NCBI RefSeq assembly: GCF_036227565.1
Contig: NZ_CP109460.1
Coordinates: 2,728,001-2,792,000 of the forward strand
Reading direction: 5' to 3'
Length of the DNA: 64,000 bases
Source of the DNA: Streptomyces sp. NBC_01454
GTDB taxonomy: Bacteria > Actinomycetota > Actinomycetes > Streptomycetales > Streptomycetaceae
Shown: one piece after another, positions 1 through 64,000 of the stretch
Layout: each line of letters begins with the position of its first letter
How positions within the stretch are numbered: the first letter of the stretch is position 1
The notes under the pieces: model-generated
What the model was told of the DNA's origin: nothing
Databases searched by the model: none
Seen by the model: only the letters and a program-made list of their open reading frames with translations
Program-made: the position numbers and the translations under genes

Positions 1-183
<183 letters not shown>

Positions 184-408
184 CCCGCCGCCCCGCGGGC
201 CGGGCGCCTTCCGCCCGGACCCGCCCGGCCCGCCCGCCGACCGGATCCGGCGCGCCCGGCCGCCGCGCCCGCCGCCGGCCGGTCGTCGGCCCGGCGGAAG
301 GTGGATTCTTGATACCGATATGCGGACAGCTAGTGACGCGCGCCACGCCCCTGCCATAGATTTCCAGCCGATCGCACAGGAGTACCGCCAGGGGACGGAG
401 CAACGGTC

Positions 409-669
409 ATGACCCAGTCAGCTGCACCACCGGATCGCAGACAGGTCGTCACGCCCACGCGGGTGATCGCCGGACTCTGCCTGATCGCTCCGTTCGTCGC
501 CATGCTGTGGGTCAGCTCGTACGCCAGGATCGAGCCGACGCTCATCGGGATCCCGTTCTTCTACTGGTACCAGATGGCCTGGGTGCTGATCTCGACGGTG
601 CTCACCATGGGCGCGTACAAGCTCGTGCAGCGTGAGCAGCGGGCGCGCAAGGGCGGTGGGTCGGAATGA
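409..669 (+). CDS. DUF3311 small membrane protein
   Basis: The 86-residue protein has two predicted membrane helices, around residues 20-40 and 50-70, and a basic C-terminus. GGAG lies 8 nt before the ATG. The stop overlaps the start of the symporter gene by 4 bp (ATGA at 666-669), so the two should be translationally coupled. Small DUF3311 proteins are commonly encoded directly upstream of sodium:solute symporters in actinobacteria and are thought to be partner subunits. The biochemical role is not established. Confidence 0.85.
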   Translation: MTQSAAPPDRRQVVTPTRVIAGLCLIAPFVAMLWVSSYARIEPTLIGIPFFYWYQMAWVLISTVLTMGAYKLVQREQRARKGGGSE

Positions 670-2354
670 GCCTGACCACGACCGCGCCGGACGCCGCCGC
701 CGTGCTGGCCGGCTCCGCTACCAAGGGCGTCAACGGCGTGGCCCTCGCCGTCTTCGTCTTCTTCTTCCTCGCCGTGACCGTCATGGGCTTCCTGGCCGCC
801 CGTTGGCGCAAAGCCGACGAGTCCGCCAGCCTCGACGAATGGGGTCTGGGCGGCCGCAGTTTCGGCACCTGGGTGACCTGGTTCCTGCTGGGCGGTGACC
901 TCTACACCGCGTACACCTTCGTGGCCGTACCGGCGGCGATCTACGCGGCGGGGGCGGCCGGCTTCTTCGCCGTGCCGTACACGATCCTGGTCTACCCCCT
1001 CATCTTCACCTTCCTGCCGCGCCTGTGGTCGGTCTCGCACAAGCACGGCTACGTCACCACCTCCGACTTCGTGCGCGGCCGCTTCGGCTCCAAGGGCCTG
1101 TCGCTGGCCGTGGCGCTCACCGGCATCCTCGCCACGATGCCCTACATCGCGCTCCAGCTGGTCGGCATCCAGGCCGTCCTGGACGTGCTGGGCATCGGCG
1201 GCGGCGAGCACACCAACTGGTTCGTCAAGGACCTGCCGCTGCTGATCGCGTTCGCCGTCCTGGCCGCGTACACCTACTCCTCGGGGCTGCGGGCGCCGGC
1301 GCTGATCGCGTTCGTCAAGGACGGGCTGATCTATCTCGTCATCACCGTGGCGATCATCTACATCCCGATCAAGCTGGGCGGCTTCGACGCGATCTTCCAC
1401 TCGGCCGGCAAGGCGCTCTCCCAGCCCGGCGCCGTCCCCGGCAAACCGCGCGGCGAGCTGGTCAGCGGGCCCAACGCCCAGTGGGCGTACGCGACCCTGG
1501 CGCTCGGCTCGGCGCTGGCGCTCTTCATGTACCCGCACTCGATCACCGCGACGCTGTCCTCGCGCAGCCGCAACGTGATCCGCCGCAACACCACCATCCT
1601 GCCGCTGTACTCCCTGATGCTGGGGCTGCTGGCGCTGCTGGGCTTCATGGCGATCAAGGCCGGCACGGACATCCAGGGCAACCCCCAGCTGGCCATCCCG
1701 CAGCTCTTCGAGGACATGTTCCCGAGCTGGTTCACCGGCGTCGCGTTCGCCGCGATCGGCATCGGCGCGCTGGTGCCCGCGGCCATCATGTCGATCGCCG
1801 CGGCCAACCTGTTCACCCGCAACGTCTACAAGGACTTCCTCAAGCCGGACGCCACGCCCGCGCAGGAGCACAAGGTCGCCAAGCTGGTCTCGCTGCTGGT
1901 GAAGGTCGGCGCGCTGGTCTTCGTCCTCACCATGGACAAGACCGTCGCGATCAACTTCCAGCTGCTGGGCGGGATCTGGATCCTGCAGACCATGCCGTCG
2001 CTGGTCGGCGGCCTGTTCACCCGCTGGTTCCACCGCTGGGCGCTGCTCACCGGCTGGGCGGTCGGCATGCTCTACGGCACGCTCGCGGCCTACGGCGTGG
2101 CCAGCCCGACCCAGGCGCACTTCGGCGGCTCCAGCAACGAAATCCCCGGCATCGGTGAGATCGGCTACATCGGTCTGACCGCCTTCGTCCTGAACGTCGT
2201 CGTGACGGTCGTGCTGACCTTCGCCCTGAAGGCCGCCAAGGCTCCCGAGGGCATCGACGAGACCAGCCCCGCGGACTACACGGCGGACGCCGGGGACCAG
2301 GGCGTCGTCGTCGACCTGCCGCCCGCCACGGCGGGCGCGCCGGCCGGCCACTGA
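666..2354 (+). CDS. Sodium:solute symporter family protein (MctP-like)
   Basis: This 562-residue polytopic membrane protein belongs to the SSS family, with about 13 hydrophobic segments and a short polar C-terminus. The family uses the sodium gradient to import solutes. The closest type I recognise is the monocarboxylate permease MctP, which takes up lactate, pyruvate and similar acids, but the substrate cannot be read from sequence alone. It overlaps the DUF3311 gene by 4 bp and is followed 23 bp later by a strong terminator-like hairpin, so the two form a closed operon. Confidence 0.85.
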   Translation: MSLTTTAPDAAAVLAGSATKGVNGVALAVFVFFFLAVTVMGFLAARWRKADESASLDEWGLGGRSFGTWVTWFLLGGDLYTAYTFVAVPAAIYAAGAAGFFAVPYTILVYPLIFTFLPRLWSVSHKHGYVTTSDFVRGRFGSKGLSLAVALTGILATMPYIALQLVGIQAVLDVLGIGGGEHTNWFVKDLPLLIAFAVLAAYTYSSGLRAPALIAFVKDGLIYLVITVAIIYIPIKLGGFDAIFHSAGKALSQPGAVPGKPRGELVSGPNAQWAYATLALGSALALFMYPHSITATLSSRSRNVIRRNTTILPLYSLMLGLLALLGFMAIKAGTDIQGNPQLAIPQLFEDMFPSWFTGVAFAAIGIGALVPAAIMSIAAANLFTRNVYKDFLKPDATPAQEHKVAKLVSLLVKVGALVFVLTMDKTVAINFQLLGGIWILQTMPSLVGGLFTRWFHRWALLTGWAVGMLYGTLAAYGVASPTQAHFGGSSNEIPGIGEIGYIGLTAFVLNVVVTVVLTFALKAAKAPEGIDETSPADYTADAGDQGVVVDLPPATAGAPAGH

Positions 2355-2377
2355 GCTTTTCCCCCGCGCACGGCCAC

Positions 2378-2413
2378 GGGCCGCCGCGTCCCCCGACGGG
2401 GGCGCGGCGGCCC
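2378..2413 (+). terminator. Intrinsic terminator after the symporter operon
   Basis: An 11-bp perfect GC stem (2378-2388 with 2403-2413) is followed by a short T run, 23 bp after the symporter stop. Confidence 0.75.
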
Positions 2414-2634
2414 TTTCCGCGTCACCCCGCTCGCGTCGTCCGCACCCGCCCGGCACACTGGACGGCGGGCTTCCGCACGGTCCTGCAGAGCGTGCCGACG
2501 GCCGGCGGACGGCACCCCGCGAGCGGCCTGAAGAGGCGGCTCCAGGCCCTTCCCACAGGGGTTTTGAGGGCCCGTCGCGGGCCCGGACGGGCCGATGGCG
2601 GTGCGCACCCCGCCGGAGTGGTATGACACAACGA

Positions 2635-2675
2635 CACAAGATGTGGGGGTGCGTGCGGGCGGCAGCACAAGATGT
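2635..2675 (+). promoter_or_regulatory. Two candidate NrdR boxes upstream of nrdAB
   Basis: The 10-mer CACAAGATGT occurs at 2635-2644 and again at 2666-2675, exactly 31 bp apart (about three helical turns). Paired, helically phased half-palindromes of this kind upstream of nrd operons are the binding sites of the repressor NrdR. The second copy runs into TATGCT (2675-2680), a plausible -10 element, so bound NrdR would block the promoter. The assignment rests on resemblance and spacing. Confidence 0.6.
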
Positions 2676-2687
2676 ATGCTCGTGCTC

Positions 2688-2832
2688 GCTGTCGCCGCAG
2701 GGGAATCCGGTGGGAATCCGGAACTGTCCCGCAACGGTGTAGGGGCGCGCTTCCACGGCCGGAAATCGGCCCCGGCGCACGCCCGAAGTCCGAGGACCTG
2801 CCGACGGTACGACCGCACCGCCATGGGTGCGG
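2688..2832 (+). promoter_or_regulatory. Cobalamin (adenosylcobalamin) riboswitch upstream of nrdA
   Basis: The aptamer core is clear: GGGAATCCGGTG at 2701-2712, CTGTCCCGCAACGGTG around 2724-2739, and a B12 box GAAGTCCGAGGACCTGCC at 2785-2802. A 7-bp hairpin (2813-2819 with 2826-2832) follows and may be part of the expression platform. B12-controlled repression of the class Ia nrdABS operon by such a riboswitch is established in Streptomyces coelicolor. The aptamer ends 148 bp before the GTG start of nrdA. Exact boundaries are approximate. Confidence 0.9.
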
Positions 2833-2979
2833 ACGTCGATACGTCCGGGCCCCGAGGGCTGGGCCGGTGGACGCCGCGTGGTGAGCCCGCGCACCCCTGA
2901 CCGTGTCGGGGTGCCGCATGCCCGCGTGCGCCCGTCGCGCCGACCCTCACGGCCCCCGCCGAGTGAGGGAGAGCATCAC

Positions 2980-5451
2980 GTGACCATCGCGCCAACGGAG
3001 CCCGCGTCAGACGCCGAGGTCGTGCCGCCTGCGGTGGCCGTGTCTGCCGGTGCCGCCGGTGCCGCCGACGGCGGTCCGGGCGAGGACGGTCCGGGCGTCG
3101 CCCTGCTGCGCACCCTGACCGAGCTGACCGCGGACCTGACCGCGACCGACCCCGGCAAGGTGGCCGCCGCCGCCCTGCGCGGCCGGTACGAGGGCGCAGG
3201 CGGGGCCGAACTGCGGTCGCTGGCCACCGATGCCGCGGCCGGTCTGATCGGTGACGAGCCGCAGTACTCCAAGCTCGCCGCGCGCCTGCTCACCCTCGCC
3301 GTGGCCGAGGAGGCCGCCGGCCAGGGCGCCGTCTCGTTCTCCGCCTCCGTCGCGACCGGCCACCGTGAGGGGCTGATCGCCGACGAGACCGCACAGTTCG
3401 TGGCGACCCACGCGGCCCGGCTGGACGCGCTGGTCGACCGGGCGCTGGCCGACGGCGCCGACGACCGCTTCGGCTACTTCGGGCTGCGCACCCTGCACTC
3501 GCGCTACCTGCTGCGCCACCCCACCACCCGTCAGGTCATCGAGACCCCGCAGCACTTCCTGCTGCGGGTGGCCTGCGGCCTGGCGGAGACCGCTGATTCC
3601 GAAGAGGGCAGCGAGCGCGCGCTGGACGAGGTCGCCGAGCTCTACCGCCTCACCAGCTCGCTGTCCTACCTGCCCTCCTCCCCCACCCTCTTCAACTCCG
3701 GCACCCGCCACCCGCAGATGTCGTCCTGCTATCTGCTGGACTCCCCGCTGGACGAGCTGGACTCGATCTACGACCGCTACCACCAGGTCGCGCGGCTGTC
3801 CAAGCACGCCGGCGGCATCGGGCTGTCGTACTCCCGTATCCGCGCCCGCGGTTCGCTGATCCGCGGCACCAACGGGCACTCCAACGGCATCGTGCCGTTC
3901 CTGCGCACCCTGGACGCCTCGGTCGCCGCCGTGAACCAGGGCGGCCGTCGCAAGGGCGCCGCCTGTGTCTACCTGGAGACCTGGCACGCGGACATCGAGG
4001 AGTTCCTGGAGCTGCGCGACAACACCGGTGAGGAGGCCCGCCGCACCCACAACCTGAACATCGCGCACTGGATCCCGGACGAGTTCATGCGCCGGGTCGA
4101 GGCGGACGCCGACTGGTCGCTGTTCTCGCCCGCGGACGCCCCGGAGCTGGTGGACCTGTGGGGCGAGGAGTTCGACGCCGCCTACCGCAAGCTGGAGGCC
4201 GACGGCCGGGCGGTCAAGCAGATCCCGGCGCGGGTGCTGTACTCCCGGATGATGCGCACCCTGGCGCAGACCGGCAACGGCTGGATGACGTTCAAGGACG
4301 CCGCCAACCGCACCGCCAACCAGACCGCCGAGCCCGGCCACGTCGTGCACTCCTCCAACCTGTGCACGGAGATCCTGGAGGTGACGGACGACGGGGAGAC
4401 CGCCGTCTGCAACCTGGGGTCGGTCAACCTCTCGGCGCACCTGGGCGACGAGACCGCCGGCTGGGAGGAGGCGATGGACTGGGAGCGGCTGGACGCCACG
4501 GTCCGCACCGCCGTCACCTTCCTCGACCGCGTGGTGGACATCAACTTCTACCCGACCGAGCAGGCCGGGGCCTCCAACTCCCGCTGGCGCCCGGTGGGTC
4601 TGGGCCTGATGGGCCTGCAGGACGTCTTCTTCCGGCTGCGGCTGCCCTTCGACTCGCCCGAGGCACGGGAGCTGTCCACCCGGATCTCCGAGCGGATCAT
4701 GCTCGCCGCCTACGAGGCGTCCGCCGACCTCGCCGAACGGCACGGCCCGCACGCGGCCTGGTCCGCGACCCGCACCGCCCGCGGGGTGCTGCACCCGGAC
4801 CACTACCCGAACGCCGAGCCGCGCTGGGCCGACCGCTGGGCGGCGCTGCGCACCCGGATCGCGTCGACCGGTATGCGCAACTCCCTGCTGCTGGCGATCG
4901 CGCCGACCGCGACCATCGCCTCCATCGCGGGCGTGTACGAGTGCATCGAGCCGCAGGTCTCCAACCTCTTCAAGCGCGAGACGCTGTCCGGGGAGTTCCT
5001 CCAGGTCAACGCCTATCTCATCGAGGAGCTCAAGGCGCTGGGGCTGTGGGACGCGCGGACCCGGGACGCGCTGCGCGAGGCCAACGGCTCGGTGCAGGAC
5101 GTCACCTGGATCCCCGAGGAGATCCGGGCGCTCTACCGCACCGCCTGGGAGATCCCGCAGCGCTCGCTGATCGACATGGCCGCGGCCCGCACGCCGTACC
5201 TCGACCAGAGCCAGTCGCTGAACCTCTTCATGGCGTCGCCGACCATCGGCAAGCTCAGCTCGATGTACGCCTACGCCTGGAAGCGCGGCATCAAGACGAC
5301 GTACTACCTGCGTTCGCGGCCGGCGACCCGGATCGCCCAGTCCGCCCGCGGCGCCACCGCCGCGGCCGCGCCCGTACCGCAGCAGGCCACCGACCCCGAG
5401 GCCGTCGCCTGCTCCCTGGAAAACCCCGAGTCCTGCGAGGCCTGCCAGTGA
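2980..5451 (+). CDS. nrdA: Class Ia ribonucleoside-diphosphate reductase, alpha subunit
   Basis: This subunit reduces ribonucleoside diphosphates to deoxyribonucleotides together with NrdB. The 823-residue protein has the expected residues: Cys250 and Cys477 (the redox pair), Cys462 in NLCTEI (thiyl radical), Tyr775/Tyr776 in TTYYLR (radical relay) and the C-terminal shuttle Cys819/Cys822 in CEAC. The GTG at 2980 is chosen because GAGGGAGAG precedes it; the frame also stays open upstream through the riboswitch. The N-terminus is Ala/Gly-rich and shows no KRDG-type motif of a canonical ATP cone. The gene overlaps nrdB by 4 bp (GTGA). Confidence 0.95.
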   Translation: MTIAPTEPASDAEVVPPAVAVSAGAAGAADGGPGEDGPGVALLRTLTELTADLTATDPGKVAAAALRGRYEGAGGAELRSLATDAAAGLIGDEPQYSKLAARLLTLAVAEEAAGQGAVSFSASVATGHREGLIADETAQFVATHAARLDALVDRALADGADDRFGYFGLRTLHSRYLLRHPTTRQVIETPQHFLLRVACGLAETADSEEGSERALDEVAELYRLTSSLSYLPSSPTLFNSGTRHPQMSSCYLLDSPLDELDSIYDRYHQVARLSKHAGGIGLSYSRIRARGSLIRGTNGHSNGIVPFLRTLDASVAAVNQGGRRKGAACVYLETWHADIEEFLELRDNTGEEARRTHNLNIAHWIPDEFMRRVEADADWSLFSPADAPELVDLWGEEFDAAYRKLEADGRAVKQIPARVLYSRMMRTLAQTGNGWMTFKDAANRTANQTAEPGHVVHSSNLCTEILEVTDDGETAVCNLGSVNLSAHLGDETAGWEEAMDWERLDATVRTAVTFLDRVVDINFYPTEQAGASNSRWRPVGLGLMGLQDVFFRLRLPFDSPEARELSTRISERIMLAAYEASADLAERHGPHAAWSATRTARGVLHPDHYPNAEPRWADRWAALRTRIASTGMRNSLLLAIAPTATIASIAGVYECIEPQVSNLFKRETLSGEFLQVNAYLIEELKALGLWDARTRDALREANGSVQDVTWIPEEIRALYRTAWEIPQRSLIDMAAARTPYLDQSQSLNLFMASPTIGKLSSMYAYAWKRGIKTTYYLRSRPATRIAQSARGATAAAAPVPQQATDPEAVACSLENPESCEACQ

Positions 5452-6503
5452 CCACCGCACCCGAAACCAACGCCGCCGCGGCACACACCGCCACCACCGG
5501 CACCAAGAACCTCCTCGACCCGGGCTTCGAGCTGACGCTGCGTCCCATGCGGTACCCGGAGTTCTACGACCGCTACCGCGACGCGATCAAGAACACCTGG
5601 ACCGTGGAGGAGGTCGACCTCCACTCCGACATCGCCGACCTCGCCAAGCTCTCGCCGGGCGAGCAGCACATGATCGGCCGGCTGGTGGCGTTCTTCGCGA
5701 CCGGTGACTCGATCGTCTCCAACAACCTGGTGCTGACGCTCTACAAGCACATCAACTCCCCCGAGGCGCGGCTGTACCTGAGCCGTCAGCTCTTCGAGGA
5801 GGCGGTGCACGTCCAGTTCTATCTGACGCTGCTGGACACCTACCTCCCCGACCCGGACGACCGCGCCGCCGCCTTCGCCGCGGTGGAGAACATCCCCTCC
5901 ATCCGGGAGAAGGCCGAGTTCTGCTTCAAGTGGATGGACTCGGTCGAGCGCATCGACCGGCTGGAGTCCAGGTCCGACCGGCGCCGCTTCCTGCTGAACC
6001 TGATCTGCTTCGCGGCCTGCATCGAGGGCCTGTTCTTCTACGGCGCCTTCGCGTACGTGTACTGGTTCCGCTCGCGCGGACTGCTGCACGGCCTGGCCAC
6101 CGGCACCAACTGGGTCTTCCGCGACGAGTCCATGCACATGGAGTTCGCGTTCTCGGTGGTGGACACCGTCCGCCAGGAGGAGCCGGACCTGTTCGACGAC
6201 AAGCTGGAGCAGCAGGTCACCGAGATGCTCAAGGAGGCCGTCGAGGCGGAGCTGCAGTTCGGCAGCGATCTGTGCGGTGAGGGCCTGCCGGGCATGAACA
6301 CCGCCTCGATGCGCGAGTACCTCCAGTGCGTCGCCGACCAGCGGCTCCAGCGGCTGGGCTTCGCGCCGGTCTACGGCTCGGAGAACCCGTTCTCCTTCAT
6401 GGAGTTGCAGAACGTCCAGGAGCTGACCAACTTCTTCGAGCGCCGGGCCTCGGCCTACCAGGTCGCGGTCGAGGGCTCGGTCTCCTTCGACGACGACTTC
6501 TAG
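5448..6503 (+). CDS. nrdB: Class Ia ribonucleotide reductase, beta (radical) subunit
   Basis: The 351-residue diiron protein generates the tyrosyl radical used by NrdA. EEAVHVQFY supplies Glu118, His121 and the radical Tyr125, and RDESMHMEF supplies later iron ligands. Tyr at 125 argues for a conventional Tyr-radical enzyme rather than the Phe-bearing class Ic. The GTG start overlaps the nrdA stop, and the start at 5448 fits normal NrdB length. The AraC-type nrdS that I recall following nrdB in S. coelicolor is not found here; the next gene is a penicillin-binding protein. Confidence 0.95.
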   Translation: MTTAPETNAAAAHTATTGTKNLLDPGFELTLRPMRYPEFYDRYRDAIKNTWTVEEVDLHSDIADLAKLSPGEQHMIGRLVAFFATGDSIVSNNLVLTLYKHINSPEARLYLSRQLFEEAVHVQFYLTLLDTYLPDPDDRAAAFAAVENIPSIREKAEFCFKWMDSVERIDRLESRSDRRRFLLNLICFAACIEGLFFYGAFAYVYWFRSRGLLHGLATGTNWVFRDESMHMEFAFSVVDTVRQEEPDLFDDKLEQQVTEMLKEAVEAELQFGSDLCGEGLPGMNTASMREYLQCVADQRLQRLGFAPVYGSENPFSFMELQNVQELTNFFERRASAYQVAVEGSVSFDDDF

Positions 6504-6627
6504 ACAGCGGCTGAAAGCCGGTTTTCCGGAAGACGCAGCGCGACGCCCCTTCGCCCCGCCCACCCGCCTTTTGTGAGCGTTCTGTTACCTCGGCAACGAG
6601 GACCACGGCCGCCACATCTATGCGGGT

Positions 6628-8604
6628 ATGAAGGGCACGAAGGGGCGTCGTCGGTTCATCGACTATCCGCGTCAGGGACGGGAAGGTCTGCGCCGGTGGC
6701 TGCCGTCATGGAGACAGTGGCTGAGCGCCGTCGCGCTCGGCGTGGGCGGCCTGGCGGGGCTGTTCGCCGTGGTGTACGCGAAGGTCGACATACCGGGTGA
6801 GAACACGCTCGCCGGGCAGGAGGCCTCCGTCTATTACTGGGCGGACGGCAGCCAGATGGTGAGCGTGGGCGCCGTCAACCGGCAGAATGTCTCCCTCGAC
6901 AAGGTGCCCGATTCCGTCGAGAATTCCGTGATATCGGCGGAGAACGCCACCTTTTACAGCGACCCCGGCATCTCGCTCCAGGGCATCGGCCGGGCCCTCA
7001 TCGCGATGGTGTCGGGCGGGGACACCCAGGGCGGCTCCACCATCACCCAGCAGTACGTGAAGAACACCTATCTCTCGCAGGACCAGACGATCACCCGCAA
7101 GGTGAAGGAATTCGTCATCTCGCTGAAGGTGAACAACCAGAAGTCGAAGCAGGACATTCTCCGCGGCTATCTCAACACCAGCTGGTTCGGCCGCGGTTCC
7201 TACGGCATCCAGGCCGCCGCCCACGCGTATTACGGCATCGACGTCAAGCAGCTGAACCCCAGCCAGAGCGCCCTGCTGGCGGCCCTGCTGAAGGGCTCGG
7301 AGCAGTACGACCCGGGAATGAGCAAGGCCAATCACGCGCGGGCGGTGGCCCGCTGGAAGTGGATACTCGACCGGCAGGTCGCCACCGGGAAGATGAGCGC
7401 GCAGGAGCGGGCGAACTACCGCACCTTCCCCGAGCCCCGCGCACTGTCCAAGCCCACCAGCCAGGCCGGCCAGACCGGCTATCTCGTCGATATCGCCAAC
7501 AAGTTCATCAAGGCCGACACCGGCCTGACCGACAAGGATCTGGCGCGCGGCGGATATCGCATCCACACCACCTTCGACAAACAGCGCACCCGCCGCCTGG
7601 AAAAGGCCGTCACCGATGTGCGCCGCACCACCCTCGACCCGAAACAGCGCGCCGCGGACGCCTTCGTGGAATTCGGCGCCGCGTCGGTACGCCCCAAGGA
7701 CGGCGCGATCGTCGCGCTCTACGGCGGCGCGGATGCCACCCGGCACTTCAGCAACAACGCGGACACCACGGCGGTCCCGGCCGGGTCCGCCTTCAAGCCG
7801 TTCGTGCTGGCGGCGGCGCTCCAGCGGCAGACCGACCAGCCGTCGGTCCAGGCGCCGGCCACCACGCCCCCGGACACCGACCCCTCCCGCGCGGCGACCG
7901 ACAAGACCCGGCCGCTGGTGTTGCGCTGGGCGCTGCTGAAGGGCAAGAACCCGCCGTTCGTGCAGGCGGGAAAGGAGATGGGGCTGAAACCGATCCGGGA
8001 TCTGGCGGTGGCCTCGGGGCTGCGCAAGGAGAGCATGGCGCGCCTGGAACAGACCTTCCCGCTGGGCACCTCCGCCCCCAGCGCGGTCCGGATGGCGAGC
8101 GCCTACACCACCTTCGCCAACGGCGGGCTGCACACCGACCCCTATGCGGTGACCTCGCTCACCCACAACGGACGCCCGGTGCCCGGTCCGCACCGCCCCA
8201 CGCCGCACCAGGTCCTGGACGCCGGGGTCGCACAGCAGGTGTCCGGCGCCCTGGAGGAACTGGGCCAGCAGGCACTGGGGACGCCCGACGACGGTGCGGC
8301 GACACCTCCGGTCGCGGCCGGTCGCACCGAGCCGGGCGACCGGATGAAGTCCGCGTGGTTCATCGGCGGCCCGCCGGCCGGTGTCCCGGACTTCGGCAAG
8401 GACCCCGGCAGCGGGGCCGGCGTCCGCCCCGGCCGGCTGCCCACCGCCGGTGACAGCAACGAGCCGACCACCGCCGTCACCATGTTCCGCAACAAGCCGG
8501 GCGCCCCTGATCTGCTGCCGATGCAGGGCGTCGGCGGCGCGGACAGCGAGATGGGCACGACCATCCCGCCGAAGATCTGGAGCGCCTACCGGCAAGCCCC
8601 GTGA
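6628..8604 (+). CDS. Class A penicillin-binding protein (GT51 transglycosylase plus transpeptidase-like domain)
   Basis: The 658-residue protein has a basic cytoplasmic N-terminus, one membrane anchor around residues 30-55, a GT51 domain (ENATFYSDPG, GGSTITQQYVKNTYLS, YLNTSWFGRGSYGI) and a penicillin-binding domain. It should polymerise peptidoglycan glycan strands outside the membrane. SxxK is intact (Ser387-Ala-Phe-Lys390), but the SxN site reads GKN and the usual KTG site reads GRT, so transpeptidase activity or beta-lactam binding may be reduced. A strong bidirectional terminator follows and separates it from the convergent def gene. Confidence 0.88.
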   Translation: MKGTKGRRRFIDYPRQGREGLRRWLPSWRQWLSAVALGVGGLAGLFAVVYAKVDIPGENTLAGQEASVYYWADGSQMVSVGAVNRQNVSLDKVPDSVENSVISAENATFYSDPGISLQGIGRALIAMVSGGDTQGGSTITQQYVKNTYLSQDQTITRKVKEFVISLKVNNQKSKQDILRGYLNTSWFGRGSYGIQAAAHAYYGIDVKQLNPSQSALLAALLKGSEQYDPGMSKANHARAVARWKWILDRQVATGKMSAQERANYRTFPEPRALSKPTSQAGQTGYLVDIANKFIKADTGLTDKDLARGGYRIHTTFDKQRTRRLEKAVTDVRRTTLDPKQRAADAFVEFGAASVRPKDGAIVALYGGADATRHFSNNADTTAVPAGSAFKPFVLAAALQRQTDQPSVQAPATTPPDTDPSRAATDKTRPLVLRWALLKGKNPPFVQAGKEMGLKPIRDLAVASGLRKESMARLEQTFPLGTSAPSAVRMASAYTTFANGGLHTDPYAVTSLTHNGRPVPGPHRPTPHQVLDAGVAQQVSGALEELGQQALGTPDDGAATPPVAAGRTEPGDRMKSAWFIGGPPAGVPDFGKDPGSGAGVRPGRLPTAGDSNEPTTAVTMFRNKPGAPDLLPMQGVGGADSEMGTTIPPKIWSAYRQAP

Positions 8605-8612
8605 ACGGGAGC

Positions 8613-8640
8613 GGGCGCCCGGCCGGCGGGCCGGGCGCCC
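8613..8640. terminator. Bidirectional terminator between PBP and def
   Basis: A 12-bp perfect GC stem (8613-8624 with 8629-8640) with a 4-nt loop lies between convergent genes. Confidence 0.75.
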
Positions 8641-8654
8641 GTGCGCCTGCGTCG

Positions 8655-9299
8655 TCAGTCGTTGGCGACGACGGGGTAGCGGGGCTCCCGCTCGGCCATC
8701 TGCTGGAGCGCGTCCTTGCGCTCCCGCTTGCTGAGCCGGTCGATGTAGAGGTAGCCGTAGAGGTGGTCGGTCTCGTGCTGCAGGCAGCGCGCGAAGTAGC
8801 CGGTGCCCCGGATCGCGATCGGCTCGCCCTTGGCGTCCTGCCCGCGGACCACGGCGTAGTCGGGGCGGGCCAGCTCGGCGTAGGCGCCGGGCACGGACAG
8901 ACAGCCCTCGTTGGAGTCGTCCAGGATGCGGCGCTCGGCCGGCAGCTCCTCCAGAACGGGGTTGCAGACCGCACCGACGTGCCGGACGCCCTCGTCGTCC
9001 AGGCAGTCGTAGACGAAGACCTTCAGGTCCACACCGATCTGGTTCGCGGCCAGGCCCACCCCCTCGGCGGTGCGCTGGCTGGCGAACATGTCGTCGATGA
9101 GCCGGCCGAGCTCCTCGTCGAACGCCGTGACGTCCTTGCACTCCTTGTGGAGCACCGGGTTACCGACGACCGTGATCGGCCGCGAGGTGCCCCGCTCACG
9201 GTGGGCTTCCTCCCGCTCCCCGGCATCGGTGACGTCGTCGATGAACGCCTCGTCCACGCGCTGGTCACCTTCTTGATCGAACACAGGCTGCTGGGCCAT
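8655..9299 (-). CDS. def: Peptide deformylase
   Basis: This metalloenzyme removes the formyl group from the initiator Met of nascent proteins. All three family motifs are present: [18 protein letters not shown] (metal-binding Cys) and HETDHLYG (HExxH-type metal ligands and catalytic Glu). At 214 residues it has an N-terminal extension of about 30 acidic residues compared with compact deformylases. A shorter start within the extension is possible. The gene is monocistronic and converges on the PBP gene. Streptomyces usually carry several def paralogues. Confidence 0.93.
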
Positions 9300-9367
9300 C
9301 TCCGCCGTACGCCTTCCTGAAAACCCTGGTTAGTCGCCCTACAGCCTACGGGGACGCCGCCGGGCTC

Positions 9368-10366
9368 TCAGCAGACCTCTTCAAGATCCCGCCATTCCCG
9401 GGTGTCCGGGCTGTCCGCGACCCAGCCGTCCAGCAGGCCGCGCACCAGGGCGGACGGCGCCGCGATGCCGCATTCGCGCTCCGGCACCCACAGGGAGCCC
9501 GAGCCCGCGGTGCGGTGCCCGAGCGGCCCGGGGTGGCCGGGCTCGCTGTGGTCGTGCGGGTCCAGATGCTCGCCCCCGTCCTCGTCGCTGGGCATCCGGC
9601 TCTCCGAGCACGTACGGCACAGCAGCCGCACCGAGGACGACCAGTCCTCGGCGGCGAAGCCCGCATCGGCCGCCAGCCGCTCCAGGGCGTCCCGGTCGGC
9701 CTCCGAGGCGGCCTCCAGGAGCACCACCCAGGTGGGGACCGGGGAGGGCGCCCACAGCTCGATCTCGTCGAAGACCGGATAGGCCCTGGTGGCGCCGTCG
9801 GCGCTGACGGTGGTCCGCTCGCCGTGCGGGACGCCGTCGTGCAGCACCACCTCGCCCCAGCGCCGCCCGGAGGACGGCAGCGGGATGGACAGCACCTCGA
9901 TACGGGCCGGGTCCAGCCGGCGGCCCCAGACGACCTCGGCCTCGCCCTCCGGGGAGAGCCGGACGGCGGCGCTGCCCAGCGCCATACCGAGCGGTTCGCC
10001 GGACGGGGAGCCGTCACCGGGCACCTTCAGGCCGTACGCCTGCCAGGCACGGCGGGCCAGCGGCCAGTCCTGCAGGGCCGTGGCGGCGATGCCGACGTTC
10101 CACCAGTCGGGCGCTCCGGACTCCCGGTCCAACAGCGCCACCGCACGCAGACCGGCCGCCCGGGCCTGTTCCCAGTCGTGCCGGAACTTGTGCAGCAGGG
10201 CGAGATTGAACCAGGACTCCGAAAGCCACGGCTCCATGTCCGCGGCACGCGTCAGCAGCGCCCCCGCATCCTCGTAACGGCCGTCGCCGATCAGCGTGAA
10301 AGCGCGGTCGGTCGCCTGCCGCCACGAGGCGGAGGGCCGATGCCGTACCTTGCCGAAGATCCTCAC
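9368..10366 (-). CDS. Tetratricopeptide-like protein of unknown function
   Basis: The 332-residue soluble protein has an N-terminal alpha-helical part (residues about 15-110) with TPR-like helix pairs (AFTLIGDGRYEDAGALL, WFNLALLHKFRHDWEQA). A C-terminal domain of about 200 residues follows that I do not recognise. It contains CRTCSESRMP and a Cys near the end, with no complete metal site. The GTG at 10366 is chosen because AGGCGGGA lies just upstream and translation further upstream is low-complexity. No function can be assigned; the TPR part suggests protein-protein contacts. Confidence 0.75.
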   Translation of the reverse strand: MRIFGKVRHRPSASWRQATDRAFTLIGDGRYEDAGALLTRAADMEPWLSESWFNLALLHKFRHDWEQARAAGLRAVALLDRESGAPDWWNVGIAATALQDWPLARRAWQAYGLKVPGDGSPSGEPLGMALGSAAVRLSPEGEAEVVWGRRLDPARIEVLSIPLPSSGRRWGEVVLHDGVPHGERTTVSADGATRAYPVFDEIELWAPSPVPTWVVLLEAASEADRDALERLAADAGFAAEDWSSSVRLLCRTCSESRMPSDEDGGEHLDPHDHSEPGHPGPLGHRTAGSGSLWVPERECGIAAPSALVRGLLDGWVADSPDTREWRDLEEVC

Positions 10367-10785
10367 GATTCCCGCCTGCTGGTTGCTCTTGATTGCCGCC
10401 GGGGAGGTCTCCCCGGGCGGCGCCCGGGGCCTTCCGGGGGGCCTACTCGACAACCTGCCACAGATTGCCGCCGGGCTCAGCCCGGTTTGCCGCTCCCCTG
10501 CGGCTCCTTGCCCTTCGCCGACCCCCTGAATCCCCCTGGAAGGGGCTTCCTTCGCATCCAACCATGCCCATCTCGGCGACCGCTCATTACCCATGGGTTC
10601 CCGAACCTCGGGCGCACGGCGCGGGACCGGCGGCGGGGGCGGGGCGCTGAGGCGGCCCCAGGGGCCCGCCGGAGCCCGTCCGGGGCGGTCTGCGGCCCGC
10701 CGGGGCAGGACGCGGCGGGGCAGCCGCTCCACCTGCCGCGGAGCGGGCGCCGCCCGCTCCGCGCCGCCCGCCGCAGTCGGCCATC
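10367..10785. other. Non-coding gap, 419 bp, with hairpins
   Basis: I see no gene here. The stretch holds a strong stem at 10395-10421 (GCCGCCGGGGAG pairing with CTCCCCGGGCGGC), a small hairpin at 10471-10485 preceded by the same word GATTGCCGCCGGG, and the HD-operon terminator listed separately. The promoter of the TPR-like gene should also lie here. Confidence 0.6.
10738..10762 (-). terminator. Terminator-like hairpin after the HD/HD-GYP operon
   Basis: A 10-bp perfect stem (10738-10747 with 10753-10762) lies 24 bp beyond the stop of the downstream HD gene. Confidence 0.6.
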
Positions 10786-12147
10786 TCACACCGCGCGGCC
10801 GCCGCACGACAGGACCCGGGCCAGCGCCTCGACGACCCGTGGTTCGTGGTCCCGTGCGGTGGCCAGCCGCAGCCGCTCCAGGGCGCGCAGCGGGCCGCCC
10901 GGCCCCGCGGAGGTGCCCGACAGATCGTCGTAGGCGTTGACGGTGCGGACGATACGCGCCGTGACCGGCTGGTCCCGGTACGGATCGGCCTGCCGCTCGA
11001 CGATCAACGCGACCTCCGCGGGGGCCCCGGTCTGCCGGACAACGGCGCCGCCCAGCAGCGCGATCCGGCGCTGCCGGTCGGGCGGCAGCGGGGCGGTCGC
11101 CCCGTCCGGCACCGGGTCCACGAGCGAGAGCTGACCGATGTCGTGCAGCAGGGCGGCGTGTTCGAGCACGTCCAAGTCCGGACCGTGCAGTCCCAGTTCG
11201 CGGCCCACGGCGCGGCTGAGCGCGGCCACCCGGCGGGCGTGGCCGTGCGGGGTGTAACCGGCGATCTCGGTGGAGCGGGCCAGCGAGGCGATGGTCTGGC
11301 GGTAGGTGGCACGGACCGCGGCGTAGCGCCGGAAAGCGAACTGGGTCAGCAGCAGCGGCAGACAGAAGACGGGCAGCGCCCACAGCCCGACGACCGCGGT
11401 GGCCAGCGCGATCACCACGCCGGTGGCACAGATCGCCGAGCCGATGCCGGGCAGCGCCCGCAACTCGTCGCGCAGCAGCGGCCCGTACGGCCAGCCGGTA
11501 CGGGCCCGGGCGAGCGCGGCCGCCAGCACCGCGTCGCACAGCGCGGTCAGCGCCATCAGGGCGATCATGAAGAGGGGGTAGACCGGCCCGGAGGCCACCC
11601 AGGCGTCCAGCGTCCCGGTGTTGTAGAGGGGCTGGAAGCAGGTGGCGGCGAAGCCGATGGTCAGCACCCGGCGGGCGAGATGGTCGAGCCCCGGGCCCGC
11701 CCCGCGCGCGAGCTGCCGGACGAGCCCGACCAGCCCGGCCGCCAGGACCACGGCCACGATCTGCGCGACGCCATGGGTCGTGGGCCGGCCGCCGGCCGCG
11801 CCGAGCAGCGCGTAGGCGAGGGCCCCGGCCGCGCCGAGCGGGGCGCCCTCCCGCTCCCCCGGCATCCGCCCGGGCCCGGCCGCCGGCGCCCTCCCTGAGC
11901 CCACCAGCTCCCCCACGGCGATCAGCACCCCGAAGGCCAGCGCGATCCCGGGCTGGTGCAGGCCGCCCCACAGCGTCCGGCCGAGCGACCAGCCCGCCAG
12001 CGCGGCGGCCGGGACGTAGACCGCGGCGACGACGGCGCGTGCGCCGCAGGACGCCGCCCCGGCGCGCGGAGCACCGGCGGCCGGGCCGTCCGCCGCCCGG
12101 CGCACGCCGGGCCAACGGCGCCGGGGGTCGCCCCGGGCGCCGCTCAC
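10786..12147 (-). CDS. Membrane HD-domain protein with degenerate HD-GYP site
   Basis: The 453-residue protein has an N-terminal membrane part of several hydrophobic segments (residues about 30-260) followed by a cytoplasmic HD domain. That domain holds GHARRV and LLHDIGQLSLV, the metal-binding His-Asp. Where active HD-GYP enzymes have HHER-DGRGYP, this protein has VERQADPYRDQP, so the GYP half is eroded. It may bind a nucleotide rather than hydrolyse it. The GTG start overlaps the stop of the upstream HD-GYP gene by 4 bp, so the two products are probably made together and may interact. Confidence 0.82.
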   Translation of the reverse strand: MSGARGDPRRRWPGVRRAADGPAAGAPRAGAASCGARAVVAAVYVPAAALAGWSLGRTLWGGLHQPGIALAFGVLIAVGELVGSGRAPAAGPGRMPGEREGAPLGAAGALAYALLGAAGGRPTTHGVAQIVAVVLAAGLVGLVRQLARGAGPGLDHLARRVLTIGFAATCFQPLYNTGTLDAWVASGPVYPLFMIALMALTALCDAVLAAALARARTGWPYGPLLRDELRALPGIGSAICATGVVIALATAVVGLWALPVFCLPLLLTQFAFRRYAAVRATYRQTIASLARSTEIAGYTPHGHARRVAALSRAVGRELGLHGPDLDVLEHAALLHDIGQLSLVDPVPDGATAPLPPDRQRRIALLGGAVVRQTGAPAEVALIVERQADPYRDQPVTARIVRTVNAYDDLSGTSAGPGGPLRALERLRLATARDHEPRVVEALARVLSCGGRAV

Positions 12148-13589
12148 CGGGCGCCGTCCCGTCCGGCCTCTTCGGGCCGCGGCGCGGGCGGCACCGTCGC
12201 GCGCTCCCCGCCGCCGGCCGGCTCCCCGCCCGGCCGCGGCACGCCGTCGCCGTCCCGCGGGGCGCCGGGCTCCGCCTCGGCCGCCGTCACCAGCTCCGGG
12301 TGCCAGCCGTGCCGGTCCAGGGAGGCCACCAGCGCCCGGACCATCCGCGGGTCGAACTGCGCCCCGGCGCACCTGCGCAGCTCCTCGACGGCCGCCGGCA
12401 CCGGCCGGGCCCGCCGGTAGGAACGGGTCGAGGTCATCGCGTCGAAGGCGTCGGCGACCGCCACCACCCGGGCGTACTCCGGAATGTGATGCCCCCTCAG
12501 CCCATAGGGGTAGCCGCGGCCGTCCAGCCGCTCGTGGTGGTGCAGGATGGCCGACCGCGCCTCCCCCAGGAAGCCGATGCCGCGCACGATCTCGTGTCCG
12601 TACTCGGGATGCAGCTCGATGATCCGGCGCTCCTGCGGCGTCAGCGGGCCGTCCTTGCGCAACAGCCGGGTGGGGACGCCGAGTTTGCCGACGTCGTGCA
12701 GGATGCCGGCGAACCGCAGCACCTCCACGCGGTCCTCCGCCATGCCCAGCTCCCGGGCGATCATCACCGAGGCGCGCCCGACCCGTTCGCTGTGGCCGCG
12801 GGTGTAGCGGTCCTTGATGTCGACGGCCTGCACGAGGGCGCGCAGGGTGGCCTGATGGGCGGCGCGTTCGCGGTGGCACCGGGCGAAGACCCAGCAGGAC
12901 AGGCACATCGGCAGCAGCACCAGCAGCGCCGCCGGCGGCCCGTACGAGCTGCGCCACAGCACCGCCATCATCAGCCCGGCCAGCCCGTGCACCAGATGCG
13001 GCCCCAGGGAACGGGTCAGCAGCCCGCGCCAGGCGGTGCGTACGGGGTGCCGCTCGGCGGCGACCAGCACCCCGCCGTCGAGCGCCGCCAGCACCGCGCA
13101 GAAGGTCGTCGCGGCGGCCGCGGCCGGCAGCAGCAGGAGGGGGAACTGCGGTGCGGACAACGGAGGGTGGCCGCCGGTGATCCGGAAGACCTGGGCGGCC
13201 GCCCAGCAGGCCGGCGCGAGCTCGGCGGCGTGCCAGAGCCTGCGGGCGCCGGCCGGGCGGGCCTCGGCCGGTCCCGTCAGCGCACCGGGGACGGCGGTCA
13301 GCGCGGCCAGCGGCGGCGGCAGCAGACAGACCCCGGCGAGCAGGACGGGGCTGGCCCAGCCGGCGGGAAAGCTCGCGGGCCCCGCGGCGGGACCCGTGCC
13401 GGACGGCACCCGGCCGCCCAAGGGCGGGCAGCGGCGCACCTGTTCACACAGCGCGTACAACAGGGCCAGGGCCAGGGTGCTGCTCCAGGGGGCGCCGGCG
13501 CCGAGGCGTATCGCGGGGGCGGCGCACAGCGCCGCGGCCAGTGCGGCGGCGCCGATATACCCTCGCGCGGCCGCCGGAAGTCCCCGCAT
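12144..13589 (-). CDS. Membrane HD-GYP domain phosphohydrolase
   Basis: HD-GYP domains typically hydrolyse cyclic dinucleotides such as c-di-GMP. The 481-residue protein has an N-terminal membrane region of several hydrophobic segments (to about residue 210). The C-terminal domain carries a complete set of motifs: GHSERVG, ILHDVGKLGVP, HPEYGHEI, ILHHHERLDGRGYPYGL and VVAVADAFDAMTS. The ATG at 13589 is preferred because GAGGAGGG lies 4-5 nt upstream; an in-frame start 12 codons earlier is possible. It is the first gene of a two-gene operon with the degenerate HD paralogue. Confidence 0.88.
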   Translation of the reverse strand: MRGLPAAARGYIGAAALAAALCAAPAIRLGAGAPWSSTLALALLYALCEQVRRCPPLGGRVPSGTGPAAGPASFPAGWASPVLLAGVCLLPPPLAALTAVPGALTGPAEARPAGARRLWHAAELAPACWAAAQVFRITGGHPPLSAPQFPLLLLPAAAAATTFCAVLAALDGGVLVAAERHPVRTAWRGLLTRSLGPHLVHGLAGLMMAVLWRSSYGPPAALLVLLPMCLSCWVFARCHRERAAHQATLRALVQAVDIKDRYTRGHSERVGRASVMIARELGMAEDRVEVLRFAGILHDVGKLGVPTRLLRKDGPLTPQERRIIELHPEYGHEIVRGIGFLGEARSAILHHHERLDGRGYPYGLRGHHIPEYARVVAVADAFDAMTSTRSYRRARPVPAAVEELRRCAGAQFDPRMVRALVASLDRHGWHPELVTAAEAEPGAPRDGDGVPRPGGEPAGGGERATVPPAPRPEEAGRDGAR

Positions 13590-13778
13590 CGCGCCCTCCT
13601 CGTCGAACCCGCCGCTCTCGCCCACGCTCCGGAGGAGCCGGGACAGTCCCTGCGCGCCGCCTCAGCGGTGCACTCGGGTCGGTGAGAATAGACGGGCCGG
13701 AGGGCCCGGGAAGGGGCATCGGGAAATCGAGCGGGACGAATCGCCCCACCCCTCACCCCTTAGGGTGACGTGCCGCGG

Positions 13779-14204
13779 TTATTCGGTCCGCGCGGCCTCG
13801 GTCCGTGCATCGGACGGACCGGCCTCGGACGGACCGGCCTCGGAGGGACCGGCCGCCGGCCCGGAGCCGCCGGCCCCGGCGTCCGCCTGCTCGCGCTGGG
13901 CCTGTTCCCTCTTGGCCTGTTCGAGCACGCTCACCTCGGGCACGGTCTCCCCGGCCCGGATGAGGTCGATCCGGCCCATGACCTTGGACCGCAGGTCACT
14001 GGGGACGTCGTCATGGCCGCAGCAGCGCTTGACAAGCTTCTTGACGGCCTGCTCCAGGCCGTACTTCTCCAGGCACGGCGAGCACTCGTCGAGGTGCACC
14101 TGGAAATCTGCGCACTCCCCCTCCGGCATCTCCCGGTCGAGATACTCGTAGAGGTGGTCAAGGACCTCGGAGCAGTCCTTCTCGTGCGGCTCTCCGCAGC
14201 TCAT
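13779..14204 (-). CDS. rsrA: Zinc-containing redox anti-sigma factor RsrA
   Basis: RsrA holds SigR inactive until disulfide stress oxidises its thiols and releases zinc. The 141-residue protein begins [11 protein letters not shown] and carries the ZAS signature H-x3-C-x2-C (HLDECSPC), plus Cys residues in RCCGHD. Its ATG overlaps the sigR stop by 4 bp. The C-terminal 40 or so residues form a low-complexity acidic tail with tandem GPSEA units, longer than the roughly 105-residue S. coelicolor protein. The core domain is certain; the role of the tail is unknown. Confidence 0.95.
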
Positions 14205-14896
14205 GATCCCGAGCCTTTCCGGTCGTGCGACTCCGACGTCCGCGCGGCCTGCGGGTCCGCAGCCCCCGCCCCGGCCGGGACCAGCCCGCGCTCACGGGCG
14301 TAATCCTCCAGCATGCCGCGCAGTTGGCGGCGGCCGCGGTGCAGTCGGGACATCACCGTGCCGATGGGTGTCCCCATGATGTCCGCGATCTCCTTGTAGG
14401 CAAACCCCTCGACATCCGCGAGGTAGACCGCGATACGGAACTCCTCGGGGATGGCCTGGAGGGCGGCCTTCACATCGGAGTCGGGGAGGTGGTCCAGCGC
14501 CTGCGACTCGGCCGAGCGCAGCCCCGTCGACATGTGCGACTCGGCGCGCGCCAGCTGCCAGTCCTCGATCTCCTCGGCGGCGCTGCGCTGCGGCTCGCGC
14601 TGCTTCTTGCGGTAGGAGTTGATGAAGGTGTTGGTCAGGATGCGGTACAGCCAGGCCTTGAGATTGGTGCCCTCGCGGAACTGGTGGAAGGACGCATACG
14701 CCTTGGCGTACGTCTCCTGCACCAGGTCCTCGGCGTCGGCCGGGTTACGGGTCATGCGCAGCGCGGCGGAGTACATCTGGTCCAGGAAGGTCAGCGCGTC
14801 CCGCTCGAAGCGCGCATTGCGCTCGGCGGCGCTCTCCTGAGCCCTCTCCTCAGCCGTGCCGTCGGTCCCTGCGTCGGTACCCGTGACCGGACCCAC
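14201..14896 (-). CDS. sigR: ECF sigma factor SigR (thiol-oxidative stress)
   Basis: The protein contains sigma region 2 ([37 protein letters not shown]) and region 4 ([37 protein letters not shown]). It directs RNA polymerase to GGAAT-N18-GTT promoters controlling thioredoxin, mycoredoxin and related genes. The 231-residue form starting at GTG 14896 corresponds to the usual SigR start (VGPVTGTD), with GGAGGAG immediately upstream. The frame stays open for 53 more codons to an ATG at 15055 with a good RBS, matching the longer SigR' isoform. A matching SigR-type promoter lies at 15112-15137. sigR and rsrA overlap by 4 bp. Confidence 0.95.
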
Positions 14897-15055
14897 CTCC
14901 TCCAACACCGTCGTGGTCCCGGATGCGGACCCACCCGATTCGGAGAATAGACGACGATCCGGTGCCGCCGCCGCTCCGGCAAGGGCGGGCTGCGTCACCT
15001 GCATCTGCGACCACGGCAGATTGGCGGCCGGGCGGGCGGGGCAAGCGATTCCCAT
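14897..15055 (-). other. In-frame N-terminal extension encoding the SigR' isoform
   Basis: Fifty-three codons extend the sigR frame upstream, beginning [15 protein letters not shown] at ATG 15055 with GGGAG 8 nt before it. In S. coelicolor an unstable longer SigR' (about 55 extra residues) is made from the SigR-dependent transcript and amplifies the response. The open frame, the RBS and the upstream promoter reproduce that layout. Confidence 0.7.
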
Positions 15056-15111
15056 GCGGCGGACTCCCATTCCTCATGCTTCGCCGGACGTACTCGGGCT
15101 ACGACAGACAC

Positions 15112-15137
15112 AACAGCCCTGCCCGCCGCGTCATTCC
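15112..15137 (-). promoter_or_regulatory. SigR-dependent promoter of sigR (autoregulatory)
   Basis: Read on the minus strand, GGAAT (15133-15137) and GTT (15112-15114) are separated by exactly 18 bp, the SigR consensus spacing. The start point would fall near 15105, some 50 nt before the SigR' ATG. Confidence 0.85.
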
Positions 15138-15261
15138 CGGCCCGCCGGCACCGCTTCCCCGCCACCTTCCCGGGCCCGCCCAACGCCCGACGGGCACCCG
15201 GCGCCCCCGGCCCGCTCCCCCAGGACTTGACAAACCCACTTGCTGCTTCGGCAATGGAGGG

Positions 15262-15852
15262 GTGACCGATCACGCATACGCGAACGTGCTCGCGGCGGTG
15301 GGCCCCCGGCTGCGGCGGCTGCGGCAGGAGCGGGGGGTGACGCTGAGCGCGCTGTCCGGGGCGACCGGCATCTCGGTGAGCACCCTGTCGCGTCTGGAGT
15401 CCGGCGGCCGCAAGGCCACCCTCGAACTGCTGCTGCCCCTGGCGCAGGCCCATCAGGTGCCGCTGGACGAGCTGGTGGGGGCGCCGGAGGTGGGCGATCC
15501 GCGGGTGCGCGCGGCACCGCTGCGGCGCGCGCACCTGACCGCGGTGCCGCTGACCCGCCAGCCGGGCGGCCTGCAGGCGTTCAAGCTGGTCATGGACCCG
15601 GTCGGCGGCCCGCCCGAGCAGCGGACGCACGAGGGGTACGAGTGGCTGTACGTGCTGTCCGGGCGGCTGCGGCTGCTCCTCGCCGACCGCGAGGTGGAGC
15701 TGCGGGCCGGGGAGGCCGCGGAGTTCGACACCCGGCTGCCGCACTGGTTCGGGCCCGCGGGCGACGCCCCCGTGGAGCTGCTGAGCCTGTTCGGCAGCCA
15801 GGGCGAGCGGATGCACATCCGCGCCCGTCCGCGCGGGCGGGGCGGGAACTGA
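15262..15852 (+). CDS. XRE-family regulator with C-terminal cupin domain
   Basis: The 196-residue protein has a helix-turn-helix (residues about 10-65, with GVTLSALSGATGISVSTLSR) and a cupin barrel (residues about 105-190, with EGYEWLYVLSGRLRLLLADR and GEAAEFDTRLPHWF). Such proteins sense small ligands and usually repress nearby genes. GTG 15262 is chosen because TTGACA lies at 15227-15232, placing transcription start almost at the codon; GGAGG is only 1 nt away, so leaderless initiation is likely. It is divergent from sigR and convergent with the hydrolase gene. Confidence 0.85.
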   Translation: MTDHAYANVLAAVGPRLRRLRQERGVTLSALSGATGISVSTLSRLESGGRKATLELLLPLAQAHQVPLDELVGAPEVGDPRVRAAPLRRAHLTAVPLTRQPGGLQAFKLVMDPVGGPPEQRTHEGYEWLYVLSGRLRLLLADREVELRAGEAAEFDTRLPHWFGPAGDAPVELLSLFGSQGERMHIRARPRGRGGN

Positions 15853-15880
15853 CCCCGCGCGGCGGCACCGCGGGGGTCAG
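15849..15880. terminator. Bidirectional hairpin spanning both 3' ends
   Basis: CTGACCCCGCG (15849-15859) pairs with CGCGGGGGTCAG (15869-15880) with one bulge. The stem includes the stop codons of both convergent genes. Confidence 0.6.
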
Positions 15881-16524
15881 CCGAACATCCCGTCCAGCCA
15901 GGACGCCACCGCGTCCGTGAGCCGGCCCATCGACTCCGCCTCGCCGACGCCCGCCTTCTTCGGGACCGCGAAACCGTGGTCCCCATGGGCGATCTCGGTC
16001 AGCTCCGTGCCCGGCGGGAACTCCTCCGGCCGACCGAACGGGTCCCGGCCACCCTGGACGACCAGCGTCGGCACCCCGGCGCCGGTCAGCTCCTCCGCCC
16101 GCGACTTCTCCGGCCTGCCCGGAGGGTGCAGCGGGAAGCTCAGCGCCAGGACGGCCTGCGCCCCCAGTTCCCGTGCCGTACGGCAGGCCACCCGGGCGCC
16201 GGCGCTGCGGCCGCCGGCGACCACCGGCAGCCCCGGCTTCTCCAGCGCCGGCCACAGCGCGGTCCATGCGGCATCGAGGGTCTTCGGCGCGGGCGCCACC
16301 TTCCTGCCCGCCACCCGCCACGGCTGCTCGACCAGCGCCACGGTGTAGCCGCGGGCCGGCAGCGCGGCCGCCAGGGCCCGCAGATCGCGCGCCTCGATGC
16401 CCCCGCCGGCCCCGTGGCTCACCGCCACCACGGCCCGGGCCGGCTCCGCCTCGCGGTACCAGGTGATCCGGGCGTCGCCCGCCGGCGTCCCGACCGTCTC
16501 GGTCTCCCTCGCCGCTGTGCTCAT
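15877..16524 (-). CDS. Alpha/beta-fold hydrolase (KANL3/Tex30-like)
   Basis: The 215-residue cytosolic hydrolase has an oxyanion segment SHGAGGG, a nucleophile elbow GRSAGAR (Ser), an acid in VQGGRDPFG and a catalytic-type His in HGDHGF. The small size without a lid matches the Tex30/KANL3-like or dienelactone-hydrolase-like group. The natural substrate is unknown. ATG 16524 is preferred over one six codons upstream because GAGG sits 7 nt before it. It converges on the XRE-cupin gene, sharing its terminator. Confidence 0.8.
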   Translation of the reverse strand: MSTAARETETVGTPAGDARITWYREAEPARAVVAVSHGAGGGIEARDLRALAAALPARGYTVALVEQPWRVAGRKVAPAPKTLDAAWTALWPALEKPGLPVVAGGRSAGARVACRTARELGAQAVLALSFPLHPPGRPEKSRAEELTGAGVPTLVVQGGRDPFGRPEEFPPGTELTEIAHGDHGFAVPKKAGVGEAESMGRLTDAVASWLDGMFG

Positions 16525-16660
16525 GCCGGAACCTCGCTTCACTGGGCCTCACCGTCACACCGCGCGCACCGTCCGACCGGGGTCCGAGGCGCCGCGTCGC
16601 TCACGGCCCATCCTGCCCGCGCCGCGGCCCGAAGGGCACCGCAGCACGCCCGGCGGCGCC

Positions 16661-17494
16661 TCAGAACAGCGTGCCGACCTCCGGGCCGTCGAGCTCGGTG
16701 ACCAGCTCGGGCCCGTTGTTGCGGACGTTGCTGACCTCGGTCGGCACCGGATAGGCGCGCATCAGCCCGGCCGGCGGCGGCGCCAGCAGCGCCCGCACCT
16801 CGTCGGGGTCGGTCCGGGCCGGGTCGAGCCAGGCGTCCCAGCGGTCCGGGGTCAGCACCAGCGGCATCCGGGGGTGGATGTCGGCCAGCGCCTGCGGCCC
16901 CTCGCCGCCGCCCGCCCCGGCCAGCGGGGTGGTCTCGGCCTCGGTGGTGACGACCGTGCAGGTCACCCACCAGGCCAGCGGGTGGTCGCCGGGCAGGGTC
17001 GCGTCCCGCCAGAACTCGTACAGACCGGCCAGCGCCATCACCGAGCCGTCCGCCGGGGTCACGAAGTACGGCTGCTTGCGGGGCCGCTTCTTCTTTCCCT
17101 GCTCCTCCAGCTCCCGCTCCGTGGGGGCGGTGACCCACTCGAAATAGCCGTCACCGGGGAGCAGGCAGCGGCGGGCCGCGAGGGCCTGCCGGAAGGACGG
17201 CTTCTCGTGCACGGTCTCGGCCCGGGCATTGATCATCTTCGCGGCGGCCGCGGGTGATTTCGACCACGACGGCACCAGCCCCCACTTCAGCGCCCGCAGC
17301 TGGCGCACCGGACTGCCCGGCACGAAGGCCTCGGCCGCCGGGCCCTTGAGCGGACGTTCCAGCACCGCGTGCACCGGATCCGTCGGCGCCACGTTCCAGC
17401 TGGGCGCCAGGGTCTCCGTCGGCTCCCACCGCTGAACGCCGAAGATTCCCGCCAGGTCCTCGGGGCGACGACTCGCTGCATACCTACCGCACAT
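16661..17494 (-). CDS. SRAP family abasic-site crosslinking protein (YedK/HMCES-like)
   Basis: SRAP proteins covalently cap abasic sites in single-stranded DNA through the Cys exposed at position 2 after Met removal. This 277-residue protein begins MCGRYA, giving Cys2, and keeps the other active-site elements NARAET (Asn), GYFEWV (Glu) and HPRMP (His). ATG 17494 is chosen because it places Cys2 correctly; frames starting further upstream would bury it. It is divergent from the M50 peptidase gene with 35 bp between starts, so the promoters must overlap. Confidence 0.93.
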   Translation of the reverse strand: MCGRYAASRRPEDLAGIFGVQRWEPTETLAPSWNVAPTDPVHAVLERPLKGPAAEAFVPGSPVRQLRALKWGLVPSWSKSPAAAAKMINARAETVHEKPSFRQALAARRCLLPGDGYFEWVTAPTERELEEQGKKKRPRKQPYFVTPADGSVMALAGLYEFWRDATLPGDHPLAWWVTCTVVTTEAETTPLAGAGGGEGPQALADIHPRMPLVLTPDRWDAWLDPARTDPDEVRALLAPPPAGLMRAYPVPTEVSNVRNNGPELVTELDGPEVGTLF

Positions 17495-17529
17495 GCATGC
17501 CACACTGCCATGCCACACGAAGGGGAGAC

Positions 17530-18243
17530 ATGGACACCGACCACCTCACCGACATATGGAGCCGGGTCTTCGGGACCCAGCCCGCCCCCTCCCTCTGGCT
17601 GGTGATCAGCACGGCGGTGCTCGCGCTGGGTGCGGTCGTCCCGCACACCGCCTGGCGGCTCGCGCGCAACGCCGTCACCATCGCGCACGAGGGCGGGCAC
17701 GGCCTGATCGCGCTGCTGACCGGCCGCCGCCTCGACGGCATCCGGCTGCACTCCGACACCTCGGGTCTGACCGTCTCGCGGGGCAAGCCCACCGGCCTGG
17801 GCATGGTGCTCACCGCCGCGGCCGGCTACATCGCACCGTCCCTGCTGGGCCTGGCCGGCGCCGCACTGCTCGCCGCCGGGCACATCACGGCGCTGCTGTG
17901 GGGCGCCACCCTGCTGCTGCTGGCGATGCTGATCATGATCCGTAACGCCTACGGCGTGCTCACCGTCGTCCTGGCCGGTGCCGCGTTCGTGCTGGTCTCC
18001 TGGCTGACGACGCCCCAGGTGCAGGCGGCGTTCGCGTACGTGGTGGTGTGGTTCCTGCTGCTGGGCGGGGTGCGGCCGCCGTTCGAGCTGATGGGCAAGC
18101 GGCGCCGGGGCGGCGCGGCGGACTCCGACCCGGACCAGCTGGCGCGCCTGACCCATGTCCCGGCCGCCGTCTGGCTCGGCCTCTTCCACGTGGTGACGCT
18201 GTGCTCCCTGATCGGGGGCGGGCGCTGGCTGCTGGGGCTGTGA
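17530..18243 (+). CDS. M50-family (M50B) membrane metallopeptidase
   Basis: The 237-residue membrane protein has about six hydrophobic helices. HEGGH within IAHEGGHGLIALL (residues about 55-60) is the HExxH zinc site of the site-2-protease clan. Proteins of this small M50B type are widespread in actinobacteria with unknown substrates. The second conserved NPDG-type motif of classical S2P is not obvious to me. The start is chosen at ATG 17530, after AAGGGGAG. Confidence 0.8.
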   Translation: MDTDHLTDIWSRVFGTQPAPSLWLVISTAVLALGAVVPHTAWRLARNAVTIAHEGGHGLIALLTGRRLDGIRLHSDTSGLTVSRGKPTGLGMVLTAAAGYIAPSLLGLAGAALLAAGHITALLWGATLLLLAMLIMIRNAYGVLTVVLAGAAFVLVSWLTTPQVQAAFAYVVVWFLLLGGVRPPFELMGKRRRGGAADSDPDQLARLTHVPAAVWLGLFHVVTLCSLIGGGRWLLGL

Positions 18244-18416
18244 CGCCGGCGGCAGGTGCCGGCGGCAGGTGGCCGGCTGCCGCGGCGCCGCGCCGGACGA
18301 TCCGGCCGGTCCGGTCCCACCCTGTGGACGGCCGCCTTAGCAGTGCCATGTTTCGCCGGGATTGCGCCACTTTTGATCAAGATCGGCACCCCTGCCCCAG
18401 CCATTAAAGTAAAGGC

Positions 18417-19790
18417 ATGACCGAGAGCCCCGCACACCCCGCCCTGTGGCCCGCCCCCCTCGCATCCGGTGCCGTCGACGCAACCGTCACCGTGCCCGGC
18501 TCCAAATCGGTCACCAATCGCGGCCTGGTGCTGGCCGCCCTCTCCTCCGAGCCCGGCTGGCTGCGCCGCCCGCTGCGCTCCCGGGACACCCTGCTGATGG
18601 CCGAGGCGCTGCGCACCCTCGGCGTCGGCATCGAGGAGACCGCGTCCTCCAGCTCCGCCGGCTCCACCGGCGCCGCGGGCGAGCCCGGCGGCGGCGAGGC
18701 CTGGCGGGTCATCCCCGCGGGGCTGCACGGCCCGGCCACCGTCGACGTCGGCAACGCCGGCACGGTCATGCGCTTCCTCCCCCCGGTCGCCGCGCTCGCC
18801 GACGGCCCGATCCGCTTCGACGGCGACCCGCGCTCCTACGAGCGCCCGCTCGGCGGCGTGATCGAGGCGCTGCGCACCCTGGGCGCCCGGATCGACGACG
18901 ACAACCGCGGCGCGCTGCCGATGACGGTCTTCGGCGGCGGCGCCCTGGAGGGCGGCCCGGTCGAGATCGACGCGTCCTCGTCCTCCCAGTTCGTCAGCGC
19001 CCTGCTGCTGTCCGCGCCGCGCTTCAACCAGGGCGTCGAGGTCCGGCACGTGGGCGCGGCGCTGCCCTCCATGCCGCACATCCGGATGACCGTCGACATG
19101 CTGCGCAGCGTCGGCGCCCAGGTGGACACCCCGGAGGCGGGCGGCGAGCCGAACGTCTGGCGGGTCACCCCCGGCGCCCTGCTCGGCCGCGATCTGGTCG
19201 TCGAGCCGGATCTGTCCAACGCCCAGCCGTTCCTGGCCGCGGCGCTGGTCACCGGCGGCCGGGTCACCGTCCCGGACTGGCCCGCGCACACCACGCAGCC
19301 CGGTGACGCGCTGCGCGAGATCTTCACCACCATGGGCGGTTCCTGCGAGCTGACCGACCAGGGGCTGACCTTCACCGGCAGCGGCCGGATCCACGGCATC
19401 GACGTCGACCTGAGCGAGGTCGGCGAGCTGACCCCGGGCATCGCCGCGGTCGCCGCGCTGGCCGACTCCCCCTCCACACTGCGCGGGGTGGCTCATCTGC
19501 GGCTGCACGAGACCGACCGGCTGGCCGCGCTCACCAAGGAGCTCAACGAACTCGGCGGCGATGTCACCGAGACCGCGGACGGCCTGCACATCCGGCCGCG
19601 CCCCCTGCACGGCGGGATCTTCCACACCTACGAGGACCACCGGCTGGCCACCGCCGCCGCGGTCCTCGGTCTGGCCGTCGACGGCGTGGAGGTGGAGAAC
19701 GTCGCCACCACCGCCAAGACCCTGCCCGACTTCCCCGCGATGTGGACGGACATGCTCGATCCGGCGGCCGTCCCCGCCCGGAGAGTCTGA
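18417..19790 (+). CDS. aroA: 3-phosphoshikimate 1-carboxyvinyltransferase (EPSP synthase)
   Basis: The enzyme transfers enolpyruvyl from PEP to shikimate-3-phosphate in aromatic amino acid synthesis. The 457-residue protein has PGSKSVTNR near the N-terminus (phosphate-binding Lys), [36 protein letters not shown] and [12 protein letters not shown] Ser/Gly-rich insert ([17 protein letters not shown]) near residue 80 is unusual. Spacing to rsgA is 12 bp, so the two are probably co-transcribed. No strong RBS is evident before the ATG. Confidence 0.95.
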
Positions 19791-19802
19791 GGTCCGGCCG
19801 CC

Positions 19803-20810
19803 ATGCGCCGCTACGGCAAGAACCCCGACGAGGACGACATCCGCTTCCGGCCCAACCCCAAGGGCAACCGTCCCCGTACGAACATCCGTCCCAAGCACGC
19901 GGACGCCGGCGAGGGCCTGGTCCTCACCGTCGACCGCGGCCGGCTGACCTGCCTCATCGACGGCCGGACGGTCACCGCGATGAAGGCCCGCGAACTGGGC
20001 CGCAAGAGCGCGGTGGTCGGCGACCGGGTCGCCGTCGTCGGCGATCTGACCGGCGCCAAGGACACCCTCGCCCGGATCGTCCGGGTCGAGCCGCGCACCT
20101 CGACACTGCGCCGTACGGCCGACGATGACGACCCGTTCGAGCGGGTCGTGGTCGCCAACGCCGACCAGCTCGCCATCGTCACCGCGCTCGCCGACCCCGA
20201 GCCGCGCCCCCGGCTCATCGACCGCTGTCTGGTCGCCGCCTACGACGCGGGGCTCGACCCGCTGCTGGTGCTGACCAAGTCCGATCTGGCGTCCGCCGAC
20301 AGCCTGCTGGAGTCCTACGGCGCCCTCGGTGTCCCCTACATCGTCACCAACCGCGACGAACTCGCCGACGGCAGCGCCGCCGAGCAGGTCCGGGCCGGCC
20401 TGGCGGGCCGGATGACGGCGTTCGTCGGGCACTCCGGCGTGGGCAAGACCACCCTGGTCAACGCCCTGGTCCCGGAGCACCGCCGGGCCACCGGACATGT
20501 CAACGCGGTCACCGGCCGCGGCCGGCACACCACCACCTCCGCGCTGGCACTGCCGCTGCCCGGCGGCTCGGGCTGGGTCATCGACACCCCGGGCGTACGG
20601 TCCTTCGGGCTGCACCACGTCGACCCGTCCCGGGTCATCCACGCCTTCCCGGATCTGGAGCCCGGCACCGCCGGCTGCCCGCGCGCCTGCAGCCACGACG
20701 AGCCGGACTGCGCGCTGGACGAGTGGGTCAGCGACGGCCATGCCGACCCGGCCCGCCTGTACTCCCTGCGGCGTCTGCTGGCCACCCGGGAGCGACGCGA
20801 GGGCGACTGA
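19803..20810 (+). CDS. rsgA: Ribosome small-subunit-dependent GTPase RsgA
   Basis: This circularly permuted GTPase acts late in 30S assembly. The 335-residue protein has an N-terminal OB fold, then G4 (LTKSD), then G1 (GHSGVGKTTLVNAL), then G3 (DTPGVRSF), the permuted order that defines the family. A C-terminal zinc knuckle (CPRACSHDEPDC) follows. It sits 12 bp downstream of aroA. The N-terminal 25 residues are basic and disordered. Confidence 0.95.
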   Translation: MRRYGKNPDEDDIRFRPNPKGNRPRTNIRPKHADAGEGLVLTVDRGRLTCLIDGRTVTAMKARELGRKSAVVGDRVAVVGDLTGAKDTLARIVRVEPRTSTLRRTADDDDPFERVVVANADQLAIVTALADPEPRPRLIDRCLVAAYDAGLDPLLVLTKSDLASADSLLESYGALGVPYIVTNRDELADGSAAEQVRAGLAGRMTAFVGHSGVGKTTLVNALVPEHRRATGHVNAVTGRGRHTTTSALALPLPGGSGWVIDTPGVRSFGLHHVDPSRVIHAFPDLEPGTAGCPRACSHDEPDCALDEWVSDGHADPARLYSLRRLLATRERREGD

Positions 20811-20962
20811 CCGCCGACGTTTGCCGCCGACCGCGCACGGTAAGGGCATAATCACACCGAGGCCGGCGCGGAGGCCGTTCAGGCCCGAGCGCCCGGGCGG
20901 GACCCGAACGAGTGATTCCGACGTCCCCTCGCCGCCCACCCAACTGACGGAGGCATGCGGAC

Positions 20963-21286
20963 ATGGCGTGGCTGCTGGTCGTGGTGGCGGGGATCCTGGA
21001 GACCGGCTTCGCCGTCTGTCTCAAGCTGTCGCACGGCTTCACCCGCCTCTTTCCCACCATCGCCTTCGCGGCCTTCGCCCTCGGCAGCTTCGGTCTGCTG
21101 ACGCTGGCGCTGCGCAAGCTCGACGTCGGCCCGGCGTATGCGGTGTGGACCGGGATCGGTGCGGCCGGCACGGCGATCTACGGCATGATCTTCCTCGGCG
21201 ATCTGGTCTCGACCCTGAAGCTCGTCTCCATCGGCCTGGTCATCGTCGGTGTGATCGGACTGCAGCTGTCGGGCTCGGCACACTGA
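20963..21286 (+). CDS. SMR-family transporter (SugE/Gdx- or QacE-like)
   Basis: The 107-residue protein has four transmembrane helices and the conserved membrane Glu in GILETGFAVCLKLSHGF. AVWTGIGAAGTAIYG and the pattern around the Glu look closer to the SugE/Gdx guanidinium exporters than to EmrE. GGAGG lies 9 nt before the ATG. The upstream 150 bp show no guanidine riboswitch that I can recognise. The gene converges on the TetR gene, 49 bp away. Confidence 0.85.
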   Translation: MAWLLVVVAGILETGFAVCLKLSHGFTRLFPTIAFAAFALGSFGLLTLALRKLDVGPAYAVWTGIGAAGTAIYGMIFLGDLVSTLKLVSIGLVIVGVIGLQLSGSAH

Positions 21287-21335
21287 GCCGGCGCCCCGCC
21301 GCTGGGGTGTCCGCCCCCCCTTCTCTGACGCCTCG

Positions 21336-22070
21336 TCAGCTTCCGGCGGACGGCCGTCCGCCGGCCGTCATCCGTACGAAGGCGCTCCGCACGAGGTGGG
21401 ACACCGCCTCGGTGTCCGGCTCCCGGCGCGGGCGCTGCCGCGGTACACGTCCCGGCGCGGCCGCCACCCCCGCGGCCGGCGGGGCGAGCACCCAGGACAG
21501 GGTCAGCCGCGCCGCGGTCTCGCAGGCGCTGTCCAGGGCGGGCAACTCCTCCTCGGGCCAGCCGGGCCGCAGTGCCGCGACCGCCTGGTCGCAGAAGCGG
21601 CCGACGAATTCGTCGGGCCCCGGCAGCGGCCCCTCGCCGGGCGTCGCGGCACGCGGTGCGGGCACGCCGGGTCGGGCCGCCCCGCCCGGCGCGGGGTCGG
21701 CGGGCGCCGTCGGGGCGGGCGGCAGCCGGTCTCCCCAGCAGCCGGTCAGAGCGGCTCTGACCAGGGGGTTGGCCCGAGCGGTGCGCAGCGTCCAGGCGGC
21801 CGCGGCCACCACCCGGCCCGCCGCGTCGCCCCGCACTCCGCCCGCCGGGGCGCGGCGCGACAGCGCCCGTGCCACCCCGGCCAGGCACTTGTCGGTCTCG
21901 CGGCGGACGAGGGCGCGGGCCAGCCCCTCCTTGCTGCCGAACTCGTTGTACAGCGTCTGCCGGGAGACCCCGGCGGCGGCCGCCACCTCGACCATCCGCA
22001 CGGCCGCCCAGGGCCGGTCCGTCAGCGCCGTGTACGCGGCGTCCAGCAAGGATTCACGCGCTGCGGGCAT
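21336..22070 (-). CDS. TetR-family transcriptional regulator
   Basis: The 244-residue protein has an N-terminal helix-turn-helix (RMVEVAAAAGVSRQTLYNEFGSKEG written in part: AAAAGVSRQTLYNEF) typical of TetR repressors. The C-terminal ligand domain is long and Ala/Pro-rich with a disordered stretch around residues 105-140. It is convergent with the SMR transporter and divergent from hisN, so either could be a target, but no operator is obvious. Confidence 0.88.
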   Translation of the reverse strand: MPAARESLLDAAYTALTDRPWAAVRMVEVAAAAGVSRQTLYNEFGSKEGLARALVRRETDKCLAGVARALSRRAPAGGVRGDAAGRVVAAAAWTLRTARANPLVRAALTGCWGDRLPPAPTAPADPAPGGAARPGVPAPRAATPGEGPLPGPDEFVGRFCDQAVAALRPGWPEEELPALDSACETAARLTLSWVLAPPAAGVAAAPGRVPRQRPRREPDTEAVSHLVRSAFVRMTAGGRPSAGS

Positions 22071-22245
22071 CCGTCGCCTCCCCGGCCGCCGGCCCGGTCG
22101 GCCGGTGTGCGCACAGAATTGACGGGGCGCCAGATACTGTCAAGGGTCGCCGCGGCCGCCACCTGACGGCGGGGACCGGAGCGTCACACGCCCGGCGGCG
22201 CATGGCCGTGTGGCTCCCGCGTATACCAGTGGATACTGTTCGCAC

Positions 22246-23049
22246 ATGCCCGACTATCACGATGATCTTCGCCTCGGCCATGTGCTCGCGGACGCCGCGG
22301 ACGCCGCCACCATGGAGCGCTTCAAGGCCCTCGACCTCAAGGTCGAGACCAAACCGGACATGACGCCGGTGAGTGAGGCGGACAAGGGCGCCGAGGAGTT
22401 GATCCGCGGCCAGCTCCAGCGGGCCCGGCCACGGGACGCGGTGCTCGGCGAGGAGTTCGGCAGCGAGGGCGCGGGGCCGCGCCGCTGGATCATCGACCCG
22501 ATCGACGGCACCAAGAACTACGTCCGCGGGGTGCCGGTCTGGGCCACGCTGATCGCACTGATGGAGCGCGGTGAGGGCGGGGACCGCCCGGTGGTCGGCA
22601 TCGTCTCCGCACCGGCGCTCAACCGCCGCTGGTGGGCCGCCGAGGGCCTGGGCGCCTACACGGGCCGCAGTCTCACCTCCGCGAGCCGGCTACAGGTCTC
22701 GAAGGTCGGCCGCATCCAGGACGCGTCGTTCGCGTACTCCTCGCTGACCGGCTGGGAGGAGCGCGGCAAGCTGCCCGGTTTCCTCGATCTGAGCCGGGAC
22801 TGCTGGCGCACCCGCGGCTATGGCGACTTCTGGCCGTACATGATGATCGCCGAGGGCTCGGTGGACATCTGCGCGGAGCCGGAGCTGTCGCTGTGGGACA
22901 TGGCGGCCTGTGCCGTGGTCGTCAACGAGGCCGGCGGACAGTTCTCCGGCCTGGACGGCAAGCCGGGCCCGCACAGCGGCAACGCGGCGGCCTCCAACGG
23001 CCTGCTGCACGAGGATCTGCTGAGTTATCTCGGCGACTCCGCCCGCTGA
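22246..23049 (+). CDS. hisN: Histidinol-phosphatase (inositol-monophosphatase family)
   Basis: The 267-residue enzyme dephosphorylates L-histidinol phosphate, the penultimate step of histidine synthesis in actinobacteria. Family metal-binding motifs are present: GEEFG, the diagnostic WIIDPIDGTKNYVRG, and LWDMAACAVVVNEAGG. Streptomyces use this IMPase-type HisN outside the his operon. ATG 22246 is chosen by homology length; no clear Shine-Dalgarno precedes it, so leaderless initiation is possible. Confidence 0.9.
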   Translation: MPDYHDDLRLGHVLADAADAATMERFKALDLKVETKPDMTPVSEADKGAEELIRGQLQRARPRDAVLGEEFGSEGAGPRRWIIDPIDGTKNYVRGVPVWATLIALMERGEGGDRPVVGIVSAPALNRRWWAAEGLGAYTGRSLTSASRLQVSKVGRIQDASFAYSSLTGWEERGKLPGFLDLSRDCWRTRGYGDFWPYMMIAEGSVDICAEPELSLWDMAACAVVVNEAGGQFSGLDGKPGPHSGNAAASNGLLHEDLLSYLGDSAR

Positions 23050-23194
23050 CCTGCACAAAGGCGACTATTCAGACACTCGTCCAGCACTTACCCCTTGTTG
23101 CCCCACCGCGGGCATGTGAACATGAGAATCCCCCACTTTGTGAACTTGTGAATCTCTTCGCAAGGCACATTCACCAAGGAGGTGGCTCCCTTCC

Positions 23195-23602
23195 ATGCCC
23201 ATGCACGTCAAAGACGCCATGAGCACGGTGGTCCTCACCATCGGGCCCGCTCACACCCTCCGCCAGGCGGCACAGCTGATGGCGGCCCGCCGCCTCGGCG
23301 CGGCCGTGGTCCTCGACAACGACACCTGTGGCATCGGCATCCTCACCGAACGCGACATCCTCAACTCGCTCGGCGCGGGCGAGAATCCCGACCGGGAGAC
23401 CGCCCAGACCCACACCACCCCGGACGTGGTCTTCGCCGCCCCGGACTGGACCCTTGAGGATGCCGCGGAGGCCATGGTGCGCGGCGGCTTCCGCCATCTG
23501 ATCGTGCTCAACGACCAGGAACCGGTCGGCGTGGTGTCCGTACGCGACATCATCCGCATCTGGTCGACCACCACGGAGCGGGCCCGCTCCGTGCCCGCCT
23601 GA
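23195..23602 (+). CDS. Two-CBS-domain protein
   Basis: The 135-residue soluble protein is built of two CBS domains (residues about 5-65 and 70-130). VLDNDTCGIGILTERDILN and VVSVRDIIRIW are typical ends of each CBS motif. Such stand-alone pairs bind adenosyl nucleotides and act as regulators of partners. AAGGAGGT lies 12 nt before the ATG at 23195. The region in front (23050-23194) is unusually AT-rich for this genome and probably carries the promoter. Confidence 0.88.
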   Translation: MPMHVKDAMSTVVLTIGPAHTLRQAAQLMAARRLGAAVVLDNDTCGIGILTERDILNSLGAGENPDRETAQTHTTPDVVFAAPDWTLEDAAEAMVRGGFRHLIVLNDQEPVGVVSVRDIIRIWSTTTERARSVPA

Positions 23603-23632
23603 AGGGCCGCGCGCCCCCTCGGCCGGGCACAC

Positions 23633-23667
23633 GAAGAGGCCGGAGCCCCATGGCATCCGGCCTCTTC
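23633..23667. terminator. Bidirectional terminator between CBS gene and catalase
   Basis: A 12-bp perfect stem (23633-23644 with 23656-23667) lies between convergent genes and is followed by a T-rich stretch on the plus strand. Confidence 0.75.
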
Positions 23668-23785
23668 GCTTCTTACGGCAAGCGACGATTGAGCAACCCC
23701 TTGCGGCGCGCAACCACCTCCGCGAGAGCGGCTGGCGGTACCTCCCGGCATGAGCTGGGGGAGGCTTGGCCGCAAGGGCGACCGC

Positions 23786-25249
23786 TCAGCCGCGCAGGGC
23801 CTGGACCGCGGCCTCCAGCCGCTTGCCGTAGTCCGCGTCCGCCTTGCGGAAGTTCTCGATCGCCCGCTGTGCGATGTCGTCGCGGGAGACCTGCGAGATG
23901 AAGCCCGCCAGGTTGTCGATCAGGCGCCCCTTCTCGTCCTCCGACATCAGGCGGTAGAGGTCACCGGCCTGGACGAAGTCGGTGTCCTCGGCGTGCGAGG
24001 GCGCCTCCTGCTCGCCGGTGGGGCCGGTCACGGTGGCCGGCTGCCACAGGGGACGGCCGGTCTCGACCGGGCCCCCGAAGCTGTTGGGCTCGTAGTTCTT
24101 CCGGCCCGCGTGACGGCCGTCGTAGAGCGCGCCGTCACGGCCGTGGGTGCGCGCCTCGGCGGCGTGCGGGCGGTTCACCGGCAGGTGGTCGGCGTTGATG
24201 CCGACGCGGTAGCGGTGGGCGTCGCCGTACGCGAAAAGGCGCCCCTGGAGCATCTTGTCAGGGGACGGGCCGATACCCGGCACGAAGTGGTGCGGGGAGA
24301 AGATCGACTGCTCGACCTCGGCGAAGATGTTCTCCGGGTTGCGGTTGAGCTCCAGCTTGCCGATCTCGATCGGCGGGTAGTCCCCGTGCGGCCAGACCTT
24401 GGTCAGGTCGAACGGGTTGAAGCGGTAGGCGGCCGCCTCGTCCGCGGGCATGATCTGCACCTGCACGGTCCACGACGGGAATTCGCCCCGCTCGATGGAC
24501 TCCCGCAGGTCGCGCTGGTGACTGTCCGGGTCGAGCCCGGAGGTCTCGGCGGCCTCGGAGGTGGTGAGGTTCTTGATCCCCTGGTCGGTCTTGAAGTGGT
24601 ACTTGACCCAGAAGACCTCGCCGGCCTCGTTGTTCCACTGGAAGGTGTGCGAGCCGTAGCCGTTCATGTGGCGGTACGAGGCGGGGATGCCGCGGTCGCC
24701 GAACAGCCAGGTGACCTGGTGGGTGGACTCGGGCGACAGACCCCAGAAGTCCCAGACGTTGTCCGCCTCCTGCGAGCCGGTGTACGGGTCGCGCTTCTGG
24801 GTGTGGATGAAGTCCGGGAACTTGATGGCGTCCTTGATGAAGAACACCGGGGTGTTGTTGCCGACGAGGTCGTAATTGCCCTCTTCGGTGTAGAACTTCA
24901 GCGCGAAGCCGCGCGGGTCACGCACCGCGTCGGCCGAGCCGAGGTTGCCCGCGACGGTGGAGAAGCGCAGGAACGTCTCCGTCTGCTTGCCGACCTCGGA
25001 GAGGAAGTGGGCGCGGGTGTACTTGGTCACATCCGCGGTCACCGTGAACGTGCCGTACGCAGCGGCGCCACGGGCGTGCACGATGCGCTCCGGGATGCGC
25101 TCGCGGTTGAAGTGCGCGAGCTTTTCGATCAGGAGCTGGTCCTGGATGAGGCCGGGACCGCCGGCGCCGGCGGTCTCACTGTTCTGGTTGTCCCCGACCG
25201 GAGCCCCGGACTCCGTGGTCAGCGGTCCGGTGGTGCTCTCTACCGACAC
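23786..25249 (-). CDS. katA: Monofunctional haem catalase
   Basis: This is a 487-residue small-subunit catalase that disproportionates hydrogen peroxide. [13 protein letters not shown] carries the active-site His, [10 protein letters not shown] carries the distal Asn and [14 protein letters not shown] carries the proximal haem Tyr. The start is placed at GTG 25249 because AGGAGG precedes it by 5 nt; an ATG nine codons upstream has no comparable RBS. It is divergent from the Fur-family regulator, with a palindrome in between, the arrangement expected for CatR-controlled catalase. Confidence 0.95.
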
Positions 25250-25305
25250 GTGCGCCTCCTGAAAAGTCTTCTCCACCTGCCTTGGCTTGCGCCGATCACG
25301 ATCCT

Positions 25306-25319
25306 ACATTGGACAATGT
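25306..25319. promoter_or_regulatory. Perfect 14-bp palindrome, candidate CatR/Fur-family operator
   Basis: ACATTGGACAATGT is a perfect inverted repeat in the catalase/regulator intergenic region, 57 bp before the catalase GTG and 91 bp before the regulator ATG. The location and symmetry fit the operator of the adjacent peroxide-responsive regulator. Confidence 0.65.
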
Positions 25320-25409
25320 CTAAGTCAAGAAGAATGCGAAAGCAGTACTCGATCCGGTCATGGACCTACCACTGCTACCCTGGCTTTATCTGACTGATAG
25401 GTGAATGGC

Positions 25410-25829
25410 ATGAGTGACCTGCTGGAACGGCTCCGAGGACGCGGCTGGCGGCTGACCGCGCAGCGACGCGTCGTCGCCGAGGTCCTCGACGGGGACCACG
25501 TCCACTACACCGCCGACGAGGTGCACGCGCGGGCCTCCGACCGGCTCCCGGAGATCTCCCGCGCCACGGTCTACAACACCCTGGGCGAACTGGTCTCGCT
25601 CGGCGAGGTGCTCGAGGTGAGCACCGACGGCCGGGCCAAGCGCTACGACCCCAACGCCCACCACGACCACCAGCACCTCGTCTGCTCGCAGTGCGGCACG
25701 ATCCGCGACGTCCACGTCCAGGGCGACCCGCTCTCCGCGCTGCCCGAGCCGGAGCGCTACGGCTTCCAGGTCTCCGAGGTCACCGTCACCTACCGGGGCA
25801 TCTGCCCCAAGTGCAGCGCCCCGTCCTGA
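25410..25829 (+). CDS. catR: Fur-family peroxide-responsive regulator (CatR/PerR-like)
   Basis: The 139-residue protein has a winged helix (GWRLTAQRRVVAEVL, EISRATVYNTLGELV) and a metal-binding dimerisation domain with HHDHQHLVCSQCG and CPKC, giving the structural zinc CxxC pair. Proteins of this type repress catalase until peroxide oxidises their metal site. ATG 25410 follows AGGTGA by 5 nt and is preferred over an ATG nine bases upstream. It is divergent from the catalase gene. The symbol is by analogy with S. coelicolor CatR. Confidence 0.88.
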   Translation: MSDLLERLRGRGWRLTAQRRVVAEVLDGDHVHYTADEVHARASDRLPEISRATVYNTLGELVSLGEVLEVSTDGRAKRYDPNAHHDHQHLVCSQCGTIRDVHVQGDPLSALPEPERYGFQVSEVTVTYRGICPKCSAPS

Positions 25830-26183
25830 CCCCACGGGGTGGCGGCCCCCTTCCTGGTGGCTTCCTGGCCGCCCCCGCCGCACGGCACGCCGTACGCCCC
25901 GCTGAGCCCGCGCCCACCCGGCCGCGGGCTCCTTCGTGTGCCCGGCCCCGCCCACCGGTCCCGCCGCTGTCGCCACACCCCCACGCGTGCGCACACCGCA
26001 CCACTGCCCAGCCACCGCCCGGCCGAATCCGGCATGGCGCCGCACCGCCGGGGCACCACGCTTTCCGGCCACCGTGCGTGCCCCTGCCCGGGCCGGCGCA
26101 CGGCGCAAGACAACCGGCGCCGCACCCGGAAGACGACATGACGAAGGCCCGGATTCCCAAGGAATCCGGGCCTTCGTCTTCAG
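25830..26183. other. Non-coding gap between regulator and tRNA, 354 bp
   Basis: I see no convincing gene. Composition is C-rich and translations in all frames are low-complexity. The tRNA terminator (26141-26177) is the only clear element. Confidence 0.6.
26141..26177 (-). terminator. Terminator of the first initiator tRNA
   Basis: A 17-bp perfect stem (26141-26157 with 26161-26177) with a 3-nt loop lies directly downstream of the minus-strand tRNA. Confidence 0.8.
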
Positions 26184-26257
26184 TAGCGGGGACAGGATTT
26201 GAACCTGCGACCTCTGGGTTATGAGCCCAGCGAGCTACCGAGCTGCTCCACCCCGCG
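26184..26257 (-). tRNA. Initiator tRNA-fMet(CAT), copy 1
   Basis: The 74-nt cloverleaf has anticodon CAT in loop CTCATAA. It shows the initiator hallmarks: three consecutive G:C pairs closing the anticodon stem (GGG/CCC) and an unpaired first base, C1 opposite T72. The 5' part CGCGGGGTGGAGCAG matches bacterial initiator tRNA. The CCA end is not encoded. Confidence 0.96.
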
Positions 26258-26373
26258 TCGTTGTGTCTTTACTCTAACCCCGGCCCGACGACCAGCGCAA
26301 ATCCCTTCCGCGCGGCCCAGGGCCCGCCCCGCGGCCCGGCCCCGGGCCGGGCCCCGTGGACCCGGCCCTGGGC

Positions 26374-28224
26374 TCAGGCGCTGAGCTCCTCCTGGAGCGC
26401 CGTCCGCAGCCGCGCCGCGCGCTCGGCGACCTCCGGCGGCCCCAGCTCGACGGCCCGGGCGCACCAGCTCTGCGCCTCCGCGAGCGCCCCGCGCCGGGCG
26501 GCGAGCAGCGCCAGCCGCAGGGCCGCCCGGCCGTGCCCGCCCTCGGCGGCGCGCTGCCACCACAGGGCGGCCTCGGGAAGGCTGCCCTCGCGGGCCAGCA
26601 GCAGCCCGAGGTTGAAGGCACCGTTCCGGCTGCCCGCCTCGGCCGCCGCGCGGTAGCGGTCCGCGGCCTCGACCACGTCCCCGCGGGCCGCGGCGAACAT
26701 GCCCATACGGACCTGGGCACGGCGGTGCCCCTGCGCCGCGGCCCGCTCGTACCACCGCATGCTCTCGTCGTCCGCCGGGCGCTCACCGTCCGCGAGCCCC
26801 TCGCCGGCGGCCGACGCCTGGCGGTCGAGGAGATCCGCGAGCCGGAAGGCCGCCTCGGCGCTGCCCCCGCCGGCCGCGCAGCGCAGATTCCGCTCCGCGT
26901 CCTGGAGTTCACCGTCCCGCAGCTGCACGATGGCGACCTGCAGCGCCGCGTCCGTGTGCCCCGCCGCGGCCGCCCGCTCGTACCAGGCGTGCGCCGTACG
27001 CTCGGCGCCCCGGCCGGCATGGAGAATGCCGAGGTTGAACGCGGCGTCCACGCTGCCCGCCTCGGCCGCCTTGGAGAACCACGGCTCGGCGCCCGAGGCG
27101 TCGCCGCGCTGGAGCAGCAGGATGGCCAGCGCGTTGGCGGCCTCGCGGTGCCCGGCGTAGGCGGCGCGGCGGTACCACTGCTCGCCCCGTCCCTCCCGGC
27201 CCTGTGCGGCACACAGCAGGCCGATGTTGTAGGCGCCGTTGACGTCCCCGGCGTCCAGGGCGGCGCGGTACCAGCGTTCGGCGGTCTGCAGTTCGCCGCG
27301 GTCGGCGTGGAGTGCGCCCAGCGCGTTGGCGGCGTTGCCGTCGCCGTCCTGGGCGGCGCGCCGCCACCACTCGGCCGCGCTCTCCTCGTCCCCCGCGTCG
27401 CGCAGCAGGAAGCCCAGCGCACAGGCGGCGCGGGCCTCGCCGTCCTTGGCGGCGGACAGATACCAGCGGCCCGCCTCCTGGACGTCCCCACGGTCCTCCA
27501 GGAGCGCACCCAGCTGCAGCGCGGCCCGCCGGTGGCCGCGCGCGGCGGCCTGGCGGTACCACTGCTCGGCCTCCTCCTGCCGGCTCAGCTCGCCGTACGC
27601 GGGGGTCGCGCGGTGGTCCGCGTCGCCGCCGTCCTCGATGAGCCGGGCGAGGCGGTACGCAGCCTCGCGGTGGCCCCGCTCGGCGGCCGTACGGAACCAG
27701 CGTCCGGCGCCGATGTCGCCGCGGTGCTCCAGGAGGTCGGCGAGCGCGTAGGCACCCAGGCAGTGGCCGGACTCGGCGGACTGGCGCAGCCAGTACTCGG
27801 CGGCCGGCTCGTCGCCGCGCTCGCGGTAGTGGCGCCCGAGGGCGTGCGCGGCGGCGGCGGAACCGGCCACGGCGGCGATCCGCCACCAGCCGCCCGCCTC
27901 GTCCGCATAGCCCCGCTGATGGAGCAGGACGCCCAGGTTATTGGCGGCTGCACGGTCACCGGCGGCGGCAGCGGAGCGCAGATGCGGCTCGGCGCCGTCG
28001 AGGTCACCGCGGCGCAGCAGCATCGCGCCCAGCGCGCTCATCGCGGCGGTGTCGCCCGCCTCTGCGGCCCGGCGGTGGCCGGACTCGGTCACGGCATCGG
28101 ACGCCTCGGCGGCCTCGGCCGCCTCCATCGCGTCCATCTGCAGCTCGGATTCGCGCCCGTCGTCGGGCGCATGCACAAACCGGTCTGTCTCCAACAACCT
28201 TGCCTTGTCCCCCATAAGACCCAT
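26374..28224 (-). CDS. Sel1/TPR-repeat protein
   Basis: The 616-residue protein is built almost entirely of about 15 Sel1-like repeats of roughly 36 residues (pattern A-G-D-x2-A-A-x2-L-G-x-L-L-x2-R-G-x4-A-E-x-W-Y-R-x-A-A). This gives an alpha-solenoid scaffold for protein contacts. No catalytic domain, signal peptide or membrane segment is seen. ATG 28224 follows AGGTGA at 7 nt. It is sandwiched between two identical initiator tRNA genes on the same strand. Partner and function are unknown. Confidence 0.88.
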   Translation of the reverse strand: MGLMGDKARLLETDRFVHAPDDGRESELQMDAMEAAEAAEASDAVTESGHRRAAEAGDTAAMSALGAMLLRRGDLDGAEPHLRSAAAAGDRAAANNLGVLLHQRGYADEAGGWWRIAAVAGSAAAAHALGRHYRERGDEPAAEYWLRQSAESGHCLGAYALADLLEHRGDIGAGRWFRTAAERGHREAAYRLARLIEDGGDADHRATPAYGELSRQEEAEQWYRQAAARGHRRAALQLGALLEDRGDVQEAGRWYLSAAKDGEARAACALGFLLRDAGDEESAAEWWRRAAQDGDGNAANALGALHADRGELQTAERWYRAALDAGDVNGAYNIGLLCAAQGREGRGEQWYRRAAYAGHREAANALAILLLQRGDASGAEPWFSKAAEAGSVDAAFNLGILHAGRGAERTAHAWYERAAAAGHTDAALQVAIVQLRDGELQDAERNLRCAAGGGSAEAAFRLADLLDRQASAAGEGLADGERPADDESMRWYERAAAQGHRRAQVRMGMFAAARGDVVEAADRYRAAAEAGSRNGAFNLGLLLAREGSLPEAALWWQRAAEGGHGRAALRLALLAARRGALAEAQSWCARAVELGPPEVAERAARLRTALQEELSA

Positions 28225-28391
28225 CGTCGCATCACCTGTTACCCGCGTACACCTGGTATACCGCAGCAAGTGAGGTCACTTCAGCGGTTTGTCGACTTCC
28301 CGACACGACGACTTGGCAAACTCAAGCACACACCTTCCCCACATCGGCCGCACGACCCGGCCTTGACCGATATCGGCCGGAACACACGACG

Positions 28392-28422
28392 AAGGCCCGG
28401 ATCCCTGAGGGATCCGGGCCTT
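28392..28422 (-). terminator. Terminator of the second initiator tRNA
   Basis: A 14-bp perfect stem (28392-28405 with 28409-28422) shares its sequence core with the first tRNA terminator. Confidence 0.8.
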
Positions 28423-28432
28423 GGTCATTCAG

Positions 28433-28506
28433 TAGCGGGGACAGGATTTGAACCTGCGACCTCTGGGTTATGAGCCCAGCGAGCTACCGAGCTGCTCCAC
28501 CCCGCG
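28433..28506 (-). tRNA. Initiator tRNA-fMet(CAT), copy 2
   Basis: This gene is identical over its 74 nt to the copy at 26184-26257, with the same anticodon CAT, the same GGG/CCC anticodon stem and no encoded CCA. The 10 or so bases 5' of the gene are also the same in both copies, which suggests a recent or gene-converted duplication. Confidence 0.96.
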
Positions 28507-28614
28507 TCGTTGTGTCCACAAGGTATCACGGCACCGGCCGGCCCCCGGACCGGTGCGGCCCCCGCGCCGCGGTGCGAACCGGCGGCGCGGGGCCAGAACG
28601 TCGTGCCGGCCGGC

Positions 28615-31500
28615 TCAGCCGCCCGGCTTGCCGCCCTTCTCGGACGCCTTCGCCGCCCGGTCCAGCGCGGCCTTGAGCTTCTTCTGGGCCTCGCCGTAAC
28701 CGGCCCAGTCGCCCGCGGCACGTGCCTTCTCGCCCTCTTCGTAGGCCTTCTGGGCGTCGGACAGGGCCTGCTGCACCGTCTGGCCGGACGGCTGCTGCCC
28801 GGTGTCACTGCCGCCCGGCGGCTTCTCGGTGCCCGTACTGGGCGCCTTCTTGCCGAAGACCACGTCCAGCGCGTCCTTGAGGGAGTCCTCCAGGACGGGC
28901 TTGTTGTCGCCGTAGCTGACCAACACCTTCTTCAGGAGCGGGTAGTTGGTGTTGGCGCCGCGCAGGTAGACCGGTTCGACGTACAGCAGACCGCCGTCCA
29001 GGGGCACGGTCAGCAGATTGCCGTACTCGATCTCCGAGTCGCCGAGCTTCTTGAGGATGTTCAGCTCATTGGCGATGTTCGGATCGGAGTTGAACTTCGA
29101 CTGCACCAGCTGCGGCCCCGGCACCGGTGTCTGCGAGGGCAGTTTCAGGAGTCTGATCCTGCCGTAGTCCGGACTCGTCGCATTGGCGTCGACGGCCATG
29201 AACGCGCCGAGGTTGTCCCGCTTGTTGGGCGTGAAGGTCGTCGTCAGCGAGAAGGCCCGGTCCTTCTGGTCCGGCATCTTCATGCTCAGGTAGTACGGCG
29301 GGACGGCGTTGCCCGACTTGGTGGTCGGGTCGTTCGGGATCTGCCAGCGCTCGGATCCGGTGTAGAAGGTGCCGGGGTCCGTGACGTGGTAGGTGGTGAG
29401 CAGCTGGCGCTGCACCTTGAAGAGGTCCTGCGGATAGCGCAGGTGTTCGCGCAGCGACGGGCTGATGGCGCTCTTCTTCTGGACCGTGCCGGGGAAGGAC
29501 TTCATCCAGGTCTTGAGGACGGGGTCCTTCTCGTCCCACTGGTAGAGCTTGACCGAGCCGTCGTAGGCGTCCACCGTCGCCTTGACGGAGTTGCGGATGT
29601 AGTTGACCTGGTTCTGCTGGGCCACCACCGCCCGCTGGCCGTCGGTGAGCGAATCGGCCGTGCTGTCCCCGAGCGTGGTGCGCGAGGCGTACGGATAGCC
29701 GTTGCTGGTGGTGTAGGCGTCCACGATCCACTTGATCCGGCCGTCGATGACCGCCGGATAGGCGTCGCCGTCGATGGTCAGCCAGGGGGCGACGGACTCC
29801 ACGCGCTCCTTGGGCGTGCGGTTGTACAGGATCCGCGAGCCGTCGCCGATCGCGCCGGAGTAGAGGATCTGCGGCTCACCGAACGCCACCGCGTAGGCGG
29901 CGCGGTTGACCGGGTTGGCGAGGCTGACACCGCTCGTGCCCCGGTAGCTGTAGCTCTTCTCGCCGCTGTCGTCGGAGTAGTCCAGCTCCTTCTGCGGACC
30001 GCCGACGATGGAGTACTGGGTGGTCTTCTCGCCGTAGTAGACCCGCTGCTGGTACGAGCCGAGCTGTCCCTTGGCGGGCAGATCCGACTCGGTGTACTTC
30101 GGGCCGCCGCCGTCGGCGGCCTCGGTCCCCTTGGCGGCGACCGCGCCGTAGCCGTGGGTGTACTTGAAGTGGTCGTTGATCCAGTTGCGCTCGGGGATGC
30201 CGGCGATGTTCAGCTCACGCAGACCGATGACGGTGTCCTGCTCGGCACCGTCCTTGTCCTTGTAGCGGTCGACATCGAGGGTGGAGGGGAACTGGTAGTA
30301 CCCACGCACCTGCTGCTGTTGCTGAAAGGCCGGCGAGACCACGTTCGGGTCGAGCAGCCGCAGGCTGGCGGTGGTGTCGGCGTCGTCGCGCAGCCGCTGG
30401 CTGTCCGCCTTGTCGGCGGGCTTGTAGTTGCCCTTGTACGGGGTGACCTCGGAGCCTTGGATGCCGTACGCGTCCCGGGTCGCCTTGATGTTCTGCTTGA
30501 TGTACGGCGCTTCCTTGGCCTGCTCGTTCGGCTGGACCTGGAACTTCTGCACGATCGCCGGATAGAGCCCGCCGATCAGGATCGCCGAGAGCACCATCAG
30601 CCCGAAACCGATCACCGGCAGCTGCCAGGTGCGCCGCCACAGCGTCGCGAAGAACAGCACCGCGCAGATCGCCGCGATGAAGAACAGGATGGTCTTCGCC
30701 GGGAGATAGGCGTTGGCGTCGACGTAGCGCAGGCCGGTCCAGTTGTCGGCCGACTTCAGGCCGCTGGACTTGACCGCGAGGCCGTACCGGTCGAGCCAGT
30801 AGGCGATCGCCTTGAGCGAGACGAAGATGCCCAGCAGCACCGACAGATGACCGGTCGCCGCTGCCGTCGCCCGCGAGCCGGGGCTGGTCAGCCGCAGTCC
30901 GCCGTAGAGGTAGTGGGTCAGCGCCGCGGCGACCAGGCACAGCACCGCGCAGGCGAAGCCGAAGCTCAACAGGAAGCGGTACCAGGGCAGATCGAAGGTC
31001 CAGAAGGAGATGTCCTTGCCGAACTGCGGGTCCGTCTTGCCGAACGGCACGCCATTGACCCACTGGAGCCAGGTGCGCCACTCGCCGGAGGCCGAGGCGC
31101 CGGCGATCAGGCCGATCGCCGCGGTGATCGCGATCAGCGCCCACTTCTTGAACGGCGCGATGCCCATCCGGTAGCGGTCCAGGCTCTGCTGCTCCATGGA
31201 CATCGCGCTCAGCGGCGGCCGCAGCCGGTGCGCCAGCCAGATGTTGACGCCGACGGCCGAGGCCATCACGACGCCAAAGGAGAAGAACAGTCCGATCTTG
31301 GTCCACAGGGTGGTGGTGAAGACCGAGGAGTACTTGACCGATCGATACCAGAGCCAATCCGTCCAAAACCCCGCAAACATCACGAAAAGCATGGCCAGTA
31401 CGGCCAGCACACCCAATGTCATGAGCAGGGTCCGGATCCGCCGCGATGGTCGGCCGACTCTGATCCGTGGCCCTGTCGGGCCTCCGCCGCGGTCCGGCAT
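28615..31500 (-). CDS. UPF0182 family membrane protein
   Basis: The 961-residue protein begins [10 protein letters not shown], followed by about seven membrane segments in the first 330 residues ([14 protein letters not shown] near the first). A large extracytoplasmic domain of about 550 residues follows, then a charged Lys/Ala-rich tail. This matches the UPF0182 (COG1615) family, conserved in actinobacteria and cyanobacteria with no known function. The start is chosen by family N-terminus; upstream in-frame starts exist and the RBS is weak. Confidence 0.9.
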
Positions 31501-31636
31501 CTGGAAAGCCAAGGTGCGCACCTCGAAGTTCGCTGTCGTGTGGAGCAGGCCCGGCGATAGTAGGACCCACTGATGCAACTTACGAAGGCTTTACCCGGTT
31601 CCCGATTTCGGGGGGATACAAGGCACGATGTGCAGC

Positions 31637-32191
31637 ATGACCAACCTCCCCGTTGACGGCACCCCCCTCGCCGCCGACCCCCTGACCCGTGCGGTGCTCG
31701 AAATCGACGAGTACAGCGCCGGGCTCGGCTGGGACCAGCCCGCCCGACTGTTCGCCCTCGTCGACACCGCCAAGCTGCGCGCACAGGAGCCCTCGCTCGC
31801 CGCACAGCTCGGCATCGACGACTCCACCACCGCTTCCCTGACCCCCGTGGAGCAGGACGAGATCCCGGCGGGCGTCCCGCTGGACGAGTTCCTGGCCACC
31901 ATCGCCTGGCCGGATGCCGTGAGCGGCTGCGCACTGACCGTGGAGCGGCTGATGCTGCCGCCGTCGGCCGAGGATTCCGAGCCCGCGGGCATGAACGAGG
32001 CGCAGCTCGCCACCTGGGTCGCCGAGCACCCGGACCGCCAGGAGGTCCGGATGACGGTGGCCGTGCTGCGCGACGGCCGCCGCGAATCGGCGCTGCGGCT
32101 GCGCGAGAAGGACTCCACGTCCGAGGTGCTCACCGGCGCGGCGCTGGTACCGGGCCTCGCGGAAGCGCTGGCCACCACCTTCGAGAGCTGA
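31637..32191 (+). CDS. PPA1309 family protein
   Basis: The 184-residue acidic soluble protein belongs to an actinobacterial family of unknown function. Conserved-looking parts include AVLEIDEYSAGLGWDQPARLF written in part (EIDEYSAGLGWDQPARLF) and MTVAVLRDGRRESALR. It is divergent from the UPF0182 gene and convergent with the PDZ/Lon-like gene, the same three-gene neighbourhood as in other actinobacteria. ATG 31637 is used; a start three codons upstream is possible. Confidence 0.8.
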   Translation: MTNLPVDGTPLAADPLTRAVLEIDEYSAGLGWDQPARLFALVDTAKLRAQEPSLAAQLGIDDSTTASLTPVEQDEIPAGVPLDEFLATIAWPDAVSGCALTVERLMLPPSAEDSEPAGMNEAQLATWVAEHPDRQEVRMTVAVLRDGRRESALRLREKDSTSEVLTGAALVPGLAEALATTFES

Positions 32192-32196
32192 CCGCC

Positions 32197-32222
32197 CGGG
32201 CCGGGCCTCGGCGTCCGGCCCG
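32197..32222. terminator. Weak bidirectional hairpin
   Basis: An 8-bp stem (32197-32204 with 32215-32222) lies between the convergent PPA1309 and Lon-like genes. Confidence 0.4.
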
Positions 32223-32233
32223 CGGCCCGCCCG

Positions 32234-33334
32234 CTAGGACTTGCCCGCCGGGCTGCAGCCGGGCAGGCCGGCGAGATCGCCCTTGCGTATCTTCTCCAGC
32301 GCCTTGACGGCGTCACCGATGGTGTCGACCTTCACCAGCCGGAGCCCGCGCGGGGTGTCCTTGGCGGCGGTGGCGCAGTTGTCCTTGGGTGTCAGGAAGA
32401 ACTCCGCGCCCTTGTCGCGCGCGCCGACCGTCTTCATCGAAATGCCGCCGATCGGGCCGACCTTGCCCTTGTCGTCGATGGTGCCCGTGCCGGCCACGAA
32501 CTTGCCGCCGGTCATGTCGCCGGGCGTGAGCTTGTCGACGATGCCCAGGGCGAACATCAGCCCGGCGCTCGGGCCGCCGACATCGGCCAGCTTGACGTCG
32601 ATGGGGAACGGGAAGATGTGATCCGCCGCGGCCTGGATGCCCACGACGGCGCGGCCGTCGTCCGCCTTCTGCGTGGTGATCGTGACCTGCTTCTGCCCGG
32701 CGGTGGCGGGCTTCTTGCCCTGCTTCTCCGCCGCGGCGGCGTCCTTGACGGGGATGATCGTGAAGACCACCGGCTGGCCGGGCTTGTGCCGGGTGACGAG
32801 CTTGGCGACATCGCCGGTCTGCTTGACCGCCGTGCCGTCCACCGCCTTGATCACATCGCCGGCGTGCAGCCGCCCGTCGGCCGGCTTGTCCTTGAGGACG
32901 GAGCCGACCACGGTCTGGCCGGCGACCGGGATGTGCAGCTGGCCGAGGGCGGCGGCCTTGGCGCTCTCCTGGGACTGGCTGAACTCCTCGGCGTTCTCCT
33001 GGTCGGCCTGCTCGGCCGTCTGCCCCTCGGGGTAGAGGGTCTTGTGGGGCACCACGGCGTTGTCATGGTCGAGCCAGCCGTACACCGCCTCGAAGAGGTT
33101 CATGGTGTAGTCGGGGCCGGTGACGCGGACCGTGGTCATGTTGAGATGCCCGGTCGTCGGGTACGTCTTGCGCCCGGAAATCGCCAGCACCGGCTCGCCG
33201 TCGTGATCACCGAGCGTGTTGACCGTGGGCCCCGGCGACATCTCTGAGTACGGCACAGGGATCAGCACTCCCGCGCAGAGCAGCGCGATCAGCATCAGAG
33301 TCGAGGCGAGCAGCGTCGCGGTGCGGCGTGGCAT
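32234..33334 (-). CDS. PDZ and Lon-like (S16) serine protease, membrane anchored
   Basis: The 366-residue protein has an N-terminal signal-anchor (ATLLASTLMLIALLCAGVL), a central PDZ domain (residues about 130-210, DKPADGRLHAGDVIKAVDG) and a C-terminal Lon-type protease domain. Catalytic Ser lies in GGPSAGLMFALG and the partner Lys in GGISMKTVGARDKGAEFFL. It lacks an ATPase domain, so it acts without ATP, probably outside the membrane (YlbL-like). A stem-loop terminator lies between it and the upstream small gene. Confidence 0.92.
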   Translation of the reverse strand: MPRRTATLLASTLMLIALLCAGVLIPVPYSEMSPGPTVNTLGDHDGEPVLAISGRKTYPTTGHLNMTTVRVTGPDYTMNLFEAVYGWLDHDNAVVPHKTLYPEGQTAEQADQENAEEFSQSQESAKAAALGQLHIPVAGQTVVGSVLKDKPADGRLHAGDVIKAVDGTAVKQTGDVAKLVTRHKPGQPVVFTIIPVKDAAAAEKQGKKPATAGQKQVTITTQKADDGRAVVGIQAAADHIFPFPIDVKLADVGGPSAGLMFALGIVDKLTPGDMTGGKFVAGTGTIDDKGKVGPIGGISMKTVGARDKGAEFFLTPKDNCATAAKDTPRGLRLVKVDTIGDAVKALEKIRKGDLAGLPGCSPAGKS

Positions 33335-33390
33335 GGAACGACAGTACGGGACGGGTATGACAACCGGCCCGCGGGGCCGTCCGTACGAGG

Positions 33391-33425
33391 GCCCTTCAGC
33401 GGCCCGCGCGGGGCCGCTGAAGGGC
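33391..33425 (-). terminator. Terminator hairpin upstream of the Lon-like gene
   Basis: A 15-bp perfect stem (33391-33405 with 33411-33425) and 5-nt loop should end transcription of the small membrane-protein gene. Confidence 0.75.
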
Positions 33426-33454
33426 CACCTTCCGGTGCGTGCGTACGGCGGTTC

Positions 33455-33637
33455 TCAGACCGGATCCGAGGCGGGGTCGGGGACGGAGTGTTCCTTCTCC
33501 ATGGCGTCACGGAACCGGGCGTAGCCCGCGAGTTCGGCCACATCCCCGGTCTTGCGGTTCCGCAGGGCCCAGCTGCTCCACACGGCGGCGATCAGCCCGG
33601 CACTGACCGGAATCAGCAGCCACAGGAGTGCACCCAT
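33455..33637 (-). CDS. Small single-helix membrane protein
   Basis: The 60-residue protein has one N-terminal hydrophobic helix (GALLWLLIPVSAGLIAAVWS) followed by a charged cytoplasmic tail (RNRKTGDVAELAGYARFRDA). GGGAGG lies 6 nt before the ATG, and a terminator follows the stop. I do not recognise a function. Confidence 0.72.
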   Translation of the reverse strand: MGALLWLLIPVSAGLIAAVWSSWALRNRKTGDVAELAGYARFRDAMEKEHSVPDPASDPV

Positions 33638-33888
33638 CAACGACCTCCCAACCCCTATGTTCGACGAGATCGACGAATAAGCAGATTAACCATCTGTGGG
33701 GTCAACGCTCACGCCAGGGGGCGGGTTACGCAACTGGAACACAACGCACCGGTTCGCCCCGTCTTCGCAGGCCGGATGCCTCGCGCCGGCACGGTCCCCG
33801 CCGGCCCCGTCTGTGCTCTCGTCTGCCCCGGGAACGGCCCGCCACGCCCCTCATTTTCCCCCGGAAATCCGCCGCCCCGAGGAGCCGT

Positions 33889-34368
<480 letters not shown>

Positions 34369-34472
34369 GGGTCCATCGTGCCGCACCGGGGGGCGCGGCG
34401 GGAATGGCCGTTTCCGCCCGTGGTCCGGACCGCCGTCTGGAGACTCCTCCAGGCCGGCGGCCCGGTCCGCGC

Positions 34473-35624
34473 TCAGATACGGCGGCGTGCCTTGCGGGCC
34501 CGCCGTACCAGGGCCGCGGTGCCCAGGAGGGCGACGGTGGCGCCGGCGGCCCCGGCGGCGGTGGCGTCCTTGCGTCCCAGGCGGCGGCCGGCGACGGTGT
34601 GGCGTCCGGCGACCTCCTCCAGGAGCTCGGCGAGCACCTCCTCGTTCGTCCACCGGGGCCGCCAGCCCGCGTCGTGCAGCCGGCTGCCGCTGACCACCCA
34701 CGGGTACATCGTGTACGCGAGGTCCCCGGCGGGCGACGGCGTCAGGCCGATGCGGTGCAGCCGGGCCGCGGCACCCAGGGCCACCGAGGACGGCAGCTCC
34801 ATGCGCCGGATGCCGGACAGCTCCTCGACCTCCTCCTGCTCCAGCCAGCCGTCACAGCCGACCGCCAGCTCGCCCTCGACCTTCTCCAGCGCGGCGTGCT
34901 CCAGGGCGCTGACCAGGTCCTCGACATGGCAGAACTGCCAGGCGGGGCGGGATCCGGCCACGACCAGGAGGCGGGGCGACTCGAAGTACCGGGTCAGCGC
35001 GGTGTCGGTGCCGCCCACCAGGACGGCGGGGCGCAGAACGGTGACGTTCAGGCCCGGGTGTGCGCGGGGGGCGCGGTGTGCCAGGTGCTCGATCTCCAGC
35101 AGGTCGCCGACGCCGGTGGCGTCCGCGGTGGCGTGCAGCTCGGCGTCCTCGGCCAGGGGGACGTCGTTGTCGGGCAGCGCCCCGTAGACCATGGCGGAGG
35201 TGCACAGCACCACGCGGTGGACACCGGCGGCAGCGGCGGCGGTGAGCACGGTCTGGGTGCCGCGCACGTTGTAGGCGGTGCGGGCCGCGGCGTCGGTCTC
35301 CAGGTCGAGGTCGAGCGCCAGGTGGACGACGACGTCCACGCCGCGCAGCTTGTCGGCGATGGCCGGGTCCCGGACGTCCAGGACGTGCCAGTGCGCCTCG
35401 GCGATGTCACCGCGCCGCTCGTCGATGGCCACCACCTCCTTGACCTCGTCGGAGGCGACCAGGGCGCGGGTGAGCAGCGCACCGACTCCGGAGGCGGCTC
35501 CGGTGACGGCGATGACGGGCCGGCGCGGCGGCCGGCCCGCGGTGCCGCCCGCGGTGTCGTCTGCCTTCTCGGTCTGGGCCGCAGCGTTTCGCGCTGCGCG
35601 AACGGTCGGATCTGGGGAACTCAC
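34473..35624 (-). CDS. NAD-dependent epimerase/SDR family protein
   Basis: The 383-residue protein has an extended-SDR Rossmann core with nucleotide-binding TGAASGVGALL. A catalytic-type Ser-Tyr segment LCTSAMVYGA follows, but the usual YxxxK is not clear: after it the sequence reads DLLEIEHLAH, so the Lys may be lost. The C-terminus has a hydrophobic helix (AAGAAGATVALLGTAALV) and a basic end, suggesting membrane attachment. GTG 35624 is preceded by GGAG at 7 nt. It is divergent from the DUF2342 gene. The substrate is unknown. Confidence 0.8.
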   Translation of the reverse strand: MSSPDPTVRAARNAAAQTEKADDTAGGTAGRPPRRPVIAVTGAASGVGALLTRALVASDEVKEVVAIDERRGDIAEAHWHVLDVRDPAIADKLRGVDVVVHLALDLDLETDAAARTAYNVRGTQTVLTAAAAAGVHRVVLCTSAMVYGALPDNDVPLAEDAELHATADATGVGDLLEIEHLAHRAPRAHPGLNVTVLRPAVLVGGTDTALTRYFESPRLLVVAGSRPAWQFCHVEDLVSALEHAALEKVEGELAVGCDGWLEQEEVEELSGIRRMELPSSVALGAAARLHRIGLTPSPAGDLAYTMYPWVVSGSRLHDAGWRPRWTNEEVLAELLEEVAGRHTVAGRRLGRKDATAAGAAGATVALLGTAALVRRARKARRRI

Positions 35625-35816
35625 CGGGCGTCTCCAGCGGTTGTCTTCAGTGCGTACGTGTGGTGACGCGTGCGCACCAGGTGGCGTCCATCCTGCCGCA
35701 GCCACCGGGACAGCGAAGCACCGAGCCCCGAAGCGGCCCGGGTGTCTACGCTGGAGGTGATGTGGGCAGCCTGCCGTCGGCCACCTGGTCGGCGGCCCTA
35801 CGAGCCGAGGAACCCC

Positions 35817-37298
35817 GTGAGTGACACCCCATTTGGATTCGGCCTTCCGCCGGAGGAGCCGGAGGACGGCGACAACGGCGAGAAGAAGGGCGGCCAGGGA
35901 GGTAGCCAGGGCCCCGCGGACCCCTTCGGGTTCGGCGGCGGGAGCGGCGGCGCGGACAACCCGTTCGCGGCGCTCTTCGGCGGCATGGGCGGCCCCGGCG
36001 GCGAAATGAACCCTGGTGACCTGGGAGCGGCCTTCCAGAAGCTCGGCCAGATGCTCTCCTACGAGGGCGGCCCGGTGAACTGGGACATGGCCAAGGACAT
36101 CGCGCGCCAGACCGTCGCGCAGGGCGCCGAGGACGGCAGCAAGGACGCGAGCCTGTCGCCGGGCGAGCGCAGCGCGGTCGAGGAGGCCGTACGGCTGGCG
36201 GACCTGTGGCTGGACGGTGTGACGTCGCTGCCGTCGGGCTCCGCCGGGGTGGTGGCCTGGAGCCGCGCCGAGTGGGTCGAGGAGACCCTGCCGGTGTGGA
36301 AGGACCTGGTCAATCCGCTCGCCGAGCGCGTCGGGGCGGCGATGGGCGATGTGCTCCCCGGGGAGATGCAGGCCATGGCCGGCCCGCTGCTGGGGATGAT
36401 GCGTTCCATGGGCGGCGCGATGTTCGGCACCCAGATCGGGCAGGCGCTGGGCGTCCTGGCCAGTGAGGTCGTCGGTTCGACGGACATCGGACTGCCGCTG
36501 GGCCCGGCCGGCAAGGCCGCGCTGCTGCCCGGCAACATCGCCTCGTTCGGCGAGGGCCTGGGCGTGCCCCAGGAGGAGGTGCGGCTGTATCTGGCCCTGC
36601 GCGAGGCCGCCCACCAGCGGCTCTTCGCCCATGTGCCGTGGCTGCGCTCGCATCTCTTCGGTGCCGTCGAGGGCTATGCGCGCGGTATCAAGGTCGACAC
36701 GACCAAGCTCGAGGACGTGGTCGGCCAGATCGATCCGCAGCATCCCGAGGAGCTGCAGAACGCCCTTCAGCAGGGCATGTTCCAGCCCGAGGACACCCCG
36801 GAGCAGAAGGCGGCGCTGGCCCGGCTGGAGACGGCCCTGGCGCTCGTCGAGGGCTGGGTGGACGCGGTGGTGCACGCCGCCGCCAAGCCGCATCTGCCGT
36901 CGTCGGACAAGCTCCGTGAGACGCTGCGCCGGCGCCGGGCGAGCGGTGGCCCCGCCGAGCAGACGTTCTCGACGCTGATCGGCCTGCAGCTGCGGCCGCG
37001 GCGGCTGCGGGACGCCTCGCGGCTGTGGGCGTCGCTGACGGACGCGCGGGGCCTGGAGGGCCGCGACGGCCTGTGGGAGCACCCGGACATGCTGCCGACG
37101 GCGGCCGACCTGGACGACCCGGACGGGTTCGTGCACCACGAGCAGCCGGACTTCTCCGAGCTCGACAAGATGCTCGGCGAGGCCGCGAGCGGCGGCAAGC
37201 CGGATCTGCACAAGCCCGCCCCGAAGAGCGACGGCCCGGACGAGACCCCCGGCGAGGGCAAGGCCGACGGCGACAGCAAGGGCGACGGCGACAAGTGA
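35817..37298 (+). CDS. Zinc-dependent metalloprotease-like protein (DUF2342)
   Basis: The 493-residue protein has a Gly-rich N-terminus (DPFGFGGGSGGADNPF) and a conserved helical domain of the DUF2342/zincin_1 family. In LALREAAHQRLF the usual HExxH is replaced by REAAH, so the zinc site is only partly kept, as is common in this family. A charged Lys/Asp-rich tail ends the protein. GTG 35817 follows GAGGAA. It overlaps the Nudix gene by 4 bp. Actual protease activity is uncertain. Confidence 0.82.
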   Translation: MSDTPFGFGLPPEEPEDGDNGEKKGGQGGSQGPADPFGFGGGSGGADNPFAALFGGMGGPGGEMNPGDLGAAFQKLGQMLSYEGGPVNWDMAKDIARQTVAQGAEDGSKDASLSPGERSAVEEAVRLADLWLDGVTSLPSGSAGVVAWSRAEWVEETLPVWKDLVNPLAERVGAAMGDVLPGEMQAMAGPLLGMMRSMGGAMFGTQIGQALGVLASEVVGSTDIGLPLGPAGKAALLPGNIASFGEGLGVPQEEVRLYLALREAAHQRLFAHVPWLRSHLFGAVEGYARGIKVDTTKLEDVVGQIDPQHPEELQNALQQGMFQPEDTPEQKAALARLETALALVEGWVDAVVHAAAKPHLPSSDKLRETLRRRRASGGPAEQTFSTLIGLQLRPRRLRDASRLWASLTDARGLEGRDGLWEHPDMLPTAADLDDPDGFVHHEQPDFSELDKMLGEAASGGKPDLHKPAPKSDGPDETPGEGKADGDSKGDGDK

Positions 37299-37825
37299 GT
37301 CTGCACGAGGACGCGGCGCGGGTGCTCAAGGAGTGGCCCGCGCCGTCCCCCGAACAGGAACAGCTGCGGCTGGCGTATCTGGACCATCTCGCCGTCCATC
37401 GGGACGGCATGTGGAAGCCCTGCAAGGAGGGGCATGTCACGGCCAGCGCGCTGGTGATCGACCCGGCCGGCGGCAGCGTGCTGCTCACCCTGCACCGCAA
37501 GCTGAAGATGTGGCTGCAGATGGGCGGCCACTGCGAACCCGAGGACTCCTCGCTCGCCGGGGCGGCGCTGCGGGAGGCGCGGGAGGAGTCCGGGATCGCG
37601 CGGGGGCTGACGCTGCTGCCCGGCGGTCCGGTGCGGCTGGACCGCCACCTCACGCCCTGCGCGGTGCATCTGGACGTCCAGTACGCGGCGCTGGCGCCCG
37701 AGGGCGCGGTGGCGGCGATCAGCGACGAGTCGCTGGACCTGCGGTGGTTCACCTATGACGAGGTGCCCGGCATCGCCGACGCATCGGTGGTGCGGCTGGT
37801 GGACCGTACCCGCGCACTGCTCTAG
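37295..37825 (+). CDS. NUDIX hydrolase
   Basis: The 176-residue protein has a Nudix domain (residues about 45-170) with the core of the Nudix box REAREESGI preceded by GGHCEPEDSS. These enzymes cleave nucleoside diphosphates linked to another group; the specific substrate is unknown. The GTG start overlaps the stop of the DUF2342 gene by 4 bp (GTGA), so the two are translationally coupled. A terminator hairpin follows. Confidence 0.88.
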   Translation: MSLHEDAARVLKEWPAPSPEQEQLRLAYLDHLAVHRDGMWKPCKEGHVTASALVIDPAGGSVLLTLHRKLKMWLQMGGHCEPEDSSLAGAALREAREESGIARGLTLLPGGPVRLDRHLTPCAVHLDVQYAALAPEGAVAAISDESLDLRWFTYDEVPGIADASVVRLVDRTRALL

Positions 37826-37835
37826 ACAGCGGCCG

Positions 37836-37870
37836 CGGCGCCCGTCCCGGTCTTCCCGGGGCGGGCGCCG
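37836..37870. terminator. Bidirectional terminator after the Nudix gene
   Basis: A stem of at least 9 bp (37836-37844 with 37862-37870) extends inward with further GC pairs, between convergent genes. Confidence 0.65.
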
Positions 37871-37900
37871 TCGCTGGCCCTCACAGGGCGTCGGCGGGGG

Positions 37901-38659
37901 TCAGTTGGTGAAGATGTTGCCCTGGTTGTGTCCCCGGGCGCCCTGCTGACCCATGCCGAACTGGGCGGCCATACCGGAGCCCATGACGGCGTTCTGCGGC
38001 GGCAGCAGCTCGCTGGGCTGGACCAGTGCGTAGCCCTGGCCGAGGAAGCTGAGTTCCCAGCCCTCACCGGTGTTGCCGCGGCGGCGCCACACCCCGGAGG
38101 AGTGCGTCTGCGCCTGCATCTGGACGCGCAGCGAGGCGGACCAGGCGACCACCGCGTCGGCGTCGGCGTTGACGTACTTCTCGGGCGTGACCTGCAGCAT
38201 CAGGGGCTGGCCGGAGGTCATCAGGACGACCTTGCCCTGCCCGGAGATGTTGAGCTGGTACTTGCCGGTCCCGGAGATGCCGTACTGGCTGTCGACGGCG
38301 ACGACGTCCCAGTGGAGGCCGGAGTCCAGCGCGAGGACGTAGCTGCTGTCGACGGTGAGGCCGTCGTGATCGACGTCGACGACATGGACGTACTGGGCGA
38401 GGTTGGCCAGATAGACCGTCCCCTGCCCGGAGACGCGCATCAGGTCGAGGCCCTCGCCGGAGTGGGCGCGGGCCCGGTGCTGGCCGGGCGTCTGGTAGTT
38501 GCCGTCGAATTCGAGCAGCCCCTGGTAGGCGACCATCGCGCCCTTACGGGCGAGGACGTCCTCGTGGCCCTGGAGGGCGACGCGCAGCAACTGGTTGTTC
38601 TGCAGGGCGTAGCGGTCCTGGGTCTGTGCCTCGGTGAAGGCGAAAAGCGGACTCTGCAT
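37901..38659 (-). CDS. AIM24 family protein
   Basis: The 252-residue protein consists of an AIM24 (DUF124) double-psi beta-type domain, rich in glycine turns (GTGKYQLNISGQGKVVLMTSG, cited in part: ISGQGKVVLMTSG). It ends in a Gly/Gln/Met-rich tail. It is the last of three adjacent AIM24 genes on the minus strand, 20 bp after the middle one, so probably the end of an operon. AIM24 proteins are conserved from bacteria to mitochondria without an established biochemical role. Confidence 0.87.
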   Translation of the reverse strand: MQSPLFAFTEAQTQDRYALQNNQLLRVALQGHEDVLARKGAMVAYQGLLEFDGNYQTPGQHRARAHSGEGLDLMRVSGQGTVYLANLAQYVHVVDVDHDGLTVDSSYVLALDSGLHWDVVAVDSQYGISGTGKYQLNISGQGKVVLMTSGQPLMLQVTPEKYVNADADAVVAWSASLRVQMQAQTHSSGVWRRRGNTGEGWELSFLGQGYALVQPSELLPPQNAVMGSGMAAQFGMGQQGARGHNQGNIFTN

Positions 38660-38679
38660 GGCGTGTTCGGTCCTCCCCC

Positions 38680-39363
38680 TCAGCCCCGGGCCCGGAGCCG
38701 GTCGGTGCTGTCCTCGCTGGGCTGGACGACGACGAACCCCTGGCCGGAGAAGCCCAGTTGGTATGCCTCGCCGCTGCCGCGCCCGATCATCGAGGACGCC
38801 TTGAAGCTGCGCTTGCCCTTCATCTTCAGATGGGTCGACCAGGCGACCAGGGCGTCGGGGTCCACATAGGTCTCGTCCTCGCCGCGGCCGCAGTCGACGA
38901 CGATGGGGGTGCCACGGGAGGTCAGCGCGACCCAGCCGGTGCCGGAGATCCCGACGTTGAAGAGCCCCTGGCCGGCGAACTTCGCCATGCCCTTGACGCG
39001 CTGCACTCCCCACTGGAGCTGGGTGTCGAAGGCGAGGAGGTTGGTGCCGTTGACGGAGAGGGCGTCGTCGTTGAGGTGGATGCAGACGACATCGGCGCCG
39101 TAGTCGGCGAGGTAGAGCACGCCGTCGCCGGAGCACTTCATCAGGGGCGCGCCTTCGCCGGTGAGCCACTGGGAGGCCATCTGGCGGACGGCGGGAGGGT
39201 TCGGCTCGTACTGGACGAAGCCCTCGTAGGCGACCATGGAGCCGGTGCGGGCGAAGATGTCCTGGCCGCTCTGCATGGCGATCTTCACCATGGCGCTGCC
39301 GTGGTTCTCCATACGGGCGGCGGGCGGGGTCGGGGCGTAGCCCGACAGCTGCTGCTGGTTCAT
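38680..39363 (-). CDS. AIM24 family protein
   Basis: The 227-residue AIM24-domain paralogue (MNQQQLSGYAPTPP at the N-terminus, then GQDIFARTGSMVAYEGF and GISGTGWVALTSRGTPIVV) is the middle gene of the cluster, 16 bp after the TerD-AIM24 fusion. It lacks the Gly/Met-rich tail of its downstream neighbour. No catalytic motif is visible. Confidence 0.87.
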   Translation of the reverse strand: MNQQQLSGYAPTPPAARMENHGSAMVKIAMQSGQDIFARTGSMVAYEGFVQYEPNPPAVRQMASQWLTGEGAPLMKCSGDGVLYLADYGADVVCIHLNDDALSVNGTNLLAFDTQLQWGVQRVKGMAKFAGQGLFNVGISGTGWVALTSRGTPIVVDCGRGEDETYVDPDALVAWSTHLKMKGKRSFKASSMIGRGSGEAYQLGFSGQGFVVVQPSEDSTDRLRARG

Positions 39364-39379
39364 GACTTTTCGGGCTCCC

Positions 39380-41032
39380 TCAGACCTCGTAGGGCTGGAC
39401 GACGATGAAGTTGCCGGGCGCACCGCGGAACTGGAGGTTCACGGTCTCGCCGGAGTGGCCCGGGAAGGCGTGCCGGCGCAGGCTGACCTGGCTGGAGATG
39501 ATCACCTGCGAGCCGGCGGACCAGGCCACGATGGCGTTGGCGTCGGCGAAGGTGGTCGGGGTGACCGGCAGCACGACCGGGGTGCCCTGGGTCTTGACGA
39601 CGAGGGTGCCGGTCCCGTGGAACTGCATGGTGAACAGGGCGCCACCGGGGATGCCGTGGCCCTCGATGCGGCGGACCTCGTGCTGCAGCGACTCGTCGAA
39701 GGCGAGGACGCTGTCGGCGGACACACAGATCGCGTCGCCCTGCAGCTCGATGGGGTGCACATGGGCGCTGTTCTCGGCGAAGAAGACCTGGCCCTGGCCG
39801 GTGCAGCGCATCAGCTGCATTTCCTGGCCGGTGGCGTTGCCGACGATCCGGCCGCGGAAGCCGGCGCCCTTGTAGCCGAAGTCGACCTTGCCCTGGTAGA
39901 GCACCATGCTGCCCTGGCGGGCGAGCACCGGCTGGCCGTCGACGCCGAGGTCGACCCGGATCAGCTTGCTGTTCTGCGGGGCCCAGCGCCGGCCGGTGGG
40001 TGCTTCCTTGTACTTGTCCAGGACGGCACCGAGGCCGGGGCCGCCGCCCTGGGGGACCGCCGGGGCCTGGGCGCCGGGATACGGGGCACCGGGCGGCGGG
40101 GCCGGCTGCCCGTAGGGCGGTGCCTGCGGGGCCTGCTGGCCGGGGAAGCCGCCGGGGACGGTCTGCGGGTGGCCGTACGGGTCCTGACCGGGCGCCGGCT
40201 GCCCGTAGGGGGCGGGCGGCTGCTGGCCGGGCGGTCCGGGCACACCGGGCGGCGGTACCGGGCCGGCGGGCGGAGCCAGGGGCGCGGCGATGGTGGGCGC
40301 GCTGTGCATCTGCGGGGCGGTGGGCTGCGCGGGCGCCGGCTGCGGGGCGGCCGGGGGCGCCGCGGCGGCGGGCACGGGCTGCTGCGGTACGGGCTCGGTC
40401 GCGGGCGCACCGAAGGACGGTGCGGGGGCGGCCGGCCCGGACGGGGGCGCGAAGCCGGGCACGCCCTGCGCCGCGGCGGGCTGCTCGGGTACGGCCCCGT
40501 CCTCCTCGGCGACCTCGCCGCCGAAGTTCTTCAGCAGCGCGTCCAGACCGCCGTCGAAGCCCTGGCCGACGGCGGCGAACCGCCAGACGTCCTTGAGGTA
40601 GAAGTCGCCGAGCATGACGGCGCGTTCGGTGCTGAACTCGCTGCCGGTGAAGGAGTAGCGGGCGACCTCTTCGCCGCCGGCCACGATCCGGAGGTAGCCG
40701 GGCCCGATCCGGGAGACCTGGCCCGCGCCGTCGAGTGCGGCGGTGAAGGTGAGCTTCTGGATCTGCGGCGGAATCTTGTCGAGGGTGACCCGGAAGGACT
40801 CGCTGTCGCCGGCCTGCGGGCCGAGCAGCTGGATCGACTCCTCGGGCGAGGTCGGCTGGTTGAAGAAGATGAAGTACCGGTCGTCGGAGAGCCGCTCGTC
40901 GGCGTCCAGACCGAAGCAGCTGATGTCGAAGGTCAGGCCGGGCCCGGCGATCTGCACGCCGACGTACAGATCCGTTCCCGCCGTGAGATCACCGATTTTG
41001 GCCTTGTGGCCGCGCTGGAATTCCCTGGCCAT
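39380..41032 (-). CDS. TerD-AIM24 fusion protein
   Basis: The 550-residue protein has an N-terminal TerD (tellurium-resistance/stress) domain, residues about 1-180, with LTFDISCFGLDADERLSDDRY (cited in part: DISCFGLDADERLSDD) and the acidic calcium-type site. A Pro/Gln/Ala-rich linker of about 150 residues follows, then a C-terminal AIM24 domain (residues about 330-550, ending FIVVQPYEV). It is the first gene of a three-gene AIM24 operon. TerD domains bind calcium and are linked to membrane-associated stress complexes; the fusion suggests AIM24 works there. Confidence 0.9.
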   Translation of the reverse strand: MAREFQRGHKAKIGDLTAGTDLYVGVQIAGPGLTFDISCFGLDADERLSDDRYFIFFNQPTSPEESIQLLGPQAGDSESFRVTLDKIPPQIQKLTFTAALDGAGQVSRIGPGYLRIVAGGEEVARYSFTGSEFSTERAVMLGDFYLKDVWRFAAVGQGFDGGLDALLKNFGGEVAEEDGAVPEQPAAAQGVPGFAPPSGPAAPAPSFGAPATEPVPQQPVPAAAAPPAAPQPAPAQPTAPQMHSAPTIAAPLAPPAGPVPPPGVPGPPGQQPPAPYGQPAPGQDPYGHPQTVPGGFPGQQAPQAPPYGQPAPPPGAPYPGAQAPAVPQGGGPGLGAVLDKYKEAPTGRRWAPQNSKLIRVDLGVDGQPVLARQGSMVLYQGKVDFGYKGAGFRGRIVGNATGQEMQLMRCTGQGQVFFAENSAHVHPIELQGDAICVSADSVLAFDESLQHEVRRIEGHGIPGGALFTMQFHGTGTLVVKTQGTPVVLPVTPTTFADANAIVAWSAGSQVIISSQVSLRRHAFPGHSGETVNLQFRGAPGNFIVVQPYEV

Positions 41033-41146
41033 ACGTAACGCCCGTCCCCCGCTCCCGCTGTGAGTTCCTCTGCGCGGCCAGGCTAACCGCTGGCGCCGAC
41101 AGCGGGCGATGCCGGGGCACGACGGAGGTGGGCGCGCCGCGCGGAC

Positions 41147-41773
41147 TCATTCGCCGCGGGCGGCGGGCAGATGGGGCAGCCGGTCGGCCGCGACCACCCC
41201 TTCGAGGTAGCCACGGGCCCGTTCCGTACGGGGGTAGCACTCCAGCAGGCTCCAGAACCGGGGCCCGTGACCGGGGACCAGCAGATGGGCGAGCTCGTGC
41301 AGCAGGACGTAGTCGATGACGTACTCGGGCATGCCCTGGAGCCGGTGCGAGAGACGGATGCTTCCCTCGGCCGGTGTGCACGAGCCCCAGCGGGTGTTCT
41401 GGTTGGTCACCCAGCGCACCGACGCCGGGCGGGCCCGGCCCTCCAGATACTGGCCGGACAGCCGCCCGGCGCGCGCGGCCAGCTCGCCGTCGCCCAGTAT
41501 CCGCTTGCTCTCCTGGGCGGCGAGCTTGTCCAGCATGACGGTGACCCAGCGCCGCTCCTCGGCCTCGGACATCCGCGCCGGAATCAGGACGACCGTGCGG
41601 TCGCCCTCGCGGTATGCGGAGACCGTTCTGCGCCGTCGTGAGCTGCGGCGCACCTCGACGGCGCTGGTGCCCGCTCCCTGGGCCGTGGGGCTCGGGGCAG
41701 TCCGGCGTGAGGTGTCGGGGGCGCGGCGCAGAGGTGTCTCCCCTGAACCGTGGGCGGAAGGGTCGGCGGGCAC
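41147..41773 (-). CDS. M48-family metallopeptidase (YgjP/WLM-like, DUF45)
   Basis: The 208-residue protein has HELAHLLVPGHG, an HExxH zinc site followed by the third His, as in YgjP-type (DUF45) zincins. NTRWGSCTPAEGSIRLSHRL is the usual signature before it. The basic N-terminal 60 residues are low-complexity. GTG 41773 is chosen as the last start before the conserved region that keeps this tail. It is divergent from the ThiF-like gene. The substrate is unknown. Confidence 0.88.
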   Translation of the reverse strand: MPADPSAHGSGETPLRRAPDTSRRTAPSPTAQGAGTSAVEVRRSSRRRRTVSAYREGDRTVVLIPARMSEAEERRWVTVMLDKLAAQESKRILGDGELAARAGRLSGQYLEGRARPASVRWVTNQNTRWGSCTPAEGSIRLSHRLQGMPEYVIDYVLLHELAHLLVPGHGPRFWSLLECYPRTERARGYLEGVVAADRLPHLPAARGE

Positions 41774-41949
41774 GCGCCCGACGTTACCCGCTGTCGTTGC
41801 GGGAAGTCCCGCCCCGCGGTCGGTTCGCCGCCGAACCACTCCATGGCGTGCACAGCGCGTACGACTGACCCCCCGCCTGTGGATAACTTCCGCACCGATC
41901 CGCCGCACGGCGCATGCTGGGGGCCGGACGACGAAGGACGGGGGCACAG

Positions 41950-43077
41950 ATGAGGCATCCGATGCTCAAGCCCGCGCTGCGGCGCGGCTGGCGGGACAGG
42001 GAAACCGTGCGGTTCGGCGTGGCACCGGCCCACGCGAAGGTGGTCGGCCCGGTCGACACGGCGACGGGAAGCTTCCTGTCGCTGCTGGACGGCACACGCG
42101 ACCTGCGGCAACTGACGGAGGAGGCGGCGTTACTCGACCTCCCGCCCGCACACGTACGGGGCGTGGTCGAACGCCTCGGCGCGGCCGGGCTGCTGGAGGC
42201 CCCCGCCGAGGGCGGCCCGGCGGCCGAGGCGGTCCGCGCCGACCATGCGGCCTTCTCACAGCTGCGGCCCGACCTGGCCTCTCTCTCGGTGCGGCATCCG
42301 GAGCCCGCGGGCGCGCTGGGCCGGATGGGGGCCCGCCGGGCGATCCGGGCCAGGGTCAAGGGGGCGGGCCGGGTCGGTGCCGCGATCGCGGCGCTGCTCT
42401 CGGCCTCGGGCATCGGCCGGGTGGAGGTGCTCGACGGCGGCACGGTCCAGCCGGAGGACGTGCTGCCCGGTGGGCTGTCGGCCGAGCGGACCGGCGAGCG
42501 GCGCAGCGCCGCCGCGCAACGGCTGGTCCGCCAGGCCTCTCCCTGGAGCCGTACCCCGCGCCCGAGGGTCCCGGTCAGCGAGTGCGGTGAGCCGGGTCTG
42601 TCCCTGGTGGTGCTCGCCCCGCGCGACGGCCTCGGCGCGTACGCCCCCGACCCCGTGCTGTCCGAGCCACTGCTGACTGCCGGCATCCCGCACCTTTACG
42701 CGGGGGTGATCGAGGGCACGGGAGTGGTGGGTCCGCTGGTGCTGCCCGGTGGTTCGGCCTGTGCCCGCTGCGACGAGCTGCACCGCACGGACGCGGAGCC
42801 GGCCTGGCCGCGGCTGCTCGCGCAGTGGCGGTCGGGTCGCGGTTCACCCGCGGTACCGGCTTGTGATGCCGCGTTGGCAACCACGGTCGCGGGCGTCGCC
42901 GCCCTCCAGGCGCTGACGTTCCTCGACGGTGAACTGCCGCCGTGCACAGGGGCGCGGATGGAACTCGCCGCGCCCTGTGCCGAGGTACGGACGGTGCCGG
43001 TCGCGCCGCATCCGGAGTGCGCCTGCGGTGCCGCCGCTGCACCGTGTACGGCAGGCGCCTCGGATCCTCGGCCGTGA
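41950..43077 (+). CDS. ThiF-like protein with N-terminal winged-helix (RRE-like) region
   Basis: The 375-residue protein has a small N-terminal domain (residues about 1-80) resembling the PqqD-like precursor-recognition fold of TOMM cyclodehydratase partners. An E1/ThiF-like Rossmann domain follows (VKGAGRVGAAIAALLSASGIGRVEVLDGG, cited in part: GAGRVGAAIAALL), then Cys pairs CARC and CACG that could bind zinc. No ATP-binding Arg finger is evident, so adenylation is uncertain. It is followed by the ABC1 kinase gene 56 bp on. No peptide substrate gene is seen nearby. Confidence 0.75.
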   Translation: MRHPMLKPALRRGWRDRETVRFGVAPAHAKVVGPVDTATGSFLSLLDGTRDLRQLTEEAALLDLPPAHVRGVVERLGAAGLLEAPAEGGPAAEAVRADHAAFSQLRPDLASLSVRHPEPAGALGRMGARRAIRARVKGAGRVGAAIAALLSASGIGRVEVLDGGTVQPEDVLPGGLSAERTGERRSAAAQRLVRQASPWSRTPRPRVPVSECGEPGLSLVVLAPRDGLGAYAPDPVLSEPLLTAGIPHLYAGVIEGTGVVGPLVLPGGSACARCDELHRTDAEPAWPRLLAQWRSGRGSPAVPACDAALATTVAGVAALQALTFLDGELPPCTGARMELAAPCAEVRTVPVAPHPECACGAAAAPCTAGASDPRP

Positions 43078-43133
43078 CACGCCACAATGACGGAGTAACC
43101 CCGGTTGGGGGACAGTGTGAGTTGGAGGGGCGC

Positions 43134-44609
43134 ATGTCTGATCTTCCCCGCAAGGCGGTCACCCGTACCGCCAAGCTGGCCGCGCTGCCACTGGGGTTCG
43201 CCGGCCGTGCCACCTGGGGCCTGGGCAAGCGGATCGGCGGCAGATCCGCCGAGATCGTCGGCCGCGAGCTTCAACAGCGCACGGCGGAACAGCTCTTCAA
43301 GGTGCTCGGGGAGCTGAAGGGCGGGGCGATGAAGTTCGGGCAGGCGCTGTCCGTCTTCGAGTCGGCGCTGCCCGAGGAGATCGCCGGCCCCTACCGCGCC
43401 GCCCTGACGAAGCTTCAGGAAGCGGCGCCGCCGATGCCGACGAGCGCGGTGCACGCGGTGCTGGCGGAGCAGCTCGGCGAGGAGTGGCGGGAGCTGTTCG
43501 AAGAGTTCGAGGACAAGCCGGCGGCGGCGGCCTCGATCGGGCAGGTGCACCGTGCGGTGTGGCACGACGGCCGCGAGGTGGCCGTCAAGGTGCAGTATCC
43601 GGGCGCGGGCCAGGCGCTGCTGTCGGATCTGACGCAGCTGAGCCGGTTCGCCCGGCTGCTGGGCCCGCTGATGCCGGGTATGGACGTCAAACCGCTGATC
43701 ACCGAGCTGCGCGACCGGGTCTCGGAGGAGCTGGACTACTCCCTGGAGGCCGAGGCTCAGCGGGCACACGCCGAGGAGTTCGCCGACGACCCGGACGTGG
43801 TGGTGCCGTCCGTGGTGCACCAGTGCGAGCAGGTGCTGGTGACGGAGTGGATGGACGGGGTACCGCTGTCCGAGGTGATCACGGACGGCACCAACGAGCA
43901 GCGGGACCGGGCCGGTCAGCTCCTGGCCCGCTTCCTCTTCTCCGGCCCGGCCCGTACGGGTCTGCTGCACGCCGATCCACACCCGGGCAACTTCCGGCTG
44001 CTGGCCGGGGACGACCCGGACGGCCCGGTCGGGGAGTGGCGGCTGGGGGTGCTGGACTTCGGCACCGTGGACCGGCTGCCCGACGGACTGCCGCCGACGA
44101 TCGGCAGCTCGCTGCGGATGACGCTCGACGGCGAGGCGGACGCCGTCTACCAGCTGCTCTGCGAGGAGGGCTTCGTCCGCGAGTCCATCGAGCTGGAACC
44201 GGACGCGGTGCTGGAGTACCTGCTGCCGATCATCGAACCGGCTCAGGCGGACGAGTTCACCTTCACCCGGAGCTGGATGCGCCATCAGGCGGCGCGGGTC
44301 GGCGATCTGCGCTCCCCCGCCCATCAGTTGGGCAAGCAGCTCAATCTGCCGCCCGCCTATCTGTTGATCCACCGGGTGACGCTGAGCACGATCGGGGTGC
44401 TGTGCCAGCTGGGGGCGACGGTACGGCTGCGCGACGAACTGGAGGCCTGGCTGCCCGGCTTCGTCCCCGAGGAGGAGCCGCCCGGCCCGGACGTCACCGA
44501 GGTCACCACCGCCCTCGGCGCGGAGCACGGGACAGAACTCGATACGGAGACCGGCACAGCCGTCGGTGCGGGACTCCGCAAGGGGGCCGTCGAGGAGACC
44601 AGGGCCTGA
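43134..44609 (+). CDS. ABC1/UbiB-family atypical kinase
   Basis: The 491-residue protein has the family signatures: the KxGQ motif (MKFGQALS), an ATP-binding lysine in EVAVKVQYPG, VSEELDYSLEAEAQR, HADPHPGNF (catalytic loop) and LDFGTVDRL (metal-binding DFG). ABC1 proteins bind nucleotides and are tied to isoprenoid-lipid or quinone metabolism. ATG 43134 follows GGAGGGG. The pairing with the upstream ThiF-like gene and the downstream wblC/uvrD2 is the same as in mycobacteria (Rv3196-Rv3198c), by my recollection. Confidence 0.92.
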   Translation: MSDLPRKAVTRTAKLAALPLGFAGRATWGLGKRIGGRSAEIVGRELQQRTAEQLFKVLGELKGGAMKFGQALSVFESALPEEIAGPYRAALTKLQEAAPPMPTSAVHAVLAEQLGEEWRELFEEFEDKPAAAASIGQVHRAVWHDGREVAVKVQYPGAGQALLSDLTQLSRFARLLGPLMPGMDVKPLITELRDRVSEELDYSLEAEAQRAHAEEFADDPDVVVPSVVHQCEQVLVTEWMDGVPLSEVITDGTNEQRDRAGQLLARFLFSGPARTGLLHADPHPGNFRLLAGDDPDGPVGEWRLGVLDFGTVDRLPDGLPPTIGSSLRMTLDGEADAVYQLLCEEGFVRESIELEPDAVLEYLLPIIEPAQADEFTFTRSWMRHQAARVGDLRSPAHQLGKQLNLPPAYLLIHRVTLSTIGVLCQLGATVRLRDELEAWLPGFVPEEEPPGPDVTEVTTALGAEHGTELDTETGTAVGAGLRKGAVEETRA

Positions 44610-44624
44610 GCCCGTGGGCCGGGC

Positions 44625-44659
44625 CTCTTGTCCGCTCCGGCCACGGGAGCGGACAAGAG
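44625..44659. terminator. Bidirectional terminator after the ABC1 kinase gene
   Basis: A 14-bp perfect stem (44625-44638 with 44646-44659) lies between convergent genes. Confidence 0.75.
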
Positions 44660-44762
44660 CGGGCACGGTGGCCGGCCCGGCATGTCTGCGGCGCATGCCG
44701 GCGCGGCCGGGCCGCTCCCGGGGGCTATCCCGGCCCCACTCCCCCGGTGGTGACGCCCGGCC

Positions 44763-44960
44763 TCACCACCAGCTTGAATCCAGGCGTCCCTCGATGGCGC
44801 GGATGTTCTTCCGCGCGCAGGTGTCGCAGTAGTAGCGGCGCTCACCGTTCTCGACGGAGAGCGTCCAGGTCGGCGGGGGGCCCTCGGCGACCGCGCCGCA
44901 GCCGGCACACTCCGTGTTCCCGTCCGCCAGTTCCGCCTGTTCATGCGTCCTCTGGTCCAC
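44763..44960 (-). CDS. Small zinc-ribbon protein
   Basis: The 65-residue protein has two CxxC knuckles (CAGC and CDTC) 33 residues apart, enough for one zinc-ribbon, and ends RLDSSWW. GTG 44960 is chosen because translation further upstream is low-complexity. It is common in Streptomyces as an uncharacterised small protein. The function is unknown. Confidence 0.78.
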   Translation of the reverse strand: MDQRTHEQAELADGNTECAGCGAVAEGPPPTWTLSVENGERRYYCDTCARKNIRAIEGRLDSSWW

Positions 44961-45062
44961 CGTCCGACGATAGCCCCGTCCTCCGCAACACACGGGATCC
45001 CACGCACCACGGGGCCCGCCCTGTCGGACGGACCCCGTGGACGGCGGCATCAGTGCACCGCC

Positions 45063-45380
45063 TTACTGCATCACGGCCATGGCCAGCGCACGGCGGGCCC
45101 GGAGCGAAGCGCGCTCGGCACGCCGCTGCATACGCCTCGCGGCGGCGAGCCGATGGGCCCTGCGTTCTGATTCGGCCTCCCGCAGGCGTTCGTGCATATG
45201 CGCACGTGCCAGGGCTTCTGGGATGAGTTGCATGGCGAGGTTCCTGTTCTGACGCGACTCGATCGCATCGGCATTCACGGGGACGGGGGTGTCGGTGAGA
45301 GTGGGGTTCATCGTGAGGTCCTGCTTCTGGGGATCCCGGGTGACGGGATGGTCGATCGTTCCTGTACCGAAGGCGTTCAT
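45063..45380 (-). CDS. Hypothetical basic protein coupled to wblC
   Basis: The 105-residue protein has a C-terminal half that is a long Arg/Ala-rich helix (ERRAHRLAAARRMQRRAERA), possibly coiled-coil or RNA-binding. The ATG at 45380 overlaps the wblC stop by 4 bp, so it should be translated from the wblC transcript. An internal ATG (MNPTLTDT) is an alternative start. I recognise no family. Its position makes it a likely member of the antibiotic-stress output of wblC. Confidence 0.65.
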   Translation of the reverse strand: MNAFGTGTIDHPVTRDPQKQDLTMNPTLTDTPVPVNADAIESRQNRNLAMQLIPEALARAHMHERLREAESERRAHRLAAARRMQRRAERASLRARRALAMAVMQ

Positions 45381-45730
45381 GCCACAACCGGGTTCTTGCG
45401 CGGACGGCCACGCGGCCGCTTCCGGGGCACGACGACGCCCTGGACGAAGAGTTCGCCGCCCCAGACGCCCCACGGCTCACGCCGGTCCTTGGCGCCGGCG
45501 AGGCATGCCTCACGCACCGGACAGGTCTGACACAGGGTCTTGGCGTACTCGACGTCGGCCGGGGACTCCGCGAAGAAGACCTCCGGGTCGTAGGTGCGGC
45601 ACGGAACAGCGGCGCCGAGGCGGTCGATCTCGTCGTCGAGCTCGGTGAGGGGAAGCAAGGAGTTCTCCTGAGGGTCAGGCGGAGGGATCAGGTCGGTCGC
45701 TACGGACGGGGTGTGCGTCTGCAGTTGCAC
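45377..45730 (-). CDS. wblC: WhiB7/WblC-type iron-sulfur regulator
   Basis: The 117-residue protein has the four WhiB cysteines (PC, then CQTCPVREAC), the GVWGGE turn and a C-terminal AT-hook RGRPRKN, the feature that singles out WhiB7/WblC. It binds an Fe-S cluster and SigA-type sigma factor to activate intrinsic antibiotic-resistance genes when translation is inhibited. GTG 45730 gives the usual length. It lies downstream of a roughly 550-nt leader with an upstream ORF and a terminator, and of an AT-rich promoter typical of WhiB7 autoactivation. Confidence 0.93.
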   Translation of the reverse strand: MQLQTHTPSVATDLIPPPDPQENSLLPLTELDDEIDRLGAAVPCRTYDPEVFFAESPADVEYAKTLCQTCPVREACLAGAKDRREPWGVWGGELFVQGVVVPRKRPRGRPRKNPVVA

Positions 45731-45780
45731 GGTGGTGTGTTCCTCGTCTGTTCGGTCCGGCTGGTGGCCGGACGCTGGGG

Positions 45781-45822
45781 CAAACAAAAGGGCCGCGGAT
45801 CCCGGTGTGGGTTCCGCGGCCC
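45781..45822 (-). terminator. Transcription attenuator in the wblC leader
   Basis: On the minus strand GGGCCGCGGA (45813-45822) pairs perfectly with TCCGCGGCCC (45790-45799), followed at once by TTTTGTTTG (45781-45789). This is a textbook intrinsic terminator placed 51 bp before the wblC GTG, where it can only act to stop wblC transcription. Confidence 0.88.
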
Positions 45823-45849
45823 TGGAAGGTGCCGACCTGATCTCGCTGA

Positions 45850-46170
45850 TCAGGCTGGATCTCTCCAGGGTTCGAGGCCGCGGTAGGCCCACATGTCATG
45901 CGTCTGGTACTGCTGCCGGGATTCGGCACCGTTGGCCGCCGCGAAGGCAAGGGCATTCGCCGATGCCGCCACTGCTGCTACCGCAGGTGCCTCGGTCGGT
46001 CGCGCGGTGCGCTCACTGCGCGTCAGCACAGCGAGGGACTCGGGGCGCGCGACCTCGGTACCGGACGGGCGGCCGAAGCCGGACAGACCGGTGCCAAGGA
46101 GCGAAGTGCCGAGCGGGCAGGCGGCGACCGAGAGATCGGTCATTTTGTTCGTCTCAATGAAGCTGATCAC
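45850..46170 (-). CDS. Upstream ORF (leader peptide) of wblC
   Basis: The 106-codon frame begins GTG at 46170 with AGGAGG at 46179-46184, an 8-nt spacer and no competing upstream start. It encodes MISFIETNKMTDLSV at the start and MWAYRGLEPWRDPA at the end and stops 28 bp before the attenuator hairpin. It has no recognisable domain. Its last part contains CCGCGGCC (minus strand, 45876-45883), complementary to the 5' arm of the terminator. The simplest reading is a regulatory leader ORF whose translation controls the attenuator. Confidence 0.7.
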   Translation of the reverse strand: MISFIETNKMTDLSVAACPLGTSLLGTGLSGFGRPSGTEVARPESLAVLTRSERTARPTEAPAVAAVAASANALAFAAANGAESRQQYQTHDMWAYRGLEPWRDPA

Positions 46171-46284
46171 TGGGCTCGCCTCCTCTCGGCGTCTCGGTGG
46201 ACCGGGAATCCCGTTCCAGGGCGTTCAAGTACATCACGGATCGAGCGGATCTCGGAAAGAAACCGTTGTCTCCGTTGCTCCCGA

Positions 46285-46322
46285 AGGCTATGGGGCTGTG
46301 CTCCGCGGGCGCAAACTATTTT
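46285..46322 (-). promoter_or_regulatory. Candidate wblC promoter with AT-rich WblC-binding box
   Basis: On the minus strand an AT-rich tract GAAAAATAGT lies just before TTGCGC (46309-46314, -35), 18 bp and TAGCCT (46285-46290, -10). WhiB7 family members activate promoters with an AT-rich sequence immediately upstream of -35, read by the AT-hook. The tract lies in the last codons and the stop of uvrD2. Confidence 0.6.
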
Positions 46323-48544
46323 TCCGACGAGTTTTCCGCGGGTCCTTCGGACGCCTCTTCCGAGGCTCCCACGAGCTCCTCGCCGGCGCAGATCGCCAGC
46401 ACGTCACTGCCGTAACGGTCGAACTTGCGCCGCCCCACTCCTGAGATGACCGCGAGCTCCGATGCGGTTCCCGGAACGGCCTCCGCGATCGCCATCAGGG
46501 TCTTGTCGGTGAAGACGCAGTAGGCGGGCTGCCGGGAACGCGCCGCCTGCTCGGTCCGCCACTCGCACAGCCGCGCGTACAGCGCCTCGTCGAGCTCCGA
46601 GGGGCAGTCCTCGCACCGCATCAGCTTCATCTCGCCCGCGTCCGTCAGCGTCCGGTTGCAGACCCGGCAGCGCGCCGGACTGCGGTGCCGCGGACGCCGC
46701 GCCACCGCCGCCGTCCCCTCGCCGCGCTCGACGCCCCCGGAGACCGCGCCCGGCGTGCGACGGCCGGGCACCGTCCCCGAACCGGGCCGCAGGCCGGTCA
46801 GGAACCGGCTGGCGCGGCGGGAGGCCCGCCCCCCGGGCGAACGGGACAGCGACCAGGACAGGCCCAGATGCAACCGGGCGCGGGTGACGCCGACATACAG
46901 CAGCCGGCGCTCCTCCTCCACCTGCTCGTCGGTCCTGGCGTAGGTGATCGGCATCATGCCTTCGGTCAGACCGACCAGGAACACGGCGTCCCACTCCAGG
47001 CCCTTGGCCGCGTGCAGGGACGCGAGCGTGACCCCTTCAACCGTCGGGGCGTGCTGGGCGTTGGCCCGCTCGTCCAACTCGGCGACGAGATCGGCGAGAG
47101 TGGCCGCGGGCCGCGCCCCGGCGAAGTCCTCGGCGAGCCGCACCAGAGCCGCCAGCGACTCCCAGCGGTCGCGCACCGCGCCGGAACCAGCCGGCGGCCG
47201 GCTGGTCCAGCCCATGTCGCTGAGCACCGCCCGCACCTCGGACGGCAGGTCCACGGCGTCGTCGAGCAGCGCGTCGTTGCCGCCGAAGCGGGCGGCGCCC
47301 CGCAGCTTGACGCCCGCCTCCCGTACCTCCGGGCGCTCGAAGAACCGCTCGGCGCCCCGCAGCTGATACGGCACACCGACATCGGCCAGCGCCTGCTCAT
47401 AGACCTCGGACTGGGCATTGACGCGGAAGAGCACGGCGATCTCGCTGGCCGGCACGCCGGAGGCGATCAGATCGCGGATCCGGCGGGCGGTGCCCTCGGC
47501 CTCGGCGGGCTCGTCGGCGTACTCCGTGTACACCGGCTCGGGGCCCGCCTCGCGCTGCGAGATCAGCTCCAGGCGGTGCTCGGCGGCACGCCCCTTGGCC
47601 TGGGAGAGCAGACCGTTGGCGAGATGCACGACCTGCGGGCTGGAACGGTAGTCACGGACGAGCTTGACGACCGTCGCCTGTGGATGGCGCGTACGGAAGT
47701 TGAGGAGATGGTCGGGGGTGGCCCCGGTGAAGCTGTAGATCGTCTGGCTGGCGTCGCCGACCACACAGAGAGTGTCGCGGTCCCCCAGCCACAGCTCCAG
47801 CAGCCGCTGCTGGAGCGGGCTGACGTCCTGGTACTCGTCCACGACGAAGTGCTGGTACTGCGAACGGACCTGCTCGGCGATGTCGTGCCGGTCCTGCAGC
47901 ACCCCCACCGTGAGCAGCAGCACATCCTCGAAGTCGATGCGGCCCCGCTCCCGCTTGAGCTCCTCGTACGTCCCGTAGATCTGCCCGACTTCCGCCGGGT
48001 CGCGAGGGGCCTCACGGCCGGCCTTGATAACCGCGGCCGGATAGTCGGCCGGCACGGTCTGGGTGACCTTGGACCACTCGATCTCGGCCGTGACATCCCG
48101 CAGCTCATTACGGTCCAGCCGGATGCGGCAGCGGGCGGCGGCCTCGGCGACCACCTGGATCTTGCGCTCCAGCAGCCGCGGGACCTCACCGCCGACGGCC
48201 TTCGGCCAGAAGAACTGCAGCTGGCGCAGCGCCGCGGAGTGGAACGTCCTGGCCTGGACCCCGCCGGCACCGAGCTGCCGCAGCCGGCCGCGCATCTCAC
48301 CTGCCGCCCGCGCCGTGAACGTGACAGCGAGCACACTCGCGGGCTGCAGGATCCCGGCGCGCACGCCGTACGCGATCCGGTGGGTGATCGCGCGGGTCTT
48401 GCCCGTGCCGGCGCCGGCCAGCACACACACCGGACCGTGCAGAGCCGTCGCGACCTCGCGCTGCTCGGGGTCGAGCCCTTCGAGCACCGCGTCGGCCGAG
48501 TCCGGCACCTGCGGGAAAGGAGAGGAGTCCGTTGCTGCTGTCAC
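46316..48544 (-). CDS. uvrD2: ATP-dependent DNA helicase UvrD2
   Basis: The 742-residue SF1A helicase has Walker A GAGTGKTRAI, motif Ia VTFTARAAGEM, motif II DEYQD, motif III GDASQTIYSF and motif V SLHAAKGLEWD. Actinobacterial UvrD2 features follow: a four-cysteine region (CRVC ... CEDC) and a C-terminal HRDC domain (FTDKTLMAIAEAVPGTASEL, ISGVGRRKFDRYG). It unwinds DNA 3'-5' in repair. GTG 48544 is chosen by length, with GGCGGG just upstream. It is transcribed towards wblC, whose promoter overlaps its stop codon. Confidence 0.94.
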   Translation of the reverse strand: MTAATDSSPFPQVPDSADAVLEGLDPEQREVATALHGPVCVLAGAGTGKTRAITHRIAYGVRAGILQPASVLAVTFTARAAGEMRGRLRQLGAGGVQARTFHSAALRQLQFFWPKAVGGEVPRLLERKIQVVAEAAARCRIRLDRNELRDVTAEIEWSKVTQTVPADYPAAVIKAGREAPRDPAEVGQIYGTYEELKRERGRIDFEDVLLLTVGVLQDRHDIAEQVRSQYQHFVVDEYQDVSPLQQRLLELWLGDRDTLCVVGDASQTIYSFTGATPDHLLNFRTRHPQATVVKLVRDYRSSPQVVHLANGLLSQAKGRAAEHRLELISQREAGPEPVYTEYADEPAEAEGTARRIRDLIASGVPASEIAVLFRVNAQSEVYEQALADVGVPYQLRGAERFFERPEVREAGVKLRGAARFGGNDALLDDAVDLPSEVRAVLSDMGWTSRPPAGSGAVRDRWESLAALVRLAEDFAGARPAATLADLVAELDERANAQHAPTVEGVTLASLHAAKGLEWDAVFLVGLTEGMMPITYARTDEQVEEERRLLYVGVTRARLHLGLSWSLSRSPGGRASRRASRFLTGLRPGSGTVPGRRTPGAVSGGVERGEGTAAVARRPRHRSPARCRVCNRTLTDAGEMKLMRCEDCPSELDEALYARLCEWRTEQAARSRQPAYCVFTDKTLMAIAEAVPGTASELAVISGVGRRKFDRYGSDVLAICAGEELVGASEEASEGPAENSSEK

Positions 48545-48584
48545 CCCGCCATGCTGCCAGGTCCGCAGAGGCGCCCGGGAAACC

Positions 48585-48634
48585 TGTCCACAGCCGCCCT
48601 CCCCGGTCCTACGTATCGCGTCCGCTGTGGACAA
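48585..48634. promoter_or_regulatory. Two DnaA-box-like sites upstream of uvrD2
   Basis: TGTGGACAA at 48626-48634 is a perfect inverted DnaA box TTGTCCACA, the preferred Streptomyces form. CTGTCCACA at 48584-48592 is a one-mismatch copy in the opposite orientation. Together they form an inverted pair in the uvrD2 5' region. Confidence 0.45.
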
Positions 48635-48975
48635 CGGCCGACGCGCAGGCCCGGCAAATGCTTTGCTGAGTCAGCGGCAGGCGAGCGGGAGGATGCGGAG
48701 CGGCGGGAGGCCGGGGGCAGGGGCAGGGCTGGGGCCGGGGACGGGGCCGGGGACGGGCCAGGGGTGGCTTTGGCTGGGTCGGGGGCAGCTCGGGGGGGGC
48801 GACGGCTTCGGTCGGTGGGGGCGTGGGGTGGGGAGGGGGTGGGGGTGGGGCCCCCAAGGCCGGCCTACGAGATCGGGCTCACACTCGGGCCGAGCCACGC
48901 TGGGCCTAGCCGAGCCGAGCCGAGCCGGGCTGGGCCGGACTGGGCCCGCGCCCGGCCCCCCAGCTCCCCCCGCCG

Positions 48976-49001
48976 GGAATGGCCGGCCCCCGATGTACGT
49001 T
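48976..49001 (+). promoter_or_regulatory. SigR-dependent promoter of mrx1
   Basis: GGAAT (48976-48980), an 18-bp spacer and GTT (48999-49001) match the SigR consensus exactly. The mrx1 ATG lies 74 bp downstream. Mycoredoxin genes are SigR targets in Streptomyces. Confidence 0.85.
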
Positions 49002-49074
49002 GTGGTGCTTGGCCGCGCCGAACACAGCCGGCGGGTGATATCGGATCACGACTTATCGAAGGAGCACGGGGCGC

Positions 49075-49317
49075 ATGGCGGGCACTGTGACGATGTACAG
49101 CACGACCTGGTGCGGTTACTGCCGTCGGCTGAAGGGCCAGATGGACCGCGAGGGCATCACGTACACCGAGATCAACATCGAGCACGACCCGGAGTCGGCG
49201 GAGTTCGTGGAGAAGGCGAACGGCGGCAACCAGACGGTTCCGACCGTGCTGTTCCCCGACGGCTCGACGCTGACCAACCCGTCCCTTGCGCAGGTCAAGC
49301 AGAAGGTCGGCGTCTGA
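49075..49317 (+). CDS. mrx1: Mycoredoxin (glutaredoxin-like)
   Basis: The 80-residue thioredoxin-fold protein has the active site CGYC (WCGYCRRL) and the cis-Pro loop TVPTVLFPDG. Mycoredoxins reduce mycothiol-protein mixed disulfides. The upstream SigR-type promoter supports induction by thiol stress. GGAG lies 10 nt before the ATG. The last 12 bases of the gene plus the stop recur 19 bp downstream (GGTCGGCGTCTGA at 49306-49318 and 49325-49337), a small tandem duplication. Confidence 0.94.
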   Translation: MAGTVTMYSTTWCGYCRRLKGQMDREGITYTEINIEHDPESAEFVEKANGGNQTVPTVLFPDGSTLTNPSLAQVKQKVGV

Positions 49318-49349
49318 CCCCAGAGGTCGGCGTCTGACACGCACGACCT

Positions 49350-49433
49350 CCGGCGCGCGGAAGGCCGGCGTCCGGCCCCGGGCCGCCGGCCGGAGTCCCT
49401 GTGGGACCCGGCCGGCGGCCTTCCGCGCGCCGG
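49350..49433. terminator. Large terminator hairpin between mrx1 and nudC
   Basis: A 17-bp perfect outer stem (49350-49366 with 49417-49433) encloses a second GC stem (49381-49393 with 49408-49420). It serves the convergent mrx1 and nudC genes. Confidence 0.75.
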
Positions 49434-49497
49434 TGACGGCGCTACGCCCGCGCGGCCCTCGCAGCGCGCTCAGCGCCGTATCCCGCCCTCGCGCCGG

Positions 49498-50433
49498 TCA
49501 CGGCTTGGGCAGCGGCTTGCCGTACCAGAGCTCGATCAGGCGGGCGGCGATGGAGATGCCGTACGGCGGGAGGACCTCGCCGGATTCGAAGGCGGCGCGC
49601 AGGTCCTCGCGGGAGAACCAGCGGGCCTCTTCGATCTCCTCGCCGTCGACCTGGATCTCGGACGAGGTGGCGCGGGCCATGAAGCCCAGCATCAGGCTGG
49701 AGGGGAAGGGCCAGGGCTGGCTGGCGATGTACTCGACGTCGCCGACGACCACGCCGGCCTCCTCGAAGACCTCACGGGCCACCGAGTGCTCGATGGACTC
49801 GCCCGGCTCGACGAAGCCCGCAAGCGTGGAGAAGCGGCCCTCGGGCCAGTGCACCTGACGGCCGAGGAGGGCGCGGTCCTCCTCATCCGTGACGAGCATG
49901 ATCACGGCCGGGTCGGTGCGCGGGTAGTGCTCGGCACCGCAGGCCGGGCAGCGTCGGATGTGGCCGGCGGCGGCGATGACGGTGCGTTCGCCGCAGCGTG
50001 AGCAGAAGCGGTGCAGGCGCTGCCAGTTTTCGAGGGCCACGGCGTGGACGAGGAGACCGGCGTCGCGGGGCGACAGCAGCAGGCCGGCCTCGCGCAGGCC
50101 CGCCGGGCGCGCGGACTGGTCCATGCGTCCGGGCAGCGAGTCCTTCTGGAGGGCGAAGTAGCTCACGCCCTCGTCGTCGGTGCCGAGGTAGTAGCGGTGC
50201 GCCTCGGTCAGGGGCGCCTCGAAGGTCGGCGTCATGATCAGTTCGGTGCGGCCGTCGGGGGTGTCGTCGATCAGTGCCTGGCCACCGGACACCACGAAGA
50301 CGCGCGTCGTCGGGTGGCTCCAGGCCGCCGCCAGCCAGGCCTCGTCGAGACGGTGGTGGGCCGAGCGGTCGATCCCGCTCGGCGCGCTGAACGTGAGCGG
50401 CCGGTCGGCGGTGTGGTCGGTCCAGGTGGTCAC
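49498..50433 (-). CDS. nudC: NAD+ diphosphatase / RNA decapping Nudix protein NudC
   Basis: The 311-residue protein has the NudC zinc site CSRC ... CPAC, a Nudix box (GFVEPGESIEHSVAREVFEE and following EAG) and SQPWPFPSS, the signature specific to NAD(H) pyrophosphatases. It hydrolyses NAD(H) and removes NAD caps from RNA. The GTG at 50433 is used; a TTG four codons upstream also lies after GGGGGAG. It sits between mrx1 and the M20 peptidase gene. Confidence 0.93.
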   Translation of the reverse strand: MTTWTDHTADRPLTFSAPSGIDRSAHHRLDEAWLAAAWSHPTTRVFVVSGGQALIDDTPDGRTELIMTPTFEAPLTEAHRYYLGTDDEGVSYFALQKDSLPGRMDQSARPAGLREAGLLLSPRDAGLLVHAVALENWQRLHRFCSRCGERTVIAAAGHIRRCPACGAEHYPRTDPAVIMLVTDEEDRALLGRQVHWPEGRFSTLAGFVEPGESIEHSVAREVFEEAGVVVGDVEYIASQPWPFPSSLMLGFMARATSSEIQVDGEEIEEARWFSREDLRAAFESGEVLPPYGISIAARLIELWYGKPLPKP

Positions 50434-50509
50434 TGCTGTTTCCAACTCCCCCTGTGGCGTGGGTGATTGCTGCGTGCGGGCGCGGAACGGTGCGGCGGTG
50501 CGCGTCCGG

Positions 50510-51910
50510 TCAAGCGGGGCGCCAGGTCTCCGCCAGGTCGCCCCACAGGTGGGCGGTGGTCTCGACGCCCTTCATCAGCAGGTCGAGTTCGACCTTTTCG
50601 TTCGGGGCGTGCCAGCCGTCGGAGGGGACGGAGATGCCGAGGAAGAGGACCGGGACGCCGAGGACGTCCTGGAGGTCGGCCGCCGGCCCGGAACCGCCTT
50701 CGCGGGTGAAGCGGATCTTCTGGCCGAACGCCCGGCCCATGGCGCGGACGACGGACTGGAGGGCGGGGTGGTCGAGCGGGGTGAGGCAGGGGCGGGTGGC
50801 GCCCCAGAAGGTGATCTCGTGGCGGATGCCGGCCGGGAGCCGCGCGGCGACCCAGTCGCGGACGGACTGCTGGACGGCGGCCGCGTCCTGGCCGGCGACC
50901 AGCCGGAAGGAGAGCTTCAGCTGGGCGGTGGAGGGGACGACGGTCTTGCCGCCGGGGCCCTGGTAGCCGCCGCTGATGCCGTTGACCTCGGCGGTGGGGC
51001 GGGCCCAGATGCGCTCCAGGGTCGTGCTGCCGGCCTCGCCGAGGGAGGCGTGGGAGTGCGCGGTGCGCAGCCACTCCTCCTCGTCGAAGGGCAGCTCGGC
51101 GAAGAGTGCCCGCTCGCGGGCGGTGAGCTCGATCACGCCGTCGTAGAAGCCGGGGACGGCGACGCGGCGGTCGGTGTCGTGCAGGGCGGCGGCCAGCCGG
51201 GCGGCCTCGGTGGCGGGGTTGGGGACCGCGCCGCCGAACGAGCCGGAGTGGATGTCCTGGTCGGGGCCGTGGAGATCGATCTGACAGTCCGTCAGGCCGC
51301 GCATGCCGGTGCAGACGGTGGGGGTGTCCCTCGACCACATGCCGGTGTCGGAGACGACCACCGTGTCGCAGGCGAGGCGGTCGGCGTGCTTCTCGATCAG
51401 GGCCGGGAAGTTCGGTGAGCCGGACTCCTCCTCGCCCTCGATGAGCAGCTTGAGGTTGACGGCGGGGGCGGTGCGGCCGGTGGCGGCGAGGTGTGCGCGG
51501 ACGCCCAGGGTGTGGAAGAAGACCTGTCCCTTGTCGTCGGCGGCACCGCGGGCGTAGAGCTTGCCGTCGACGGTCTGCGGGACGAAGGGGTCGGTGTGCC
51601 AGCCGTCCTCGTGGGCGGCGGGCTGGACGTCGTGGTGGCCGTAGACGAGCACGGTGGGTGCGGACGGGTCCCCGGAGGGCCATTCGGCGAAGACCGCGGG
51701 CAGGCCGCCGGTTTCCCAGATCTCGCTGGTCGGGAAGCCCGTTTCGGTGAGCTTCGCGGCGAGCCATTCGGCGCTGCGGCGCACGTCGCCGGCGCGTTCC
51801 GGGTCGGCGGACACGGAGGGGATGCGCAGCCATTCGGCGAGGTCGTCGAGGAAGGCTTCGCGGTGGGCGGCGAGGTACGCGCGGACGGCGCTGTCCGGGG
51901 TGGTGCTCAT
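50510..51910 (-). CDS. M20-family dipeptidase
   Basis: The 466-residue metallopeptidase has the conserved zinc ligands in VYGHHDVQP, GAADDKG, EGEEESGS, SDTGMW and the C-terminal WHAPNEKVE. A dimerisation (lid) domain is inserted in the middle. M20 enzymes of this size hydrolyse dipeptides or deacylate amino acids; the exact substrate is unknown. It ends 64 bp before nudC on the same strand and starts 10 bp after the adnB stop, so the three genes are probably co-transcribed. Confidence 0.9.
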   Translation of the reverse strand: MSTTPDSAVRAYLAAHREAFLDDLAEWLRIPSVSADPERAGDVRRSAEWLAAKLTETGFPTSEIWETGGLPAVFAEWPSGDPSAPTVLVYGHHDVQPAAHEDGWHTDPFVPQTVDGKLYARGAADDKGQVFFHTLGVRAHLAATGRTAPAVNLKLLIEGEEESGSPNFPALIEKHADRLACDTVVVSDTGMWSRDTPTVCTGMRGLTDCQIDLHGPDQDIHSGSFGGAVPNPATEAARLAAALHDTDRRVAVPGFYDGVIELTARERALFAELPFDEEEWLRTAHSHASLGEAGSTTLERIWARPTAEVNGISGGYQGPGGKTVVPSTAQLKLSFRLVAGQDAAAVQQSVRDWVAARLPAGIRHEITFWGATRPCLTPLDHPALQSVVRAMGRAFGQKIRFTREGGSGPAADLQDVLGVPVLFLGISVPSDGWHAPNEKVELDLLMKGVETTAHLWGDLAETWRPA

Positions 51911-51920
51911 ATGGCCGAGC

Positions 51921-54900
51921 CTATCGGCCTTCCGGGGGATGCCCGTCGGCGGTCTCGCCGAGCAGGATGCGTTCGAGTCCGGCCCGGCCGGGCAGCCGGG
52001 CGGGTCTGACCACCTCGCCGCTGCGGACGTAGAGGAAGGCGGCGTCGACGGCGGCGGGCTCGAGGCCGTGGCGCTCGGCCCAGGCGAGGCGGTAGACGGC
52101 CAGCTGGAGGGGGTCGGCGGTGTGGGTGCGGCCGGTTTTCCAGTCGACGATCTCGAAGCGGTCGCCGTGGGGGCCGGGCTCCTTGTAGACGGCGTCGATG
52201 CGGCCGCGGATCACCCGTCCGGCGAGCGTCAGCTGGAAGGGCGCCTCGACACGGAAGGGGGTGCGGTGGGCGTAGGGGGTGCGGGCGAAGGCTTCCTTGA
52301 GGGTTTCGAGGTCGTGTTCGTCGGCGATCTGGGCGTCCTCGCCCTCTTCGGCGCCCGGCAGCTCGTCGGGGCCGAGCAGGGGCAGGGTCAGCTCTTCGAA
52401 GCGGGATTCGACCCAGGCGTGGAAGCGGGTGCCGCGGCGGGCGCCGGGTTGTGGCGGGCGCGGCATGGGGCGGGCCAGTTCGCGGGCGAAGCCGTCCGGG
52501 TCGGCGGCGAGGCGGAGCAGCTGGGTGGCGCTGAGCGCGGAGGGCAGCGGGACCTCGCGGACGGTGGCGCGGGAGCGGCGCAGTTCGGCGGCGAGCGCCT
52601 CCAGGTCACGGTCCCAGGAGCCGACGGTGCGGCGTTCCTCGGGGAGGAGGGTGGCGGGCGCCTCCTCGTGGGGCGCGGTGTGGCCGTCGTGGGGAGCGTC
52701 GTCCGGGTCGGTGAGGTCGGGCTCCGTGGCGCGCTGGGCGCCGATACGGGGGCGGGGCGGGGCCGGGGCGGCGTCGGGGAGGTCGTGCGGCGGGGCGTCG
52801 TCGAAGGGGTCGTCGAACGGCTCGGCTTCGGGGCCGTCGAACGGGTCGGCCTCGGGACCGTCGAACGGGTCGGCTTCCGGGACGTCGAACGGGTCCGTGT
52901 CCCAGGCGTCGTCGTCGGCCGGGGCCGGCGGCCACTCGGGGTCGTGGGCGGGGAGGGCGGCCGGGGTGGCAAAGGGGGGTGCCGGATCGTCCGTCCGGCG
53001 GGCCAGGTGGGCGTGGACGGTGGCGGCGGCGGCGCGGCGGCGGGCGGTGGCCGTGGGGTCGAGGGGCAGTGGCCAGGCCTGTTCGGTGGCGGCTTCGGCG
53101 AGAGCCGGGTTCTCCTCGCCGTCCTCGGGGGCCGCGGCCCAGTGCTCGATCTCGCCGTGTCCGGCTTCGCAGTGGGTGCGCAGCGCCTCCAGGAAGACGG
53201 ACGGGCCGCGCGGCCGCTTCTGGTGGGGTCCCCACCAGTGGCCGGAGCCGAGCAGCAGGGAGCGGGGGCGGGTGAAGGTGACGTAGCCGAGGCGGAGTTC
53301 CTCGGTTTCCTGGTGGTGCTTCATCGCCTCCTTGAAGTCTTTCAGGCCGCGGGCGGTCCATTCCGTGACGTCGGGGAGGGTGGCGGCGTCACCGCGCAGG
53401 GTGTGCGGGAGGACCTTGGGCCGGCTGGTCCAGGACTCGCGGGCCTGTTCGCTGGGGAACTGCTTGGTGACCAGGCCGGGTACGGCGACGACGTCCCATT
53501 CCAGGCCCTTGGACTTGTGGGCGGTCAGCACCTTGACGGTGTTGTCGCCGCCGGGCAGGGAACTGTCCAGGCCCTTTTCGTACTGGACGGCGGTGCGCAG
53601 AAAGCCGAGGAAGGCGAGGAGGGTGGCGTCGCCGTCGAGGGATTCGCCACCCTGTTTGGCGGCGAAGCCGGCCGCGATGTCGAGGAAGGTGCCGAGGGTT
53701 TCGCGGCGGCGGGCGGCGAGGGCGTGGGGTGAGGCGGACAGCTCGACCTCCAGGCCGGTGGTGGCCAGGACCCGGTGGAGTACGTCCATGAGGGGGTCGC
53801 CGAGGGAGCGGCGCAGGTCGCGGAGTTCGGTGGCGAGGTGGGCGAAGCGGACCCGGGCCTCGGCGGAGAAGGGGAGGCCGTCATCGGGGCCGTCGGCCGC
53901 CAGGAAGGTGTCGAGGGCGTCGGCGAGCGAGATGGTCTCGGCCGGGTCGACGCCCTCGACGGCCTGGGCGAGGCGTTGTGCCGGGTCGTCGGAGGGGGCC
54001 TGGTGGTGGACGAGGGTGCGGGCGCGGCGGCCCAGGAGCGCGAGGTCGCGGGGGCCGATCCGCCAGCGGGGGCCGGTCAGCAGGCGGACCAGGGCGGCGT
54101 TGGCGGTGGGGTCCTGGAGGACGTCGCAGACGGCGACGAGGTCGGCGATCTCGGGCAGATGCAGCAGGCCGGAGAGGCCGACGACCTCGACGGGGACGTC
54201 CCGGGCGACGAGTTCCCCCTGGATGTGGGCGAAGTCGGCGGCGGTGCGGCAGAGCACGGCGATCTCGCCGGGGGGTGTGCCGGTGCCCACGAGGTGGGCG
54301 AGGGAGTCGGCGAGCCAGGTGAGTTCTTCGGCGTGGGTGGGCAGCAGGGCGCAGCGGACGAGGCCGTCGCGCTCGGCGCCGGGGGCGGGGCGCAGTGCCT
54401 CGACGCCTTCGTGCCGTTCGCGGAGGGGGGCGGCGAGTGCGTTGGCGAGGTCGAGGAGGCGGCCGCCGCTGCGGCGGTTCTCGCTGAGGGCCAGGCGGCG
54501 GGCGGGGGTGCCGTCGGGGAAGGGGAAGTGGGCGGGGAAGTCGTCGAGGTTGGCCACGGAGGCGCCGCGCCAGCCGTAGATGGCCTGGCAGGGGTCGCCG
54601 ACGGCGGTGACCGCATGCCCGGTGGCAGCCCCGGTGCCGGCGCCGAAGAGGCCGGAGAGCAATAGCCGTTGGGCGACGGAGGTGTCCTGGTACTCGTCGA
54701 GGAGGACGACGCGGAATTCGTCGCGCAGGAGGCGGCCGACCTCGGGACGGGTGGTGGCGAGGGTGGCGGAGTGGGCGATCTGGTCGCCGAAGTCGAGGAG
54801 GTCGCGGCGGCGCTTCTCGTCCCGGTAGGCGGTGACGAGGTCGAGGAGTTCCAGGCGGCCGCGGGCGGTTTCGGGGGCCTTGCGCAGGTCGGCGTTGGTG

Positions 54901-55529
54901 AGGGTGACGCCGTCGAGGGCGGCGAGCAGCTCGGTGTCGTGGGCGCGGAGTGCGGCGGGGTCGACGAGGTGCTCGGAGAGTTCGGCGTCGAGGGCGAGGA
55001 GGTCCTCCACAAGGGAGGGCAGGGAGGTGGTGAGGGACGGGTAGGGGCCGGGGGCGGTGCGCAGGGTGCGGGCGGCGAGCTGGAAGCGGGTGGCGTCGGC
55101 GAGGAGCCGGGCGCTGGGTTCCAGGCCGACGCGCAGGCCGTGGTCCTTGAGGAGCTGGCCGGCGAAGGCGTGGTAGGTGGAGATCCGCGGCTCTCCGGGG
55201 GGCTGGCCGGTGGCGGCTCCGCCGTCGTCGAGCGGGAGGGCGTCCGGGTCGGTGACGCCGGCGGCGAGGAGGGCGGCCCGGACGCGTTCGGCCAGCTCGC
55301 CGGCCGCCTTGTTGGTGAAGGTCAGGCCGAGGACCTGCTCGGGGGCGACCTGGCCGGTGCCGACCAGCCACACGACGCGTGCGGCCATGACCGTGGTCTT
55401 GCCGGAGCCGGCTCCGGCCACGATGACCTGCGGGGCGGGCGGGGCGGTGATGCACTCCGTCTGCTCCGGTGTGAACGGGATGCCGAGGAGCTCCTTGAGC
55501 TGCTCGGGGTCGGTGAGGCGAGCTGACAC
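51921..55529 (-). CDS. adnB: AdnB-type helicase-nuclease subunit (UvrD motor plus RecB nuclease)
   Basis: The 1202-residue protein has an SF1A motor with Walker A AGAGSGKTTVMA, LTFTNKAAGELAER, DEYQDTSVAQ, GDPCQAIYGWRG and TAHKSKGLEWD. A C-terminal RecB-family nuclease follows with GRIDAVY, EIVDWKTG and QLAVYRLAWA. With AdnA it forms the actinobacterial double-strand break end-resection machine. Around residues 870-910 an acidic linker repeats EADPFDGP-like units. GTG 55529 gives a natural N-terminus (VSARLTDPEQ). The gene lies 680 bp downstream of adnA, separated by the repeat island. Confidence 0.9.
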   Translation of the reverse strand: MSARLTDPEQLKELLGIPFTPEQTECITAPPAPQVIVAGAGSGKTTVMAARVVWLVGTGQVAPEQVLGLTFTNKAAGELAERVRAALLAAGVTDPDALPLDDGGAATGQPPGEPRISTYHAFAGQLLKDHGLRVGLEPSARLLADATRFQLAARTLRTAPGPYPSLTTSLPSLVEDLLALDAELSEHLVDPAALRAHDTELLAALDGVTLTNADLRKAPETARGRLELLDLVTAYRDEKRRRDLLDFGDQIAHSATLATTRPEVGRLLRDEFRVVLLDEYQDTSVAQRLLLSGLFGAGTGAATGHAVTAVGDPCQAIYGWRGASVANLDDFPAHFPFPDGTPARRLALSENRRSGGRLLDLANALAAPLRERHEGVEALRPAPGAERDGLVRCALLPTHAEELTWLADSLAHLVGTGTPPGEIAVLCRTAADFAHIQGELVARDVPVEVVGLSGLLHLPEIADLVAVCDVLQDPTANAALVRLLTGPRWRIGPRDLALLGRRARTLVHHQAPSDDPAQRLAQAVEGVDPAETISLADALDTFLAADGPDDGLPFSAEARVRFAHLATELRDLRRSLGDPLMDVLHRVLATTGLEVELSASPHALAARRRETLGTFLDIAAGFAAKQGGESLDGDATLLAFLGFLRTAVQYEKGLDSSLPGGDNTVKVLTAHKSKGLEWDVVAVPGLVTKQFPSEQARESWTSRPKVLPHTLRGDAATLPDVTEWTARGLKDFKEAMKHHQETEELRLGYVTFTRPRSLLLGSGHWWGPHQKRPRGPSVFLEALRTHCEAGHGEIEHWAAAPEDGEENPALAEAATEQAWPLPLDPTATARRRAAAATVHAHLARRTDDPAPPFATPAALPAHDPEWPPAPADDDAWDTDPFDVPEADPFDGPEADPFDGPEAEPFDDPFDDAPPHDLPDAAPAPPRPRIGAQRATEPDLTDPDDAPHDGHTAPHEEAPATLLPEERRTVGSWDRDLEALAAELRRSRATVREVPLPSALSATQLLRLAADPDGFARELARPMPRPPQPGARRGTRFHAWVESRFEELTLPLLGPDELPGAEEGEDAQIADEHDLETLKEAFARTPYAHRTPFRVEAPFQLTLAGRVIRGRIDAVYKEPGPHGDRFEIVDWKTGRTHTADPLQLAVYRLAWAERHGLEPAAVDAAFLYVRSGEVVRPARLPGRAGLERILLGETADGHPPEGR

Positions 55530-55560
55530 AGCGAAAACCGTAGCGGTCGCCACTGACAAT

Positions 55561-55819
55561 CCGCTGCGCTGGGCTGGCTTCCCACGTTGTCGGCTTTTCC
55601 GCCGTGGTTGTTTCTCGCCGTTGCGCCTGCGGCGGGCCGGTCCGCTGCGCTTGGCTGACTTCCAACGTTCTGGCTTCCCGCCGTGGGGGTTGTTCGCCGT
55701 TGCGCCTGCGGCGGGCGGGTGGGTGTGGGGTGCGGTGACGGACCTCCGGGGGTGGGTGTTCGGACTGCTTCGCTTTACGTCCGAACACCCACCCCCTCCG
55801 GCCCGTCCCCTCCCGTGGG
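55561..55819 (-). repeat. Repeat element copy A (minus orientation)
   Basis: Read on the minus strand, the element starts with CCCACGGGAGGGGACGGG and then has a perfect 18-bp stem (55779-55796 with 55748-55765) around the 13-nt loop GTAAAGCGAAGCA. GGAGGTCCGTCACCGCACCC follows. Two tandem units of about 81 bp come next, each made of a CCCGCCGCAGGCGCAACGGC module and a CCACGGCGG...GCGCAGCGG module. It ends 32 bp before the adnB start. Confidence 0.85.
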
Positions 55820-55922
55820 GGGATGAGTGAACGTGTGTGGGGGCGGGCCACCGATGGCCGTCTTGGTACGACCGTCCAGGCGCGCTGGACCAGCTACGTC
55901 CACCCCCACCGGCTGTTCCTCT

Positions 55923-56206
55923 CCCACAACGGGAGGGGGCGGGCCGGAGGGGCCGGTGTGTGGGACGTAAAGCGAAGCAGTCCCACACACCGGCCCCGGA
56001 GGCCCGTCACCGCACCCCGACAGCCCCGCGCAGCGGACCCCCGCCCGCCGCAGGCGCAACGACGAGACGACACACGACGCCGCAGACGACAACGCGGGAA
56101 CCAGCCCCGCGCAGCGGAGAGCGCACCGCGAAGCGGGCGAAACACGGCGAGCAACAAAGCACGGCGGGAAAGCCAAAAACGTGGGAAGCCGAACCAAGCG
56201 CAACGG
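55923..56206 (+). repeat. Repeat element copy B (plus orientation)
   Basis: The order is the same as copy A but on the plus strand: CCCACAACGGGAGGGGGCGGG, a perfect 18-bp stem (55949-55966 with 55980-55997) around the identical loop GTAAAGCGAAGCA, GGAGGCCCGTCACCGCACCC, and then the same tail modules, more diverged. The last module ends at the adnA stop codon. The stem sequence differs from copy A at several positions, all compensated on the other arm. Confidence 0.85.
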
Positions 56207-56209
56207 AAC

Positions 56210-59200
56210 TCACTCCACCACGTGCCGCCCCTCCGGCTGGGCGCTGCACGAGGCGCGGAAGGTGCAGTGGGTGCAGTGGGTGCCGGTGGTGGGGGTGAAG
56301 CGCTCCTCCAGGACGCGGCCTGCGGCGGTGGCGAGCAGGTCGCCGACCCACTCCCCCTCCAGCGGCTGCTGCGCCTGTACGGCGGGCAGGGCGTCGCCGC
56401 CCTCCTTCTGGGGTGCGCCCAGGCGCAGATGCACCAGTTCCGCGCCGCCCGGGTCCGGGGTGCGGCCGTCGAAGGCCTCGTCGAGGGCGCCCTCGCGCAC
56501 CGCGAGCTGGTAGACGGCGAGCTGGGGGTGGCGGGCGACCTCGGGGCCGGTCGGTTTCTGCTTGCCGGTCTTGAAGTCGACGACGTACGCGCGTCCCTGT
56601 GCGTCGCGGGAGACGTGGTCCATGCTGCCCCGGATGCGGACCTCGTGGGTGCCGGCCCGGAGGGTGAGGTCGAAGCCGTGCTCGGTGGCGACGGTGTCCC
56701 GGCCGCGGGTCTCGCGCTCCATGACGTGCCAGCGCAGGAAGCGCTCCAGAGCGGCGCGCGCGGTGTCCTTTTCCTGGCGGGACTTCCAGGGGGCGTCGAA
56801 GGCGAGCGCGTCCCATACGGAGTCCAGGCGTTCCATCAGGACGGCCAGATCGGCGGGGGTGCGGCCGGAGGCGACCTCGTCGGCGAGGACGTGCACCACG
56901 TTGCCGAAGCCCTGGGCGGCGGTGGCGGGGGTGTCCGCCTTGACCTCGCGGCCCAGGAACCACTGGAGGGAGCAGGTGCGGGCGAGCTGGTCGAGGGCGC
57001 TGCCGGAGAGGACCACGGGCCGGTCGCGGTCGCGCAGCGGGACGCTGCTGCGGGTGGGTTCGTGCAGGCCCCACCAGGTGTCGGGGTGGGCGGCCGGTAC
57101 CAGGGGGTGGTGGTCGTCGTCGCGGAGCGCGGCCAGGTGGGCGAGCCGCTGGGCGGCGGCCTCGCGCAGTGCGGGGGTGGCGGCCGGGTCGACGGTGGTG
57201 GCGCGCAGTTCGGCGACGAGTGCGGCCACCGAGAGGGGGCGGCGCGGGCGGCCGGTGACGTCCTGGGGGGTGACGCCCAGCTCGGTCAGGAAACGGGACG
57301 GCTGGTCGCCGTCGTCGGCCGCGCCCTTCACGGCGGTGACGACCAGCCGTTCGCGGGCGCGGGTGGCGGCCACGTAGAACAGCCGGCGTTCCTCGGCGAG
57401 CAGGGCGCCGGCGGGCAGCGGCTCGGCCAGGCCGTCGCGGCCGATCCGGTCGGCTTCCAGGAGCGAGCCGCGCCGGCGCAGGTCGGGCCACAGCCCTTCC
57501 TGGACGCCGGCGACGACGACGAGCCGCCACTCCAGGCCCTTGGCGCGGTGGGCGGTCATCAGGCGTACGGCGTCGGGGCGCACCGCGCGGCGGGTGAGGG
57601 TGTCGGCGGCGATGTCCTGGGCGTCGAGTTCCTCCAGGAAGTTGAGGGCGCCGCGGCCGCCGGTGCGTTCCTCGGCGCGGGCGGCGGTCTCGAAGAGGGC
57701 GACGACGGCGTCCAGGTCGCGGTCGGCGTTGCGGCCGGCGGCGCCGCCGCGGTGGGCGGCCCGCTCCAGGCGCTGCGGCCAGGGGGTGCCGTCCCACAGC
57801 TCCCACAGCGCCTGTTCGGCGGTGCCGCCGTCGGCGAGGAGGGCGCGGGCCTTGCGCAGCAGCAGGCCGAGCCGCTGGGCGCCGCGGGCGTAGCCGGGGT
57901 CGTGGGCGACCAGGCGCCGGGGGTCGGCCAGGGCGCGGGCGATCAGCTCGTCGGAGGGGCGGGGCAGTGGCTGTCCGGCGTGGCGTTCCTCCTCGCGCAG
58001 GGCGCGGCCCAGCCGGCGCAGGTCGGCGGAGTCCATGCCGCCCAGCGGGGAGGCCAGCAGGTCGGTGGCGGTTTCGGCGTCGAGCCACCCGGGGGCTGCG
58101 CCGTCCCCCTCCGGGGCGGTCGGTCCGGGTGCGGCCTCCTGGGGGGCGGTCTCGGCGGACGGGGCGTCAGGGCCGGCGTCGGGGGCGGGGCCCAGGGCGG
58201 CCCGGGCCGCCACCCGCAGCGCCGTCAGCAGGGGGGCGACCGCGGGTTCGTGCCGCAGCGGCAGATCGTCGCCGTCGATGTCGAGGGGGACGCCGGCCGA
58301 GGTGAGCGCACGGCGCACGGCGGGCAGCGAGCGCCCGCCGGCGCGGACGAGGACGGCCATCTCGCGCCAGGGCACGCCGTCCTCCAGGTGGGCGCGGCGC
58401 AGGATGTCGGCGACGTTGTCGAGTTCGGCGCCGGGCGTCGGGTACGTGTACGCCTCGACGCGGCCGCCGTCCCGTACGGGCCGGGGCTCGCGGTGGGCGC
58501 GTACCTTCGCGGCGGGCAGGCGGGTGAGCGGCATCCGGCGGGTCAGCTGCCGGGTGGCGGCGAGCAGGTCGGCGCCGGAGCGTCGGGAGGTGCCGAGGAC
58601 GGCGACCGGGGCGGGGGTGCCGTCGCCGCGCCGGAACGTCTCGGGGAAGTCGAGGATGCCGTTGACGTCGGCGCCGCGGAAGGCGTAGATCGACTGGTCG
58701 GGGTCGCCGAAGGCGAGGAGCGTGCGTCCCGGGGAGCCCGGTGCGGCGGACGCGGTGTGGTTGCCGGCCAGTGCGCGCAGCAGCCGTACCTGGGCGGCGT
58801 CGGTGTCCTGGTACTCGTCGACGTAGACCGCGTCATAGGCGGTTGCCCACCGGGCCGCGGTGTCGGTGTGTTCGGCGAGCAGCACCGCGCGGTGCACCAG
58901 TTCGGCGTAGTCGAGCACGCCCTGGGCGTCGAGGACGTCGAGGTATTCGGCGAGGAAGCCGGCCGCGGCGCTCCAGTCGGGGCGTCCGGTGCGGGCGGCG
59001 AAGGCGCCGAGGGCGTCCGGGCCCAGGCCCAGTTCGCGGCTGCGGGCGAGCACCGCGCGGACCTCGTCGGCGAAACCGCGGGTGGTCAGGCAGGCGCGCA
59101 GCTCGTCCGGCCAGCGCACCCGGCCGCGGCCCGCACCGGCCAGTTCGGCCTGTCCTTCGAGGAGTTCACGCACCACGAGGTCCTGCTCGGGTCCGGACAG

Positions 59201-59674
59201 CAGCCGCAGCGGGTCGGCGAAGAGTTCGGCGTCCTGGTGGGCGCGGACCAGGGCGTAGCAGAAGGAGTGGAAGGTGGTCGCCTGCGGGATGCCGGGCCGG
59301 CGCGGGCCGGCGCCGGTGCCCGCGGGCCCGCCGGGCGGTGCGTCCGGTCCGGTCAGCCGGGCCGCGAGCCGGTCGCGGAGTTCGACGGCGGCCTTGCGGC
59401 TGAAGGTGAGGACGAGGATCCGTTCGGAGTCGCCGCCGGAGCGCACCCGGCGGACCACCGACTCCACCAGCGTCGTGGTCTTGCCGGTGCCCGGCCCGGC
59501 CAGCACCAGCAGCGGCCCGTGCCGGTGGTCAACCACGGCGCGCTGGGCTGCGTCCAAGACAGGAGGATCCACCCGCCCCGGCGCGGTGCGCACCAGGCGG
59601 TACGCGCCGGCGGTGTTCCGCCGCGCCGCCCGGTGGGGCTGCGTCGGCGGGACGGCCGAGAAGGAGGAGCTCAC
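56210..59674 (-). CDS. adnA: AdnA-type helicase-nuclease subunit with Fe-S nuclease motif
   Basis: The 1154-residue protein has an SF1A motor (AGPGTGKTTTLVE, LTFSRKAAVELRD, DEYQDTDAAQ, GDPDQSIYAFRG, TAHRAKGLEW) and a C-terminal RecB-type nuclease (MDHVSRD, VVDFKTGKQ, QLAVYQLA). A Cys in ARTCSLQWF and CTHCTFRASC at the end give the four-cysteine Fe-S staple seen in AddB-type nucleases. With AdnB it resects DNA breaks. GTG 59674 is used, with AGGA about 11 nt upstream. It is upstream of adnB on the same strand, as in mycobacteria. Confidence 0.9.
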   Translation of the reverse strand: MSSSFSAVPPTQPHRAARRNTAGAYRLVRTAPGRVDPPVLDAAQRAVVDHRHGPLLVLAGPGTGKTTTLVESVVRRVRSGGDSERILVLTFSRKAAVELRDRLAARLTGPDAPPGGPAGTGAGPRRPGIPQATTFHSFCYALVRAHQDAELFADPLRLLSGPEQDLVVRELLEGQAELAGAGRGRVRWPDELRACLTTRGFADEVRAVLARSRELGLGPDALGAFAARTGRPDWSAAAGFLAEYLDVLDAQGVLDYAELVHRAVLLAEHTDTAARWATAYDAVYVDEYQDTDAAQVRLLRALAGNHTASAAPGSPGRTLLAFGDPDQSIYAFRGADVNGILDFPETFRRGDGTPAPVAVLGTSRRSGADLLAATRQLTRRMPLTRLPAAKVRAHREPRPVRDGGRVEAYTYPTPGAELDNVADILRRAHLEDGVPWREMAVLVRAGGRSLPAVRRALTSAGVPLDIDGDDLPLRHEPAVAPLLTALRVAARAALGPAPDAGPDAPSAETAPQEAAPGPTAPEGDGAAPGWLDAETATDLLASPLGGMDSADLRRLGRALREEERHAGQPLPRPSDELIARALADPRRLVAHDPGYARGAQRLGLLLRKARALLADGGTAEQALWELWDGTPWPQRLERAAHRGGAAGRNADRDLDAVVALFETAARAEERTGGRGALNFLEELDAQDIAADTLTRRAVRPDAVRLMTAHRAKGLEWRLVVVAGVQEGLWPDLRRRGSLLEADRIGRDGLAEPLPAGALLAEERRLFYVAATRARERLVVTAVKGAADDGDQPSRFLTELGVTPQDVTGRPRRPLSVAALVAELRATTVDPAATPALREAAAQRLAHLAALRDDDHHPLVPAAHPDTWWGLHEPTRSSVPLRDRDRPVVLSGSALDQLARTCSLQWFLGREVKADTPATAAQGFGNVVHVLADEVASGRTPADLAVLMERLDSVWDALAFDAPWKSRQEKDTARAALERFLRWHVMERETRGRDTVATEHGFDLTLRAGTHEVRIRGSMDHVSRDAQGRAYVVDFKTGKQKPTGPEVARHPQLAVYQLAVREGALDEAFDGRTPDPGGAELVHLRLGAPQKEGGDALPAVQAQQPLEGEWVGDLLATAAGRVLEERFTPTTGTHCTHCTFRASCSAQPEGRHVVE

Positions 59675-59884
59675 GTGGATCGCCGGTCCTGAGGAGAGTG
59701 CGTGGTCGTGGTGCAGAGAGGGTGCGGGCCGCCCGGCGGTGCGCGGAGCGGGTCGGGCCGCGCGGCGCGGGCCGGCGCCGCCCGGTGGGGCCGCGTCGGC
59801 GGGACGGCGGTGCCCGACGCTACGCCAGCTGTCCGGCGGGCCCGGCAGCAGCCTCCCGATCGGCCGGGAGGCGGGGCGCCGGCG

Positions 59885-60289
59885 CTACGGCTCCCCGTCG
59901 CCCTCCTGGCGCCCGTCCCAGCGGGCGCGCCGCATGTCGAGGCGCGGTATGTGCCCGCGCGTCATCGCGGCGGCCCGTGTGCCCCCTTCGCGGGTGTCCC
60001 CCGTGGGGGTGGTGCGCAGGGGCGTGCCCTCGTCGCGGTAGTGCGCGAGCGCGCGCAGTTCGCTGCCGGGCAGCAGCAGACCGTCCGCGCGCACCACCCG
60101 CCACCAGGGCACCGCGCCGCCGTAGAGCGCCATCACCCTGCCGACCTGCCGCGGTCCTCCCTCGTCGAGCCACTCGGCGACATCGCCGTACGTCATCACC
60201 CGGCCCGCCGGGATCAGCTCGGCGACGGCGAGGACCCGCTCCGCGTATGCGGGGAGTTCATCCGCCGTCGAATCTCCGCTCCCACTCAT
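59885..60289 (-). CDS. Alkyltransferase-like protein (ATL, MGMT family without active Cys)
   Basis: The 134-residue protein has the O6-alkylguanine transferase DNA-binding core: AGRVMTYGDVAEW, PRQVGRVMA and then PWWRVVRADG where active enzymes have PCHRV. The reactive Cys is thus Trp, as in ATL proteins that bind O6-alkylguanine and hand it to nucleotide excision repair. ATG 60289 follows AGGA at 8 nt. It lies just upstream of adnA on the same strand, in keeping with a repair role. Confidence 0.88.
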   Translation of the reverse strand: MSGSGDSTADELPAYAERVLAVAELIPAGRVMTYGDVAEWLDEGGPRQVGRVMALYGGAVPWWRVVRADGLLLPGSELRALAHYRDEGTPLRTTPTGDTREGGTRAAAMTRGHIPRLDMRRARWDGRQEGDGEP

Positions 60290-60477
60290 TCGGTCCATCC
60301 TGCCGCACGGCACCGACAATGGGAGCGGACACCGGGTTGCGCACCGCCGGGCAGGTCGCCGGGGCGGCGCCACCGGCCCCGGTCGGCGGCGGCGGTTCCG
60401 CTTCCCGCACCCCCGAAATGCACCCTGATGCCCTCCACCGCCGGTCGGCCGTGCCACCATCTTCCGGACGGTGACTG

Positions 60478-63400
60478 GTGATACGAGATCAAGAAGAGAC
60501 GGCCGGGCAGCAGGGCGCAGCGCCTCCACGGGAGGCGGGCGCCCCTGCGGCGCTGTCCGTCGACGCCGCCGGCACCGCACCCGGACCGGCCGCAGTGACC
60601 GGGCTGCCGGAGCGGAAGCAGGCGGCACCACAGGGGAAGCACCAACGGAGGCCGGCCACGGCTTCCGCTACCGAAAAGGCGAGCACGATCGAGAAGGCCG
60701 ATAGACCAGGGGCATCCGAGAGGCCACAGGGGCCCGAGGAACCCGAGGAACCCGAGCGGCAGCAGGAGGAGCGGGACGAGGACCGGCCGGGCCGGGGCAC
60801 GGACGACGGGGCCGGGCGCGGCGGCGGTGAGAAGCCGGCGTCCGGTGCGGGCCGGGGCCGGCCCCGCACGGGCGCGCACCGCTCCGATCTGACCGCGGAC
60901 GAGCACGGCGAATTCCACGTCGACCGGGTCTCCGGTGACGAGCCGCTGCTGCCCGCCCGGGTGCACCGGCCCTCCGACCTGCTGCGGCTGCTGCTCGGCA
61001 TGGCCGGGATCGCGCTCGTCCTCGGGCTCACCACGTTCGCGCAGGGCACCACCCAGGGCCTGGAGAACGACATCGGCAGCGGCGCGAAGGCCGCGCCCCA
61101 GCTGCTGATCACCCTGGCGGGGCTGACGTCCAGCGTCGCGGTGCTGATCGTGCCGGTGGCGTTCGCCGTCGAGCGGCTGATCAAGCGGGACGGGCTGCGG
61201 ATCGCGGACGGGGTGCTCGCCGCCGTCCTCGCCCACGGGGTGTCGCTGGCCACCGACCTGTGGGTGGCCGAGGCCGCCCCCGCCTCCATCCGGGACGCGC
61301 TGACCCAGACCCTGGACAACGGGGCGCTGACCGCTCCGGTGCACAGCTATCTGGCGCCCGTGATCGCCTATATGACGGCGGTGGGCATGTACCGGCGGCC
61401 CCGCTGGCGGGTCGTGATGTGGTGCGTGCTGCTGCTGGACGCGTTCGCGGTGCTGGTCGGGCGGTACACCACCCCGTTCGCGATCATCACGACGGTGCTG
61501 ATCGGCTGGACCGTCGCCTACGGCACCCTCTACGCCGTCGGCTCGCCCAATGTCCGGCCCACCGGCCAGAACCTCCTCGCGGGGCTGCGCCGGGTCGGTT
61601 TCCGCCCGGTCTCCGCACTGCGGGCGGAGGACATCGGCCCGGACCACCCCGAGCACACCGACCGCGGCCGCCGCTATCTGGTGACGCTGGAGGACGGCCC
61701 GCCGATCGATGTCACCGTCGTCGACCGCGAGCAGCAGGCGCAGGGCTTCTTCTACCGGGTGTGGCGCCGGCTGTCGCTGCGCGGCATCAATCAGCGGCGC
61801 AGCCTGCAGTCGCTGCGCCAGGCGCTGGAGCAGGAGGCGCTGCTGGCGTACGCGGCCATCGCGGCCGGCGCGAACGCCCCGAAGCTGATCGCGACCTCGG
61901 AACTCGGCCCGGACGCGGTGATGCTGGTCTACGAGCACATCGACGGCCGCAGCTTCGACGCGCTGGCCGACGAGGAGATCACCGACACGCTGATGCACAG
62001 CGCCTGGCGGCAGGTCGAGGCGCTGCAGTCGCGGCGGATCGCGCACCGGCGGCTGGTCGGTGACGCGTTGCTGGTGGATCGTTCCGGCAATATCGTCCTG
62101 ACCGAGCTGCGCGGCGGCGAGATCGCGGCCGGTGACCTCGTGCTGCGGATGGACATCGCCCAGCTGCTGGCCACCTGCGGACTGCGGGTCGGGGCCGAGC
62201 GGGCGGTGGCCGCGGCCGTCGAGGTGCTCGGCCCGGACGCGGTCGCCGACAGCCTGCCGCTGCTGCAGCCGATCGCGCTCAGCCGCACCACCCGTGCCAC
62301 GCTGCGCCATCTGGCCCGTGAGCGCTCCCAGCGGGAGCGCGACGCGGTGCTGGCCGCGTCGCAGGCCGTCAAGGAGGCGCGCGAGGCGCGGGAGGCGGAG
62401 AGCGCCAAGGACCGCAAGACGCTGCGGGCCGAGCGGCATGCGGAGAAGAACGCCGAGAAGCGCGCCCTGGACGAGGCCTCGGAGGAGGCCCGTGAGGAGG
62501 ACCTGCTCGCGCAGATCCGCCGGCAGGTGCTCCTGATCCGCCCGACGGCGGTGGTCCAGCCCGCCAAGCTGGAGCGGCTCAGCCCGCGCATCCTGATCAG
62601 CTGGATCGCCGGCGCCTTCGCGGTGTATCTGCTATTGACCCAGCTCACCCACGTCAACCTGGGCGATGTGGTCAGCAAGGCCGGGTGGGTATGGGTCCTG
62701 GTAGCGATGTTCTTCTCGGCGCTGACGTACATCGCGGCGGCGATGAGCCTGCTGGGGTTCGTCACGGAGCGGGTGTCGTTCGTCCGGACGGTCATCGCGC
62801 AGATCGCGGGCAACTTCGTGAAGCTGGTGGCGCCCGCGGCGATCGGCGGGGTGGCGCTCAACACCCGCTTCCTGCAGCGCGCCGGGGTCCGGCCCGGTCT
62901 GGCGGTGGCGAGTGTCGGCGCGTCCCAGCTGTTCGGTCTGGGCAGTCACATCCTGCTGCTGCTGGTCTTCGGTTATGTGACCGGCACCCAGGAGCAGGCC
63001 CCCTCGATCACGCCGTCCCGTACGGTCATCGCCGGGCTGCTGACCGTGGCCGTCCTGGTCCTGGTCGTCACGGCGGTGCCGGCGCTGCGCAAGTTCGTCT
63101 CCCGGCGGGTGCGGTCGCTGTTCGCGGGAGTGGTGCCGCGGATGCTGGACATCCTGCAGCGGCCCGGGAAGCTGGTCACCGGCATCGGCGGGATGCTGCT
63201 GCTGACGGCGGCGAACGTGATGTGCCTGGACGCCTCGATCCGGGCCTTCGGCGGCGGCGACAAGATCACCTACGCGGGTATCGCGGTCGCCTTCCTCGCC
63301 GGTAACGCGCTGGGCTCGGCCGCGCCGACGCCCGGCGGGGTGGGCGCCGTCGAAGGTGCGCTGATCACCGGGCTGACCCTGGCCGGGCTCCCCGCCGGCA

Positions 63401-63504
63401 CGGCGCTGCCGGCGGTGCTGCTGTTCCGGCTGCTGGTCTTCTGGCTGCCGGTGCTGCCGGGCTGGCTGGCGTTCAACTATCTGACGCGCAAGGGCGAGAT
63501 CTGA
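60478..63504 (+). CDS. Large membrane fusion: pseudokinase-like domain plus LPG flippase-type (TIGR00374) domain
   Basis: The 1008-residue protein has a disordered N-terminus of about 150 residues and a membrane block (residues about 165-350). A soluble domain with RIO/APH-like layout follows (EQEALLAYAAIAAGANAP, YEHIDGRSFDAL, AHRRLVGDALLVDRSGN) but lacks the catalytic Asp and Asn, so it looks like a pseudokinase. A charged coiled coil is next (KEAREAREAESAKDRKTL), then a C-terminal TIGR00374/MprF-like flippase domain (APTPGGVGAVEGALITG). It may control lipid or polyprenyl flipping. GTG 60478 has a weak RBS. Confidence 0.82.
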   Translation: MIRDQEETAGQQGAAPPREAGAPAALSVDAAGTAPGPAAVTGLPERKQAAPQGKHQRRPATASATEKASTIEKADRPGASERPQGPEEPEEPERQQEERDEDRPGRGTDDGAGRGGGEKPASGAGRGRPRTGAHRSDLTADEHGEFHVDRVSGDEPLLPARVHRPSDLLRLLLGMAGIALVLGLTTFAQGTTQGLENDIGSGAKAAPQLLITLAGLTSSVAVLIVPVAFAVERLIKRDGLRIADGVLAAVLAHGVSLATDLWVAEAAPASIRDALTQTLDNGALTAPVHSYLAPVIAYMTAVGMYRRPRWRVVMWCVLLLDAFAVLVGRYTTPFAIITTVLIGWTVAYGTLYAVGSPNVRPTGQNLLAGLRRVGFRPVSALRAEDIGPDHPEHTDRGRRYLVTLEDGPPIDVTVVDREQQAQGFFYRVWRRLSLRGINQRRSLQSLRQALEQEALLAYAAIAAGANAPKLIATSELGPDAVMLVYEHIDGRSFDALADEEITDTLMHSAWRQVEALQSRRIAHRRLVGDALLVDRSGNIVLTELRGGEIAAGDLVLRMDIAQLLATCGLRVGAERAVAAAVEVLGPDAVADSLPLLQPIALSRTTRATLRHLARERSQRERDAVLAASQAVKEAREAREAESAKDRKTLRAERHAEKNAEKRALDEASEEAREEDLLAQIRRQVLLIRPTAVVQPAKLERLSPRILISWIAGAFAVYLLLTQLTHVNLGDVVSKAGWVWVLVAMFFSALTYIAAAMSLLGFVTERVSFVRTVIAQIAGNFVKLVAPAAIGGVALNTRFLQRAGVRPGLAVASVGASQLFGLGSHILLLLVFGYVTGTQEQAPSITPSRTVIAGLLTVAVLVLVVTAVPALRKFVSRRVRSLFAGVVPRMLDILQRPGKLVTGIGGMLLLTAANVMCLDASIRAFGGGDKITYAGIAVAFLAGNALGSAAPTPGGVGAVEGALITGLTLAGLPAGTALPAVLLFRLLVFWLPVLPGWLAFNYLTRKGEI

Positions 63505-63553
63505 GCGGGGCCGGCCGCCGCACCGGCCGGGCCACACCGCACCGCGGCACACG

Positions 63554-63588
63554 AAGGCGCCGGTCCGTACGACACGGACCGGCGCCTT
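63554..63588. terminator. Bidirectional terminator between flippase-like gene and moeZ
   Basis: A 15-bp perfect stem (63554-63568 with 63574-63588) with a 5-nt loop is flanked by A and T runs on both sides. Confidence 0.85.
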
Positions 63589-63653
63589 TCGCATGGTATC
63601 CGGCAGGTCTTCGGCGGGCCGCGACCGATGCCGCGGCCCGCCGAAGGGGAAGG

Positions 63654-64000
63654 TCAGTAGACCGGCTTCTCCGGCTCGACCGTGTGGACCCAGCCGATGA
63701 CGCCGCCGCCGACGTGCACGGCGTCGGCGAAGCCCGCGGACTTCAGCACGGCCAGGACCTCCGCCGAGCGGACGCCCGTCTTGCAGTGCAGGACGATCTT
63801 CCGGTCCTGCGGGAGGTCCTGCAGGGCGGTGCCCATGAGGAACTCGTTCTTCGGGATCAGCCGGGCACCGGGGATCGAGACGATCTCGAACTCGTTCGGC
63901 TCGCGGACGTCGATGATCTCGATCTTCTCGTCGCCGTCGATCCATTCCTTGAGCTGCCGGGGAGTGATCGTCGAGCCGGCGGCCGCCTCCTGGGCCTCCT
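63654..64000 (-). CDS. moeZ: MoeZ-type adenylyltransferase/sulfurtransferase, C-terminal rhodanese domain, partial
   Basis: The stop is at 63654 and the frame runs off the right edge. The visible 114 residues are a rhodanese domain: IDVREPNEFEIVSIPGA, catalytic Cys in LHCKTGVRS and the end VEPEKPVY, as in MoeZ/MoeBR proteins. These activate and sulfurate MoaD- and CysO-type carriers for molybdopterin and cysteine synthesis. The N-terminal ThiF domain must lie outside the window, so the call depends on the rhodanese part and the preceding linker (TITPRQLKEWI). Confidence 0.85.
   Translation of the reverse strand, partial: EAQEAAAGSTITPRQLKEWIDGDEKIEIIDVREPNEFEIVSIPGARLIPKNEFLMGTALQDLPQDRKIVLHCKTGVRSAEVLAVLKSAGFADAVHVGGGVIGWVHTVEPEKPVY

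Follow-up and report, generated by a model that had tools for sequence, protein, structure and literature searches.

A Streptomyces family of paired, inverted hairpin repeats with GNA-type tips and its likeness to REP elements and DNA mini-hairpins

REPs occur as inverted hairpin pairs at gene ends and have strand-specific tips, as described in the available text of PMC3733652. The repeats reported in this study resemble REP/BIME elements of the GTAG and CGTC families, as well as REPINs, in being dispersed intergenic palindromes that form inverted pairs with strand-specific features, and like REP/BIME they lie beside gene 3' ends in convergent or codirectional gaps. However, REP stems measure 6-13 bp (GTAG) or 8-9 bp (CGTC) whereas the stems of this family are mostly 17-38 bp long, and the base of its 17-18-bp stems carries GNA instead of a GTAG or 5' CGTC tag. 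Additionally, the family has a structured loop of 13 nt and a GNA/GNA internal loop, it is built as a unit of about 0.5 kb with outer inverted ends, and most of the carrier genomes searched have no Y1 gene. When four hallmarks of REPs were compared, the tag, the short stem and the Y1 gene were lacking as features of the family, and only the intergenic inverted pairs at gene 3' ends were found.

Other described systems share single features with the family. MITEs are likewise short and non-coding, with inverted ends, many copies and patchy occupancy, and terminal inverted repeats are present here as well. Unlike MITEs, the family has internal hairpins and many sites that are common to several species, and neither an autonomous partner (in the genome of the window) nor a target duplication (by eye) was found. 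Streptomyces telomeres form hairpins with GCA loops closed by a sheared G:A pair, and their single strand is bound by Tap (PMC4513846, in the part available). The GNA-type tips of the family are like those of palindromes II and III of typical Streptomyces telomeres, though the family is chromosome-internal, is present in many copies and has two hairpins per element in inverted order. Ultrastable DNA mini-hairpins follow the rule that the loop is GNA or GNNA and that two or more G-C pairs close it, and d(GCGAAGC) mini-hairpins have the same motif and the same variation rule as the family (PMC4686876). In that source they are known from chemistry and aptamers, whereas here they form the tip that is conserved in a naturally occurring family of repeats. 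Judged from sequence, the data are best explained by a REP/BIME- or MITE-like Streptomyces family of a new design, whose hairpins would form in single-stranded DNA and be read by a putative protein, and we put the probability of this reading at about 0.6.

The element in the window

The window, meaning the whole 64,000-nt stretch of DNA that was analyzed, contains one inverted element of 605 bp (55581-56185, not assigned to a strand) bounded by outer ends that resemble terminal inverted repeats. The left outer inverted end, CCCACGTTGTCGGCTTTTCCGCCGTGG, is located at 55581-55607 on the + strand, and the right one, which has the same motif, at 56160-56185 on the - strand; the consensus of the outer inverted ends is CCCACGTTNTCGGCTTTCCCGCCGTGG. 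Inverted repeats of the type CCGCTGCGC were also present just beyond the element ends (from about 55561 and to about 56207). The element occupies most of the gap between two genes on the - strand that each encode a UvrD helicase with a PDDEXK nuclease, and which we take to be an AdnAB-like pair. In reading direction, the downstream gene (51921-55530) starts 51 bp from the element and the upstream gene (56210-59674) has its stop codon 24 bp from it.

An earlier note on this DNA had described two inverted hairpins with perfect 18-bp stems, an identical 13-nt loop when each is read in its own direction, and about seven compensated differences between the stems, and all of these observations were confirmed. 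Hairpin A (55748-55796, loop 55766-55778) and hairpin B (55949-55997, loop 55967-55979) both have a perfect 18-bp stem. The loop of A is TGCTTCGCTTTAC on the + strand and the loop of B is GTAAAGCGAAGCA, its exact reverse complement, and the GTAAAGC-GAA-GCA tip is on the - strand in A and on the + strand in B. With both stems oriented alike, inspection by eye shows 7 differences among the 18 positions, every one of them compensated. Each stem stands on a GGA/GGA internal loop that was read from the sequence, formed by 55946-55948 with 55998-56000 in B (55946-56000, + strand) and by 55745-55747 with 55797-55799 in A (- strand). The element centre between the hairpins (55800-55945) is likewise without an assigned strand. 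Two subfamilies were recognized, and the second has an extra, third hairpin in the element centre, preceded by an A run and followed by a T run (L030-L033).

A repeat search detected longer arms, each pair 13 nt apart (55734-55765/55779-55810 and 55935-55966/55980-56011), and the two resulting 97-nt units are inverted copies with 81% identity and a spacing of 98 nt. When each unit was folded with RNA parameters, the energies were 4.3 to 8.3 sd below those of dinucleotide shuffles on both strands. A search of the window for perfect stems with loops of 3-20 nt returned 8 stems of at least 14 bp, 3 of which reach 18 bp, with A and B among them. Twelve Markov-1 random sequences of 64 kb each with the neighbour frequencies of the window gave one 14-bp stem altogether and none that was longer. 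The third perfect 18-bp stem in the window (26140-26178) has a 3-nt loop and a sequence unrelated to A and B.

Copies, genomic position and shared sites

The genome of the window (G000) contains 25 hairpins at 13 places, i.e. 12 inverted pairs and one single hairpin, all 25 of them exact in a search for the 14-nt loop motif that allowed one mismatch and whose backward control gave 1 match. With 13 places in one genome and copies in other species, local duplication, a doubt that the earlier note had raised against its own reading, was rejected. Of 392 genomes from the genus, 19 contain the 14-nt motif, and 12 of these 19 have it at more than one place. Four of the seven one-copy genomes (G060, G306, G360, G370) had no stem around the motif and are counted as chance matches, so 15 of the 392 remain. 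Lone motifs without a stem (L198, L204, L206, L207) have near-identical surroundings, which to us look like tRNA arms. It should be noted that the motif count misses species with other loops, as in G210, which has 1 match to the motif yet 76 hairpins; 10 of the 14 carrier genomes searched had 10-76 hairpins each. A scan of named genomes returned at least 120 stretches, and all 80 of the matches listed were from Streptomyces. Where two hairpins lie within 600 nt, 42 of 43 pairs face each other in one order, L071 being the exception, though a few of the loci behind this count are duplicates.

No exact 19-mer was found in viral contigs and phage records gave no match, and a phage or viral origin was rejected on these grounds. 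Plasmid records gave one match, to a 2.8-Mb Streptomyces record at 69% identity. The family was not found in open-licence literature on Streptomyces repeats as judged by titles and abstract openings. The letters of the loop occurred in two papers, one on Candida and one on mouse cells. The hairpin repeats are apparently a Streptomyces family that has so far not been described.

The position of the element was analyzed at 93 loci of six genomes (those listed for G000, G080, G406, G310 and G364 plus 7 of the 15 of G207), with surrounding genes called by a simple G+C-frame script. The element lies in a convergent gap at 49 loci, in a codirectional gap at 44 and in a divergent gap at 0. The other gene pairs in the same loci, excluding the element's own gap, are 11 convergent, 47 divergent and 100 codirectional, and the 47 genes of the window give 10 convergent, 9 divergent and 27 codirectional pairs. 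The outer end motif was found at 118 of the 186 ends. The 86 ends that face a stop codon are at a median distance of 6 bp from it (56 within 10 bp), and the 32 that face a start codon are at a median distance of 66 bp (0 within 10 bp). At L030 and L031, the flanking genes end in ..SHVAG*, with the stop codon furnished by the outer end of the element.

Each of 22 sites, which together cover 70 of the 93 loci, is occupied in two or more of the six genomes, and stems at the same site in different species often differ. Some stem types are common in a single genome and absent from the five others; one such type has 14 copies in G080, and another has 6 in G207. Other types are shared, as hairpin B has a stem with 9 copies in its own genome and 14 in the other five, and hairpin A one with 7 and 7. 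Across 56 paired loci, hairpins from one genome had a mean identity of 0.937, those from one site in different genomes 0.914 and all others 0.896. Likeness within a genome is thus only modestly higher and is a modest sign of concerted change. At several sites the two hairpin types are swapped when the loci are oriented by their flanking genes.

The adnB-adnA gap, in which the element of the window resides, was compared in 30 genomes. Family tips were present in 4 of them (G000, G080, G406 and G210, the last with a contig end inside the gap) and a remnant in 1 (G364). The other 25 gaps contained no tip, short hairpin or end motif, and 10 of these 25 genomes have an element elsewhere. In the G364 remnant (L228), the outer ends are joined and both hairpins are lost, as after a deletion between short CCACG repeats. 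The G406 copy in this gap (L247) combines two kinds of hairpin, the short GGAC-GNA-GTCC type and, on the opposite side, one with the 13-nt tip.

Tip, internal loop and arm copying

On the strand that carries GTAAAGC, the tip reads GTAAA-GC-loop-GC-A. When the small loop was left free in the search (ACGTAAAGCN{2,6}GCAGT), all 325 matches in 14 genomes (150, a further 70 of G210, 80, and 25 from the genome of the window; all inspected) obeyed GNA or GNNA, and in all 325 this loop is closed by at least two G-C pairs as in the mini-hairpins. A backward control for all but the 25 own-genome matches gave 0. Only GAA, GCA, GACA, GTCA and GCCA were found, and because the loop has just these five variants the tally counts copies rather than independent events. 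The pattern fixes the other tip bases and the closing AC/GT and therefore is no test of those, and copies with an altered tip escape it because AC and GT are required beside the tip; G406 has 37 copies by the 14-nt search versus 25 by the free-loop pattern. Of the 176 hairpins with enough flanking sequence, 100 had a partner of the same kind and 76 gave a different hairpin or none. The loops of those 100 partners were GAA in 87, GCA in 9, GACA in 2 and GTCA in 1, with one altered outside the small loop, pairs of exact hairpins being counted from both sides. In the copies examined, the family varies its tips only within the GNA/GNNA rule of synthetic DNA, which points to single-stranded DNA hairpins in living cells.

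The internal loop under the 17-18-bp stems is similarly constant: of 161 hairpins, 159 have GNA on its 5' side and 160 have it on the 3' side, and changes mostly affect the middle base alone. Features of the tip and the internal loop mark one strand, and the marked strand is not the same one in both members of a pair. The DNA energy model left the 13-nt loop open and did not predict the mini-hairpin; to our knowledge, the model used carries no GNA bonus. The RNA model paired the tip differently from the proposed mini-hairpin. In some hairpins (L087, L163, L346, L353, L354, L356, L376), a long tip insert contributes extra GC-GNA-GC units as well as an inner stem, an arrangement that bears some resemblance to the paired ears of Streptomyces telomeres. 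Hairpins of a sister family, whose short stem is GGAC-loop-GTCC, were detected in 8 of 11 genomes with 64 matches in total (control, 4); 58 of the loops are GAA or GGA and 6 break the rule. These short GGAC-GNA-GTCC hairpins also occur as inverted pairs in G153 (e.g. L391), mostly spaced by 128-129 bp, and in the genome of the window (L264, L269).

Stem pairing was assessed in 242 distinct hairpins, of which 171 are paired at 18 of 18 positions and 228 have no more than 4 unpaired; the 14 with 6 or more unpaired positions are omitted from the pair counts. The 228 hairpins represent 97 distinct stems, and 71 of their 4104 cells are unpaired, including 27 at the last position and 33 in which A stands opposite G. 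Uncompensated stem changes, which the earlier note had singled out as evidence against its reading, thus exist in the family but are rare. At positions 5-17 of the 97 distinct stems, 96.8% of cells are paired, compared to a mean of 52.7% (maximum 56.2%) in 500 column shuffles, which overstate the number of events because the stem rows are related. Sliding the arms against each other reduced pairing at these positions to 31-48%.

Stem length is within 17-38 bp in 220 of the 228 hairpins. Long stems of at least 24 bp, which extend past the usual place of the internal loop, were seen in 41 of the 182 hairpins whose 36-nt arms are distinct, and 30 of the 41 read as one arm copied from the other. 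Copying is seen in both directions, since in 20 the 5' arm is the complement of the usual 3' arm sequence and in 10 the direction is the reverse; the other 11 were not classed. Correction of quasipalindromes by template switching is known (PMC7202029, available text) and has the same result as the one-arm-onto-other copies of this family. Its side-by-side copies with an arm apparently copied onto the other arm can serve as a natural record of template switching. Fold-back templating of this kind makes part of the apparent covariation, and the family cautions against reading selection for RNA structure into every compensated stem change. The earlier note had concluded from the paired changes that the structure is selected. 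Its conclusion holds insofar as the structure is kept across copies and species while the stem sequence varies, but the paired changes alone do not imply selection. Template switching needs a folded single strand, which suggests that the hairpins form in the cell. The internal loop is nevertheless kept in most copies, so something would hold it against erasure by arm copying, and we infer that a constraint does so. The GNA/GNNA tip together with the GNA/GNA internal loop is a firmer sign of constraint than the paired stem changes.

Weighing the explanations

Starting from the anatomy, tip rule, arm copying, position and site sharing that were read from the sequences, the preferred reading would work as follows. 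A full copy consists of the outer inverted ends and two inward-facing hairpins. When a strand becomes single, as lagging-strand template, during repair or in a cruciform, its hairpin would fold, and the constant tip (GTAAA bulge, mini-hairpin and A) may then be read by a putative sequence- and shape-specific protein. Nascent DNA that folds back at the hairpin would copy one arm from the other, which would keep the stems perfect whatever their sequence, and recombination between copies, or movement of the element, would spread stems through the genome. In a bolder form of the proposal, which we regard as quite unlikely, the tip would be recognized by a dedicated protein that binds hairpins of single-stranded DNA, possibly one akin to the telomere proteins, and the population would renew itself by fold-back synthesis and then recombination with no need for a Y1 or classical transposase. 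If a binding protein is found, it would represent a further hairpin-reading system in Streptomyces, whose telomeres use similar hairpins. As to function, the position of the element suggests that it probably terminates transcription between its neighbour genes or insulates them from each other's transcription.

The structured RNA that the earlier note had offered as one of three readings would be an RNA-level element, either a bidirectional terminator or a stabilizer of the 3' UTR at gene ends, with the structure selected in RNA. The absence of all 93 copies from divergent gaps, the element ends that adjoin stop codons, the very stable folds of the 97-nt units and, in L030-L033, the A and T runs on either side of the central hairpin are consistent with it. 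However, of the 4104 stem cells only 15 are G-U pairs when the GTAAAGC strand is read and 8 when the opposite strand is read, and this scarcity makes selection on RNA unlikely; also, the GNA tips of a pair are on opposite strands, so that no single transcript carries both. An intrinsic terminator at the hairpins of the window was rejected, as neither A nor B fits a G+C hairpin with a directly following T run. Terminator-like sites numbered 1 in the window stretch versus 0.5 expected, and 3 versus 1.1 expected in L031, where one of the 3 is in the central hairpin, and this excess stays inside the range of the shuffles or barely exceeds it. Rfam returned 7 matches with E values of 0.086-0.81, all far under their gathering scores, and a known Rfam family was therefore rejected. 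Overall, we consider an origin of the structure in RNA unlikely.

The two remaining alternatives involve transposases. A single-stranded DNA hairpin fits best among the readings that the earlier note had offered, but the IS200-like form of it, a REP-type unit that a Y1 (HUH) transposase would move by single-strand transposition, is very improbable. Inverted hairpin pairs, gene-end location and strand-specific tips do resemble REPs (PMC3733652, as far as its available text goes). However, the stem base has no GTAG tag, stems are mostly longer than the 6-13 bp of REPs, and the search for a Y1 gene in carriers that the note had proposed spoke against such a partner. No PF01797 gene was found in the genome of the window, and 9 of the 10 carriers searched, this genome included, lack one, compared to 2 of 12 genomes without the 14-nt motif that have it. 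The 3.4-kb locus around the PF01797 gene of the sole positive carrier contains no GTAAAGC. A Y1/RAYT partner was rejected on this basis, and for PF01797 specifically the Y1 reading is largely refuted. Alternatively, the element could be non-autonomous and depend for movement on a DDE-type transposase that works at its outer ends, in which case the hairpins would be passive and their perfect pairing would reflect quasipalindrome correction only. The conserved outer inverted ends, the patchy adnB-adnA site (4 of 30 genomes plus the remnant in 1) and the arm copying seen in the sequences, given that template-switch correction is known from the available text of PMC7202029, argue for this. Against it, the genome of the window yielded no autonomous copy sharing the outer ends when the end motif was searched with up to 2 mismatches: the 26 matches were at known element places or at three further ones, partners were separated by about 840 bp at most, and no transposase was noticed among the neighbours that were read. 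No target-site duplication was evident by eye at the element ends inspected, and correction alone leaves the invariant G and A of the tip and the retained GNA/GNA internal loop unexplained. Passive hairpins moved by a DDE-type enzyme are accordingly doubtful in our view.

Two elements carry a gene-sized stretch between their hairpins. The stretch in L350 (G406:C3:6675900-6680500, at 2018-2518 on the - strand) codes for a GNAT acetyltransferase. L307 (G080:C1:1423000-1427800) has about 500 nt between its hairpins, which is presumably a VOC-type reading frame.
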